A model generated the notes under the pieces. The model did not search any database and was not told where the DNA came from. It worked only from the letters and a program-made list of their open reading frames with translations. The position numbers were made by a program, and so were the translations under genes. DNA of 64,000 bases, taken from Cucumis sativus (taxonomy: Eukaryota; Streptophyta; Magnoliopsida; Cucurbitales; Cucurbitaceae). Where the stretch lies: the NCBI RefSeq assembly GCF_000004075.3, contig NC_026660.2, positions 26,291,498 through 26,355,497 on the forward strand. The letters run 5' to 3'. Of this stretch, positions 1 to 64,000 are shown piece after piece (within the stretch, counting starts at the first letter, position 1; each line of letters starts with the position of its first letter).

Positions 1-3000
1 CAAAGTTGCCTCCGCACGACACCTCTCTCTCTCTCTCTCTTTCTGTGTGATGGAAAGCCGGTGTGTTGCTGACCTGGCTCTTTGCTTTTAACTACTTTCA
101 AACGCAAGCACGCTCTGTGTGAATGCCAAATCAAAACCCTTTTCACTCCCTCTCTCTCTCTTTCCCACACAATATCCCCTTCCCAGTTCTACTCTTATAT
201 TACATTCCCTCCTTCAATCACATCTCTTTTTATTTACCAACATTTTACTATCAAATATTTTGAGTTTTTATCCATCAAATCTGCTAACAATCTATTGTAT
301 CCAATGCGTTTTCTTTTAATTTTTAAAATTTTTAAACTGAGCATTCAAATCAGATTAATTATCTATGCAGTTTTTATTTAATTAATTCATTTATGTTATT
401 GTAATAATGATAATAGACCAATCACCATCATTTTAAAGTCCATAAATCTAATAATACGTAGGAGTAGCACTATCTCAAAAGTTGAGAGACAATAATTTTT
501 TTTCTTCAATATGTTGTTGATATTAAAAGTTTTGAATATTCACTATTTAATTCATGTCAATTCAATGCGAGAAATGAGAGGGGACTACTTTTTCATCTTT
601 ACTTTTAGGACCTAGATTTTTATTCATGTAGAATTATGTCAAGACTACTACGCCTATAATTGCAGGACCATTCATCCACACATACAAATCATAGCCACCA
701 CCTACAAAACTCTCTCTATATATATATCCAATTACAATAATACCATAAGATTATGTAACCTCTCAAAAACTGTCATAATTGTAGCCCGATTTTTTTTTCC
801 ATAATTTAAGAAAAAAACAAACAATAATTTAAACACCCATGCCTAGCCCGTTCGAAATTATTAGTCTAAATAATTTGTTATATAGAGATGGAGATTGAGG
901 AAGTAGCTCATCTGAGAACGAATTGATAACGAAAATCAAAATGTTTTTATTATAAAATTTTCAATATTATTTCAGTGGATAAAAATAAAGAAAAAGTCGG
1001 TGAGAGGAGAGATAAGGTTTTATGTTATTATTAGTGTTATTATTGTTGTTTGTTTGATGTGATAAATAAACTCACTTACTTTCCACCCCCACCCTGAAAA
1101 TAATCAAACAATAATGACATCATATTGGGGTGACTAGACTTATGTTTGCCCAATTAATGCCATATGATCTTCTTTCCACGCATTCATATCTACCCCAAGA
1201 TGGTGACATTTTATTTATTTCATTTTTTCTCTTTACATCCGAGTGCTTTGATTATGCTATTGACTATTATTTCCACCGCCGGTGGATTGTATTTGTCACG
1301 TTCTGCGCAATTTGCTTCTCAATTTTATCTCATTACATTCATCCCTATACCTTCTAACCAATTTTAATACCTCATAATTAACCCCTCTCCTGATCTTTCA
1401 ATTTATTACACAATAATATATAGAAGTTCTTTTTCCCCCCCTTCAGGAAACCGTTTACTTGGTTGGAACAGAAACTGACCGTACCCTCTTACTGTCGTAC
1501 TTGGCTATTTTTTTTTTAGGTCTTCTGTTTGGTGTGCTTCTAAAATTTTGGTCCCCTTCTCTCTATAAAAAACTACAGGTTCAGAATAATCTTACAATTC
1601 TCATTTGTTCACTTATTTGAAAATTCTTTTATAATATATTTACTCTAACACCTACTTGTGATTATGTGTAATATTGACAATGTCAGGGTGAAATGCAACC
1701 ATCGAGCTTGCATGATGTCATGGATGAGCTTAACTTATTTATTTACTAACTAATAATATAATAATTCAAGTTATGTTGATCAACTCAAAATTTAATATCA
1801 TTACTTTTCATTTTTAGAATGTGTGTTTCTCTATGCTACCTTGTAGTTTTCTTTGAACTTTGACTAGAAAAATAGAACAAATATTCAAAATCTGTGTAAT
1901 TGAAAACATATATATATCATCATGATATATAAACACGAAGTGATACATGCAAAAGAAGAAATCCCATTAAATGTGATGGATTATATAATGATATAAAGGC
2001 AATAATTGTTATTATATGGTATAAATGGAGTGAAGTATAGTATTGTTATTGAATAAATAGGTAGTGGTGAAGGAGTAGTAGAGTTGGTATATAGGTAGTG
2101 AGTTATTGAATATACAATGTATAAATTTAATAATGGGAAAAAGTGAACCAAGATCTAAGCAAACATAGTGTTGAATAATTTAGAGAGAGAAAAATATGAT
2201 GATGGGGGGTTTAGGTTCGGTTGAAGACAATAGGGAAATACGGAGGGATAGGAGAAAGAAGAAGAAGAAGAAGAAGAATATGGAAGACCTTATCCATTTT
2301 GTTTATATATATAAAAAAAAAAAAAGAATAAATAAATATAGGTCCATTATTATAGCCAAATTCTACGCTCCACAATGAAACGCCAGCGAATCAAATGCCC
2401 ATCCCAACAAAATCATTGGTGGGCCAGTACCTGTCTTATACTCTCCACCCCCCACCTCCTTCTTTGTTTATTATCACTCCATTCACACGTCTCTCTACCT
2501 ATACTTCCATTGCTAATCTATTCTATAGACATTTTTTAAAAACACATACAATTATTTTATATTACTCCACCCCCAACCAGCCAGTTGCTTTACTTAATTC
2601 AGCAACTTCATACAAATCGGATTCCTATATATTTTTATAATAATAAATAAAAAGAGTCAGGCAAAAGTCCACCTATTAATTTGTGATTAAATAAAAGAGT
2701 GTAAAGTCAGAGTGTGTGGATTGTTAAAATCAAAATGAGGAGATGAGAAGAGTGTAATTAAGTGAAGTTTGTGTAAATTGAGAAAGATGAAATTGAAGGG
2801 ATAAGGTATATGTCTGAATGTTTAGACATAAATGTCAATTAAAGAAGGCAAAATGAAGAAATCGTGTTGAACTTTTCAAGTGTTTGGTTTTTGTTGGTTC
2901 GTCATGCTATTTAGATGACCTAACTTGTCATCTCACCCAATGCCGACACATGTTTTTTTTCTTTTCCTTTTAATAAATAGAAATAGAAATATCGATTTTT

Positions 3001-3640
3001 TTATTATTACAAAAAATAAAATAAATAAACCAAGTACTAAAGTAGGTCCAAAGTCCACTCGAGCAACTACTTTGTAGTGAGGTAAAGGTGTGGATTCTTG
3101 TTGATGAATCATATTCTAGCATCATTATAACTCTTTGAACAAAATTCCAATGTTGTCGTCTACCAACTTTTCTCTCTCTCTCTCTAATCTCTTATTTCCT
3201 TTATTTTTAAAGTTCCCACAACACAAACAAAAGAAAAGTATCATAATTATTATTCCAATAATGTTACCCTATACTCTTAGTGCCCATCTCTTTCTAGCTA
3301 ATCCCTTTGCACTCAACAAAAAAGTAACCCCAATGCAACCCCCCTTTTTTTGTTTCTTTCCTCACTCGTGTTTATTTTCCTTTCTATATTCCCACTTCAA
3401 AAAAACAAACAAATATATTCATATTTATTTTATTAAATCACATATAAAACATGATTTTTTTTCTTTTATTTTTTCTTTTGGGTTATGGGGTAAGTTAAAA
3501 CATACCCATGTCGAGATGTATGGAGTTGTGTAGATATTGGGCAACACATGGTGACATATTGATGGAGAGAGATAGAGAGAGACAAGCCCATGTGATGATA
3601 TATTGAACCTACTTAGTACTCCTTTGGCTTAGTGGTTTCA
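1..3640. other. AT-rich intergenic DNA
   Basis: No gene can be supported. The longest open frames are low-complexity and lack any recognisable domain. A short CT run lies near 25-42, an AAG run near 2253-2278 and many short A/T tracts occur throughout. It is the upstream flank of the HD-Zip gene that begins at 4303. Confidence 0.6.
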
Positions 3641-3642
3641 AT

Positions 3643-3653
3643 TATATAAAAAG
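3643..3653 (+). promoter_or_regulatory. Possible distal TATA-like element upstream of HAT22-like gene
   Basis: A TATATAAAAA-type element is followed by mixed sequence. It lies about 650 bp before the HAT22-like start codon, so using it would require a long leader or a 5' UTR intron. This is a weak call based on motif alone. Confidence 0.2.
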
Positions 3654-4302
3654 GCATCCACACCAAAAGGGAACATTTCGGACCAAATCATACCAATTTG
3701 AAATACCAATTATATTATAAACACCCATTTCAAGTTAACACCTCTCTAAATAATGAAAAAGGAAATTTGAAAGTGCACCATAAAATTCTTAAATTAGACA
3801 CCATTTTTTTAGTCAAGTAACGGCTTAAAATCATAAAAAACAGGAAACCAAATAATCCTTCATCTTTTTTCATTCTAAATTTAACCAAGGTTAATTATAT
3901 TTTATCTACATAAAAAATCCCACAAGTGCTTATGGTTGGCGCATATACACAGCATTGTCCCTTGATGTATATATGTTTCCCACTCCCATTAGAGATAAAA
4001 AGCTTTTTTTTAAAAAAAAAAATATTGTTTTTCTTTTTATTGTTGGGTATAATAATGAGTAGTGGGGTACATATGGTCAACCTATGTAAGTAGCGAGAGA
4101 GATAGAAGAAGGGGGCATCGATAATTTTTCATCCAATGCCAAAGATTCGTCTGTCTCCTCATTCTTTGCTTTGATTATTAATCCACACATCGCCCACCAC
4201 CAACCCATTTCCCTCCCTCTTCTTAAACCCCCTCCCTCATCTTCTCCATCCAACACCAAAACCTTTCATACCCCAAACTTCTTCATTCATTCATTTCCTC
4301 AG

Positions 4303-5298
4303 ATGGGTTTTGATGATCTTTCTAATACAAGCCTTCTTCTTGGTTTGGGATTAACACTTCCCTCTAATCCTCCTCATCTAATTTCTCAAAAACCCAAGAA
4401 GCCACTCGATTTCCTCTGTTTTCCCCCTCCTGAATCCGAGCCCTCCTTAACTTTGGGCCTTTCCACCGTCGATACCTACCCTTCTGAAACCCCTGATTTG
4501 TCTCGCCAACCCTCGCCTCACAGTGCGATTTCTTCCTTCTCCGGAAGCAGGGTCAAACGTGAAAGAGATGTTTCCGGTGAAGAGATTGAAGAGGAGAAAG
4601 CTTCTTCTCGTGTCAGCGATGAAGATGAAGATGGTTCTAATGCTAGAAAAAAACTTAGACTAACTAAAGAACAATCTGCCCTATTGGAGGAGAGCTTTAA
4701 ACTTCACAGTACTCTTAACCCTGTATGTATTCTTTCCCTTTTAAGTCTAATCCATGATTTATTACTTCTTAACGTTTTTTTTTTTTTTCACTTTCTTAAT
4801 TAATCTTGTTCTGATTTAATTAACAGAAGCAAAAGCAAGCCTTAGCTAGCGAGTTAAATCTCCGGCCTCGACAAGTTGAAGTTTGGTTCCAGAATAGGAG
4901 AGCCAGGTAATTAAATTAATTGATCTGTTTTCAGAAAATAAAAATTAGGGATTTGGGATTAGATCAAAGAAATTAAAACAGAGGATGTTGAATGAATCTG
5001 CAGGACAAAACTTAAGCAAACAGAGGTAGATTGCGAGTTTCTAAAGAGATGCTGCGAAACGCTAACGGACGAAAACAGGAGGCTACAAAAAGAGCTACAA
5101 GAACTGAAAGCCTTGAAACTAGCGCAGCCACTGTTCATGCAAATGCCGGCGGCGACACTCACCATGTGCCCGTCTTGTGAGCGGATCGGCGGTGGCGCCG
5201 CCACGGTTAACGGCGACGGAAACGCCAAGGGCCCATTTTCGATAGCTACCAAGCCCCGGTTTTACAAAGCCTTCACCAAGCCTTCGGCTGCTTGCTAA
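4303..5298 (+). CDS. HAT22: HD-Zip class II transcription factor, HAT22-like
   Basis: Three exons with GT-AG borders (4303-4722, 4827-4906, 5004-5298) give 264 aa. The N-terminus carries an LxLxL EAR-type repression motif (about residues 13-17). The homeodomain spans about 114-172 and includes the helix-3 signature VWFQNRRA. A leucine zipper follows directly (about 173-208), then the class II hallmark CPSCE at 222-226, which is a redox-sensitive motif in this family. The N-terminal sequence and the C-terminal end (FTKPSAAC) match Arabidopsis HAT22 as I remember it. The family forms dimers that bind CAATNATTG-type sites and represses transcription in shade, auxin and cytokinin responses. The frame is open upstream of 4303 but holds no in-frame ATG, so this start is used. 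The second exon ends inside the homeodomain, a usual intron position for the class. Confidence 0.95.
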
Positions 5299-5454
5299 TA
5301 TTATGGTTGGATCGGATACGTATTAGAATTTGGCTAGCCCATTAAGAAAAAAAAAAAACACAACAAATTAGGCAATTAATTAATCAAGGAGGAAAATCCC
5401 CAGAAACCCAGGATTTTTTGGTTGGGGCCTCAGGTTAGTTGTAGTTGGTTCTAT

Positions 5455-5548
5455 TTAAAAAAAAAAAAAAAAAAAAAAAAGCAAGAAAAACCTCAAAAAA
5501 AAAAAAAAAAAAAGAAAGAAAGAAAGAAAGAGAAGGAGAGAGAAAGAA
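5455..5548. repeat. Poly(A) and GAAA/GA simple repeat
   Basis: Two A runs of about 20 are separated by a short spacer and followed by GAAA and GA-rich units. They lie about 160 bp after the HAT22-like stop codon, probably in or near its 3' UTR. Length is likely to vary between accessions. Confidence 0.8.
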
Positions 5549-5720
5549 TAGTCAAATTAAATTAGTTTAATTTGTAGAAAAAAAAATATAGTAATTTACT
5601 AATCCAATTATTATGTCTCCTTATTTGATTTCATATGTTTGTATATAAAGTAAATTAAGATTGTTATTGAAGAAAATATTTGTGATATGTATGATGAGTT
5701 TCTACGTGTTTTCCTCTTCC

Positions 5721-5739
5721 TGTGTGTGTGTGTGTGTGT
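5721..5739. repeat. (GT)n microsatellite
   Basis: An uninterrupted GT run of about nine units lies in the 3' flank of the HAT22-like gene. Confidence 0.85.
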
Positions 5740-8700
5740 TTCTTTCATTTTGACTAATTTAAAGTGTTATGATGAAGGAGAACACTAAAAGCAAAAAAGA
5801 TAGGCTAAAATTGGTATTGAAAAATAAGTATGATAGTTAATGGGTTAGGTTGTATTGGATTTGGATTAGGAAAGACTCAATTAAAACCTCAATCATATAT
5901 AATATATTTAATGTGAAATTGAAGAAGTCAATCATATTGCATTGCATTGTAATAATTAAAAAAAGAAAAAAAGAAAAAAAGAAAAAGGAAAAAGGAAAGT
6001 ATAGTTAGTCAAGAGGGGTGGCTAATGAGTAGATATGAAGATTTGATATGATGATTAAGAGAGAGATAGAGAGAGAGGCGTGTAAAGTAAGTAATGAATA
6101 GAAAAATTGACGTTGGAAAGCAAAAGATAATAATAATGCATTATAAGACGAGATTAAAGGGGAGGAGATAAATATTTTCAAGTCACGTGAGATGCTTTAG
6201 CTTTATGGAGACCAAACCCTCAGAATTCCACGTGAACTCAATCCCATTTCCACATTATTTACATCTTTTTTTTAATGTGACCTACGCACTCTTTTTATAT
6301 TCAATTAAAATCACCTTTAACAAAGTTTAAGTAACTTCTAACACTCCTACATCTCCCAACAACATCAAACTATGATTAATAAATAATTTTTTAAAACGCC
6401 ACCAATGTGTACCTTTTTATTTAGTAGTTTAATGATGTATACGAGTGAGGATAAAACATTGCATTAATTTGTGTGGGACAACTTTTACTATTCAAAACCT
6501 TTAAGATAGGTACAACTGATGTTGCTAGCTAAGCCGCTAAGGAACAAAAGGGATTATCAATGGTCATTAGTTATCATATTCTCGGCCTTTGACGTTACAT
6601 TATCTCTTGCATGTCTTTGTTTCATCTAAACAACTTAACTATTCAAAAGAAAAGAATTTGATAAAATTTTAACGTTAAAAATGACATTCTCTATTAAATC
6701 ATAATGTTGTTTAATCATGAATTGTTTGTATGTATAATCTAGATAGAGATGCTCTATATGCAAGTAAACATATTGGTTGGTCATGTATTGAAGCATTTTG
6801 TTGTAAATAAATGGTAAAGAGCCAAATAGCGTAATGTCCATGGTTAGGTTAGGATGTTGTGATCTCATATCTTGAAAAGAAAAGAAGAGCAATTATTAAA
6901 ATATATGCATGCTTTTGAATTTGTGTGTCTCTTTTCTTCGTCGGTGGGTTTCTTCACTTTACTTTTGGGCTTTTCCTCCCCGGCCCACTAAGAAATAGAA
7001 AACTTTCGAAGAAAAAGCTTGAAACCCAGTTTCATGGAAACTTCATAATTGGGTCCCTCACAAATCCCAAATTTGCATCACTTTCAAACGTGGAACGCCT
7101 AAGTTTTTGTTGCTTAATGAAGTGGGGCTTTTCAATTCCCAGTTAATTATACAGTTTTCCCATCTCTCCAATCGGATATACATACATATATGTGATTCAT
7201 TTATTTATAAGTAACAACGGTCAATATCCTTCTTCTTTAAATAAAATTTGGTTTTTAGTGTAGAATTTGAAGGCGTCACGTTGGAAAGTGCCTCGAAATT
7301 CCATTTTTCTGACCATGCATATCTTTAATTCAATGCCATTATATTCATGGCTGACGCTCGCACCCTCCCTCCCCCTCCCCCTTTTCTTTTTCTCTTTTGT
7401 TTATGATTGCAAGGACAATGGTCTTCTCTTCCCATTAACCCTTTTTCTCATTTTCTACCATTTTTTCAAATTTCTTAGAACAATCCTACAACTTTCCAGT
7501 CAAGTTAATGTATGAATATATGGGACGCTATATATTTTTCAATTCAAGTTTTTTTTTTTTTAAATAAAATTTATTGGGTCATGCTCACACTATCCAACTA
7601 CAGTAGTGTGTACACTGATGATTAGGCAAATACATTACTTGCTAATTAAGCAACCAAGTGGAATCCTACAACTCCATACTAAAATACACAAATTTAATGT
7701 CATTTGGATGTTAGTGGTCAAGCACAAGTTTGATAATTAATATGTTTGAATTCAACCTTAAGCTTTTAGATTATATATGGATAATCATTACCTTCAACTA
7801 GTAAATTTAAATAATTTATATTATTACACTCTATCAATGATATTTTATCATTTTTTAAATATTTTAATTTGTTTTGTCTTAAAATTTTACTAATTAATGA
7901 GATTAGTTTAATTTAACTAGTTTATTTAAAAAAGAAAAAAAATAGGAAAAGCAAAAGTGAAGGATAATGGTAGGTGGGAACACAAGTGAATAGCAGCAAA
8001 TAAATTACAATTAGGAACTTTGGAGTTAAAAGAGAAATGGGTAAAGAAATTTAATTTACGTAATGATATGATCTAAATAAGTAGTATATATTAATGTTTT
8101 CTTTTTTCTATTATGATGTTTAACAACAATATATGTTTTGGATTTTGAAAGGTGCTTATTTTAATGGTAACGTATCCCTTTTTTCTTTCCTTTATCCGAT
8201 TCCTAATCCATATTAACCATATTAAATTGAAGAGAGAAAATATATATAATTTTGGGTACAATATCTTTTGTTGTGTGAATCCACGTACTATACATCTTTT
8301 GTTTTTATTATACATTCTGTTGAAGTCATCGGAACTTGGAAGGTTTTGATATCCTTTGATTAAATTAATTTTAAGTGAATATGAAAGCTTTTGTCTTAAG
8401 TGTTTTCTTACTACCTCCTTAAACAATTCACTATACAACACATATTACCTATAATATCATTTCCAAAAAAAATTACGAAATTCATGTGAGTGGTATCCAA
8501 ATTTTATTCGGTTGCTTCATTCTTAGTAACAAATATTGCTTAAGACATATCTTGTTTTGACGTGTAAGTAGTATTTAAAATTATTGGATTGTAGGATTGA
8601 AATAAAATCGACCTTAGGGTGAAACTCATCAATTATATTTTTCTTATATCATCAAATTGAAAATAACCTTCCTTTTTTTTCTTTTTGTAAATCTTCTGTA

Positions 8701-9708
8701 TTGTTTTTTTTTTCTTATGCTCCACGGATTCATTGGTGAAATGCTTATTTAAAAGAAAAAGGAGAGAGAAAAAATGGTGCATTGTGGGAGTGTAACTTTG
8801 AGATGGAGAATGGGCTTTCAAGTTGGGCCTTATATACCTTGGAAGCCCAACTTATATGGGAGTCCAAAGCATTGATGCACCTATTTAAGAGCGAATTTGG
8901 TACATACACTGGATGCTAAAAAGATTTCGTTCGAGGTTTTATGATAATTTACATTTTGAACCATTACGAGGTTAAGAATAAAAAGAACTTTAACTAATAT
9001 AGAAGGAAAGTCGAAGTGTATCGATCATGGTACTTTAATTTATGAAAACACAACAAATATTTGAGTAATTATAAAAAAAAGGTAGCATATTTCCTTACAC
9101 ACACACACAAAAAGAACTAGAAGGGACTATAGGACAAATTGAAAAAAGATGGAAGAACCATGTGTAGTCGTTGATCAGTTAATGAATGGATATGAATATT
9201 TTAATTTTGTTTGATTTCAACGTCTATTAATTTGATTTAGAGATGGTGTTTCAATGTTCCTAGAATATGCGTCATATCCATCATTAAAATTAAGACTAGG
9301 AGCTATTTATTCTTTAATTGTCCTTTTAGCTAGGCTATCTAAGAGAGTATGTTTTTGTGGTAACGTGTTGTTCTTAACATCACTCGTTTAGAAATAAAAC
9401 TCAATTAAAGCTGTCTGAGTAATTATTTGAAGTGTGTAAGATTTAGAGTGGCTTTGTATGCATGTTATATATAATCTCTTTGCTAGATGATTAGTTAAGT
9501 TGTACCGTTTTTCTTTATTGTTGGAGTTTGTATCAAGGGATCTCAGACATGTCTTTCTTGGTCTTGAGAGCATGTATGTGATTTAATTTGTTTGTTGTTT
9601 TCACCTAATTTCTTGCAGTTTTGTTTGTGGTTTAATTGACATGCCCTGGTTGTGCAGTCTTCATCATTTTTCTATTAAAAAAAGCTACCATTTTCATAAT
9701 ACATATAT

Positions 9709-9745
<37 letters not shown>
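9709..9745. repeat. Compound (AC)n(AT)n microsatellite
   Basis: About ten AC units pass directly into about nine AT units. This is a common type of length-polymorphic plant marker. Confidence 0.9.
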
Positions 9746-12374
9746 GCCGAGAAAGAAAGTTATTGGAAAAGAGTCAATTTGCAAAGTCGTTTCTGTAGAA
9801 TCACAAATTTCTCAGAGACATAAATTTTGGCACCAACTACGGATCCAAGCATTTATTACATCTTTTTCGTACTCTCTATAAGGAAATTTTGTAGTATATG
9901 AGAGTACTATACTAATCTGTTTTTACTATAAGATTGGCTTTTTTAATTTTCTTTCTAATGCTGTTCAACCTATACCATTTCTAATTAAGGTTTAGTTAAG
10001 CACTTTGAAGATTGTGAGACTTTTTAATATAGAGGAGTGCTTATGTTGGAGCTCCTTACCAAAATCCTAGCTAATTATGACACTTTTTTCGTTTTACCTT
10101 TATGGTTTATGGTTTCTGTATGTGTTTAATCATATTTTATATTTATCTTTATTTGTCGATTTCATAATGTTGCTTATGTTATTGTGACTTTAACATTCCT
10201 TCAAAGTTTTTCCTTTGATATGTAAATATGTCATTTTAGATAGGATTTGTTTGTCGATAGTTATAGAATTAGAATTGTAAAAGTAAAATATATGATAAGG
10301 TAGAATTTTGTAGAATAATTACAACGTCAAATCCACACCATTTTGATTAGTTTTTTGTCACAAAGTTCTTCAATTAAGTTTTAAGTTTTGAGTGTTGTTA
10401 GAGATTTTAAAAGTTATCTATAACTCTTAACATATTTTTGAAAGAGGGTGATAGAATAATAATACAAGTTTTGGAAGTGTAAGAATATTTGTTTAAAAGA
10501 AAAAAAATAAAGTTTTCAAGTAATATTGATTATAATTTATCCCAAAACATAAAAGGTGTCTCGACAAAAACAGACAAACAAAATAATGATAAAATTTGCT
10601 GTCCTTCCCCTTCTAATAAATTCCTAACTAATCCCATTCCCTATGCCAAAGTACAACACAGCACCACCCCTTCTCAGTAATATCAAAAACCCAACGCCCT
10701 CACTCCGGCAATGCCATTAGGAACCTCGACTCATCGATCAACCTGCTTTGTTTTTTTTTTTTTTTTTTTTTATAAGAGAAACGAGAGTACGTACAATGAT
10801 GAGGAGAGATTTATGAGAGTTTTATTTGTTTTGATGATTTAGGTGGGGAAAGGGGCCCTTGTAATTAATAGTAAGGATATGGAAGGATATTGTGTATTGA
10901 AGTGTGTATAGACCACAATTTTACAATACTGCTACTGTCGGTTTCCCTTTTCTGTTTTGTCAAATTTCTACAAATTATTTCCAACTCCCAAACATTTTTG
11001 TGACAGAATTCCCCTTTAAACAGACAATGTGAATGGTCCAGTAGTAGACTTAATTAAACACAAAGATGTAATAAATAATAATAATAATATCCTTTCTTTG
11101 TTTTTTAAGTCGTTTGTACAACAATACATTAATACAGGTTTCATCAAATTCAATTTCTTATTCACTTCATTCATTACAACTACAGCCATAATTAATGCTT
11201 TCTTAAGTTTTACTCTAATTGAAGCTGGTAGGATTTCAACCCTTATATTCCTTAGTAGTATTTTGGTGCATCCTATGCATCTTCATCAATTACATAGTCA
11301 TAGATGTATGGTTTTTTTTTTTTTTTTTAAATAAAATTTCTAAGAGAAGATGAATGAAGTTGAAGACGCATGTATCCATATATACATATCGGTTATTAAT
11401 TTTATACTTGATCAAGTGGATCTCATGAGTTCAACTCTAAAGGAATTACTTGAATAATTAAATTTTGAGTTTGATAACAAATAACCAGTGATTGACAAAT
11501 TGCTTAGTTTATAACATGGAGAAGGTAGATCCAATATAAGAATGTAATAACCAAAATTGAAGATTGAGGTGGAAATGCTTCAAAATTGAATGGATAGATA
11601 GATGATACATCAATGGCACAATTTATAATTTGAGTATGATATTTTGTTATCAATGCAACAAACCCTGAAGCTGACTCCATGGCATGAAATGAATGGAAGT
11701 GATTGAACATTGAGATTGGGCTAATTGAAGTGTGGAGAGGGAGGTTGTTAAAAGAAGAAGCCCAAATAGTTAGTAATGTGTAAACTAATGAAAGGAGATG
11801 CAATAATTATATTGTTGGAGGGTATGTCAGCAATTGTGAGAAATGACAGGCCAATTCATGGTTGCCAAAATCTTGTAGTCACTCTCTTGCTTGGGAAGAA
11901 GAAAGGATATGGATATGGCGTGATTAGGTGGAAGTGTTCAGAAACAAAATCAGAACGAAACTCACAAGAAAACCCAAATTCCGAAACTTAAAACCAAAAC
12001 AATTAACAAATCTCTCTGTTTCTTTTTTTTTTTTTTCTTTTAGAGAAGAAAGAGAAACGAAAACGATATATCCCACTCTCTCACTCTGCTGCCATTGCAA
12101 AATTTGGTCTGATCTTTTTTTATTTATTTTTATTTTTTTACCATTGGCCTTCTTCTTTTTTCTCTTCTCTATCATCAATTATTTTTATTACAATTGCAAA
12201 ATTTACAACCCCCTTTTCCCAGCAATTTTATTTTTCTGTTGGGTTATGGTTTCTGGAGGCTCTTCTTTCGAGTTCTGAACTTTTTGGTACTCTCTCTTTC
12301 TTTCTTTTTCTTTGTCTTCCACGTTCCATCATCTCAAATATCTCTCCCAGACTAACACAGATTCAGACCAAATT

Positions 12375-12390
12375 ATATATATATTATATA
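12375..12390 (+). promoter_or_regulatory. Probable TATA region of EPFL2-like gene
   Basis: A run of TATATATA and ATTATATAC lies about 250 bp before the EPFL2-like start codon. It is followed by a pyrimidine-rich stretch typical of a plant 5' leader. The call rests on motif and position only. Confidence 0.35.
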
Positions 12391-12631
12391 CACGTACGAG
12401 CAGTATAGAGTGCAAATTCAGAAGCTAATCTCCATCCATTCTGATTTAACTCACACTTCATTCCTTCACCCATACTTTTTCTTTTTTGCTTTCTATCTGA
12501 GAACCTTTTTTCGCTTAGTTTTATTTTAAACCTCCTCTTCTCTAGGGAGAATTTCCCTGTCTCTTTCACATTCTGGCTTCTCTTTCTCTCTCTTTGTGAG
12601 AAGAAAAGGAAAAAGAAAAAGAAAAAAAAAA

Positions 12632-13248
12632 ATGGGGTGTGAGTGTATCAACAATGGCGTCATTGGCCGGCGCAGCAGGATAATCTTATGTCCGATTGTT
12701 TCTCTTCTCTTTTTTCTGATTTTGGCATCGACCCAGATGAGATTCATGGCTGAAGGTAAATGGGTATCTTTTGAATTTTCAGAACAGAGTTCAAAACTAT
12801 ATTTTTATTCTTCAATTTCGTTTTTTGTTTAACCGAGTTGTTTTTCTTATCTTTGCAGGAAGATTTATTTCAAGGAACGGCAAGGTCAGTTCAGAAACCA
12901 TCTCATTTCTTCCTTTCTCTAATGCTTTACTGTTTTTTTGTGAAAGCTTAATTGATTGAGAAGAATAATTTTGGGTTTTTTTTTGGTGGATTGTTGGGAT
13001 AGACAGTGAATAATAGTGAAGACAAAATGGTATTGAGAGGACAAATTGGGTCAAGGCCACCAAAATGTGAGAGAAGATGTAGTTGGTGTGGTCATTGTGA
13101 AGCCATCCAAGTTCCAGCAAATCCACAAAAATCAGGAACTAAAAACTCCTCAACAATGAAGAACATAGCTTATGCTAGAGATGAAGCCTCCAATTACAAG
13201 CCCATGAGCTGGAAATGCAAATGTGGGAGCTTAATCTTCAATCCTTAA
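12632..13248 (+). CDS. EPFL2: EPFL2-like secreted cysteine-rich peptide precursor
   Basis: Three exons (12632-12755, 12859-12884, 13003-13248) give a 131-aa precursor with consistent phases. A hydrophobic signal peptide spans about residues 17-36 after a basic start. The C-terminal domain carries six cysteines (72, 76, 79, 82, 122, 124). It contains CGHCEAIQVP and ends in a YKPMSWKCKC module, the arrangement I associate with the EPFL1/2/3 group and closest to EPFL2. Family members are processed in the apoplast and bind ERECTA-family receptors to control organ shape and growth. In Arabidopsis EPFL2 acts in leaf margin and ovule patterning. The middle exon is only 26 nt. Assignment to EPFL2 rather than EPFL1 or EPFL3 is by recalled similarity. 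Confidence 0.88.
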
Positions 13249-16200
13249 ACACCCTTCCTCCACTAATCTCTTTCTCTGTAAATTAGTGATTATCATTATA
13301 TATATGATTGTTAATTTCTTCAACTTAACATCTCCCATTTCTCCCTCACTCTCTCGTTTTAGTTAGATAACGAAGAGTACTATGATTGAATTGAACTTGG
13401 TTTCTTACTTCCATATTGTTGTTGGTCTCAAATTGGTTAATTGAATTGGAGATAGAAAAGAAAGTTGGTGGTGATGAGAATGGAGGAGGAATGGTTCGGT
13501 GCACGGCACTGTTTTTGGTGTCCCCAATAAACAAAAAGTAAAAAAGAGGGGAAAAATAGTTCAGGGTAGTATATCATTCCACTAAATTATAGTTTATCTA
13601 ATCATAATTTGTAAATGTGACATCCTTACTACTTTTCTTTAAATTCGTCACAGTTTTTTTATACACATATACATTGTGAATGAGATATATAGATATATAT
13701 ACATTTTAAATGTACTCAAGTTTCTCTCAGAAGAGAGGATCGAGTGAGAAACACACTAAGACTGAGACTTCACCTATGTGCCTAATCTCCTAATAGAGTC
13801 TACACTATGCACCAACAGCGCATCTTTTCCAACCAACTTTCTCTCCATCTCATTTCCTAGGTGGATTCTCCATCACCTTTCTACCTTTTTCTTCTTTATT
13901 TTGACTTAAACCTATAATGTTGTCTTTAATATGCTTCTCCCTTTTTCAATTTTTTCTTTTTCAAACTTCAATTTGATAATGGTTTATATATATGGTAAAC
14001 TTTTATTGATTTCTGTCTTTAATATATGAGGTATTTTAGTTGCGCTTACTCAGTTTTCTTCATGTGGGTGTAGATTTCTTTCATTGGAACACAACCTACA
14101 ATCTGTATCAATACAAAGCCAAAATATCCTAAAGCCATCAATCTTTCTATTCCTTTTTTCTTTTTATGTAGACAAGACATGACAAGTAGAAGTACTCTCA
14201 CATCTTTGTGAAAAGCCTTTGTATAATATGTTCTGAACCCAAAATCACTTTGCAATGCCAACAGATTGGACTTTCACTTGAATGACAATACAACAACAAA
14301 CTACAGAAAACAAGATCTCCTGTCATGCATGTCCTCAAAGTTAATACTAAGTTTAATTTTCAACCTTATAATTAATCATTCTTTAATTCTTTTAAATCTT
14401 TCTATTCATTTATGTTCCCTTCTAAATTCACATTGTTACGAATACTTTTTACGGTTTTAAAAATGCTTATTGCTAAAACAAAATACACATGTTTTGTTAT
14501 GTTGGTTTGTGAAAGCTTTGTACTCTCTTTCTTGATCCTGAAAACAGCAAATTTCATGTATATTCACAGCTGTACAGAATGATTAGAAAACATACTGTAT
14601 CAATATAATCTCTCAAGGAAGAAAAACAACTCATAAATTTCTATTCATAGCACCATTCTTTCAAATTTAAAATTTGAAAATGGAAGAAATACTGGCCACC
14701 TTCTACAATAAGGGGAGAAGGGAACTTATTAAATTGTATCCTTGACCCTGCACTATTAAAAAAGTACAGAATAAACCTCTTTGTAGACTTGATTTGCTAT
14801 AAGGAAGGCCATTTACTATCTATCCAACTTTATTTCATTTCTTTAGATGGAACCTATCTTATTTCCTTTTTCTGGACAAATCTTTCGGCGTGTGTCCAAG
14901 ACAATTTGATATAATATAATTTACCAAAAAGTAGTGTGTTTCACGAAGTTAATTAATTAAGGGGTATAAGATCAACTTTTCCTATGCTTTTGACAAAGGC
15001 AATCTCATTTTTGCACATAAGGCTTGAGATCCGGAACTTAGACCTCATGTCGGTCATGTCTGACTCTTCTAAAACTTGACTAATAATTTCGAAGTGATCA
15101 TAAAATAGTTAAGAATGTGTTGTTTTTTTTTTTCATAAATCAATATTAATAATATAAAAAGTGGGTTTGAAAGTGCGATCAAGTCAAACATTGAATTGAT
15201 TTTGGGTGGTTAAAAAGATATTTTGAAGTAATTCTACATACGACAATGAATTTAGTCATTCTAAAATCTTCAAAAAACTTTAAAATATTTCTTATTAAAT
15301 TTTAGAAGGTAGCTATTTTAACTTAACTTTATTATTATCTTGATAAATGACACTTCTAGTTTTATTGGTTTCAGTTAGATTTCTATACAAATGATAAAAT
15401 TTTGAAAAATAGTTTAAATAGCATGTGAGGACGTTAATGATATAACACCATAATCATTCAATGAATCTTGCCCCTGCTATTAAATTTTATATCAATTTCG
15501 GTTTAAGCATCTCTTTTAATTATAGATTTTAATAACATAACATCAAACATTTAATTTTTTAGCATGAAATCTTATCTAATAAGATGAAAAACATGAGAGT
15601 AAAACGATAACTTCAAAGCTTAAATACTAAAATACACATTTTAAAAGTTGTAATAGAGATGTATACCAAACAAATTTACAAGTTTAGATGCAAACACAAG
15701 ATTTAAACTCTTTCTTTCCATTTTAATTAGAGAAAGAGGTAATGTGTGGAGTGTAGACTGTTAAGGCCCCAAGTAAGTTGAAATAGTTGAATAAAGAGCA
15801 AAACATGTAGTTGTGTTCACCTAGAATTCTGTGCAAATGTTGATCTCAAACCTTAAATCACAAGATGTATTTTGAATAAAACAAACATGATTGACATAAA
15901 TCCACTTCATTCTCTAACAAGTTGAACTCAAACTCATGCACTAATCTTTCATTCTCTCTCACACACAAGAAAGAGAGAATGTCGGTGACAAAATCGATAA
16001 AAAAGATTTTACAAAACTGAAAAGCTGAGAACCAGGCTCATGAACAGTGAAAGGGAAGAAAGGATTCTGATTCCCCATGGCTTCTTTCTCAAGCTTTTTT
16101 GAGCTTTTTCATCGGTACTAAAAGCGTTGAAAACAACCTAACCCCATTTTTGTACCCCACTTTCCCAGCTGGGCCATACTCATAATCCTTCTCCCCCACG

Positions 16201-19200
16201 GCCACAACTGATATTTGCCATCATTCTTCTCATCTCATTAATAAATGAGAATCACTTTCCCAATCAGATACCTTATATTGCCATCTTCCTTGGCTTCTTC
16301 CACATATTTTACAAAAAAGAAAAGCTTTTCATTCAAATTGCCTAAATACTTCCCCACTGTTCTGCACATGCTGCTTCTTCTGCTGAACCCCCTTCTTCTT
16401 TTGAGCAATTGCTTTCTTCTCTGTAGACAAAGGACATTAATGAATATATTGCAACACAAATACCTGCATGTTTCAATAAGAATGCAGCAGCCTCAATTAA
16501 AGCTCAAGGAAAGGGAAGTTATAATTCAACCAAACACACCCAACCACCGTTTGAAACCCCCATTGGTTTCTTGATTCTGTCTGGTGCAAGAAGATTTTCA
16601 CAGCTTGCTTCCAGGTCTCCAGGGTGGGCTCATGAATGCTAACAAAGACTAGAATTCATATATAAATGAAAATCTGCATTTTTTTAAATAAGGAAATAAA
16701 ATAGTCTTAAGGATGCATATTGCATACAGTTCAAGTCAGTGTAAATATACAGAGACAGCACTTTGCACTTCTTTTAAAACAGACCAACAAGCAGCCAAAC
16801 AATATCCGTCACATACCACCAACACAAAATTGGGGAAAAAAAGAAGAAAGTACTTAAATAATTATCCACTTTAACTCAGATCCCCTCCTCTTTCTGTATC
16901 TCCTTTGCCCCCAAAAAGTAAATAAACAGAAAGATAATGAATGAGAAGATAATACAAGTTCAATGATGCATTTCCTACTTGTAACTTTGAATATTATATC
17001 TCTACCAAATCAATAAATATTAGCAAAAAAAAAACTCTATTACTATTTCTACATTTTGGTTTTTTAATCCAACTATACATTTTCGCCTTAATTGTATAAT
17101 CTACTTGATCGGCAGATGAATAAGAAGCATCCAAAACTTAGGTGTGGTTATTACGTTCTTAGAAAAGAAAAAGAAAAGAAAAAAAAAAAGTTTTCAAGAG
17201 CCATTGACAGGAAGATGTTGGTAGGAACGGCATTTGAATTCTTACATTTCATCACTGTAATCCAAACATTCCTAGAGACAGAAGAACAGTAGATGTTCAT
17301 TCCCCATCCGTTTTGATTACCAACAAACAAGAAGGATTAACAACAATCCTTCTGGCTTTACTCACAAGCATCAGCCAAACCATTGCATTACCTTTCACTA
17401 AGCCTAAAATCAATCATTCCTCCTCTGACAGCCTCCACGTGCAACTAAAATCTACCACAAAGCTTTCTCGCAGCACACCTCATCCAAAGTCCTCTTTTTG
17501 CTACAATCGATATGTACAAACAAAGACAAGGACAAGCTTTCTTATTTTCCTAATATATTTCGGACTTAACATGTGAACTCCTTGATACTTGGTCTTCTGC
17601 AGAAGATGGTTACCCAAGATGGTCAAAGAATAAGTTGTACACTGCTATGAATAAAGAGGTTTTGTTGACATCCTCACTTTTAAATATAAAAAGAACGCAG
17701 ATACCAAGACAACTATATTAATATTAGCAAACTGTTAACGGAACATTAAAACATTAACTTATTTATGGTCCTCATTTGTGTACAATGCTTACTAAACAGT
17801 GAAAGTCCAATACAGAATAGAGAAAACCAAACTGTACCTCCAGGGCTCCTACACGGTCTCAACTGAACAAGTAGGTTGGACTTGATAGATATGGCCATTC
17901 AATCTTGCTCTTAACCCTCTGTAAATCTGAACTTTATACCTACCACACCCATGTTCATATTCGTTACATATACTGCACAGCTGAACACCAGAATCTTCCA
18001 TTGTTTTAAAACCATTTATTTGGCCTAATTGCCTTTTCTTATTTAAACGATGAGAGGCATCTTTTAGAGTGGCTATCCCCTTGCACATAGAGAGCCTTCA
18101 CTGTTTCAAATTGCACAAAGGGCAAAAAACCTTTCCTAGGCAAGAAAGTCAGATGGCTAACAAGGAAAGGTTGCACCTTTGCATGAAGTCAAATTCAAGC
18201 AACAGCAAACCCAGAGGGAAGAAGTCCAACAAAGTTCTGGACAGCAGAAGTCATGAACTTAGAATGTTAATTCTAGAACACGTAATTGTAGAGTCAGGTC
18301 ATAGGTATATATCCTTACACGTGTGGATTCAAGTCAACCAACAATCCTGCGATAAAAGATAAAATATTTATATTTAAAAAATTATCTACAGATTTAAAAC
18401 TTTCCTTTGAAACTCCCATTGGTTTTACCCAAAAAATTGCACATCATTTTGATCAGGAGAAGATGTGAATTTCGTATAGGAAGATTTACACAAGCATATA
18501 AAATCCTAACGAGTAAGATTCAAGCCAACCAAGAATACTACAATCAGAAACAGTTTGTGGAATAAATATCTTCTTCAGAAAACTCATTAAATCTACCAAT
18601 CTGTCAATTAAAAAATGTACAACACTTCAACATTCACGGAGTTAGAAGCTGAAGCTCACTGCCACCTGTTCAAGAAAACTCACGTAAACATACCCAGGAA
18701 AGGGCAAATCTATGGTATGCGTTCACCAACAAAAACCTCAACGTGAAAGAGAGATGGGAGAACGTTACATCGAGTCCCCACGTAATATGAACAGTAGGTA
18801 TACATTCTATGATTTTTTTTTTTTTCTAAATGGAAAGAAACCTCTTCATAATTGCTATTGTTTTTAATCTTTTGATTATGAAATTTCTGTAATCTTAGTC
18901 AGCTGGGAATGGCACGAGAGGATGTCTTATCATCATTAATAAAAAGTTGCCTGCCTTAATTACAACATATGAATGAGATGTTAGCTAGTATATGACAGTA
19001 AAAGGAAAGGAAACCACAAATTTTCCCAAGAGAGCAAAAACATAAATCTGATGTCCTCAAAGGGATGAGAAAAGGCACAAACGGTAATGGTATTTAGCTA
19101 AACTATCCTTTGCTGAATCAGGTGGCCCAAATTTAAAGAGCCAAAAACCAAGAACTAAAATAGTAAACTTTCTTAAGGAAGTGACAAATAGGATGGTAGT

Positions 19201-19600
19201 CATTATGGTGAAACAACCGGATGCAACGAAGCAGCAGACGACTTGACCTACAAACAATTCTAGATAATGGATACATGGAATCCGAACTATTAACGGAAGA
19301 TCTCAAACCCTTAATAATTAGGAGATGAAAACTAGCTCAATTAATTCAAAAGATCATTTGAAAGTGACTGAATAAGCTCAGTTTTATGCCAACTATTAAT
19401 TTCAGGCAAATCAACCAACAACGCACTACAGCTTATTTCAGCATCGTGTCTATGTCAAATATATTTTCCCAATCAGAATTCACTTATATACCCTACTGTA
19501 GCATCTTTGGCGGGCAAAAACCGAACCATTCAACTGTATCTACTCAATATTCAAGCAAACAAGGCACAGTTCTAAGACATATGAGAAGCTAATAAAAGCA
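13249..19600. other. Region without a secure gene
   Basis: The first part is the 3' flank of the EPFL2-like gene and AT-rich spacer. Between about 16000 and 19600 base composition is more balanced, with several stretches that look like isolated exons or UTR on the minus strand (near 16329-16660, 17849-18090 and 18650). I could not join them into a gene and recognise no domain. A long non-coding transcript, an extended UTR or a decayed gene are all possible. Confidence 0.5.
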
Positions 19601-19988
19601 ATTTCCTCAGCTACTAAAGCAATTAAGCTAGAAAAACTGAAATTATTGACGAATGCATATGTTAGATTCAGAGTTTATAATAATCACAATCCTGCTGCGG
19701 GAAGAGGGGGGAGGGGGACTCTATCGCAGATTAAGCACAAAGTGCAAATGTTGACATGGTTGCTTATTATTTTAAACTTTCAGGACCATACAGGGGACTT
19801 CTTGAGGGCAACTGATCACTAGACGTGCGAGGATGAGTAAAACAAGGAGATGAACTGGAAGCTATCCATATGGTTCAACGTAATATAGCTTAGATAGCCC
19901 GCTATTACTGCCAAACAACCCATATATCCCATACAAATTCAAGCACACAAGTGGCATATGGACATCTTATATCAGAGAACAAAAGCAA

Positions 19989-21365
19989 TCAGTGTTGGGC
20001 CCATTGGATCTCCTTGATGTTTATGCCCTCCTTTACCATTTCATAAAGGGGACTCATTTCCCTCAATTTTTCCACCTGATGTACTGTCAACTCAACTGCT
20101 CGATCGATCTCAGCCTCCGTGGTGAATCTCCCAATGCCAAACCTGATTGAAGTGTGAGCCATGTCCTCATCCACTCCCAACGCCCTCAAGACATATGAAG
20201 GCTCCAAACTGGCGCTGGTGCATGCACTTCCGCTCGAAACAGCCACATCCTTCAATCCCATAAGCAAGCTTTCACCTTCAACATACGCAAATGACAAATT
20301 CAGATTACCAGGATACCGGTTCTCCATGCTACCATTCACCACAACTCCCTCAAGCTTCGCATTTATACCATTTAAGAGCCGTTCCTGCAATGCAGTAATT
20401 CGCTTATCATCATATTCCATTTCCTTCATCGCAAGCTCACAGGCTGCGCCCATTCCCACGACCAATGGGGTTGGCACAGTCCCACTCCTTATACCCCTCT
20501 CTTGTCCTCCTCCATTCATTTGGGGCTCAACTCGAATCCTCGGCCTCCTCCGCATATACAGAGCCCCAATACCCTTCGGTCCATAAATCTTATGTCCACT
20601 CAAGGACATCAAGCTCACATTCCACTTCTCCACATCAATCGGAATCTTCCCAAGAGCCTGAGCCGCATCAGTATGGAAGGGAACATTGAATTCTTTGCAA
20701 ATTTTCCCAATTTCCTCTACAGGCTGAATGACACCAATTTCATTATTAACCGCCATGACTGAAACAAGGCCAGTGTCGGGTCTAATCGCAGAGCGGAGCT
20801 TTTCCAAATCAACAATTCCATCAGACCCAACCGGTAAATAGGTAATCTCAAAACCCTCTTGCTGCAAATGTCTGCAAGAATCAAGAACGCACTTGTGCTC
20901 GGTCTGAGTGGTAATCAAGTGCCTTTTCTTATCTCTATAGAAATGCATAACCCCCTTGATTGATATGTTATTGGACTCAGTAGCTCCAGAGGTAAAAACA
21001 ATCTCCTTAGGCGAGGCACCGATAAGAGCAGCAACTTGGGAACGAGCCGTCTCAACGGCATGGTCGGATTCCCAACCATAAAGATGCGTACGAGAGTGTG
21101 GATTACCATAGCGCGAAATATAATAAGGAAGCATGGCGTCTAACACCCGAGGATCAACAGGGGATGTAGCTTGCATATCAAGATAAAGCGGTCGTCCAGA
21201 TATTTTAACACCTTTCATAGAAATCCCAGTTTCATCCTCATGGGGTTCCGACGGAGAAGCGGCGACAGCAGCAGCAGCAGTGGAGATAGGTCGGAAGCGC
21301 GAGATGGGGGAAGAGGAATTTGAGAGGGTTCGGCGTAAAGTGGAAGCAAGAATCTTGGAAGCCAT
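19989..21365 (-). CDS. NFS1: Mitochondrial cysteine desulfurase NFS1
   Basis: A single uninterrupted frame of 458 aa. The enzyme takes sulfur from L-cysteine, forming alanine and an enzyme persulfide, and supplies it for Fe-S cluster assembly on ISU in mitochondria. Residues 1-50 are rich in Ser, Arg and Ala and look like a mitochondrial presequence. The PLP-binding lysine lies in SGHK (K259), preceded by the HTDAAQ motif (His231). The mobile-loop catalytic cysteine is in SSGSACTS (C382). The active-site loop length and the C-terminal end (IKEIQWAQH) fit the IscS/NFS1 group rather than the plastid SufS-type enzyme. Arabidopsis NFS1 is also intronless. A G-box lies about 210 bp upstream. The region downstream to about 19700 is probably 3' UTR. 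Confidence 0.96.
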
Positions 21366-21576
21366 TGGAGGCGTTGATTACAGAGCCGATTTGTGGGAGT
21401 TTGATGGGTTAAATACCTCAAGGAAAAAAGTAAAGATTCGTCATTGGGAGCTCTCCACTCTGAAATTTAGGGCACAACCAAAATGGAGAGTGGAGATGAG
21501 GCCAAGCGGGTCACCCTATTTTTTGGGTCACCGATACCGACTGATGGAACCAAACCTTTGTGCCACCTCACGTATA

Positions 21577-21582
21577 CACGTG
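21577..21582 (-). promoter_or_regulatory. G-box (CACGTG) upstream of NFS1
   Basis: A palindromic CACGTG core in an ACACGTGGC context lies 212 bp before the NFS1 start codon. This is the class of site bound by bZIP and bHLH factors and is ABRE-like. It is a motif match only. Confidence 0.4.
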
Positions 21583-21599
21583 GCCATTTAATAACCGGA

Positions 21600-22220
21600 T
21601 GATTATAATTCCTACTTCCTTAATTCTTATAACTATATATTTATCTGATTTGTAAATATGAGTCCCACAATTCATACACTTCACAAATTTGTAATCATGG
21701 ATTAATCTTCAAACTACAAGTCTACAACAATCTAAACTAAAAAATTTATGACTTCAAATATAATCTAAACCTTTTAAATTCTAACCTATATTCCACCATC
21801 ATCCCTAAAATATATCTACACATTTTAGTAAAATTAAAAATTAAATAGTATTCATTTTTGTTTTTCTAGAATTCAGAGTTTAATTTTCACGATTGGATAA
21901 AACTTCATAATAGTCATTATATTTTTAAAACATCATAAATAGTTCTTGTTGTTTTATATTGTAAGTCTAGTTAATGAAATCGTCAAATTATTTATAAAGA
22001 GTTTTATTTTTAATTGGAACTACTTATAAAGTTTTTGGTAAGACATAATAAAAAGGGAAGTAGAATTAAATTTTGCTAAGATGGGATTAAAATTTAACGT
22101 AGAAAAAAGAAATACTTTTTGAAGAATAAAATCTAAAAAAAAGAAAAAAAAAAAGTAGATCGTGGAGGAAAGTGTTTAAATTTGATGGGTTTAAAGTCTG
22201 TGATTGAGCTGATTATGCGC
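21600..22220. other. Divergent intergenic spacer
   Basis: AT-rich spacer between the head-to-head NFS1 (minus) and acidic repeat protein (plus) genes. It should hold parts of both promoters. No open frame of interest is present. Confidence 0.6.
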
Positions 22221-22225
22221 TGGCT

Positions 22226-22233
22226 TATAAATA
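22226..22233 (+). promoter_or_regulatory. TATA box of the acidic repeat protein gene
   Basis: The sequence TATAAATA is followed about 30 bp later by a plausible start site and a pyrimidine-rich leader. This leader carries a 5' UTR intron before the first ATG at 22899. Confidence 0.5.
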
Positions 22234-22403
22234 CTGAAACACCACCGACGAAGAAATTCATCAGATCCAAAACAATTTCACTTCTTCTCTACGGAAAATC
22301 TGCATGAACTCTGGTTGGACTTCCCTATAATTCCCATTCTTTTCTCTCCTTTTTCCTTGCATTAATCAACACCATTGACGACCACACCCACCTTTCTGAT
22401 CAG

Positions 22404-22861
22404 GTTCTTCTTCTTCTTCTTCTTCTTCTTCTTCTTCTTCTTCTTCTTTTCTCTGCTTCCGTCTTCAGTGTTTTTTCAACTTCATTTGTACAATCATATG
22501 ATCTTGCTTTCTCTTTTGGATTGACCATTTATAGATCTCTCTTATTTTCCCTGTCCAATCTACATTTCTGTTATTTCATCTGTTCTCTGTGTTATTTCTT
22601 GTCTCAAAATAGTAGGTTGCTGCAGGTTTAGGAAAGGAGAAATTGAACTCGTTATGGAATGTGGATTGTGATTGATCTAAGTTATGCTGTGTTTTCTGTT
22701 TATAAGTTACAACTATATGAATATGAATGAATTATGATCTCTATGTTTGACTATGAATCTGGAACTCATTCCAGAAATTGTTGGCATTTTGGTTTATTGT
22801 TTATTACTAGGGTGGATGTTTATTGATTAGATGATGACCGTTGAATTTTCTTGATTGGCAG
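22404..22861 (+). other. Probable 5' UTR intron of the acidic repeat protein gene
   Basis: A donor (CAG followed by GTTCTT) and a good acceptor (TTGATTGGCAG) bracket 458 bp lying 37 bp before the start codon. Leader introns are common in constitutively expressed plant genes. The TTC repeat begins immediately inside the proposed donor, so the exact 5' splice site is uncertain. Confidence 0.5.
22405..22446. repeat. (TTC)14 microsatellite at the start of the 5' UTR intron
   Basis: Fourteen uninterrupted TTC units directly follow the likely donor site of the leader intron. Confidence 0.9.
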
Positions 22862-22898
22862 GGATTTTGAGGAAGGACTTTAAGGCTTGGAATTCATA

Positions 22899-25634
22899 AT
22901 GTTCAGGTCATCCCCTCGAAGGAGTCAGAGATCCAAAGGCTTTAAGGTAAAGCATGCTTTACAAATCTTTATTTTGCTTGGGGTTTGCGTCTGGCTCGTT
23001 TACCAAGTTCAGCATTCTCGTGGTAAGAAAGCTACTTTCAATGAGAGCACAAAACTTGATGAGGTTGTGAAATTAGGGAGGAAAGATCTCCATCCGAGAG
23101 TTGATGAAAACATCACAAGAGATGAGAGCCACAGAGAGGATGAAGAAGAAACCAGGAGTGAGCTGGAAAAGGGTATGTCTGGGAGTGATAATGAAGAAAA
23201 GGGGGGTGGGAATGATGAATTTCACGATCAACAAGAAGTTCAGGAGGACACTGAGAATAAAGATTTTGTGGTGGATATAGAGAAAGAGAGAGAGGAGAAC
23301 AGTGAGGTTAGGAAAGAAACAGAAACTGAAGAGAACAAAGAAATTGAAAACGAAAACAAAGAAAATGAAGAGATTAAAGAGAATGATAAGGAAAATGGAG
23401 AGATTCAAAAGAGTCAGAGTGATGAGAATGGAGAGGAGGGTAGAGGGGGAGGGATTGAAGAGAATGTAAACGAAGAAAGCAAAGAACACGGCAATCAAGA
23501 AGTGAATGGAAATGAAGAAAGCAAAGGACAGGAAAATCAAGACGTGAATGGAAACGAAGAAAGCAAGGTGCAGGAAAATCAAGGCTTAAGTGGAAACGAA
23601 GAAAGCAAAGAGCAGGAAAATCAAGACGTCAATGGAAACAATGAAAGCAAAGGGCAGGAAAATCAAGACGTCAATGGAAACGAAGAAAGCAAAGTGCAGG
23701 AAAATCAAGATGTAAATGGAAACGAAGAAAGCAAAGGACAGGAAAATGAAGACATGAATGGGAACGAAGAAAGCAAAGGGAAAGAAAATCAAGACGTGAA
23801 TGGAAACGAAGAAAGCAAAGGGCAGGAAAATCAAGACCAAAATGGAAATGAAGAAAGCAAAATACAGGAAAATCAAGACGTGAATGGAAACGAAGAAAGC
23901 AAAGGGCAGGAAAATCAAGATCAAAATGGAAACGAAGAAAGCAAAGTACAAGAAAATCAAGACGTTAATGGAAGCGAAGAAAACAAAGTACAGGGAAATC
24001 AAGACGTAAATGGAAATGACGAAAGCAAAGGGCAGGGAAATCAAGACGTGAATGGAAGCGAAGAAAGCAAAGGACTAGAAAATCAAGAGGTGAATGGAAG
24101 CGAAGAAAGCAAAGGACTAGAAAATCAAGAGGTGAATGGAAGCGAAGAAAGCAAAGGACTAGAAAATCAAGAGGTGAATGGAAACGAAGAAAGCAAAGGA
24201 CTGGAAAATCAAGAGGTTAATGGAAACGAAGAAAGAAAAGGACTGGAGAATCAAGAAGTGAATGGAAATGAAGAAAGCAAAGAACTGGAAAATCAAGAGG
24301 TGAATGGAAACGAAGGAAGCAAAGGACTGGAGAATCAAGAAGGGAATGGAAATGAAGAAAGCAAAGGACTTGAGAATCAAGAAGGGAATGGAAATGAAGA
24401 AAGTAAAGAAAAGGGGAATCAAGAAGAAAATGAAGGTAAAGATAAGGTAAATGAGATGCCGACTGAAGACAGGAAGGAAAATGAAAACGAGGAGAGAAGC
24501 CAGAGTAATGAGAGTGGAATGGGGGAGAAGAATGAAGAAAACAAAGAAAATGAAAATCGAGAGGAGAGGATTATTGAAGAGACGGATAAAAAAGATAGCA
24601 ACAATGGAGGAGAAAGAGAGAAGGAGAGTGGTGACAATGAGAAGGAAGAGACCAAGGAGAAGGACAGAGAAGATGTTAATGTAGAAACCAAAGAGGCCAT
24701 CAGTGAGACCAAGGAAGGTTCCCAAGATACCATGGAAAACAACGGTAACGAGAACAAGGAGGAGAACAACGAAAACGAGACAGTCAAGAAGGATGAACAG
24801 AAGGAAGTTAGTATTAAGAGTGTAGTTCCAGCTGAAGAACAGGTTCAAGATGGGAATGACAAGAGTAATAACGATGCAAGAGAAGCACAATACAAAGGGG
24901 ATAATGCTTCCAGTGCTGTACATGAGGATCAAAACACAGCCACTGGAAATGGGCAGGATGGTTTTGCAAAATTAAATGAGGTAGAGTCAGTTGAAAACAA
25001 AGAAAACTATGAATCTCAGCACAAGGATGCACAGACGATTCGCGAAGATGTTGATTCTGATAGAAATGAACCAGTCCAAAATGGAAGTGAAGCTGAAAAA
25101 AATGGAAACAACCAATCTGAGGTACCCGAAGAAGTGACTAATAACAATGAAGAGCAGCCAGTGTCCAAGGAGAATGACCAGCACGATTCAGTATCCCAAG
25201 AGTCGAATACTTCTGAGCCCGATCAATCAGATCGACAAGTGAGCCACAATGAAAATGAAAATGCTGTTCATAGCAACTCGAATGATGATTCTTCAGGTCA
25301 AAAGAATGACCATGATAATCCTACAGATATGTCAAACTCCCAAGAGAATGATGCATCATCAAACACTATTGAAGGTGCTGGTGCTGGACGGCATGACAAT
25401 GAGAACGTTGATCAAAGCAATGGAAATAATAGCGATCACACGAAAGAAAATTTTGATTCCCACAATGAGGGTGTCAGATTTTCTGATACAAAAAGCAGTG
25501 AGGATCAGGGTAATACTGGTGATTCTTCAGGATCTTCTTTACCTCAGGAGGAGAAGGATACTCTGACAGATTTGGATACCTTACCCGAAAGCAGAACAGA
25601 AGGGAATAACAAGGATGAAACAGCCACAGAGTGA
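22899..25634 (+). CDS. Membrane-anchored acidic protein with 14-residue tandem repeats
   Basis: A single coding exon of 911 aa, counted from the first ATG; an upstream in-frame TTG is not a likely start. The N-terminus is basic (MFRSSPRRSQRSKGFKVK). It is followed by one hydrophobic segment at about residues 20-37, then a very hydrophilic tail rich in Glu, Asn, Lys, Ser and Gly, which suggests a type II anchor with the rest in a lumen or outside. Residues about 199-506 are 22 copies of a 14-residue unit with consensus NQDVNGNEESKGQE. The flanks are Glu/Lys-rich and the last 250 residues are Asn/Ser/Asp-rich, probably disordered. Dicots have related proteins with the same basic N-terminus and single anchor, usually named only as uncharacterised or by low-complexity similarity. 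I do not know its function. Confidence 0.85.
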   Translation: MFRSSPRRSQRSKGFKVKHALQIFILLGVCVWLVYQVQHSRGKKATFNESTKLDEVVKLGRKDLHPRVDENITRDESHREDEEETRSELEKGMSGSDNEEKGGGNDEFHDQQEVQEDTENKDFVVDIEKEREENSEVRKETETEENKEIENENKENEEIKENDKENGEIQKSQSDENGEEGRGGGIEENVNEESKEHGNQEVNGNEESKGQENQDVNGNEESKVQENQGLSGNEESKEQENQDVNGNNESKGQENQDVNGNEESKVQENQDVNGNEESKGQENEDMNGNEESKGKENQDVNGNEESKGQENQDQNGNEESKIQENQDVNGNEESKGQENQDQNGNEESKVQENQDVNGSEENKVQGNQDVNGNDESKGQGNQDVNGSEESKGLENQEVNGSEESKGLENQEVNGSEESKGLENQEVNGNEESKGLENQEVNGNEERKGLENQEVNGNEESKELENQEVNGNEGSKGLENQEGNGNEESKGLENQEGNGNEESKEKGNQEENEGKDKVNEMPTEDRKENENEERSQSNESGMGEKNEENKENENREERIIEETDKKDSNNGGEREKESGDNEKEETKEKDREDVNVETKEAISETKEGSQDTMENNGNENKEENNENETVKKDEQKEVSIKSVVPAEEQVQDGNDKSNNDAREAQYKGDNASSAVHEDQNTATGNGQDGFAKLNEVESVENKENYESQHKDAQTIREDVDSDRNEPVQNGSEAEKNGNNQSEVPEEVTNNNEEQPVSKENDQHDSVSQESNTSEPDQSDRQVSHNENENAVHSNSNDDSSGQKNDHDNPTDMSNSQENDASSNTIEGAGAGRHDNENVDQSNGNNSDHTKENFDSHNEGVRFSDTKSSEDQGNTGDSSGSSLPQEEKDTLTDLDTLPESRTEGNNKDETATE
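23493..24416 (+). repeat. Coding minisatellite, 22 x 42 bp
   Basis: Twenty-two head-to-tail 42-bp units encode the 14-residue repeat; a degenerate 23rd unit follows at 24417. Units fall in two blocks. Units 1-13 mostly read K(G/V)Q(E/G), and units 14-21 mostly read KGLE or KELE with NQEV or NQEG. This points to separate expansions. Because 42 is a multiple of three, copy number can change without breaking the frame. Confidence 0.95.
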
Positions 25635-28257
25635 CATCCTATATCCTCTTCATAAGGAATTTTCGTCATTCTATTTGTTTTCTGTTTCTTAAGGATCTTA
25701 ATTGTTTCTGATTCTATGCGGCAACACGTCCTTTAAGCAAAAAAAAAGAAAAAAGAAAAAAGAAAAAATATATATATACTTGCATATATATCTTTTTTGT
25801 TTTTGCTGCAGGAAGAATTTGGAAAGCTAGGATGATTTTTGAGCATTTGATGCTTCAGATTAGTTCATTGAGTGGTCTTTTGAGAGTCAAATTTTTAGTA
25901 GATACGTTTGTAATCTTCTTTTTCTTCCCTAATGTTTGTTGGATGATATCATGATGCTGCCTGGTGGAACACCTTTTGGTATCAGTTTTCTCCTATCATA
26001 TGCATCTCTATATTTAATAGAAGAATTTATCTCAGTTTCTTACATCTCCTATCGACTGAAAAAAACTCCACACTGGAAACCCAACTAAAGCTCAAAAATC
26101 TAAAATGGAATAGAAAAAAAAAACAACCGTTAAACCCAACTTAAACCGAAGCTAAGTTCCAACTTAATGGGTTAGGGAAATGGACAGATTGCCGTCGACA
26201 GATAGAGATAGATCTATTGTTAAACATTATTTTCAATCATAAGATTCGAAGTCTCTGTTATCCATTTATATTGTTTATTTACAATTCAAACTTTAATCAA
26301 ATTGTGCTAAATACTAGTAAGGCAACACATTATCATTATACTGAAATTGGAAGCTAGGTATATTTTCTTGGTAAGATTTCTCAACGCAAATTTCTTTCTT
26401 AAAAGCTTGAGCTAAGAGAGTATAGTGAATTCAATAACTTAATGGTGCATCAGTAACTGACAATACAAACATATAGGCTAATATTTCAATATGTTGAGAT
26501 GAAGCACATGGTAACCTACAACATTAAAAGGAACTCACTACCATCATATAGAATTTGACATAAGAACTAAATGCCTTATCATGAAGCATCCATCAACTTT
26601 TCAAGGCATCATCTTCTTTTGACTTGCCTTATGCTTTACTTCTACACACTTTTGACTATTATACGTAATAACCTTTGATAAACAGCAGTTAGGAATTTAG
26701 TGCAATAAGTTCATGAAATGCATAATCAAAAGTCAGAGGCACATGGCTAGTTTTGTAAAGAAGGAGAAACTTTGTTCACTGTTTTTCTTTCCCTCATCGA
26801 ATTAAAGATTTAAATCTACTTCTTGGCTCGGAATATGTTCAAGTTAGCAACCTTCTTTTTATCCTGCTCCTCTCTTCTCTTTCCTTGGTTCCAAATTCAG
26901 TCTGTTAGAATTTTTGTTATCTTGATTCATGTAGTATTAGTTAGGAATCTCATAATTAATGTAATTAGTTACTCATAATTATCGTGCAAAAGATAGGTAT
27001 ATATCATACCATGTTATGATAATTGAATGAGGGAAAAACGAAAGACAGCCAAGTAATTAATTGCAAGGAACTTGGGAGTAAAACCAAATTAGAAAGTTTA
27101 GGCCAATGCCAACCCAGCAATAAAGTCAAACTAGGCAATGGACATAACTAAAACACAACTTTTCAAGGCTACCTAGAACATTGGTAAATATTTCAACAAT
27201 TTTTTAGTTTTTCAAACATGAAAAATTATTTTAAATTTGATTTTCGTTTTTTGTCATTCCAATTTTACCCTCCGAAATTCTGGATATATCAAATCAATAG
27301 CTATATTTTATGTATAGTTAAAAGATCACCTTCAACAAACAACCACTAAAAAGACTATATCATAATATATTAGATTATACATGTATCATTAATAGGAGTC
27401 TATAAATGGATAGATTATACTAATTTTGCAATTATGTAAAAATGTTAGTATACACGTATGTTATAGTTTGTTTGTTATTTTTTTTCCTAAAAAAAGTTGC
27501 TAGTTTTTAGTTATAAATTTATGTTAAATTACAACTTTGATCCAGTAGAGAATGGATCCTAAATTTCTTGGAGCCAGTAAGACCAAATTATTTAGGATAT
27601 AACAGCTCTGTACAATGCTATTATGGCAAGTAGAATAAATTAATTCTCCTAAACTAAGTAGAACTAGAATTTGCCCATTAATAGACTTGTCATCAATACC
27701 CGTTTTAGACCGACGCGTAAGAGAGTCCACATCTTGACCGATTCGTCGGATTTTTCGTTTCAAAAGTCGGTTTCCGACTCCCACTTTTAGGCACTTATTT
27801 CTCCGTCAACGTAGCTGATGGTCTCCGATGACCCCTCAGTCACCGCTGTTAACAGTTTCCCTCTCTGATTAGTCAACGCCGGCTGCCCATTTCAGAACGC
27901 CACCGCCCCATCAATAGATGAAGAGGAATATTATTTCTGTAACGTAAAAAACATATTACTTCATTCATAAGGTCATTTTCGTAACCTCCCACATGACATG
28001 ACATCCCATTTTCCCTTTCTTCCGAATACAACAAAAAGAAAGAATGCTACGTTAATATTTAATAATGCCAACAAACAATGCAACATGAAATATGAATCGG
28101 TGGGATCAAAATTGGACCTTTATCGTCTCTCCTTTTATTAACCAAAAGAAAAAAGAATGTGTGGTTATGTACACTGTATAATTTACGTAATGAACAAGGA
28201 GTCATTTATGTGAAGATAAACTAGGCTAATTAAGAGGAAAAGTAAGACAAAAAGAAG
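25635..28257. other. Intergenic DNA
   Basis: The first 300 bp are the 3' flank of the repeat protein gene. The remainder is AT-rich apart from 27660-27940, which has higher GC, a minus-strand open frame of 86 codons without an ATG start, and a short hairpin. No gene could be supported. Confidence 0.5.
27765..27779. other. Short perfect hairpin (6-bp stem, 3-nt loop)
   Basis: AGTCGG, TTT, CCGACT form a perfect inverted repeat inside the locally GC-rich patch at 27.7-27.9 kb. It is too short to assign a function. Confidence 0.4.
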
Positions 28258-29355
28258 TTAGAGGATTAAATTCCGATGTGGTGCAAAGAAAAATGGGGGC
28301 ATTTTAAGGTGGCTGGTGGTGGTGTTCCGGGGCTTTATCTTGCGTTCTACTTGAGGGATTCTAATTGGCAGATGTTGATGATGAAGATTGATTTCAAATG
28401 TTGATTCTTCTTCAGGAATAACACTGGCGGAATGGCCTTCAAGATCAAGAGAGTACACCACATCGTCTCTGCTCCATCCCCCACTAAGCAAAATTTCACA
28501 TACTGATACTCTAAGTTTCTCCATTGTCGCCTCATTCTGTTCCAAGCTCCGATCATGGCGGTCCATCATCATCATATCTCTGACATCTTCTTCCCTCCAC
28601 CCACCTTCTCGCAACTTCCAAAACACGTCCTCAAGGCATCCGTCCAACCCCATTTCAAATTCTCCTTCATTCCACCACCCTTCCGTTACCTCACGCCCCG
28701 TCGCTTTCTTTCTCGAAGCCACTTCCGTCCAGAATTCCACTGCTCGGGCCTCTGTGGCCGCCCAAGCTGGTGAATCGATCACTAAACGGTCCGTTTCAGC
28801 CTTACCTAGTTGAGAATATTCATGGGTTTGAAAGAATCCAGCCAAGTCAAAGCTGGAAACACGAATCTCCCCATCGTCAAGGTGAAATACAGGGTTTCCG
28901 GCCATGTTCGGGGCGGAAGGGATGTACCAGTTCTTATAAATGGGGACAAGAACAGGGGCTCTGTCCAAGAATTGCTTGGCCAAAGCAACAGCGTCGTTCG
29001 TATCATCAGGTTGGGCCCCCCAAGATTGACACCAGAATTTTCTTTGAGAAATTTCCTTGAGGAGGCAGAATTTTGGGAGATTGATCAGAATGTGAAGCTG
29101 TTGAGTGGAGGAGGATCGCCAGTTGGGGAAACCAGACCCAATTGGGAGACCCTCTTGGAGGATCGAACGGAGGTCCGGCGGGAAAGAGAATCGGAAGGTG
29201 GACTCGACGGATGTAAATTCAGGGTCGGAGAGGCCAGGATGGACGGGAATTTGGAGAGATTTGAGATGGTCGATGACAGTTTTAGCATAGGCGGCGAAGG
29301 AGAAACAGGCAAGTTTTGGCCGAGGAGGGTTGACGGTGACGGTGGCGGTGGCCAT
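28258..29355 (-). CDS. KNR4/SMI1-like (SUKH-fold) plant protein, uncharacterised
   Basis: An intronless frame of 365 aa. After a short leader, residues about 25-75 resemble the SMI1/KNR4 fold entry of plant proteins often described as KNR4-like, with HPGLSDPEF, FPPDLRSILQEGLPIGSGFPNW and related motifs. A middle block about 115-190 contains LVPIYKNWYIP, MAGNPVFH and an SSFDLAGFF segment, again typical of this plant family as I remember it. The region about 250-310 is rich in charged residues and has two helical repeats (LREGGWREEDV and LLSGGWSRDDV). In yeast KNR4 coordinates cell wall synthesis with growth. The role of the plant proteins is not established, and the name implies fold similarity only. 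No signal peptide is seen, so it is probably cytosolic or nuclear. Confidence 0.8.
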   Translation of the reverse strand: MATATVTVNPPRPKLACFSFAAYAKTVIDHLKSLQIPVHPGLSDPEFTSVESTFRFSFPPDLRSILQEGLPIGSGFPNWRSSSTQQLHILINLPKFCLLKEISQRKFWCQSWGAQPDDTNDAVALAKQFLDRAPVLVPIYKNWYIPSAPNMAGNPVFHLDDGEIRVSSFDLAGFFQTHEYSQLGKAETDRLVIDSPAWAATEARAVEFWTEVASRKKATGREVTEGWWNEGEFEMGLDGCLEDVFWKLREGGWREEDVRDMMMMDRHDRSLEQNEATMEKLRVSVCEILLSGGWSRDDVVYSLDLEGHSASVIPEEESTFEINLHHQHLPIRIPQVERKIKPRNTTTSHLKMPPFFFAPHRNLIL

Positions 29356-29472
29356 TAGAGGCTATAAGAAAGAAAGTGGTAAATTATGTGTTAATGTAGA
29401 GATTTGGATGTCCGGATTTGGAGGAGAGGCATGGAGTTTTGCCTAACAGATTAGACCAAGAAAAGCGTATGG

Positions 29473-29480
29473 ATTTATAG
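29473..29480 (-). promoter_or_regulatory. TATA box of the KNR4-like gene
   Basis: CTATAAAT reads on the minus strand about 118 bp upstream of the start codon, leaving a leader of about 85 nt. This is a suitable spacing for a plant promoter. Confidence 0.5.
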
Positions 29481-29489
29481 GAATGGCAA

Positions 29490-30740
29490 GTTCTCATGAA
29501 TTATGACTTATGAATTATGATAGAGTCATAATTTGACTCTTCTCGATTTACAAAACTAGTCTATACTATGATACGAATGGTAAGGCTTCGTTGGGGACTT
29601 TTTATTAAATAAAAACAAAAAAGTAAAAAAGGAAGGTTTTCTTTCTGACGTTTGATGATCTCAGGGTTCTCTTCCAATCCACACAATCTATTTCTCTGAC
29701 TTGGCTTTAGGCTTGTTAACCATGGGACTTTAGCAAACTAAGAAAGAGAAAGGTTTCATATTTTCGTATTTTAGGATATGGGTTTTGATAAAAATTCCAT
29801 TTTTGAAAATGGGTAAAGATAAAAGCATGCCATCTATTTTTCAAAAATGCCTAAAGATAAGATAAGTTCTCTTTCTAAAATATGGGTATCTATTCAAAGT
29901 TTCCTTTTCGAAAAAGGAAACTCCGAAAAGGAAACTCCTTTCCAATTCCAATTAAAACCCCTATTTGGGTTTGATGCCATCCAAATCAAACCACAGTTTT
30001 TTTTCCGGAGTGAATTCCAACAATGGCAGAGTTGGTAGCAAGGTAGGACCTAAATGTAGGGTTCGACATGACTTACGAACGACTTTTAGTGCAACACAAA
30101 TTAAGGGTTCGATTTCAACTGCGAAACATATCGTCCACTATTAACTTAACTAAGGTTATAGTTATTTTAAACCATTGGAGTTTCCTTCGATCAACGTTTT
30201 GATTAAATTATCCATCGTCATCTTCTATGTAAAATGAATTTGTAAAGATTCTTCCGCCGTATCCGGATCACACACACACTAGATGTAGACAACTTTTTCC
30301 AGAATTTATGTACTAATGAAAATGACCCAATTATTTGATACTATATTCACATGTAGTGCCAAAATTTCGTTGTAATGGTTTTTTCGCCCATCTCTCCAGG
30401 TTTTGTGCGATTGTACTTTCAGTTCATAATTTTCCATGCAATATTACTAATAACATTGCAATTTTTATGTGGTATATTGAATCTTGACACTAATTAAGAA
30501 CAAAAAGGCAAGTTACAATAGACAAATTTTGAGTATGCACGATTTTCTAGTATAAGTAATTTGGGTTGAAGTCGTACCATATTAAGCAAGCTGAATCCAT
30601 TCTGCCCTTGTACAAAATTTTGGTCAAACCATCTCCATCAAGTGGCAGTAGCTTGCCAATTGGGGCAGAATTATCCAGTATCTGGCTCATTTTGGTGTAT
30701 TACCTAATATTGGACGTAGAACAACATTTGATCATTTAGA
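29490..30740. other. Intergenic DNA
   Basis: AT-rich spacer between the KNR4-like gene's promoter and the 3' end of the coiled-coil protein gene, both on the minus strand. No coding or RNA feature is visible. Confidence 0.6.
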
Positions 30741-30748
30741 GCTTACTT

Positions 30749-32828
30749 TCAACACCAGGAGGAACCATTTTGTGTTTCAATCTCTTCAGGTCCTGAGCTG
30801 AATTCATCTGCCATTTCTTCGTTCCCCGTTTTGTGTACTACTGCAGGAGGAAATCCCAATTCAGCCGTTCCGCCCTCGAGTTTAAAGTTCCACCTAGTTA
30901 TTCCTTGTCTGGTAACATTTCCATTGGTGTAGATTGTTGGGGAGGCTATACTAAAGTCATTTGGTTCGGAGTCTTTGGAGATGATTCCTAAAGACCATAT
31001 GAAATTTTCTTTACATGTATTAGTATAACCAACATCAGGATCGTTGAGGAACTCTTGGAAGACAGGATTAAGCAAGTGTTTTTTGAACTGTGATTACCTT
31101 CATAATTAGATTTCAATACTGATGGTGGCTTGAATTCAATTCCACATGGGTGAATTTCAGAGCATTGTTCAAGAACTTGAGTGTCTAAAGAGACAGGCAT
31201 CTTGAGAGTGTCATCATCAATCTCCACGATCCCATTGTTTTGATTGATGGAAGCTGAAATGTCTTCATTCTTGTCTTGCTTTGTAATGTCAAGGGAAGTA
31301 AAATATTTATGTTTATTATCATCCGCCTTATTTAAGCTATCTTTTCCAAGAAGAGTTTGTTTTGCTTCTTCTACTTTTGTCCTCGCAACTGCTGGCTTTC
31401 TTACTCGTGTACGCGGCTGCAAAGGAGGTTGTGAACCAACTGGAGCTGTAGCTCGTTTCGACCTTCCTCGCTTTGCTGGTTGTCCCCTCAATATAATGTC
31501 ATCATTTCCAACTTCCACAGCAGGCTCATTAGTAGCTGCAGATCGTAAGCATGAAATTTCAGCTTCAAGCTTACTCAAGCGGCCCTTGTAGACTGCTAAT
31601 TCCCCCTGCAACTCTCCTATCATACTCCACAATTGTACATTTTCTGCAGACTGCATCAAACAGCAGGAAAAAATCAGCATTACAATAACATCTGAAACAT
31701 CACATAAACTGAAGATGAATCTTATGACAAACCTGAGCTTCCCAAAGTTTTTGATGCTTCTGAGAAAGCTTTTCAGGTGGTTTGATGACTCCTCTTAAAA
31801 GGGGTTGTCCAGAGGATGATGTTACACAACTAGGAATTGGCATTGGCCAAGATTGAGAAGATACAAAACCACATGAAGCTCTTGGATAATTGGACAATCC
31901 AGGAAACAGTATTGGTTGTGTTTGACCCCACCAAATTGAGCCATCCCTGGAACCTGTTATTAAATTCAGACTCAAATTTTAAAACTCAAACCGATCAATG
32001 TACATCGCATTCATCGCAAACAAGGTTTGAAAAACACCCACTAATTGATCAAGCAATCCTCACAGAATTACTCTACCAAATAGTCCTCAAATTGAAACTC
32101 ACCTGGAAAACCTGGATACGTCGGATATCCAACAGGGTAATAGAAATTAGGAGCTTGGGGTTGACATATCGGCGAGGCTCCAGCGCTAATCGCCACCGGA
32201 GATTGCCAGCTACCTTCAGTTGCTCCAAAGGAAATACTCGGCTGTGGCTGTACCCAAAAGGGTTGTGAAGAAAGAACAAATTGCTGCGGCTGCGGAGGCT
32301 GGCTAAGCTGATGCGGAAGATTAGCGGCGTTTTGCGGCAGCTGAAGTCGCTCGTTCACGGCGGCAGGGGCAGTTGGCGATGAAGGCTTTTCTGCATGTTG
32401 AGGGTAGTGAGCTCTTTGAAGAAGCGCAGTGTAATGCTGATTATGGGGAGCCCCATTCTCTAAGAATTGGCTTCCAGATTTGGCCTTTTTTGCTGCATCT
32501 GTCCCATCAGATACACTTTTCTCATTCTTACTCTGTTAGCAACAGTAGTTTTTCTAATTAGCATCCATAATGAAATCTCAAAACACAAGAACAAATTAAA
32601 CACAAGATCGAAAACGAAAAGCAAAATCCCACAAACTTTTACGGTCCCCATCGTGTTGCAACAGACTCAACTGATGAAATCAATCAAAAGGGGAAGGAAG
32701 GAATGCAAAAACAAACCAAAAAGACAAAACCCATCACAGAAAAATAGTAAGAAACATACTGAAATTCCATTGGCTTGGTGTTCAAGATCAGGGGTAGAAC
32801 AAAACTCGGGCTGTTCTTCCTTTTCCAT
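30749..32828 (-). CDS. Plant protein with Pro/Gln-rich region and coiled coil, function unknown
   Basis: Five exons on the minus strand (32828-32760, 32532-32103, 31953-31733, 31650-31098, 31053-30749) join in frame to 525 aa. The N-terminal third is rich in Pro, Gln and Ser. It continues into a Tyr/Pro/Gly segment near FYYPVGYPTYPGFPG and a WWGQTQP block. A helical stretch (LSQKHQKLWEAQSAENVQLW and on to KGRLSKLEAEISCL) looks like a coiled coil. Then come basic patches (KRGRSKRATAP, RTRVRKPAVARTK) that could be nuclear localisation or AT-hook-like signals. The C-terminus contains the compact block TRWNFKLEGGTAELGFPP. No catalytic motif is seen. A nuclear regulatory role is a guess. The final intron as drawn is only 44 nt, so the last junction is the least certain. 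Confidence 0.7.
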
Positions 32829-32899
32829 CGCATTGGAAAAGAAAACAGCAATTGGAAGCTGAGAATCCCAAAAAGTAAAGCAACCTCTTTAGCTTAGCT

Positions 32900-34940
32900 T
32901 TAAGTTGAGCAGGCCTATAAGTTGCCTATGAATGTGTAATTCCATTACTTATGCGAAGGGCTGAAAAGGGAGAGTGAAGAAATTAAAGTTCGAGGCAAAT
33001 AAAGAAGAACGTGAAAGGAATATATGAAATAATGTTTTTATTATTATATGTTGAATCAGATTACTTTATGATTAGAATAATGTAAGTTCGATTAAGGATG
33101 GAAATGGAATGATAATTTTAATTGAATCTAAAAGAAAGCAGAAAGGGAAAAGAAAGGTATAGATAGGAGAAGAGGCAGGGGATGCATTGAATTGCTTAGT
33201 CGTTCCAAGTGATTGGCACCTGAAAAAGAAATGTCCGCATTTCTATGACGTGTCTTTTTTTGTCATATTCCATAAACTTTAGGTTAAATATTTAAAGTTG
33301 ATTTAAGTACATGCTTCATCTTTATTTCACTTACTTTCTTAAACTTTCCAGTTAACCATAAAATTATTTCGAAGAACAATGGTGGCTTCAATCACAAAAT
33401 ACTTTTTTAAAAAAAGAAAAATGTTGTCATGTCACATTTTGTTATTCCACGTCTGAATCAACCACACAAGATTGATGTTTTAATTTTACTTATGATCTTC
33501 CATTCAGTTTTCAAAACTAGTAGAAGGTTATTGAAACTTGAAGCAGTGTGTCACCTACTTTTCAAAGAATATCAATACTTTTCAAACATGTGAAATTTTT
33601 TGGTGTATTTTTTATAATTCAACCTACTTTTCAGATTTCTATTCTAATTGTTTGCACACATTTGCAAACAAACGTATTTCGTAGGATTAAATTTGTGATG
33701 ATTTGATGTGATTTATTTTATCTTCATGCATAAGTTCGATCTCTTAGTACTTTGATCTTTTTGGAGTCATGGATGAATATTTGCATCGTGGTGGTTCAGT
33801 CTTTTTGTTTTTTTGAAGAGTTTTCAACTCTCTGAGTAAATTTTTTAAAATTTATCCTCTAGACCCAACTATGTAGATTTTTTATTTATTTAGCATCTAT
33901 AATGAGATTGGTTTAAATATATAAAATTCTGCAACATGTTACAATTGGTTCAAAATTTCTTATTCTTACACTAATACATATTTCAATGCTCATTTGATAG
34001 GAAGTTTTACCATTAGATGAGAATTACATCTTCATTCATTCATCTTTCAAAAGAATAATAATAATAAATTAAAAAAATAATCTTTCTACATTCAATTGTA
34101 AACAAAACATAGTGTGAAAATAGATGGTTATTTGAGTTAATATATTATAATTTAATTATGGGACATTTTTAAAAGTAACTAAACAAATTAAAATATTTTT
34201 AACTATAAAAATTTAATTTTGTATGGATAGTTATTGTGTAAATATTTTGTCAAATTTGTTATTGTTTATAATTTTTTATTCTGGATCCAATATCTAATAT
34301 TTGTTAAAAAAATAAAATCTATCTACTAGTAGGAAATTATCGAAAATACCAAAATTTACAAAATAAAAAAATAGGAGAAGTAGTAGTAGTTCGATCGGGA
34401 ATGATCAATCTCTCTTGACCAGTCTGAGAACTCTGAATCCAAAGTCTGTTTTTGACTTATTCCGCAGATGTCAATGTTTCTGACTCAGCTGGTCCGAAGG
34501 CTAGGTTCATACGGATAGTCCGGAGGACGGTTAGTAGGAGCAAAGAGCGTGGAACTTAATAAAGTCTTGTGGAACTGAATAAAGAGGAATTGAACCCTTG
34601 TTCATTGAAGGTTTTATTTTATTTATAAAATGTAAATAGTTTATCTTTGGGAATGGAATGAATTATCATTAATGGAAAAAAAAAAAGATGAATAATGGCA
34701 TTAAGAAAAGAATGGAATATTATTATGAAAACAGACTACACCTATCGAAGTGGAAAACACGCTTTTTATTCATACAACACAACACCATTGAAGTAGAATG
34801 TGGATACCATTAAAGCAAGCAATCTCACGACGAGCTGCATCACTCCTCTGGACGCATTTGCAAATATAGTCAACTGCTAACCGAAGCACATGGCTATTAC
34901 AACATATAGCAACAACACCGTAACAGAAACTAAAGGGAAA
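32900..34940. other. Intergenic DNA
   Basis: AT-rich spacer holding the promoter of the coiled-coil protein gene and the 3' flank of alpha-tubulin. A more balanced patch at 34380-34620 has no open frame or RNA fold that I can support. Confidence 0.6.
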
Positions 34941-34975
34941 CTACTCATGTGGAAAGATACGAACCTCTTTCCTAC

Positions 34976-37490
<2,515 letters not shown>

Positions 37491-37601
37491 TCAAGAGAAG
37501 AGGAGGAAGAAAAATAGGAAAGAAAGAAAACAGAAGTAGCGTTTATGAAGACGCTTCTCCTAAGGATCAGAAGTGGGCAATGCGGGGATTGTAGTTGGGG
37601 G

Positions 37602-37609
37602 CTTTTATA
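37602..37609 (-). promoter_or_regulatory. TATA box of alpha-tubulin
   Basis: TATAAAAG on the minus strand stands 136 bp upstream of the start codon and leaves a leader of about 100 nt rich in purines and pyrimidine tracts. This is a strong consensus match at a normal spacing. Confidence 0.65.
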
Positions 37610-37682
37610 GAAGAAGAGACGATGAGTTAGATGCGGCGAGGGGGAATCGGGGGGTCGAGGTACTCGTGCTACCGGCGAGTGG

Positions 37683-37688
37683 CACGTG
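37683..37688 (-). promoter_or_regulatory. G-box (CACGTG) in the alpha-tubulin promoter
   Basis: A CACGTG core in a GGCACGTGGG context lies about 75 bp upstream of the TATA box, in the proximal promoter. Motif match only. Confidence 0.4.
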
Positions 37689-37699
37689 GGAATTACTCT

Positions 37700-40600
37700 C
37701 TCTACAATTAACCCTATGACGTGGCATTATTGTTGGTGGGTTTTAAAATGACACCTCAAATTTCAAATCCATTTCAATCTTCCAGTTGGTGTTGTATTAT
37801 TATTATTATTGTTATTATTTTGTTTTTGGTAGGGTTCTCTAAAGCTTAAAGCTTGGACCTCTCTCCACTTGGAGAAGTAAAAATAGAAACATGGTTATTA
37901 CTCTCAAATTTATTTGGTATGTTTAACTAAATCCTTAAACGAATTTACAAATTTGTAATTTTATAAAGCAAAGTGAAAGAGAAAACTTGTGGAAGAGGAA
38001 AATGAAAAATGAAAAAGCAAACTAGAAAATGTTACTCAATCTGTGAGAGAATATATGTTTTCTTGTGCAACAATTTAGAGTTTTAAAAATCAAATTGTAA
38101 GTCAAATAAAGTTTGTCTTGATGTAATCTCCGTCTTAAAAATTTGAGAGTCAAATTTCACTTCCAACTATAACTAATTAAAAGTAAAATTGAATTAGTGT
38201 TTAGTTAAGTGCAATTTGAAGTTTAAGGAGAAAGAATAGATTTTTTTCTGATTAAAATGTTTACAGAGTAATTACTTAATCTGTCTTCTATTTAATATTT
38301 AATCAAATAGAGGATAAACTATTTTAAAATATAATATAATAAAAGATTGGGGCAAACAGAATATATATTTGTGTGTATTTTGCAAAGGCCTAGAAATGAT
38401 CAACATGTGAGGGGACAATGTTTTGAAATCGGAATGGAGAAAACGAAGGTAGTGTTGTCACTTTAGCATAAATAAAACTTAACTACAAAATAAATATTTA
38501 TTAAACACAATAATAAAACAATTGTTTATAAGACACAAACATATAAAATACCTAAATATCTCCGACTAGTCACTATTTTGAGCTCTTCTTTTCAAATTTC
38601 TCATACTAAAACTTATCACTAATAGACTTTCAATTCTATAAATGAATGTTTCACGTTTTTTATTTTTCACGTTGATGGTTGTTATGAATAATGACTTTCA
38701 ACTTTTAAATTAGGAAAAAAACATTCATAATCGTGACAAATATAAAGTTATTAGTAATCAATGAACTTAATCGAAAAAAGAGAAAGAAAGATAACAATAA
38801 AAGTCATGCGAACCCTTTAGTTGACATGAATATAATATATGGTTGTAATTGTTTGCTTATACAAAATTTACTATAAAAATATAAATTTTGATAAAATGAA
38901 TTTAAAAAATTGCACATTGTTTGGCAGTCCCAAATTCAATTTTATATGCTCAACACTAATTTGAATATAACTATAGTTAAAGGTTATGTATTAAACTATT
39001 AAGTCAGAGGTTGGGATTTTGTAGTGAATATATTTTTTTATTATTATATTATAGGTAATAAATATAAATATTTTTAAAAAATTCATTTTCATAAATATAA
39101 CCAAATAACAAATTCTAAAAGTTCTAAAAGTTTCTAGAGTTACTAGCGGCCATATTTTAAAAAATACTTAGGTTTGAACTTCTTTTCCATTTTTTATATT
39201 GTTTGGGCAATTTTTTTTCATCTTTATTTTTCTCTCCTTCTTCTCCTCTACTTTTACAATTCTATTGAAATATATTTGTTTTCAATAATTTTTTTTTAAA
39301 AATGGTTGATAAATTTGGGTAATGATATGTGTAGCCAAATTTAAGGATTTTGGTATACAAAATATTATGTATTTGTATATTTTTGGTTTGTAGTGTCAAT
39401 TAATTATCCGTTGATTGAATATTTTATGTATTTTACCTTGTGGAATATGTATATTTTTCTTCTGAAACTTGTTCTAATATGGTGGGGTTTGTTATATTTT
39501 TTAAAAAACATCTGTTTTTAGTTAATGGACCTTAACAGTGAAACGGATGGCTCGCCACAAAATTTCAATTATTATCAATAGCCTCTATGTTTTCTCATCA
39601 CAAAATTTTATCAAATTATTAAATTTTAAATTAAAATCTCTCTCTTCATTCTTACTTGAATTAATCAACTCAATATTAACATAAATATCAAAATAAACAT
39701 TAGTGATTTTTTTTTTAAAAAAAATAAGAAGTGTGAAATACTAAAACCTACATACCAATTAAAAGCCAAACTCAAAACACAATTTTTTTAAAAAAATTAT
39801 ACATTTAAAAACTATAGGATAGATGTTTATTAACTAAATTTATCAACATTCACAAGCGCATTTAACTATTAATTAACAAGAAACCATTTCCATTTCCTAA
39901 TTAAGTTCAACACCTTTCTTTACACGTGTAAAACTATGCCCATTTCTTATATAAACGTTATGTGATCATATCTCATACATCCCATGAAAAAAATTGAGCA
40001 AAAAAATGGCAGTTTCTGCTATATTACCCAAACAAAGGAGAGAAATATGTAATTAAAAAAGGGAGTTTAATTTAATTATAACCTTCCTTTCTCATAAAAA
40101 CGAATTTGGAAATGGAAATTACTATTTCGTGTGTATTATTCTTCCCTTGGAAGAGAGGTTGTATTAAAAGCAAACTATTTAACTAAAAACATCATTATTA
40201 CTGATACTATATGTTTAGCCTTAATTCATAAAAATCCTAAAGCATGTGACATGCACTATGATATCTTGGATATGGTGGTTGAGATATCTTATATTCATAA
40301 ATTGAAAATAGTTGTTGCAAAAGTTTTTGTTTCCTTGTTCCAATAAAACTCTCTTGATCTCGTTAAATGTTAGCAACATAGACTTAAATATGAAATGTAG
40401 GTTTAACAAACAAAAAAAAAAACTGTGATTTGAATATCTTTATTGATGAGAAAATGAAACTTATTGTCAATTTAGATCCAAATATCATTTTAAAAATTAT
40501 TTTGCACAACCATTGTAATAATTCAAGTTTTTATAGGGTGTTTTTAGAATTTTAATTTGTTGAAAAATAAGTAATATAAAGAAGGGAAGCAGAATATTCG

Positions 40601-41085
40601 ACCTAAACAAAAATGTGGTTTAGAAAACATTAGAGCCTCAAACTTTGGATGCAAATTAAAATTGGTTCCTTTTCTCTGACAATCCAATGCTCTTTGTTCC
40701 AATTTATTCATTTCCTTCTCAAAAAGAAAAAGCCTTACAGCTTAGCAAAATACCAAAAAAGAGAGCTATATACTCAGAATTGAAACTTAATTAATTTTAT
40801 GTTTTTTTTCTTCTTTCTTGCTTGGATCATAATCCACGCAAACAAAAGAATTTGTCTTGTGGGTATTGATCCTAATTAAAAAAAAAAAATCAATTATTCA
40901 TATTCCAAAGAAGAAGAAAAAAAAATTTCCCTTTCTCCTCTCTCTACGCTATCATCTAATATTTAATTCCCAACAACATTTCATCAATATACGATATAAA
41001 TATATATATATAAATTACATAATCCAACAATTAATCTGAGTTCGAAGAAATTAAATTACCAAATTAAAAGAAGAAGAAGGAAAAA
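37700..41085. other. Very AT-rich intergenic DNA
   Basis: No gene is supported. Several oligo(T)-oligo(A) inverted stretches occur (for example near 39711-39725 and 39785-39798). Open frames around 40.1-40.4 kb are short and overlap on both strands without domain features. Confidence 0.6.
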
Positions 41086-41090
41086 AAACC

Positions 41091-41469
41091 TCATACAGAT
41101 TCTTCTAAGATCATATTAGCAAGAATGGCTTGAATGTTTGAATCAAGAACTCTTGTTGTTGTTGTAGTAGCTTCCATTTGTACTGCCTGGCTTGGCCCTG
41201 TCTGCCAAAAAATTTGCTCTAAGTCCACAAGAAAGATCTCTCAAGGATTTCACATTTGCACTCTTGTAAATCCTTCAACCCTCTTTTTGATTTTTACAAA
41301 AGTGGGGCTCTATATCTAAATTTTGAAACCAAATGATCATTCAAACAAGATGGGAGAGATCATTAAAACCAGACAAACTTATATATACAACAATATAATA
41401 ATAGAGAGGTTTTTTTTTTTTTTTTTTGTTTGAGTGATGACCAACCTGATTATACTGATCTCCATCCAT
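41091..41469 (-). CDS. Possible two-exon microprotein
   Basis: The sequence shows an ATG at 41469 starting MDGDQYNQ, then a donor (CAG followed by GTTGGT), and an acceptor after a T-rich tract (TTTTTTGGCAG). A 111-nt second exon (41201-41091) starts TGPSQAVQMEA and ends in MILEESV and a stop, for a total of 44 aa. A TATA box lies just upstream. The second exon reads like real protein rather than the low-complexity frames around it. I do not recognise it. The stop overlaps a potential donor (TCT followed by GTATGAGG), so the peptide could instead be the first two exons of a longer gene. The leader would be very short, which weakens the model. Confidence 0.28.
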
Positions 41470-41514
41470 CTACAGAAGAAAAAAAGAAGAAACGAAAAGA
41501 AAAGAAAACTTAGA

Positions 41515-41522
41515 TTTATATA
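41515..41522 (-). promoter_or_regulatory. TATA-like box before the possible microprotein
   Basis: TATATAAA on the minus strand lies 46 bp before the proposed ATG and is followed by a pyrimidine-rich stretch. Use as a promoter is inferred from position only. Confidence 0.3.
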
Positions 41523-41529
41523 GAGAAAA

Positions 41530-43700
41530 GAAAAAGCATCGAGGTCGATGTGGCTGGTGAAGGGCCCTTTTCATATTTCTCTTCTGTTCTTCAAACGCGT
41601 TTTTATCGATTAAATCAAAATGGGGTTTTTCTCTTATTCTTTTTCTTTTTATAAAACATGTAGATGGGGAGATTATCATTTTCATGGATTTCACATGCAA
41701 TTTATAGGCTAAAATTCGTGTGAGTTTGGGGAAAGAAAAAAAAAAAGCATCGTTTTTTGGGGTTTCGTTTAATTCCAAATAAGCCAGCTCAAATGCAGAC
41801 TCGAAATTCAATAACAATATTAAATAAAAAGTAATAAACTAGATTATGAATTTTATAATGTAGAGAAGAAATTGTTTTTGTTTTTACATGTGACAAAAAG
41901 TAAACGTGTGTAGAAATTATTGTGTAAAAGAGATTAGAGAAGGAAGATAGCTTGAGTGTTACGATGATTTGAGAATTGGAATGTCGTTTTGTTTTGTTTA
42001 ATTATTTTGGAATGGTCGGATAAGATGTTTAATTAATTTAATTTGGATTTGGATTCACACACTGTAGCGATGAAGAAAGAGAAGATCCAAATTGGGATTT
42101 ATTTTGATTTCAAAATTAACAATGGATTAATATTTGATTATATTGAAGAGTGAGAATGGGTCGAGGCCTATTATTTTTGAAAAGTGTGTTTAGGGGTGAA
42201 ATCGGAAATTAGGTTTGTTCTTAGGAAGTCACAACTGAACTCCAAGATTCTAAGAAAATAACCCTTCTAGAAACACTCAACCATCTTAAATGGGGACACC
42301 GACAGAATTTTACTTTTTTTTTCTCTTCTTTTTATAGTTCCTAATTAATTAACCATTTTCATTGGTTTCTTATATAATTATAGGTATACCAAACATCTGT
42401 GGAGTGGAGAGAAGTAAGAGGTTAAGTACCCTCCTTAAATATGTTAAGAGGTTGGCTAATCCAATTCACCTTAACATATGGATTTAAATGCATTTGATTA
42501 AGCATGACTTTAGAGTTTATGTTGGTCTGTGATTTAGTATATAAGTTATTAGAGTAATGAAAATAAAGAAATATGCACTATAAGAAAAGTTAGAGATGCA
42601 TTATTAACTATAAAGAAAAACAAATAAGAGATAAATAAAAGTTTGAGAGAAATTTGAAAAAGTAAACATTTGAAAGCACATTTGGTTTTGGTTAGAGATA
42701 AAATTAAATAGTTGAATGGGTAATAATATAGAAGAGTAATTGGGAAAGTTTACACGAATAACTAAGTGAAAAATGTGAGTTATTGATACGAATAAAAAGG
42801 TAATGAATTTTTTTAACTATAGGTGAATTAAAGGGTGTGTTGATTTCTTTTTATCGACTCAATCAAACTCTTCCAAGTTATCCAAATTAGTAAACACCCC
42901 CAAAAGTTATAGAGTTTAGTGTGGGTTTTTGGTAAAAGAAGTGGGGATGGTATAGGTATTTAAGCACTCACTTTTGAAGGAATAAAGTATGTATCAATTA
43001 TAGTTTAGTTATATTTCACTCTTATTATATAAGTTATATAACACTGTTATAAATAATAATGGAAAACAAAAAAGTACTCCAAACTTAAAACAAAGTCTCG
43101 AGTATAAAAGGAACATGATGAAAAATACAAGTCATACACGGTTATTTTATTATTTTTTTTTTTTGAAAATTAAACATATTTTTACTTGGAAATGGTTAAA
43201 TTCTTTACCAAATAAGAGAAAGAAAATACAAGTTTATTAAAACTAAATTTTTAGTTTAAAAAAAAAAATAGAATGGAAGGAATATTTATAGACTTAAATT
43301 TAGAAAAAAAAATGATTATTAAATGGATATAAAAGTTGAACAAAATAATTTAAATTCTAGAGTTATTAGATAAAAATAAAAATGGACATATAATAGAATT
43401 TGTTGATATATCAACTTAGGGTCCAAATAGATATGGAATACTTTTAAAAGTGTAGGGATGGCATGGATTGAAATTTGAAAACATTAGGTGTAAACTTAAA
43501 AAAGTATTTTTTTTAAAAAAAAAAATTGGTAAATTGAAAAACAGGCTTACAGGGGCTTATGGATGGAGGCCGGCCCAAAAGAATTTATAATGGTCGAGCC
43601 CGTGAGAATGCAAGGAGCGAAATGGTTTGGTTTCATTTCATCCACAAAGGTCTTCTTCTTTCTGGAAAGGGCCCGCAAAAAAGAAGCAAGTGGGGTCCAG
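41530..43700. other. Intergenic DNA
   Basis: AT-rich spacer between the possible microprotein and the malate dehydrogenase promoter. No coding or structural RNA feature is visible. Confidence 0.6.
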
Positions 43701-43715
43701 CAAGTGGGACGTTGA

Positions 43716-43721
43716 CACGTG
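43716..43721 (+). promoter_or_regulatory. G-box (CACGTG) in the malate dehydrogenase promoter
   Basis: CACGTG in a GACACGTGTA context lies 175 bp before the start codon and about 75 bp before a TATAAT element at 43796. It is the type of site bound by bZIP and bHLH factors and would suit light, ABA or seedling-stage control, which is inference. Confidence 0.45.
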
Positions 43722-43895
43722 TAAAGAGTTTTGGGTAAGATAAGATTGGCCACGAGATGGCCTTTCATCACGCTTCCCAACCATTTGTTTTATCATATAA
43801 TTTGACCCGCCAAGCATTTTCCTCTTTCCAACGCCAAATTCCTAAAGTTTCTGATCTTGGAGCGGTGGGTTTCTTTTCTCTTTCTGCAACTAACT

Positions 43896-46649
43896 ATGCA
43901 GCCGATTCCTGATGTTAATCAACGCATTGCTCGAATCTCTGCTCATCTTCATCCTCCCAAGTATCAGGTTCTCACTCTCTTCCTCTTCGCTTACTTTTTT
44001 ATCATCACTGTGAATTTCCAAGCATTGATATGTATTCCAGTAACCCATATGGGGACATGGGGATTTAATTATGGATCAAGAGTTCTTTCTTGTTTCCTTA
44101 TTTTTCTTTTGATTTTGGTTGTTTTGGAATAGATGGAGGAGAGTTCAGTTTTGAGGAGGGCGAATTGCCGGGCCAAAGGCGGAGCTCCCGGGTTCAAAGT
44201 CGCAATACTTGGGGCTGCCGGTGGCATTGGCCAGCCACTTGCGATGTTAATGAAGATGAATCCTCTGGTTTCTGTTCTGCATCTATATGATGTAGTCAAT
44301 GCCCCTGGCGTCACTGCTGATATTAGCCACATGGACACGGGTGCTGTGGTGAGTTTATTATCTATGTTCTATTGGGTTTGGGTTTGAGTTTCGTGCAATT
44401 TCAAATTAGAACCTAATATGGTATGTTGGTTTTTAAGCGATTTAAGATACCGTGAGGGAATTTTCGTGTATTTGCATTTGAATTCGGGAATTTGTTTTTT
44501 TTTATGGTTTGTTTTGCTCGAGTGGCTGTGCAAGTTTGAGTTCTTGAAGCGAAGTGGATAGGATATTGAAAAAATTTCTGAAAATGTAGGTGCGTGGATT
44601 CTTGGGGCAGCAGCAGCTAGAGGCTGCGCTTACTGGCATGGATCTTGTTGTAATCCCTGCGGGCGTTCCTCGGAAACCAGGAATGACAAGGGATGATCTA
44701 TTCAAAATAAACGCAGGAATTGTCAAGACTCTTTGCGAAGGGATTGCAAAGTGTTGTCCTACAGCCATTGTCAACCTGATCAGTAATCCTGTGAACTCCA
44801 CCGTGCCCATTGCAGCTGAAGTTTTCAAGAAAGCTGGAACTTATGATCCAAAGCGACTTCTAGGAGTTACAATGCTTGACGTCGTCAGAGCCAATACCTT
44901 TGTGGTATGCTATAGTCCACTGATCTCTCTCTTTATTTGAATGAAGGTCCTGCTAGATAAGCCTGATACTTAAAATGAGTGGTAACATGGCATCCTTTTC
45001 TTTTAAATAACTGTATAACTAGAAATTAGATGTGACCAATTCTGGGTTTCTTGTGGTTACTTTAAGAAAATGTACTCACTCACCAGTATTGTGATGGTTT
45101 TCTTTCTTGAGTTACTTATGTCATGACTTCATGTTATCCTGTCTTTATCAGGCAGAAGTATTGGGTCTTGATCCTCGGGATGTTAATGTTCCAGTTGTTG
45201 GCGGTCATGCTGGTGTAACCATTTTACCCCTTCTATCTCAGGTTTGTGCGTGTTACTGATTTGATTGAATTACATGATGCCTTGATTTACATACCAAGTT
45301 TTTATTTTGTTGTTTGTGGCTTGTATAGGTCAAGCCTCCAAGTTCTTTCACACAAGAAGAGATTAATTACCTGACTGATAGGATTCAAAATGGTGGAACA
45401 GAAGTTGTTGAGGTAAAAAATGCATTTGTTTGTTGTACTCAATCTCTGCTATAACTATGCATTTTAATGAACAGCTCTAATAGCAAAAGCTTGCTGGTTT
45501 GGTAGATACCAGTGGTCCAATAAATGCCGAAATACCTGTGTCTATGCTTGCTTGTGTTCTTGAACACATTAATTGGCGATAAATGACATTATAATGGTAT
45601 GGATTCATACTGGACGAAGAATAATGAACTGAGTATATTAATTTATAAGAAGCGTGCAATTCATGTAGGATCAGACTTGTCTTTGTCTTCATTTAGATGC
45701 TGCTATATAAAGGTCATATTTGCAGTTTTCATCACCTCCTTAAGTTATTTTGCTCTTTTTGTTTTCTCAAGTTTTATTGGCGTAACATATGATGAAGGCA
45801 GAACCATTATTTATCTTCTGTTAAAATCTAATATGTAGACTGTTGCATGGGGCGCAAATTAGGCTGACCTGCAAATTGACCATAATTGTTTGCAAGTGCT
45901 CAAACATCTCTCGAGATCTTTACACTTGTTGAATCTATTCTGTTGCATTATTATCAACATTATCACAATAGGTATTATACTAACCTGCAACTCTTTGCAG
46001 GCCAAAGCAGGAGCTGGTTCAGCAACTCTCTCAATGGTTAGTTTCTTTTCACCCCTTACCATCACTATCACAATAGCTTATTATATTGTTTGGTTACCAT
46101 AAATCTAAAAATTGAAAGAACTTGACTAATGTATGTTAGAAATGCGCAGGCATATGCTGCCGTTAAGTTTGCAGATGCATGCCTCAGGGGCTTAAGAGGA
46201 GATGCTGGTGTTGTTGAATGCGCGTTCGTGTCTTCTCAGGTAGGTATCTTTTATCCAAGTTATCGTCTTTTTCCCTTTCAGCAATTAGAATAATGTTCAT
46301 CTTATATTTTTGTCTTGTACAGGTGACCGAACTTCCATTCTTTGCAACAAAAGTACGACTTGGCCGCAATGGTATAGATGAAGTATACTCCCTTGGCCCG
46401 CTAAATGAGTACGAGAGGTATGCAATTGCCAGTTTTGATAATTTAATATAAGAATCGAATATGAATACTCATTCAAACTAGTGATGAGCTTAATGTGAAC
46501 TAAACACATTGTCGCCTGAGATTTAATCTGATTGTGGAACATTGAATTTGAAAGAGTTGGGATATTTGATTGACAGGATTGGATTGGAGAAAGCAAAGAA
46601 AGAGTTGGCAGGAAGCATTGAGAAAGGAGTTTCCTTCATCAGAGGCTGA
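43896..46649 (+). CDS. gMDH: Glyoxysomal (peroxisomal) NAD-malate dehydrogenase precursor
   Basis: Nine exons (43896-43967, 44133-44348, 44590-44904, 45152-45241, 45329-45412, 46001-46036, 46150-46239, 46323-46417, 46577-46649) join to 356 aa. The enzyme interconverts malate and oxaloacetate with NAD and serves beta-oxidation and the glyoxylate cycle in peroxisomes. The N-terminus carries a type 2 peroxisomal targeting signal, R10-I-x5-H17-L18. The Rossmann loop is GAAGGIGQ. The substrate-binding arginines are in the [10 protein letters not shown] region and the catalytic Asp and His in DVVRANTF and GGHAGVT. The protein agrees almost residue for residue with the watermelon glyoxysomal enzyme as I recall it, including the presequence, so orthology is firm. 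Exon 1 encodes only the first 24 residues, including the whole PTS2, and exon 2 begins with ATG. Confidence 0.98.
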
Positions 46650-47882
46650 AGAGATGCCAATTACAATTAGTTTTAATAGAAACATTCTGTCTCTTATAGA
46701 TTACTTGTCCCATATGTTCTCCTAGAGATTGAAGTTGAAACCACACTTCTTTTTATACTAATAAAACTATATCGCCATCATGTCGATATTTAATGCACAA
46801 CCAAAATGGTTGGATTAGTCGTCGTTAGAGCATCTTTTATGCAATTGACGATTTTTCATATTTATATTTAATTTTGATTAAATGCATTTTGGTACTTTGT
46901 TATTTTTCGATAGATCTCATTTTTGTTCCCTACTACTGTAAGTTTTTGTCACTCTGGAAATAAAATTAGAATAACTCTCGTTAATTAAAGTTTAAATGTT
47001 TAAAGTCATGCGTTTTAAGTACTTGAAAAGTCCGCTCTAGTGTTTATAAACGGGCACTGATTCACAGTTGTGGTAATGAATAGACATCAACAAGCGATGA
47101 GACAAGGGAAGAGGTGTTACATTTAAAAGGAAAAAGAATATTTAGAACTAATATTTTTGGCAATTCTTTTTTAAAAGAAATGTATTGTGAATGTATACAA
47201 TTTAAATGAAGTGTTTTTTTATTTGTTTTATTGGTTTTTCTTTTCAATGATGAGAGGTGAAGAAATTATTAGCAAAGTGAAGAGGAGTGCTCCTTGTTTG
47301 CAATCATGTCTTGCCTTCTAATGCTTTTGCTCATCACTTTGACATAACAACCAACCAGACATTTGCACAACATGTATGAATATGCATCTTTAATTCACTT
47401 TTTCTTTGAAAATTAACCTTAGCTTGAGTAATGTTCAATTTAGATGTTTCTTCTTTATCATTATCTGATATGATGCTTGGAGGCCCATTTAGTGGAATAC
47501 TAATAATACTCCCCACATTCCTCCGCAAATTCATGATTAATTTCAAAGTCAACAGTTAATTAACACTAATTCAGAGTATTAAACAGGTGTTACATTCTTT
47601 AAGCTTCAACTTATGATTTCTTGTTCATAGAATAAAATTTATTTAATCATGTGATGGGAGATGGTTGTAATTTTGCATAGTATCAGTACATGTACGTCTC
47701 ACAGTAGCAGAACAAACCCCAAAAACTAGACACAAAACACCCAGCAAAGTGCATACTCCTAAGTCCTAAAACAAATCATCACCACATGCTTCATAAGACA
47801 AGGCAGTCTGTGAACTAATAATGCTTCCTTTTTGTTTCATCATGAGACTCCAAAACAGTAACTTCTCGACTAAGATCATGGT
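46650..47882. other. Convergent intergenic spacer
   Basis: Shared 3' flanks of the malate dehydrogenase gene (plus) and the BAM-like pseudokinase gene (minus). AT-rich, without open frames of interest. Confidence 0.6.
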
Positions 47883-50800
47883 TCACGTATCTCTATTCTC
47901 CTTCGAGAATGATGGTTGCTGATGCTCGGTTAAGATCCGGACAACTTCCCGCATCGTGGGACGCTTTGGAGCCTCTTCTTCAGTGCACAGCATGGCGACA
48001 TTGAGCACGTGGATTACTTCGTCGAGGGGGACTGAGGAGAGTCTTTGATCGACGATTTTATGTATTTCTTCCTTTTTTGTGTCTGTCATGTTTCTAACCC
48101 ATTGAACTAAGTCGACACTGTTGCTTAGTTCTATATCTGGATTCCTACCGCTAACAAGTTCCAAGAGAACGACACCGAAACTATATACATCCCATTTCTC
48201 GTCGGCATTCTGTGTGTAGGTGTGTTCTGCAAGAATATCACATTCTTTAGTTTCTATTAGAAGTATTCAAAGTATGAGCAATTCAGACATTCTTCAAGAG
48301 AGATCCAAATATGGAAAGTTAATACTACCTACCAAGCTTCTCAAGGATTGTCCAAGATCATATGCTATAAAAACGTTCCGATTCTAAATGAATATTAATT
48401 AGCTCTGGCGACTGTCATACCTGGCTCAGTAGCTGAAATATCCGATGCCCCTGAATCTTGTAAGAACTTCGCAAGCCCGGAATTAGCAATCTGAGCATCA
48501 AAGTTGGTGTCAAGCATAATGTTGTTCGACTTCACATTTCGATGAACAATGGGCGGTGAGCAATGGTGGTGAAGATAGCAAAGTCCATTCGCAGTTCCAA
48601 TGGCTATCTTGTACCTTGTCTCCCAGAGCAAGTGACCTCCTTTCTTGCCATGAAGAACCTCATAGAGACTCCCATTAGGCATGTACTCAAATACCAAAAG
48701 ATTAGTTTCATGGTTTGAACAGAGACCCAATAATCTAACGATGTGACGGTGTCGAATCCTCCCAAGAGCTTGTATCTCAGCATCGAACTTGTTGTCACGA
48801 GTACACCCATTGCTCGTCTTTGGAAGCCTTTTCACAGTGATCTGATCACCACTTGGCATCACTCCTGTATATACTGTGCCATAACCTCCCTTTGCAATAA
48901 GATTTTCCTTTTTAAGGCATTCCAATATCTCATCAACCGAGAAGCCAAGCCGTTGGAAGGCTGTTAATCTCCATCCTCTAGACTCCCTTGCTCTCTTGAA
49001 CCACCCAACTTTGAAGATCAATCCAACTGTCACTGCAACTAAGCAAAAGAAAAACCCAAAAGCTAGCAGGAGCCTGAGAGGAGTTGAGAGAGATCCTTTC
49101 GTATGTTCTTGTTGATTGCTTGCAAGAAGCCCATCTTTGCAAGGCCCCAAATATGGTCCACAGAGATAAGGATTGCCTAAAAATGATGTGTAATTGAAGT
49201 ACCCAAATTGCCCAGTTCCCAGAACCAAACCAGAGAGATTGTTATATGAAAAATCAACAGAGGTTAGGCTCTGCATATTAACTATGGAAGCAGGAATAGG
49301 CCCAACTAAGTGGTTTCTTGAGAGATTCATATAATTCAATAATTTCATGTTGGTAATATGGTTAGGAATTTCACCAGAAAGCTCATTTCCACTAAGATCA
49401 AGAAATATCAAGTGTTTACACTCACTTATCTCCGGCACAATTGAACCAGAGAACTTATTCTGGCTGAAATTTATTCGAGATAGTTGCTGTAATCTCCCAA
49501 TATTTGAAGGAATCTGACCAGAAAACTTATTCCGATCAAGAAGAAGCTTCTGGACAGCCACAAGGCTGCCTATGGTTGGTGGCAAGGATCCAGAGAGCAT
49601 ATTATTCGATAGACTTATCTGAAGAAGATTAACTGAGACTGAATTGATAATCGGAAGTTCGCCGGAGAGAAAATTGTCATGCAAATCAATTTGAGTGATA
49701 TTTGGCAAACCCAAAAGCCTCCTTGGAATTGATCCATTAAGAGCGTTGCCCCACAGAAGTATACGTTTAAGTGAAAGACAGTTCCCCAACGATTCTGGAA
49801 TCAAACCAGACAAGGAATTGTCCATGGCGATCAAAACTTCAAGCTTATTCCCATGGCAGATTTCAGGAGGAATCGTACCTGTCAGGTGGTTGAAAGCAAG
49901 GTCGAGAGTCCGAAGCATTCCATTCTTCCCCAAATTTCGAGGGATGGAACCAGTGAAATTGTTGTTCCATAATTGCAATATTTCCAGCTTAGGGAGGTCG
50001 GCCATGAACTCCGGTATCTCTCCGGAGAGCTTGTTGTCGAAAAGTTGCAATAGCCTCAAGTTCTTAAACACTGCAAAAGAGATGGGTATTTCACCAACAA
50101 GCATATTGCATGATATATCCAACTCTTCTATGCTCTTCAATCCTCCAAGCTCCATCAACGAACCAGACAGAGCATTTTGTTGAAGGTACAGTTCAGTGAG
50201 CTTCTGTAACTTTCCGAGCTCCCGTGGAAACTTTCCACTCAACCCACAGCTCGCGGCATCCAACCGAACTAACTCCGACAAATTCCCTATCGTCGCCGGT
50301 ATTCCACCAACAAATGTGTTGTAGTAACCAATGAAAAGCTCCCGAAGCTTCGTCAAGTTTCCGATAGCCGGCGGTATTGGACCTTCGAGGTCATTGCCGT
50401 GAATCGCCAGAAACTCCAAGAACTGCAACCGCCCAACCTCCGGAGGAATCCGACCGGTAAAGAAATTACCCCCAAGATGCAAATAGCGGAGGTTGGGCAT
50501 TTCAGTGACCACTCTGGGGAAATCACCGGTCAGATTATTATTATAAACATCAAGAACCTGCAAGTTCTTGAGCCGCGAAAACTCGCTAGGAATGGACCCA
50601 TTAAGGACGTTACTAGAGAGATTAAGAAGCTGGAGAGACGAAAGGGAGGCAATCTCTGGTGGGATACCGCCGAAAATTTTGTTGAGGCCGAAGGAAACAT
50701 TAGTGAGAAAGCGAAGAGAGGAAATGTGAGGGGAAATGGTGGCGGTGAGGTCAAGGGAAGAGAGGTCTAAGGCAACGACGTGGCGGCGGGAGTCGCATGT

Positions 50801-51031
50801 GACACCGAGCCAGGAACAGTGGGCGTGAACGGCGGCAGGGTTCCAGGAGGAGAGAGAAGAATGAGGGTCGTCAGAGATGGAGGATTTGAGAGAGAGAAGA
50901 GCTTGGGATTCGGGAAGGAAAGCAGAGAAAGAAGGGGAAAAGTGAAAATGGAGAATCAGAAAAACAAGAAGAAGAAGCCATATTTGTTTGCATATAATAT
51001 TTGAAGGTTGAATATTGGTGACACTGATCAT
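47883..51031 (-). CDS. BAM/CLV1-class LRR receptor-like protein with a predicted pseudokinase domain
   Basis: Two exons (51031-48421, 48226-47883) join in frame to 984 aa. The order is signal peptide (about 1-37), LRRNT with HCSWLGVTC, about 20 LRRs, a closing Cys pair (LCGPYLGPC), one membrane span ([20 protein letters not shown]) and a kinase domain. The architecture and the single intron match BAM1-type receptors for CLE peptides and the neighbour at 59.8-63.2 kb. The kinase keeps the ATP-binding Lys734 (VKRLP) and the alpha-C Glu752, but the catalytic HRD reads HRN (N832) and DFG reads NSG (N850). The glycine loop starts AKGGYG and the activation segment up to Pro-Glu is 8 residues shorter than in the paralogue. 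It is therefore very likely catalytically dead. The frame is otherwise intact, which argues against a plain pseudogene. The start used is the first ATG; an upstream in-frame TTG with a poly-Glu run is 5' UTR. Confidence 0.88.
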
Positions 51032-51102
51032 TTCTTCTTCTTCTTCTACTTCTGCTTCTTCTTCTTCTTCTTCTTCTTCTTCTTCTTCTTCTTCTTCTTC
51101 TT
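51032..51102. repeat. (TTC)n / (GAA)n microsatellite in the 5' UTR
   Basis: About 71 bp of TTC units with a few interruptions end directly at the start codon of the BAM-like pseudokinase gene. In the transcript it is a GAA run filling most of the leader. Confidence 0.9.
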
Positions 51103-51178
51103 TTTGAATTCTGATTTTCAGAGGAAGGAGAGGGAACTTAAAGACAAAACTACACTCACTCACAATTCCCGTTTTCAA

Positions 51179-51186
51179 TATTTATA
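51179..51186 (-). promoter_or_regulatory. TATA box of the BAM-like pseudokinase gene
   Basis: TATAAATA on the minus strand lies about 150 bp before the start codon, leaving a leader of about 115 nt that includes the GAA run. The presence of a sound promoter supports the view that the gene is expressed. Confidence 0.45.
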
Positions 51187-54100
51187 TTACTCAAAATATA
51201 TATATAAAAAAAAAGGTGAATTTAGTACATGAAAATTAAAATATTTTAGGGTATTGTATTCTTAGAAGGTGGAAATTGGAATCTTATCCTATCAAAATCA
51301 TTTCATATCACTTTGCTTCAATATACTCTTAACCAATAACCTCAACTTTAAAATAAGCAACCAATCAATAATCCTTTACTTTTCTTATTTCCTTTTTCTA
51401 AGTCTTCACGTTCCAATTCTATTCACTTTTTAATACAATTTAAACTCTATTGTTTCTGAGATCAAGTGAGACACACAGAAATATTATCAAGTATAATTCC
51501 TTACTGTTCACAGAAAGATTATAAACTATATATTTACTGTTATTGTGTTATCGTTCTATTAGAGTTGCCTCTAACACATAGTAATAATAGTAATAATAGT
51601 AAATTTGAAAAAGATCCATGATTCTATGTAATTGTATTGGAACTTAAATTGGCATTCACATCTGCTTAAAAGGAAATTAAGATAAGGAGTAGATTGAATT
51701 AGTAAATAAAGTGAGTTGACATCTATTTCTTTATCATGCGTGTTTGGGAGATTAACATGAAAAAAAAGGTACATATAGGAACTTAAAAACAACAAAACAC
51801 AAATATATATCAATCGGTTCACTGTTAATTCCTGCTTGTAAAAAACTTTAAAAAAAAAAGATATTTCACATTTAATTTCAATTTAGTTTATTATGGTTTA
51901 GGAAAATTAAATATATATTTTAGTTGAAAATAAAAAGCAAATAAAATATACTTTTTTAAAAGAACAAAAGTTGAAGTTTAACATTTGAGTGGATTACTTG
52001 AAATCAAAATAAATGCATTTTAGAATGTAATCAACTAATTTGACAAATTTTGATATATTTGCAAATTTTTTTAAATTGTGTTATATATTTAATTAATTTG
52101 AATTTAATTGTTAAATTTGCAACAATTCATTTTTCTTTTTCTTTTTCTAAAAAACAATAAAAAAAAGCAAATAAACAGGAAGCATACTCCAAAATCAAAA
52201 CTTAACCTTAAAAGAATAAAAATTAAAGGATGAATATGAAACACGTTAAAAGATTGTTTTTAAAATCGTCACAAAAGTTGGAATTTAAATTATGTTGTTT
52301 ATTTAAGAACAAAGGACATTTATAGGGTTTGAGTTCGTTTGAACTGATTTGAGAGGAAAAAAAATTTAAACTATTGTGAAAATTATTTAAAATACATTTG
52401 AAAGACTATTTTAAATAATTAACAAATTCTCTAATTTTTTCTAAAAGGATATATATTTTTTTAATTATAGAAAATGTATTTCAATAAATATTTTAGTTTA
52501 TTAAGTTAGATTTGAAAATGACTTATAAAATAATAATGATGATAAATTAAAAAAAGAAGAACACAATTAGACATAATAACTTTTAAGCTGACCTATGGAG
52601 TAATTTTGTTCAGAAATAAATAGATGGGCAGAATTTAAAGTAACAAAATAAAGAAAAGGAAATGACAAAAGGAGACAAAGAAAAAGTAAAAACAAAAAGA
52701 AAGAAAATATGGAAATAACGTAAGAGATAAAAGAGAGGGTAAAAACAAGAAACTTTCATTACTCAATAGTGATAGAATATATTTCCAACAAAAATAAACT
52801 AATCCAAAATTCTCACAAAACGCCTCAATTATTGTATTTATAGATAGACATTAGAAGTTATCTTGAATTCAATTTTCGTGTTCGTCTACTTTTTTCGAAC
52901 GATCAATAAAATATGGTAAAAATGACGTTTTTTCTTACAACAAAGAAGTTATAACTACATCCAATATACAAAATGGTTTCTTCCAAATCTCTCCTTCCTT
53001 TTTTTTTTTTTTATTCTCCTCCTTCTCACATATTCACTAAATGGAGGGATGAGGTTAAGAGAGTATCAAAAAAGAAAAATATAAAATAAGCAATTGAAAA
53101 GTGGAAAAATGTTAAGCCACAATTTGTATTTTGCGACAAATTATTTTGGTATTATGTGATTTAATTGAGTGGTACAAATATAGCTTTAGTTTATAATGCA
53201 TCTGAAAAATGGAAGAAAAAGACTTGACAAGACCCTTTTAGCAAAAACTTACTACAATTATTTAGTACCTTAATTCAATGATTTTGCCATATCTTACTAA
53301 AATACATGAATATGTAATAGAAACTTATTTGTTGCTTACAAAGACTCAAAGTCAAATTCTTTCCTTTATTGATGTTGTTAGCACTTCTCAAAGGCCCATT
53401 GGACTCAACAGCCTTAGCCTTTCACCCCAAGCCATCATCAAACTCAGGTTATAATAATTTGAAGTATATGGCTTTTTTTACAACATAAGTGCATCTTATA
53501 TACGTACGTATAGAGAAAAAAAAAAAAAATCAATTGTTCACAACTGTTTCACTACATTATCATGGAGCAACAATTTTAATTATATGGAACCATTATTATT
53601 AGTACATTGCTTTAATTTTACTTGCATTACATCTACATAAGAAAATGGAAAGTTGAAGTTGAATAAATGACAAAATAGTATACTATATAATAACTTCATA
53701 ATTGTATGTAAATAAATTATGAGAAAAATGTAAATCTTTTTTTTTTTTTTTTTTTGACGGAAGAGAAAACATGTTAAGTAAATTACGTTGTCCAGCTCAA
53801 CTCCCATACCCACAATGGGCTCCCTTTTCTTTTCCTATTGGGCTTTAGTTTTCTCAAGGTTCAAATCTCAACATCAGGTTGAATCAACGGCCCGTCAAAT
53901 TAAGCCCACTTCCAACAAGGAGACCAAAAGTATTCATCCTTCGATATAAATATACTAATAAATTGACCAATTTAATTATTAAAATATAAATATAAATTAA
54001 AAAACCATTAACACAAAAAAAAAAAAAGGTAAATTGAAATGATAGTGTTGACCAATTAATCTAGTTTTATTTAAAAGTAATTATTGCTTAGTATGAAATA

Positions 54101-54334
54101 AATGTTAGTCAAAGAAGTGATATAGTAGGTAGGCGAAGTAGCATGAGTTGTTCAACATTTTTCAAGACAACTATTTTTATTACAAGAGCTAAGAGTGTAG
54201 CTCGTTTAAATCATAATATTTAATTTTGCAACTTCAATGTTTTAATTTTTTACCCAATCAACTATGAAATAAAATTTTTATTTTACATTTTATAAAATTA
54301 TTAAATTCATTGCCATCATTCTATTTAACGTTTT

Positions 54335-54356
54335 TATATATATATATATATATATA
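54335..54356. repeat. (AT)n microsatellite
   Basis: About eleven AT units within AT-rich spacer DNA. Confidence 0.85.
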
Positions 54357-54719
54357 AAATGGAAGTTGTTACATTTTGCAAGACAATTAAATAAGATAGA
54401 GAATATGAATTTATGAGCAATACTTTAAATGAACTATATTGTGTCAGTTGACTTAGTATTAAATGCAAAGCGCATAACGTGCTAAGAAAGGAGATATAGA
54501 ATAGACATTTTTAATTGTAGCAAGATAAGAAAAACAAATGAATTAAAAGAAAGGGAAAACAAAAAAAATAAAAGTCCGAAGAGAAATGATGAACATAATT
54601 AAAGGAAAATAGTTGCCATTTGTTAATGTTTCCAATCATGTCTTAAGCTCCCCTTTCATCCATCAAATTCAATCATGCTGCTGCTGCATACACACATGCA
54701 TGTATTATAAATCATTCCT

Positions 54720-54745
54720 CTCTTTTCTTTTCTTTTCTTTTCTTT
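54720..54745. repeat. (TTTTC)n microsatellite
   Basis: About five pentanucleotide TTTTC units in tandem. Confidence 0.8.
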
Positions 54746-57700
54746 GAGGGATTTAATTATTTGATTTATATTTCTCCTTATGATTTAGACCAGTGGGCCC
54801 CATTTGTTACAATCTCCATGATATCTGCTCTCATTATATACTTTATACATTATGGTATTTAATTCATCTAAAACTTTATATATGCTTTATTTTATTTTAA
54901 TTGCTATGTCAATGTGTATTGATGCTGTTAAGTCAAATTTAGAGGGAAAAGGAAAAGGTTATTTCAAGGTTCAATAATTATCCTTTCTTCTTTTTTCAAA
55001 AGGGACAGCATATAATGAAGACCCATTTCTCTCTTCCATTTGCCTTTTCATCCCTTTCTTCATAACTTTTATTCTTCTTCTTTTTCTCCTTTTAATTACT
55101 TGTTAATGAAAGATAGGACTCTATCATTTAACTGAAAAAAAAAAACCTAAACTATAAGTTTGTAGATAAAACCGTATTAAACTCAAAGTCCATTAGTATT
55201 TAAGAGGAATTATTATGGATAAATTTATAAATTTTAGATAATCTTTATTTTCTAAAATACATTTTTAGTTTCTAATAGGATACCAAATTTTACTATTTTA
55301 GATTTAATAGTTCGATAAGCGGACTTTTGGAATCTTAAATCAAACTTCACGAGGGAAACAAAAGGCAACACATTTTTTGTTCACAAACCATTTTAAAAAG
55401 TGAATTTCGCCATATGAGAAAATTATAGGAAAAAGAAACATTATATTAAAAAAAAAAGATGAAAAAAAAAAGGGGATAAGATCAACATCAATCAATATTA
55501 AATAGTGTACGTAAATCAAATAATTAATATGATAAGTGTTTAATAGAGAATATTGTTAGCTAAATTAAATGAATTTAGTCCTTTTTTGTTGTTGTTGTTG
55601 GAAATAAAAATGTGAGTTGATCTGTGTCTTTCACTTTCATGTTTTGATTGCCCATTCTGATTTGATAATAGTATGAAACCAACAAATATTTCATTTTCAA
55701 GAAAATATATATATTCCTATCCATGTTTTTTTACTTTTGACTGAAAGAGCAAAAAAAAAAAGGAAAAAATATTGTATTATAAACCATATAATATGGAATG
55801 AATTGATAAGCTTGAATGAATAACATAGTTGAAAGAGCATCCTATGACAAATTAAATATTCCATATCCATTCTTTTCAGCAGATTAACCCAATTAGCTTA
55901 ACCTTACCCTATACAAATATACTATTTATTTATTTTTATTACTTTTTAAAAATATTTTTCAAATACTATGAAAATCTCAAAAGGAAAAAAAAAAAGCATT
56001 TCAAATTCTATGTAGTACTTCTCAAAATCTCCATAACATGTAAGGAATTTCAATAATATATGTTGAGATCATGCCATTATTTTGTGAATCTTAAAAAAGA
56101 AAAACTAAGATCTCCAAATGAGCAAGTGACATGCAAAGATTTGATCAAAACAAACATAGGATACTTTTTTTTTTATCAATAATATATGTTTAATTAGTCA
56201 AGTATTTATATTATAATTAATTACTTCTTCCTCTCTAATGATTGGATAACAATCAATATCTTGTTCTGATGTTTTGTTTAGGATAAGCTAGTGTTAATAA
56301 TGTTTTTTATAGTTACCAAAATAAAGGTAATTTAATTGTTATAGGTTTATGTTAGTAAGTAAGTATGTGAGGCAGGCAGTTGAAATCACTTGTAACTCTA
56401 TTGTAAGGTAATATTATATAAAGTTGGAGTCCAAGAATTGATATCCATTTTAGGGGTTTGGGCATTAAATGTTAGGGCATTGAAATAATGAGATGGCAAC
56501 GTGACACCTCGCACCCATGTGAGTTTTGCTTCGTATTCAACAATCACTTCAATTATTCTAAAAACAAAACCAAAATTTTCCCTTTTAATTTTTTTTATTG
56601 CTATTTTCGAGGCCATCAAAACCAAATCAAAGCAAAACAATCAATTTTTAAAAATGCATAAAACTTTGTTTCTCTTTCCCAAAATAAATAATAATAAATT
56701 TGCTTTATGCCATTTCTGGAAAAATAACAAATAAATGAGGATAACAATAGTAAGTACTCTGTGAACTCAACTTAGAGATTAAAGGAAGAAAAAAACTTTT
56801 AAATCTTATTTTAATTCATAAATATTTTATTTTACTTTAATTTCTAAATCTTAAAAAACGTTCATTAGTCGATAAACTTTCAAATTTTAATTTTAAATTA
56901 GTTGTTAAATAATCACTTTGCTTTCAATATTTTGACCGAATACAATTTTATTTGTATACAAATTTTTTATGCCTTTAGTTCAGGATATTTAGTGATTCTT
57001 TAAGTTTTTTTCTCTTTCCTCTCATTTTTGTTAGAGGATCGTTGGGAATTATTGTGAAAATATTTATCAATTTATTTTGTATATATTTGTGCTTATATTT
57101 ATTTTACTTTATCATGGATTTTAACAACGACTTCTATTCTAATTTATTTATTTTATTTTATTTAATCTTCTTCCAATAAATTTGCTTCAAAAATCCAATT
57201 TGAAAAAAGAAAATAGTAAAGAGATGTGAGAGATTTGAATTTTGGGAAAAACAAATTTAGTTTTTAGGTTTATTTGATAAACGTGTTTTTATGTTTTTAT
57301 GTTGACATAAATAATAAATTAACAAACTTTATTGGTTATTTATCCATATAAATAATATAATAAATTTAAACCATAATAATTAGAATATAAAAAATCACAT
57401 TATGATTGTCCTGAAAAGTAAATATTTAAGTTTTTGGAGAGTAAAACATACATTTTTTAAAAATTAAAAATCACTATATAACAAGATACAAAATGTACCA
57501 AAATAGAATAAAAAAAAAGATTGTTTGAAGAAATGATATTATAAAAGAGAGAAGATTTTGTTGGGTATTGGGCATATGATAACAATAATGGCAGGATTTT
57601 GAACCATATTGATGGGTGTTTTTGTTTGAATTGTGTCCAAAAGTTGTTTGTCATTTTAAGGTCATTTTCTTTCTTAATAATCTCATATATCTTTTCCCTA

Positions 57701-58415
57701 ACTTCATTCAAAACTTGCTTTTGGAGATTCTTATTTCCTTATTTTCTTAATCAAGTGGGGGACTCCAAATTTCAAAAACCAACCCAATTTGAATTTAATA
57801 CGATTTTTCTTTTTTTTTTTTACTTATTTACTACTTTTGGGTACAATCCCTCAATTTTCTAAGTTTGGTTTTGATTGATTGTGGTTTGTAGCTACCAATT
57901 TTAAACGCATATATCTCCTTGTGTAACAAAATGAGCCTACATTTTGATCTCTTTTGAAATTGAGTGTTATGTTTTTGTATATTACTGTGTTTGAATGACA
58001 CCCCTAAACCCTAGTAGATGACTGCTTTTAGTTAAAATTACATTTCTTCAACTTTTGAATGCTCCTAAGTTTAATTATCATATAACTTTTGTGTAAATTA
58101 CTTTTGCCTTTTCTTCAATTACTCTTTGTCTTCAAGTCCGTATTTCTTTTACTTAGGGTGAATTATGGAAAGAGCCGTGGAAGATTCAATCAACATTTAT
58201 TTCTCACCCACGAAAACTCCCATTAATTTACCTTCATTATGACATTAAAATTATTGTCTTCAAATATAACAAAATGAACCAAAATTAGACGGACATTGTT
58301 TGTGTAGTTTTATTATTAATCCAACTTTAAAATGTATATTTTTAAATTAATCAAACTATGCTTTCATAACAATAGTGAGGTAATGACATCCAGAAATATA
58401 ACTTTAAGAAAAACG

Positions 58416-58439
58416 TTTTTTTTTTTTTTTAAAAAAAAA
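58416..58439. repeat. Oligo(T)-oligo(A) inverted repeat
   Basis: A T run of about 15 is followed directly by an A run of about 9. It can form a hairpin or a rigid bent segment. Similar shorter copies occur elsewhere in the spacers. Confidence 0.6.
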
Positions 58440-58755
58440 GAAGAATACATTTTTGTGTTTCCACTTAATTTCTTGTTTGTTTTTCGATTTATTTTAGTTG
58501 GTGGGAATTAGAGAGAGAATGGTAACTTTTTTGCGTAAACCAAAGTTTTTGAATATGGCAGACAAGATTCCTTTGTTCCTTTTAATAAACCAAAGTTTTT
58601 GAGTTGCTAACATTTACATATCTTTATACGAATTAGAATTTATTTAAATGTTTTTCTTATAAATTATATACTTTTAGAATTAAATATGAGAATGCATAGT
58701 ATTAAATAAGAAGAGAAAAAGAGTTAGTAATTAAGTAGCAAAAGAATGATTTGAA

Positions 58756-58777
58756 AGGGAAGGGAAGGGAAGGGAAG
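58756..58777. repeat. (GGGAA)n microsatellite
   Basis: About four GGGAA units in tandem inside an otherwise AT-rich spacer. Confidence 0.8.
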
Positions 58778-59793
58778 GAGTGGGTGTTTTTGTCATTTTG
58801 TGTTTTAAATTTTCTTTGTTTAAAGAATTTTTGGTTGTACTTTAGATTTGGTAAATTTGCCCCCACAGAGTTACCAAATTTCAATTGGTATCCCCACACC
58901 GCCACTTTCTCTCCTCTTCTCTCACACCCTTTCTTCAATTAACCTTTAATTCCCTCATCTCAATTATTACATCTTTAATGACAATTACCCAACCTCTAAT
59001 CTAAATCCCAAACACAATCACATTAACTCAATCCTATCTCTATATCTTTTACCAACATTGCCATCATTTCTATTATGTTATAGGAACCAAATTGGAACTT
59101 ATTTTATTATTTGAGGTGATGAGTTATTTGATTGGGACGAAACAACTAATAGAACTTACTTTGATTTGAAATGGTTGTGAATTATGTGCAAAATCCTTGT
59201 TTTGTTTATGAGAGATGGAGTGTAAGAAAAGGAACATGAAAGAGCAACAACTAAAACAAGACACCATTCAATTAAATAAATACTGAAAAGACAGTCACAA
59301 TATCTTGGTCATTTGGCATTATTTACAATACAATGGCATGTGTGGCAATCCTTAAATGTAGGGTCCAAATCCAGCTCAAACACACTCCTTTTTTCTTTCT
59401 TTCTTCCCTTCATTTTCAAATTTCCTGAACCAAAAGCAAACAAAAAATACTGCCTTTTGCTTTTTAATTTACTGTCCAATAGATTCAAAAGTGGTTCAGT
59501 CAGTCAGAAAAAGAAGAAGATGGTGGAAATGCTTCAACATTAAAAAAGAACAATCCCATACGAAAATACCCTCCCCCAATAAACCCAACTGGTCAACTGT
59601 ACATGAAAGAAAATAAAATTAAAAAAAAGAAAAAGGAACTTTTGAACATTAGTACCATAACATTAAAAAAAGCCAAACCTAATCCCCCCAAAAGAAAAAT
59701 AAACGACATCGCAGGTACAAGAGCCAAAGCTTTAATTGTTTGGACCTTACGAAAGACAGTAGATAGAGACACTACCAACCCCAACTAAGTTGT

Positions 59794-62700
59794 TCAAATG
59801 CTAAGAAGATCTGGTGGCGGTTGCTGTTGCTGATGTTCTTTTTTGTTCTTGGTTCCTGTTGTTGGAAGGTCTAAATCTGCAGCTGTTGGTGGTGGGGGTG
59901 GTGACGAGTTGGGGAGTGTTGAATCTCCTCCTTGTTTTGAACTTGGTGGCTGTGGAATCTCCGATAGGATTTGGATCACTTCCCTCATTGTTGGGCGCTC
60001 CACTGCCTGTTCCTCCACACATAGCATTGCAACGTAGAAGACGTGCATCACTTCGTGGAGTGGCACGGAGGAGAGCCTTGGGTCAAGGATTTTCACTACC
60101 TCTTCCTTGTTTGAGTCTGTCATTTTTCTAACCCATTGAACTATGTCGACACCATCCCCAAATTCTCCAACGGGTTTTCTACCACTGACAAGTTCCAACA
60201 GGACAACTCCAAAGCTATATACGTCACTCTTCTCATCAACTTTTAGTGTGTAGGCGTATTCTGAAAGAAATAAGCATAATCTCAAGAATCAGAATCATGG
60301 AATTTTAGCTTCTAGAAAATCAACAATTTTCACACCATTGATCATCCAACTTTGGACTTGAAGTGGGAAGCAATTCATAATAGATTAAACATTGAAGAGA
60401 ACTTTGTCAATTAGAAGTAGGATGCAGTCAAAAACACTATGATTCGTAAATGTACTTGCAAAGCTGAAAACCACTAATGTTCTCACAACATGGCACAAAA
60501 CTAAGCAATATTCTTCACAAACTCTAGATCATACATACGAGTCAAAGAAGAATAAAGCTAAAACACATCAAAACAAGAGTTAAGATTCAAAATTTAAGTC
60601 TTTGGAAGAAAAATTCAAGGTTGGAATCATATACCTGGGGCAATATATCCATAAGAACCAGCAATGGCAGACATGCACTCAGAAGTGCCAGAATCCTGTA
60701 AGAACTTGGCGAGGCCAAAATCCGCAACATGAGCTTCAAAATTAGTGTCAAGAAGTATGTTGTTTGATTTAACATCTCGGTGAACAATGAGTGGCGAACA
60801 ATCATGGTGGAGATAGCAAAGGCCTTTAGCAGCTTCAATAGCAATCTTATACCTTGTATCCCACTGAAGGTGACCTCCTTTTTTGCCATGAAGAACTTCC
60901 CCTAAGCTCCCATTAGGCATAAACTCATAAATCAAAAGATTAGTTTCATGGTTTGAACAGAACCCCAATAGTCTTACAATATGTCGATGTCGAATTCTCC
61001 CAAGAGTTTGTATCTCAGCATTGAATCCATGATCATGGGACGATCCCCGGCTCATCGCCGGCAGCCTTTTGACGGCGACCTGGTCACCACTTGACATGGC
61101 CCCTTTATAGACAATTCCAGCCCCACCCTTTCCAATAATATTATCTTCTTTCAAGCAATCAAGAACATCATCAACTGTGAAATCTAAGCGTTGGAAGGAT
61201 GTTAATTTCCAAGCCCGAGACTCACTGGCTCTCTTCAAAGATCGAGCTTTGATGATGGCAGCAACTGCAAATGCAATGGAGCAAAGAAGCAGACCAATTA
61301 CAAGGAGGAGCTTGAGGGAAGCAGAGAGAGGGCCCTTCACATGTTGTTGGTAATTACTATTGGCAACCCCATCTTTGCATGGTCCCAAATATGGGCCGCA
61401 GAGATCAGGATTTCCGAGAAACGATGTGTAATTGAAGTAACTGAATTGCCCAGTTCCCGGAACTAAACCGGAGAGGTTGTTGTATGAGAAATCCACGGAG
61501 GTTAAACTCTGCATGCTGGCTATGGTAGCAGGGATTCCACCGACTAAATGGTTTTTTGAGAGATTCAAGTAATTCAATATCCTCATACTGGTAATCTCGT
61601 TTGGAATTTCTCCTGAGAGCTGGTTTCGGCTGAGATCGACGAAGGTTAGAAGCTTGCATTGGCTAATCTCCGGCGCGATTGGACCCGATAGCATGTTGCT
61701 GCTGAAATCTATCTTCGAAAGTTGCTGTAACCGCCCGATTTCAGGTGGGATTTGACCGGAAAACTTGTTTCCGTCGAGGAGTAATTTCTGGACGCCGGAG
61801 AAGTTGCCAATTGTTGGCGGAATCGACCCAGTGAGTCGGTTGTTGGAAAGACTAATCTGGCCGAGATTCAATGAGATTGAATCGGTTATTGGGAACTCGC
61901 CGGAGAGGAAATTATCTTGTAACTCCACCTGAGAAAGCTTGGGAAGACTTAGAAGCCCCTTTGGAATGGATCCATTGAGAAAATTTTCTCCCATACGAAT
62001 ACGATTAAGGGAAACGCATTTGCCTAGCGACTCTGGGATTGGACCAAACAAGAAATTGCTCAATGCGATCAGAATTTGAAGCCGATTACCAAAACACATA
62101 TCGGGAGGAAGAGTTCCAGTCAGCTTATTGGAAGAAAGGTCCAATATCTGAAGCATTCCGTTCTTCCCCAAGTTCTGTGGAATGGCTTCCGTGAAATTAT
62201 TCTCCCATAACTGCAACACCTCCAGCTTCGGCAAGTCGCCAATAAAGGAAGGAATCGCCCCATGTAACTTGTTTCTAAACAGATTCAACAGCGTCAAGTT
62301 CTTCAACTGGGCGAACGAGACGGGAATCTCACCCACAAGCATATTGTTCGACAAATCCAACGATTTCAAACTGTTCAACTGTCCAATCTCCGGTGTCAAT
62401 GGCCCAGATAGAGCATTAACTTGTAGAAACAAAGTATCGAGATTCTGCAGCTTTCCAAGCTCCGGAGGAATCCGGCCAGACAGTCCACAGTTCGCAGCGT
62501 CCAACCGTACCAACTGTGACAAATTCCCAATCTCAGCTGGAAGACCGCCGTCGTAAGCGTTGAAGTAGCCAATGTAAAGCTCACGAAGGTTCGTAAGGTT
62601 TCCGAGCTCCGGAGGTATCGAACCGCTAAGCTCGTTACCCGAAACCGCCAAGTACTCCAAAGACTGCATCCGACCCACTTCCGGCGGGATCCGTCCGGCA

Positions 62701-63227
62701 AAGAAATTTCCTCCCAAATGCAAATGACGGAGGCCCGACATTTGAGTGACCACAATGGGGAAATCTCCAGTCATATTGTTGTTATACAAATCAAGAACGT
62801 GAAGATTCTGCAGCTGCGAAAACCGTGAAGGGAAGGACCCATCGAAAACATTATTAGACAAGTTAAGGAGGCGAAGTGAAGAGATTGAAGAAAGCTCCGG
62901 CGGGATGGGACCAGAAAACTCATTGGCAGCGAGAGAAAGATTAGTGAGAAATCTTAAAAAAGCAACATCAGGGGAGAGAGAACCAGAAAGACCGAGAGCA
63001 GTGAGATCTAGGGCAGTGACATGGCGACGAAGATCGCAAGTGACCCCAAACCAAGTACAATGACTGGTAGAAGCGTTCCAGGAAGCAAGTGAGGATTTGG
63101 GGTCGCCGGTAATGGAGGTTTTGAGGGAGAGAAGAGCTCGGTACTCAGAAACACGAGCAGAAAGAGAATGATGAATGTGGAGTTGGAGGTGAAGAAGACA
63201 AAGGAGAAGAAGAAGAAGAAGACGCAT
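59794..63227 (-). CDS. BAM1: BAM1-like LRR receptor kinase (CLAVATA1 class)
   Basis: Two exons (63227-60635, 60260-59794) join in frame to 1019 aa; Arabidopsis BAM1 is about 1003 aa. A hydrophobic signal peptide (about 1-23) is followed by LRRNT with HCTWFGVTC, about 21 LRRs, a closing Cys pair (LCGPYLGPC) and a membrane span ([20 protein letters not shown]). The Ser/Thr kinase is complete: GKGGAG loop, Lys720, Glu738, HRD Asp818, DFG Asp836, and a full activation segment to APE. The tail is Pro-rich and ends [11 protein letters not shown] receptors sit in the plasma membrane and bind CLE peptides to control meristem size, anther layers and vascular tissue. The RD-type catalytic loop suggests activation-loop phosphorylation. 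The intron position inside the activation segment is identical in the neighbouring paralogue. Confidence 0.96.
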
Positions 63228-63460
63228 TTTGTTAGGGGGTTTGTTTGATGGAATGAGAAATGAGGGATTATTAGGTTGGGATGTTCTTCAATGGCTGAAA
63301 TCTGCAAATTTGCAGAGTTAGTTTGAAATGAGGAGAAGAAGAGGAAGAAGAAGCGAGAGGTGAGTGAGAAGAACAAGTGGGTTTGGGGGGACCTCGATAA
63401 AGTGAATCATGTCGCACATTTTACATTTCATTTTTCTTTTCAAAAATTTAAAGTTCTTCA

Positions 63461-63467
63461 CTTTATA
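63461..63467 (-). promoter_or_regulatory. TATA box of the BAM1-like gene
   Basis: TATAAAG on the minus strand lies about 235 bp before the start codon, giving a leader of about 200 nt rich in pyrimidines on the transcript strand. Confidence 0.4.
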
Positions 63468-63479
63468 CAATTCAATAAT

Positions 63480-64000
63480 ATAAACTTCATATCTTAATGT
63501 GTGTGTCTATATGTATATATATATATTAATCTGTTAGTAGCTCCATGGTCTAGAGAAAGCCATTAAATACCATTTGTTAAAAATTATATGTTATTTTATT
63601 GAATATGATTATATGTTATTTGATCGAATATGATAGGTCTGAATATTAGGATATGCCTACTCACTCACATTCTTATAATAATCATAATAATAATAACAAT
63701 TCAACACCAAATTCTAATTTCTTTTTATTTAAACTCTCATACATTTTCGAAAGTAAATTAGTGTAAAATTTTTCAATTCCTATTGCATTTCATTTGAGTC
63801 AAAAGGGAAAAATAATTAGGGAAGGCTACAAACATTAGGTATGTTTTCTTTTAACTTAAATTAAACCTTTTAATGTTTAATTCCACAATTAATGTTACTG
63901 TTTTTACTGTTTATATTAGGGTTAGACGTAGAGAGAAAAAAGTTGCTTAACTTTTGCAATAATTGGTGTATTTGCATTACATATTTTCCCATCTCATTCT
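63480..64000. other. Upstream flank of the BAM1-like gene
   Basis: AT-rich DNA with a short AT run near 63515-63525 and an AAT-rich patch near 63676-63699. No gene or partial exon is visible before the window ends. Confidence 0.6.

Follow-up and report, generated by a model that had tools for sequence, protein, structure and literature searches.

A tandem duplicate of a BAM1-like receptor in cucumber is probably a full-length pseudokinase with a non-enzymatic role in receptor signalling

When a plant receptor kinase loses its catalytic residues while its reading frame stays open, is the gene on its way to becoming a pseudogene, or does the product still act in signalling? One gene of a tandem pair in a 64-kb stretch of cucumber DNA (the window analysed here) raises this question. 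An earlier note had read it as a BAM-type receptor selected for a non-catalytic role, perhaps as a decoy for CLE peptides. Our analysis suggests that its product is probably a non-enzymatic modulator of receptor signalling, and not the relic of a dead gene.

Structure and descent of the tandem genes

The gene, hereafter the pseudokinase gene, spans 47883-51031 on the minus strand and, according to the gene model, encodes a product of 984 amino acids in two exons. Exon 1 (48421..51031, minus strand) covers a signal peptide-like stretch, an N-cap, about 22 LRRs, a membrane span and the kinase from the N-lobe to the activation segment, as judged from the gene model, Pfam and hydropathy. A 194-nt GT-AG intron (48227..48420, minus strand), located at the Glu codon of PE, separates it from exon 2 (47883..48226, minus strand), in which the gene model places the remaining kinase C-lobe, a shortened C-tail and, at the end, the stop codon. 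The earlier note had the junction (48421/48226) right and omitted exon 2 from the extent of the gene. It had also described the frame and splice sites as intact, and we agree: the spliced sequence is a single open frame of 984 codons, and no disabling stop, frameshift or broken splice site was found in the gene.

The tandem neighbour (59794..63227, minus strand; exon 1 63227..60635, intron of 374 nt, exon 2 60260..59794) is an intact BAM1-like receptor kinase of 1019 amino acids. Pfam detects LRRNT_2, LRRs and a protein kinase domain in both genes, with a Pkinase model score of 118.6 bits for the pseudokinase compared to 155.5 bits for the neighbour. The signal peptide-like stretch and membrane span of the pseudokinase are calls from hydropathy only. 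Nineteen regular LRRs were found in the neighbour by regular expression and three irregular repeats were added by eye, which gives the count of about 22; the roughly 20 LRRs, signal peptide and membrane span proposed earlier are in keeping with these results. All eight ectodomain Cys residues common to the neighbour and two further relatives (L029 and L030) are present in the pseudokinase, and its intron position is the same as in these three genes. Its C-tail is approximately 40 amino acids shorter than that of the neighbour. For exon 1, structure prediction from a two-row alignment (the pseudokinase and the neighbour) gave a mean pLDDT of 60. Most 10-residue blocks between about residues 130 and 590 reached pLDDT 63-91 with the predicted strand/helix rhythm of an LRR solenoid, while the predicted kinase part was mostly below 50, so the prediction carries information for the LRR part alone.

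Directly next to the assumed ATG of the pseudokinase gene lies a (GAA)n run with some 24 repeats (51032-51102). The ORF is open upstream through this run to a TTG at 51178; the run would be leader sequence, or would encode poly-Glu if a non-ATG start were used. Elsewhere in the window, a 915-aa ORF on the plus strand (22887-25634) contains a 42-nt unit repeated about 23 times (Asn/Glu-rich 14-mers) and has no Pfam match at E 0.001, a 458-aa ORF on the minus strand (19989-21365) has an aminotransferase class V domain and by eye resembles an NFS1-like cysteine desulfurase, and an exon on the minus strand (34976-35644) encodes a tubulin C-terminal domain.

Relatives were taken from the same genome (226.6 Mb, 88 contigs), in which the window occupies C6:26291498-26355497. 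The search returned 36 matches, which gave 20 loci; besides the window genes, 14 were taken and 12 were modelled, so that with the neighbour there were 13 relatives for comparison. Modelling demanded an intact PE and alphaF motif, so any other pseudokinase with either of these broken would have escaped it. L025-L028 were set aside, as were the 16 matches that had no locus, and L037 and L040 (exon 1 only) were omitted from trees and counts. HRD and DFG are present in L040. For L037 (G000:C2:1697500-1706500), a relative with near full-length ectodomain and N-lobe, a catalytic loop was not found in the 9 kb taken; this gene may have additional exons or a broken kinase.

The tandem neighbour is the closest relative of the pseudokinase in its own genome (67%; 67.8% identity over 930 aligned residues). 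Next come two genes at 50% and 48%, which we take to be CLV1/BAM3-like, and the other near full-length matches are at or below 41%. The tandem pair groups together with ultrafast bootstrap values of 100 for the ectodomain, 61 for the kinase and 100 for both jointly. When a provisional sequence of Arabidopsis BAM1 was added, as a lead only, the two genes still paired (91 ectodomain, 89 kinase, 97 joint), and identity to that sequence was 79.6% for the neighbour and 64.4% for the pseudokinase. If this grouping holds, the duplication would postdate the divergence from the Arabidopsis line, with the neighbour as the conserved copy. By descent the pseudokinase gene is closest to the BAM/CLV1 clade of LRR-RLK subfamily XI, and it has the architecture of that clade (N-cap, about 22 LRRs, membrane span, kinase, intron at the PE site).

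A DNA search of the genome for further copies gave five matches, of which one was the gene itself, two were separate parts of the neighbour and two, both weak, fell on the L035 and L030 genes. In the 64-kb window, tblastn matched only the gene itself and the neighbour. In the region separating the two genes (51200-59790), the listed ORFs reach at most 87 aa, a search in which short exons could escape. A scan with exon 1 of the neighbour found no relatives in viral contigs.

Lesions in the kinase domain

The kinase domain differs from all 13 modelled relatives at several of its defining motifs. In the G-loop, AKGGYG (48878..48895, minus strand), the first Gly has become Ala; this Gly is invariant in the 13 relatives. 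HRN replaces HRD (48536..48544, minus strand) and NSG replaces DFG (48476..48484, minus strand), and both HRD and DFG are kept in 13/13 relatives, confirming the earlier reading that both catalytic aspartates are gone. The activation segment (48421..48443, minus strand) had been described as eight residues shorter, which corresponds in the DNA alignment to an in-frame loss of 24 nt (approximately IAGSYGYI) before PE. A search of the intron and exon 2 for a remnant of the deleted stretch found none. Further changes relative to the 13 relatives affect VAVK (Ala to Thr), the hinge (Tyr to F), the catalytic loop (an M), APE (Ala to Glu), the Tyr after APE (to H) and the Trp of KWDVY. The beta3 Lys (the ATP-binding Lys, correctly reported as intact) is present, and the alphaC Glu, the HRD Arg, the catalytic-loop Lys and Asn, the APE Glu, the alphaF Asp and the RPTM Arg are kept as well.

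We compared these changes to the columns that are invariant in the 13 relatives. The pseudokinase breaks 14/59 such columns in the kinase domain, where each relative breaks 0-4, and 3/65 in the ectodomain, where relatives break 0-5. All of the broken kinase columns fall in nucleotide, catalytic or activation motifs (14/29, compared to 0/30 elsewhere; Fisher p=6e-6), with the motif and other classes drawn from general kinase knowledge after the breaks were seen. Removing the five deletion columns leaves 9/24 motif columns and 0/30 others broken (p=2e-4).

Judged on HRD, DFG and a full activation segment, the protein lacks the features of a catalytically competent RD kinase. From its sequence it qualifies as a receptor-like pseudokinase, in which catalytic residues have been lost and the kinase domain and frame retained. 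It shares its ectodomain, membrane span, intron position and overall kinase domain with BAM1/BAM2-type CLE receptor kinases of LRR-RLK subfamily XI, and differs from them in lacking the HRD Asp, the DFG Asp and Phe, a G-loop Gly and part of the activation segment, in its altered RxR motif and in its short C-tail.

The earlier note had drawn a parallel to CORYNE (CRN), and part of it stands. Four kinds of lesion are common to both proteins, namely those affecting the HRD Asp, one G-loop Gly, DFG and a truncated activation segment, as CRN is described in PMC4983110. However, the gene is not of the CORYNE type, being of BAM1-type descent with a full LRR ectodomain, whereas CRN is described as a membrane span plus a kinase (PMC9459042), and it is by this description that CRN is set apart. 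Since the pseudokinase arose from a BAM1-type receptor and CRN is described there without an LRR ectodomain, the likeness appears to be convergent.

Substitution rates and selection

In LG+G4 trees of 14 genes, branch lengths for the pseudokinase and the neighbour were 0.321 and 0.153 in the ectodomain and 0.397 and 0.026 in the kinase. Relative to the neighbour, the pseudokinase thus evolved about 2-fold faster in its ectodomain and about 15-fold faster in its kinase. A four-taxon branch codon model with a synonymous clock gave omega values of 0.207 (pseudokinase) and 0.092 (neighbour) for the ectodomain, and 0.244 and 0.020 for the kinase. Under the clock, omega=1 on the pseudokinase branch was rejected for both domains (2dlnL 151.5 ectodomain, 57.7 kinase), as was an omega equal to that of the neighbour (14.8 and 51.8). 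With the clock removed, synonymous sites were near saturation; the rejection of omega=1 was then only weak (2dlnL 7.5 and 4.6), and an omega shared with the neighbour could not be rejected (0.22 and 0.93). Pairwise estimates, 0.16-0.26 in the ectodomain and about 0.135 in the kinase, are of similar size to the codon-model values. Averaged over the branch, the estimates under the clock show both domains under purifying selection. In the ectodomain, 34/190 LRR scaffold positions and 105/265 other positions had changed (p=6e-7, both tandem branches pooled).

The contrast between a kinase accelerated about 15-fold and an ectodomain accelerated about 2-fold would suit a receptor-like protein in the making, in which function rests solely with the ectodomain and membrane span and the kinase is vestigial; CLV2 and TMM are the comparison for such a protein. 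However, the frame continues open through the kinase, for which the clock model still puts omega at about 0.24, and none of the 30 invariants that lie outside catalytic and activation motifs has changed, which is unexpected in a vestige. We regard this reading as improbable.

An early pseudogene, in which constraint was first relaxed and function was lost recently, with stops yet to accumulate, is a more serious alternative. An ectodomain omega about twice that of the neighbour speaks for it, as do the lost Arg of the RxR motif, the activation-segment deletion and the short C-tail; the Arg loss and the three broken ectodomain invariants are also compatible with decay. In neutral simulations of the CDS (400 runs each), the probability of no stop was 0.63 at 0.005, 0.15 at 0.02, 0.04 at 0.03 and 0.0025 at 0.05 substitutions per site, so a loss of function within about 0.02 substitutions per site may leave an open frame, at a probability of about 0.15. 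A neutral period that would explain the kinase replacements is another matter: for the kinase part alone, the frame stayed open with a probability of 0.01-0.02 at 0.15 neutral substitutions per site (2000 runs). Given how rarely frames survive at 0.05 substitutions per site and above, prolonged neutrality of the gene is unlikely; in the clock codon model the pseudokinase branch spans about 2 neutral substitutions per codon. Furthermore, if change were uniform at the observed 30%, finding 0/30 non-motif kinase invariants changed would have a probability of 2e-5. Random decay would hardly be expected to hit HRD once, DFG twice and the G-loop once, and to delete part of the activation segment, yet spare the 30 other invariants. 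We therefore consider early pseudogenization unlikely, but not negligible.

Taken at the sequence level, the data fit a selected non-catalytic receptor better than an old pseudogene. The same proposal in the earlier note gains from omega values well below 1 in both domains (under the clock), from an old open frame, and from breaks confined to catalytic, nucleotide and activation motifs.

The peptide groove and a possible role in receptor complexes

No chain named BAM or CLV1 was found in the PDB among 40/40 ectodomain matches (E 1e-50) or the best 60 of 82 kinase matches (E 1e-25), and since the matches listed include no such chain, TDR was used to define peptide contacts. TDR D303 was counted among these, which is our assumption. 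Together with the TDR positions given in PMC5383425 and PMC4979064, this made 24 positions, which were mapped by alignment. At those contacts that are identical in the neighbour, L029 and L030, the pseudokinase keeps 11/14 and breaks three; the kept ones include the equivalents of TDR D255, D303, S305 and W353. However, conservation at contacts is no higher than elsewhere in the ectodomain (3/14 broken compared to 21/208, p=0.18).

One of the changes concerns the peptide clamp. RIL (49757..49765, minus strand) replaces the RxR motif formed by R421/R423 in TDR and R409/R411 in the neighbour. The second Arg, equivalent to TDR R423, is Leu in the pseudokinase and Arg in 11/13 relatives. The two genes with another residue in the R411 column, L036 and L038, have D and Q there, with HRD and DFG intact. 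Loss of the second Arg alone need not end function, because these two genes with intact catalytic motifs also lack it.

In TDR, Arg423 is reported to help hold the C-terminal residue of the peptide (PMC4979064). According to the same source, R423A weakens the binding of TDIF, and with R421A/R423A leaves no longer respond, although the double Arg mutant lost only 3-fold in binding by ITC in a second report (PMC5383425). With the clamp altered, ordinary CLE binding by the pseudokinase is probably weakened or shifted in specificity. This bears on the idea, put forward in the earlier note, of a simple decoy that binds and sequesters the CLE ligands of the neighbour. The 11/14 conserved contacts are in its favour, and the modest 3-fold effect softens the argument from the clamp. 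The decoy is nonetheless weakened by the Leu at the position of TDR Arg423 and by contacts conserved no better than other positions, and we see it as possible, of low probability and not favoured.

The explanation that we put first, at about an even chance of being correct, is that an old BAM1-type tandem duplicate became a full-length receptor pseudokinase that modulates receptor complexes without phosphorylating. A BAM1-type CLE receptor would have been duplicated in tandem. One copy has lost nucleotide-binding, catalytic and activation-segment residues, while its ectodomain, membrane span and non-catalytic kinase scaffold are retained, with purifying selection as an average over the branch. 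The product would reach the plasma membrane, associate there with BAM/CLV1 receptors or with co-receptors of these, and modulate such complexes without phosphorylating. By analogy with known systems, its most likely role would be that of a natural dominant-negative or scaffold partner of BAM/CLV1 receptors. The likeliest effect would be dampening, as with strong clv1 missense receptors acting on BAMs, followed by CORYNE-like scaffolding. Because the peptide clamp is altered, an effect through complex formation is more likely than the soaking-up of CLE peptides. Allosteric activation of a co-receptor, as in EFR, is less likely, since that mechanism, as described, requires activation-loop phosphorylation and the loop is cut here.

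Strong clv1 alleles are reported to interfere with BAM receptors (PMC5371295), and the pseudokinase resembles them in being a receptor of the CLV1/BAM class that would not signal normally. These alleles are laboratory mutants (e.g. clv1-8, ectodomain D295N), whereas the loss in the pseudokinase affects the kinase, arose naturally and is old or fairly old. BIR2/BIR3 (PMC10317173), STRUBBELIG (PMC4983110) and DRIK1 (PMC7158045) are likewise described as receptor-like proteins with inactive kinase domains. They belong to other subfamilies, and the BIRs have a short ectodomain, in contrast to the full peptide-receptor ectodomain seen here. Approximately 10-20% of eukaryotic kinomes are reported to be without activity (PMC7158045). 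Plant receptor pseudokinases are thus already known and common; a selected one with a full BAM ectodomain would be new as far as the literature titles and abstracts listed show, among which there was no description of a BAM pseudokinase or of this gene.

More tentatively, and with less confidence than in the general model, we propose that the gene encodes a lineage-specific, natural dominant-negative CLE receptor. The convergent CORYNE lesion set, the selected ectodomain and the changed clamp would then let it antagonize its neighbour, or act as a retuned partner to it, in the stem-cell or vascular signalling of cucurbits.

If the gene is kept by selection, it would offer, beside an active sister, a natural experiment on the parts of a CLE receptor that still count when catalysis is gone. 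The CLAVATA-pathway pseudokinase CORYNE is without an ectodomain, in contrast to the full-length BAM-class receptor here. CLAVATA signalling is reported to shape flower and fruit form in the cucumber lineage (PMC11186068). If our reading is true, this crop lineage would hold a natural counterpart of the dominant-negative clv1 alleles.
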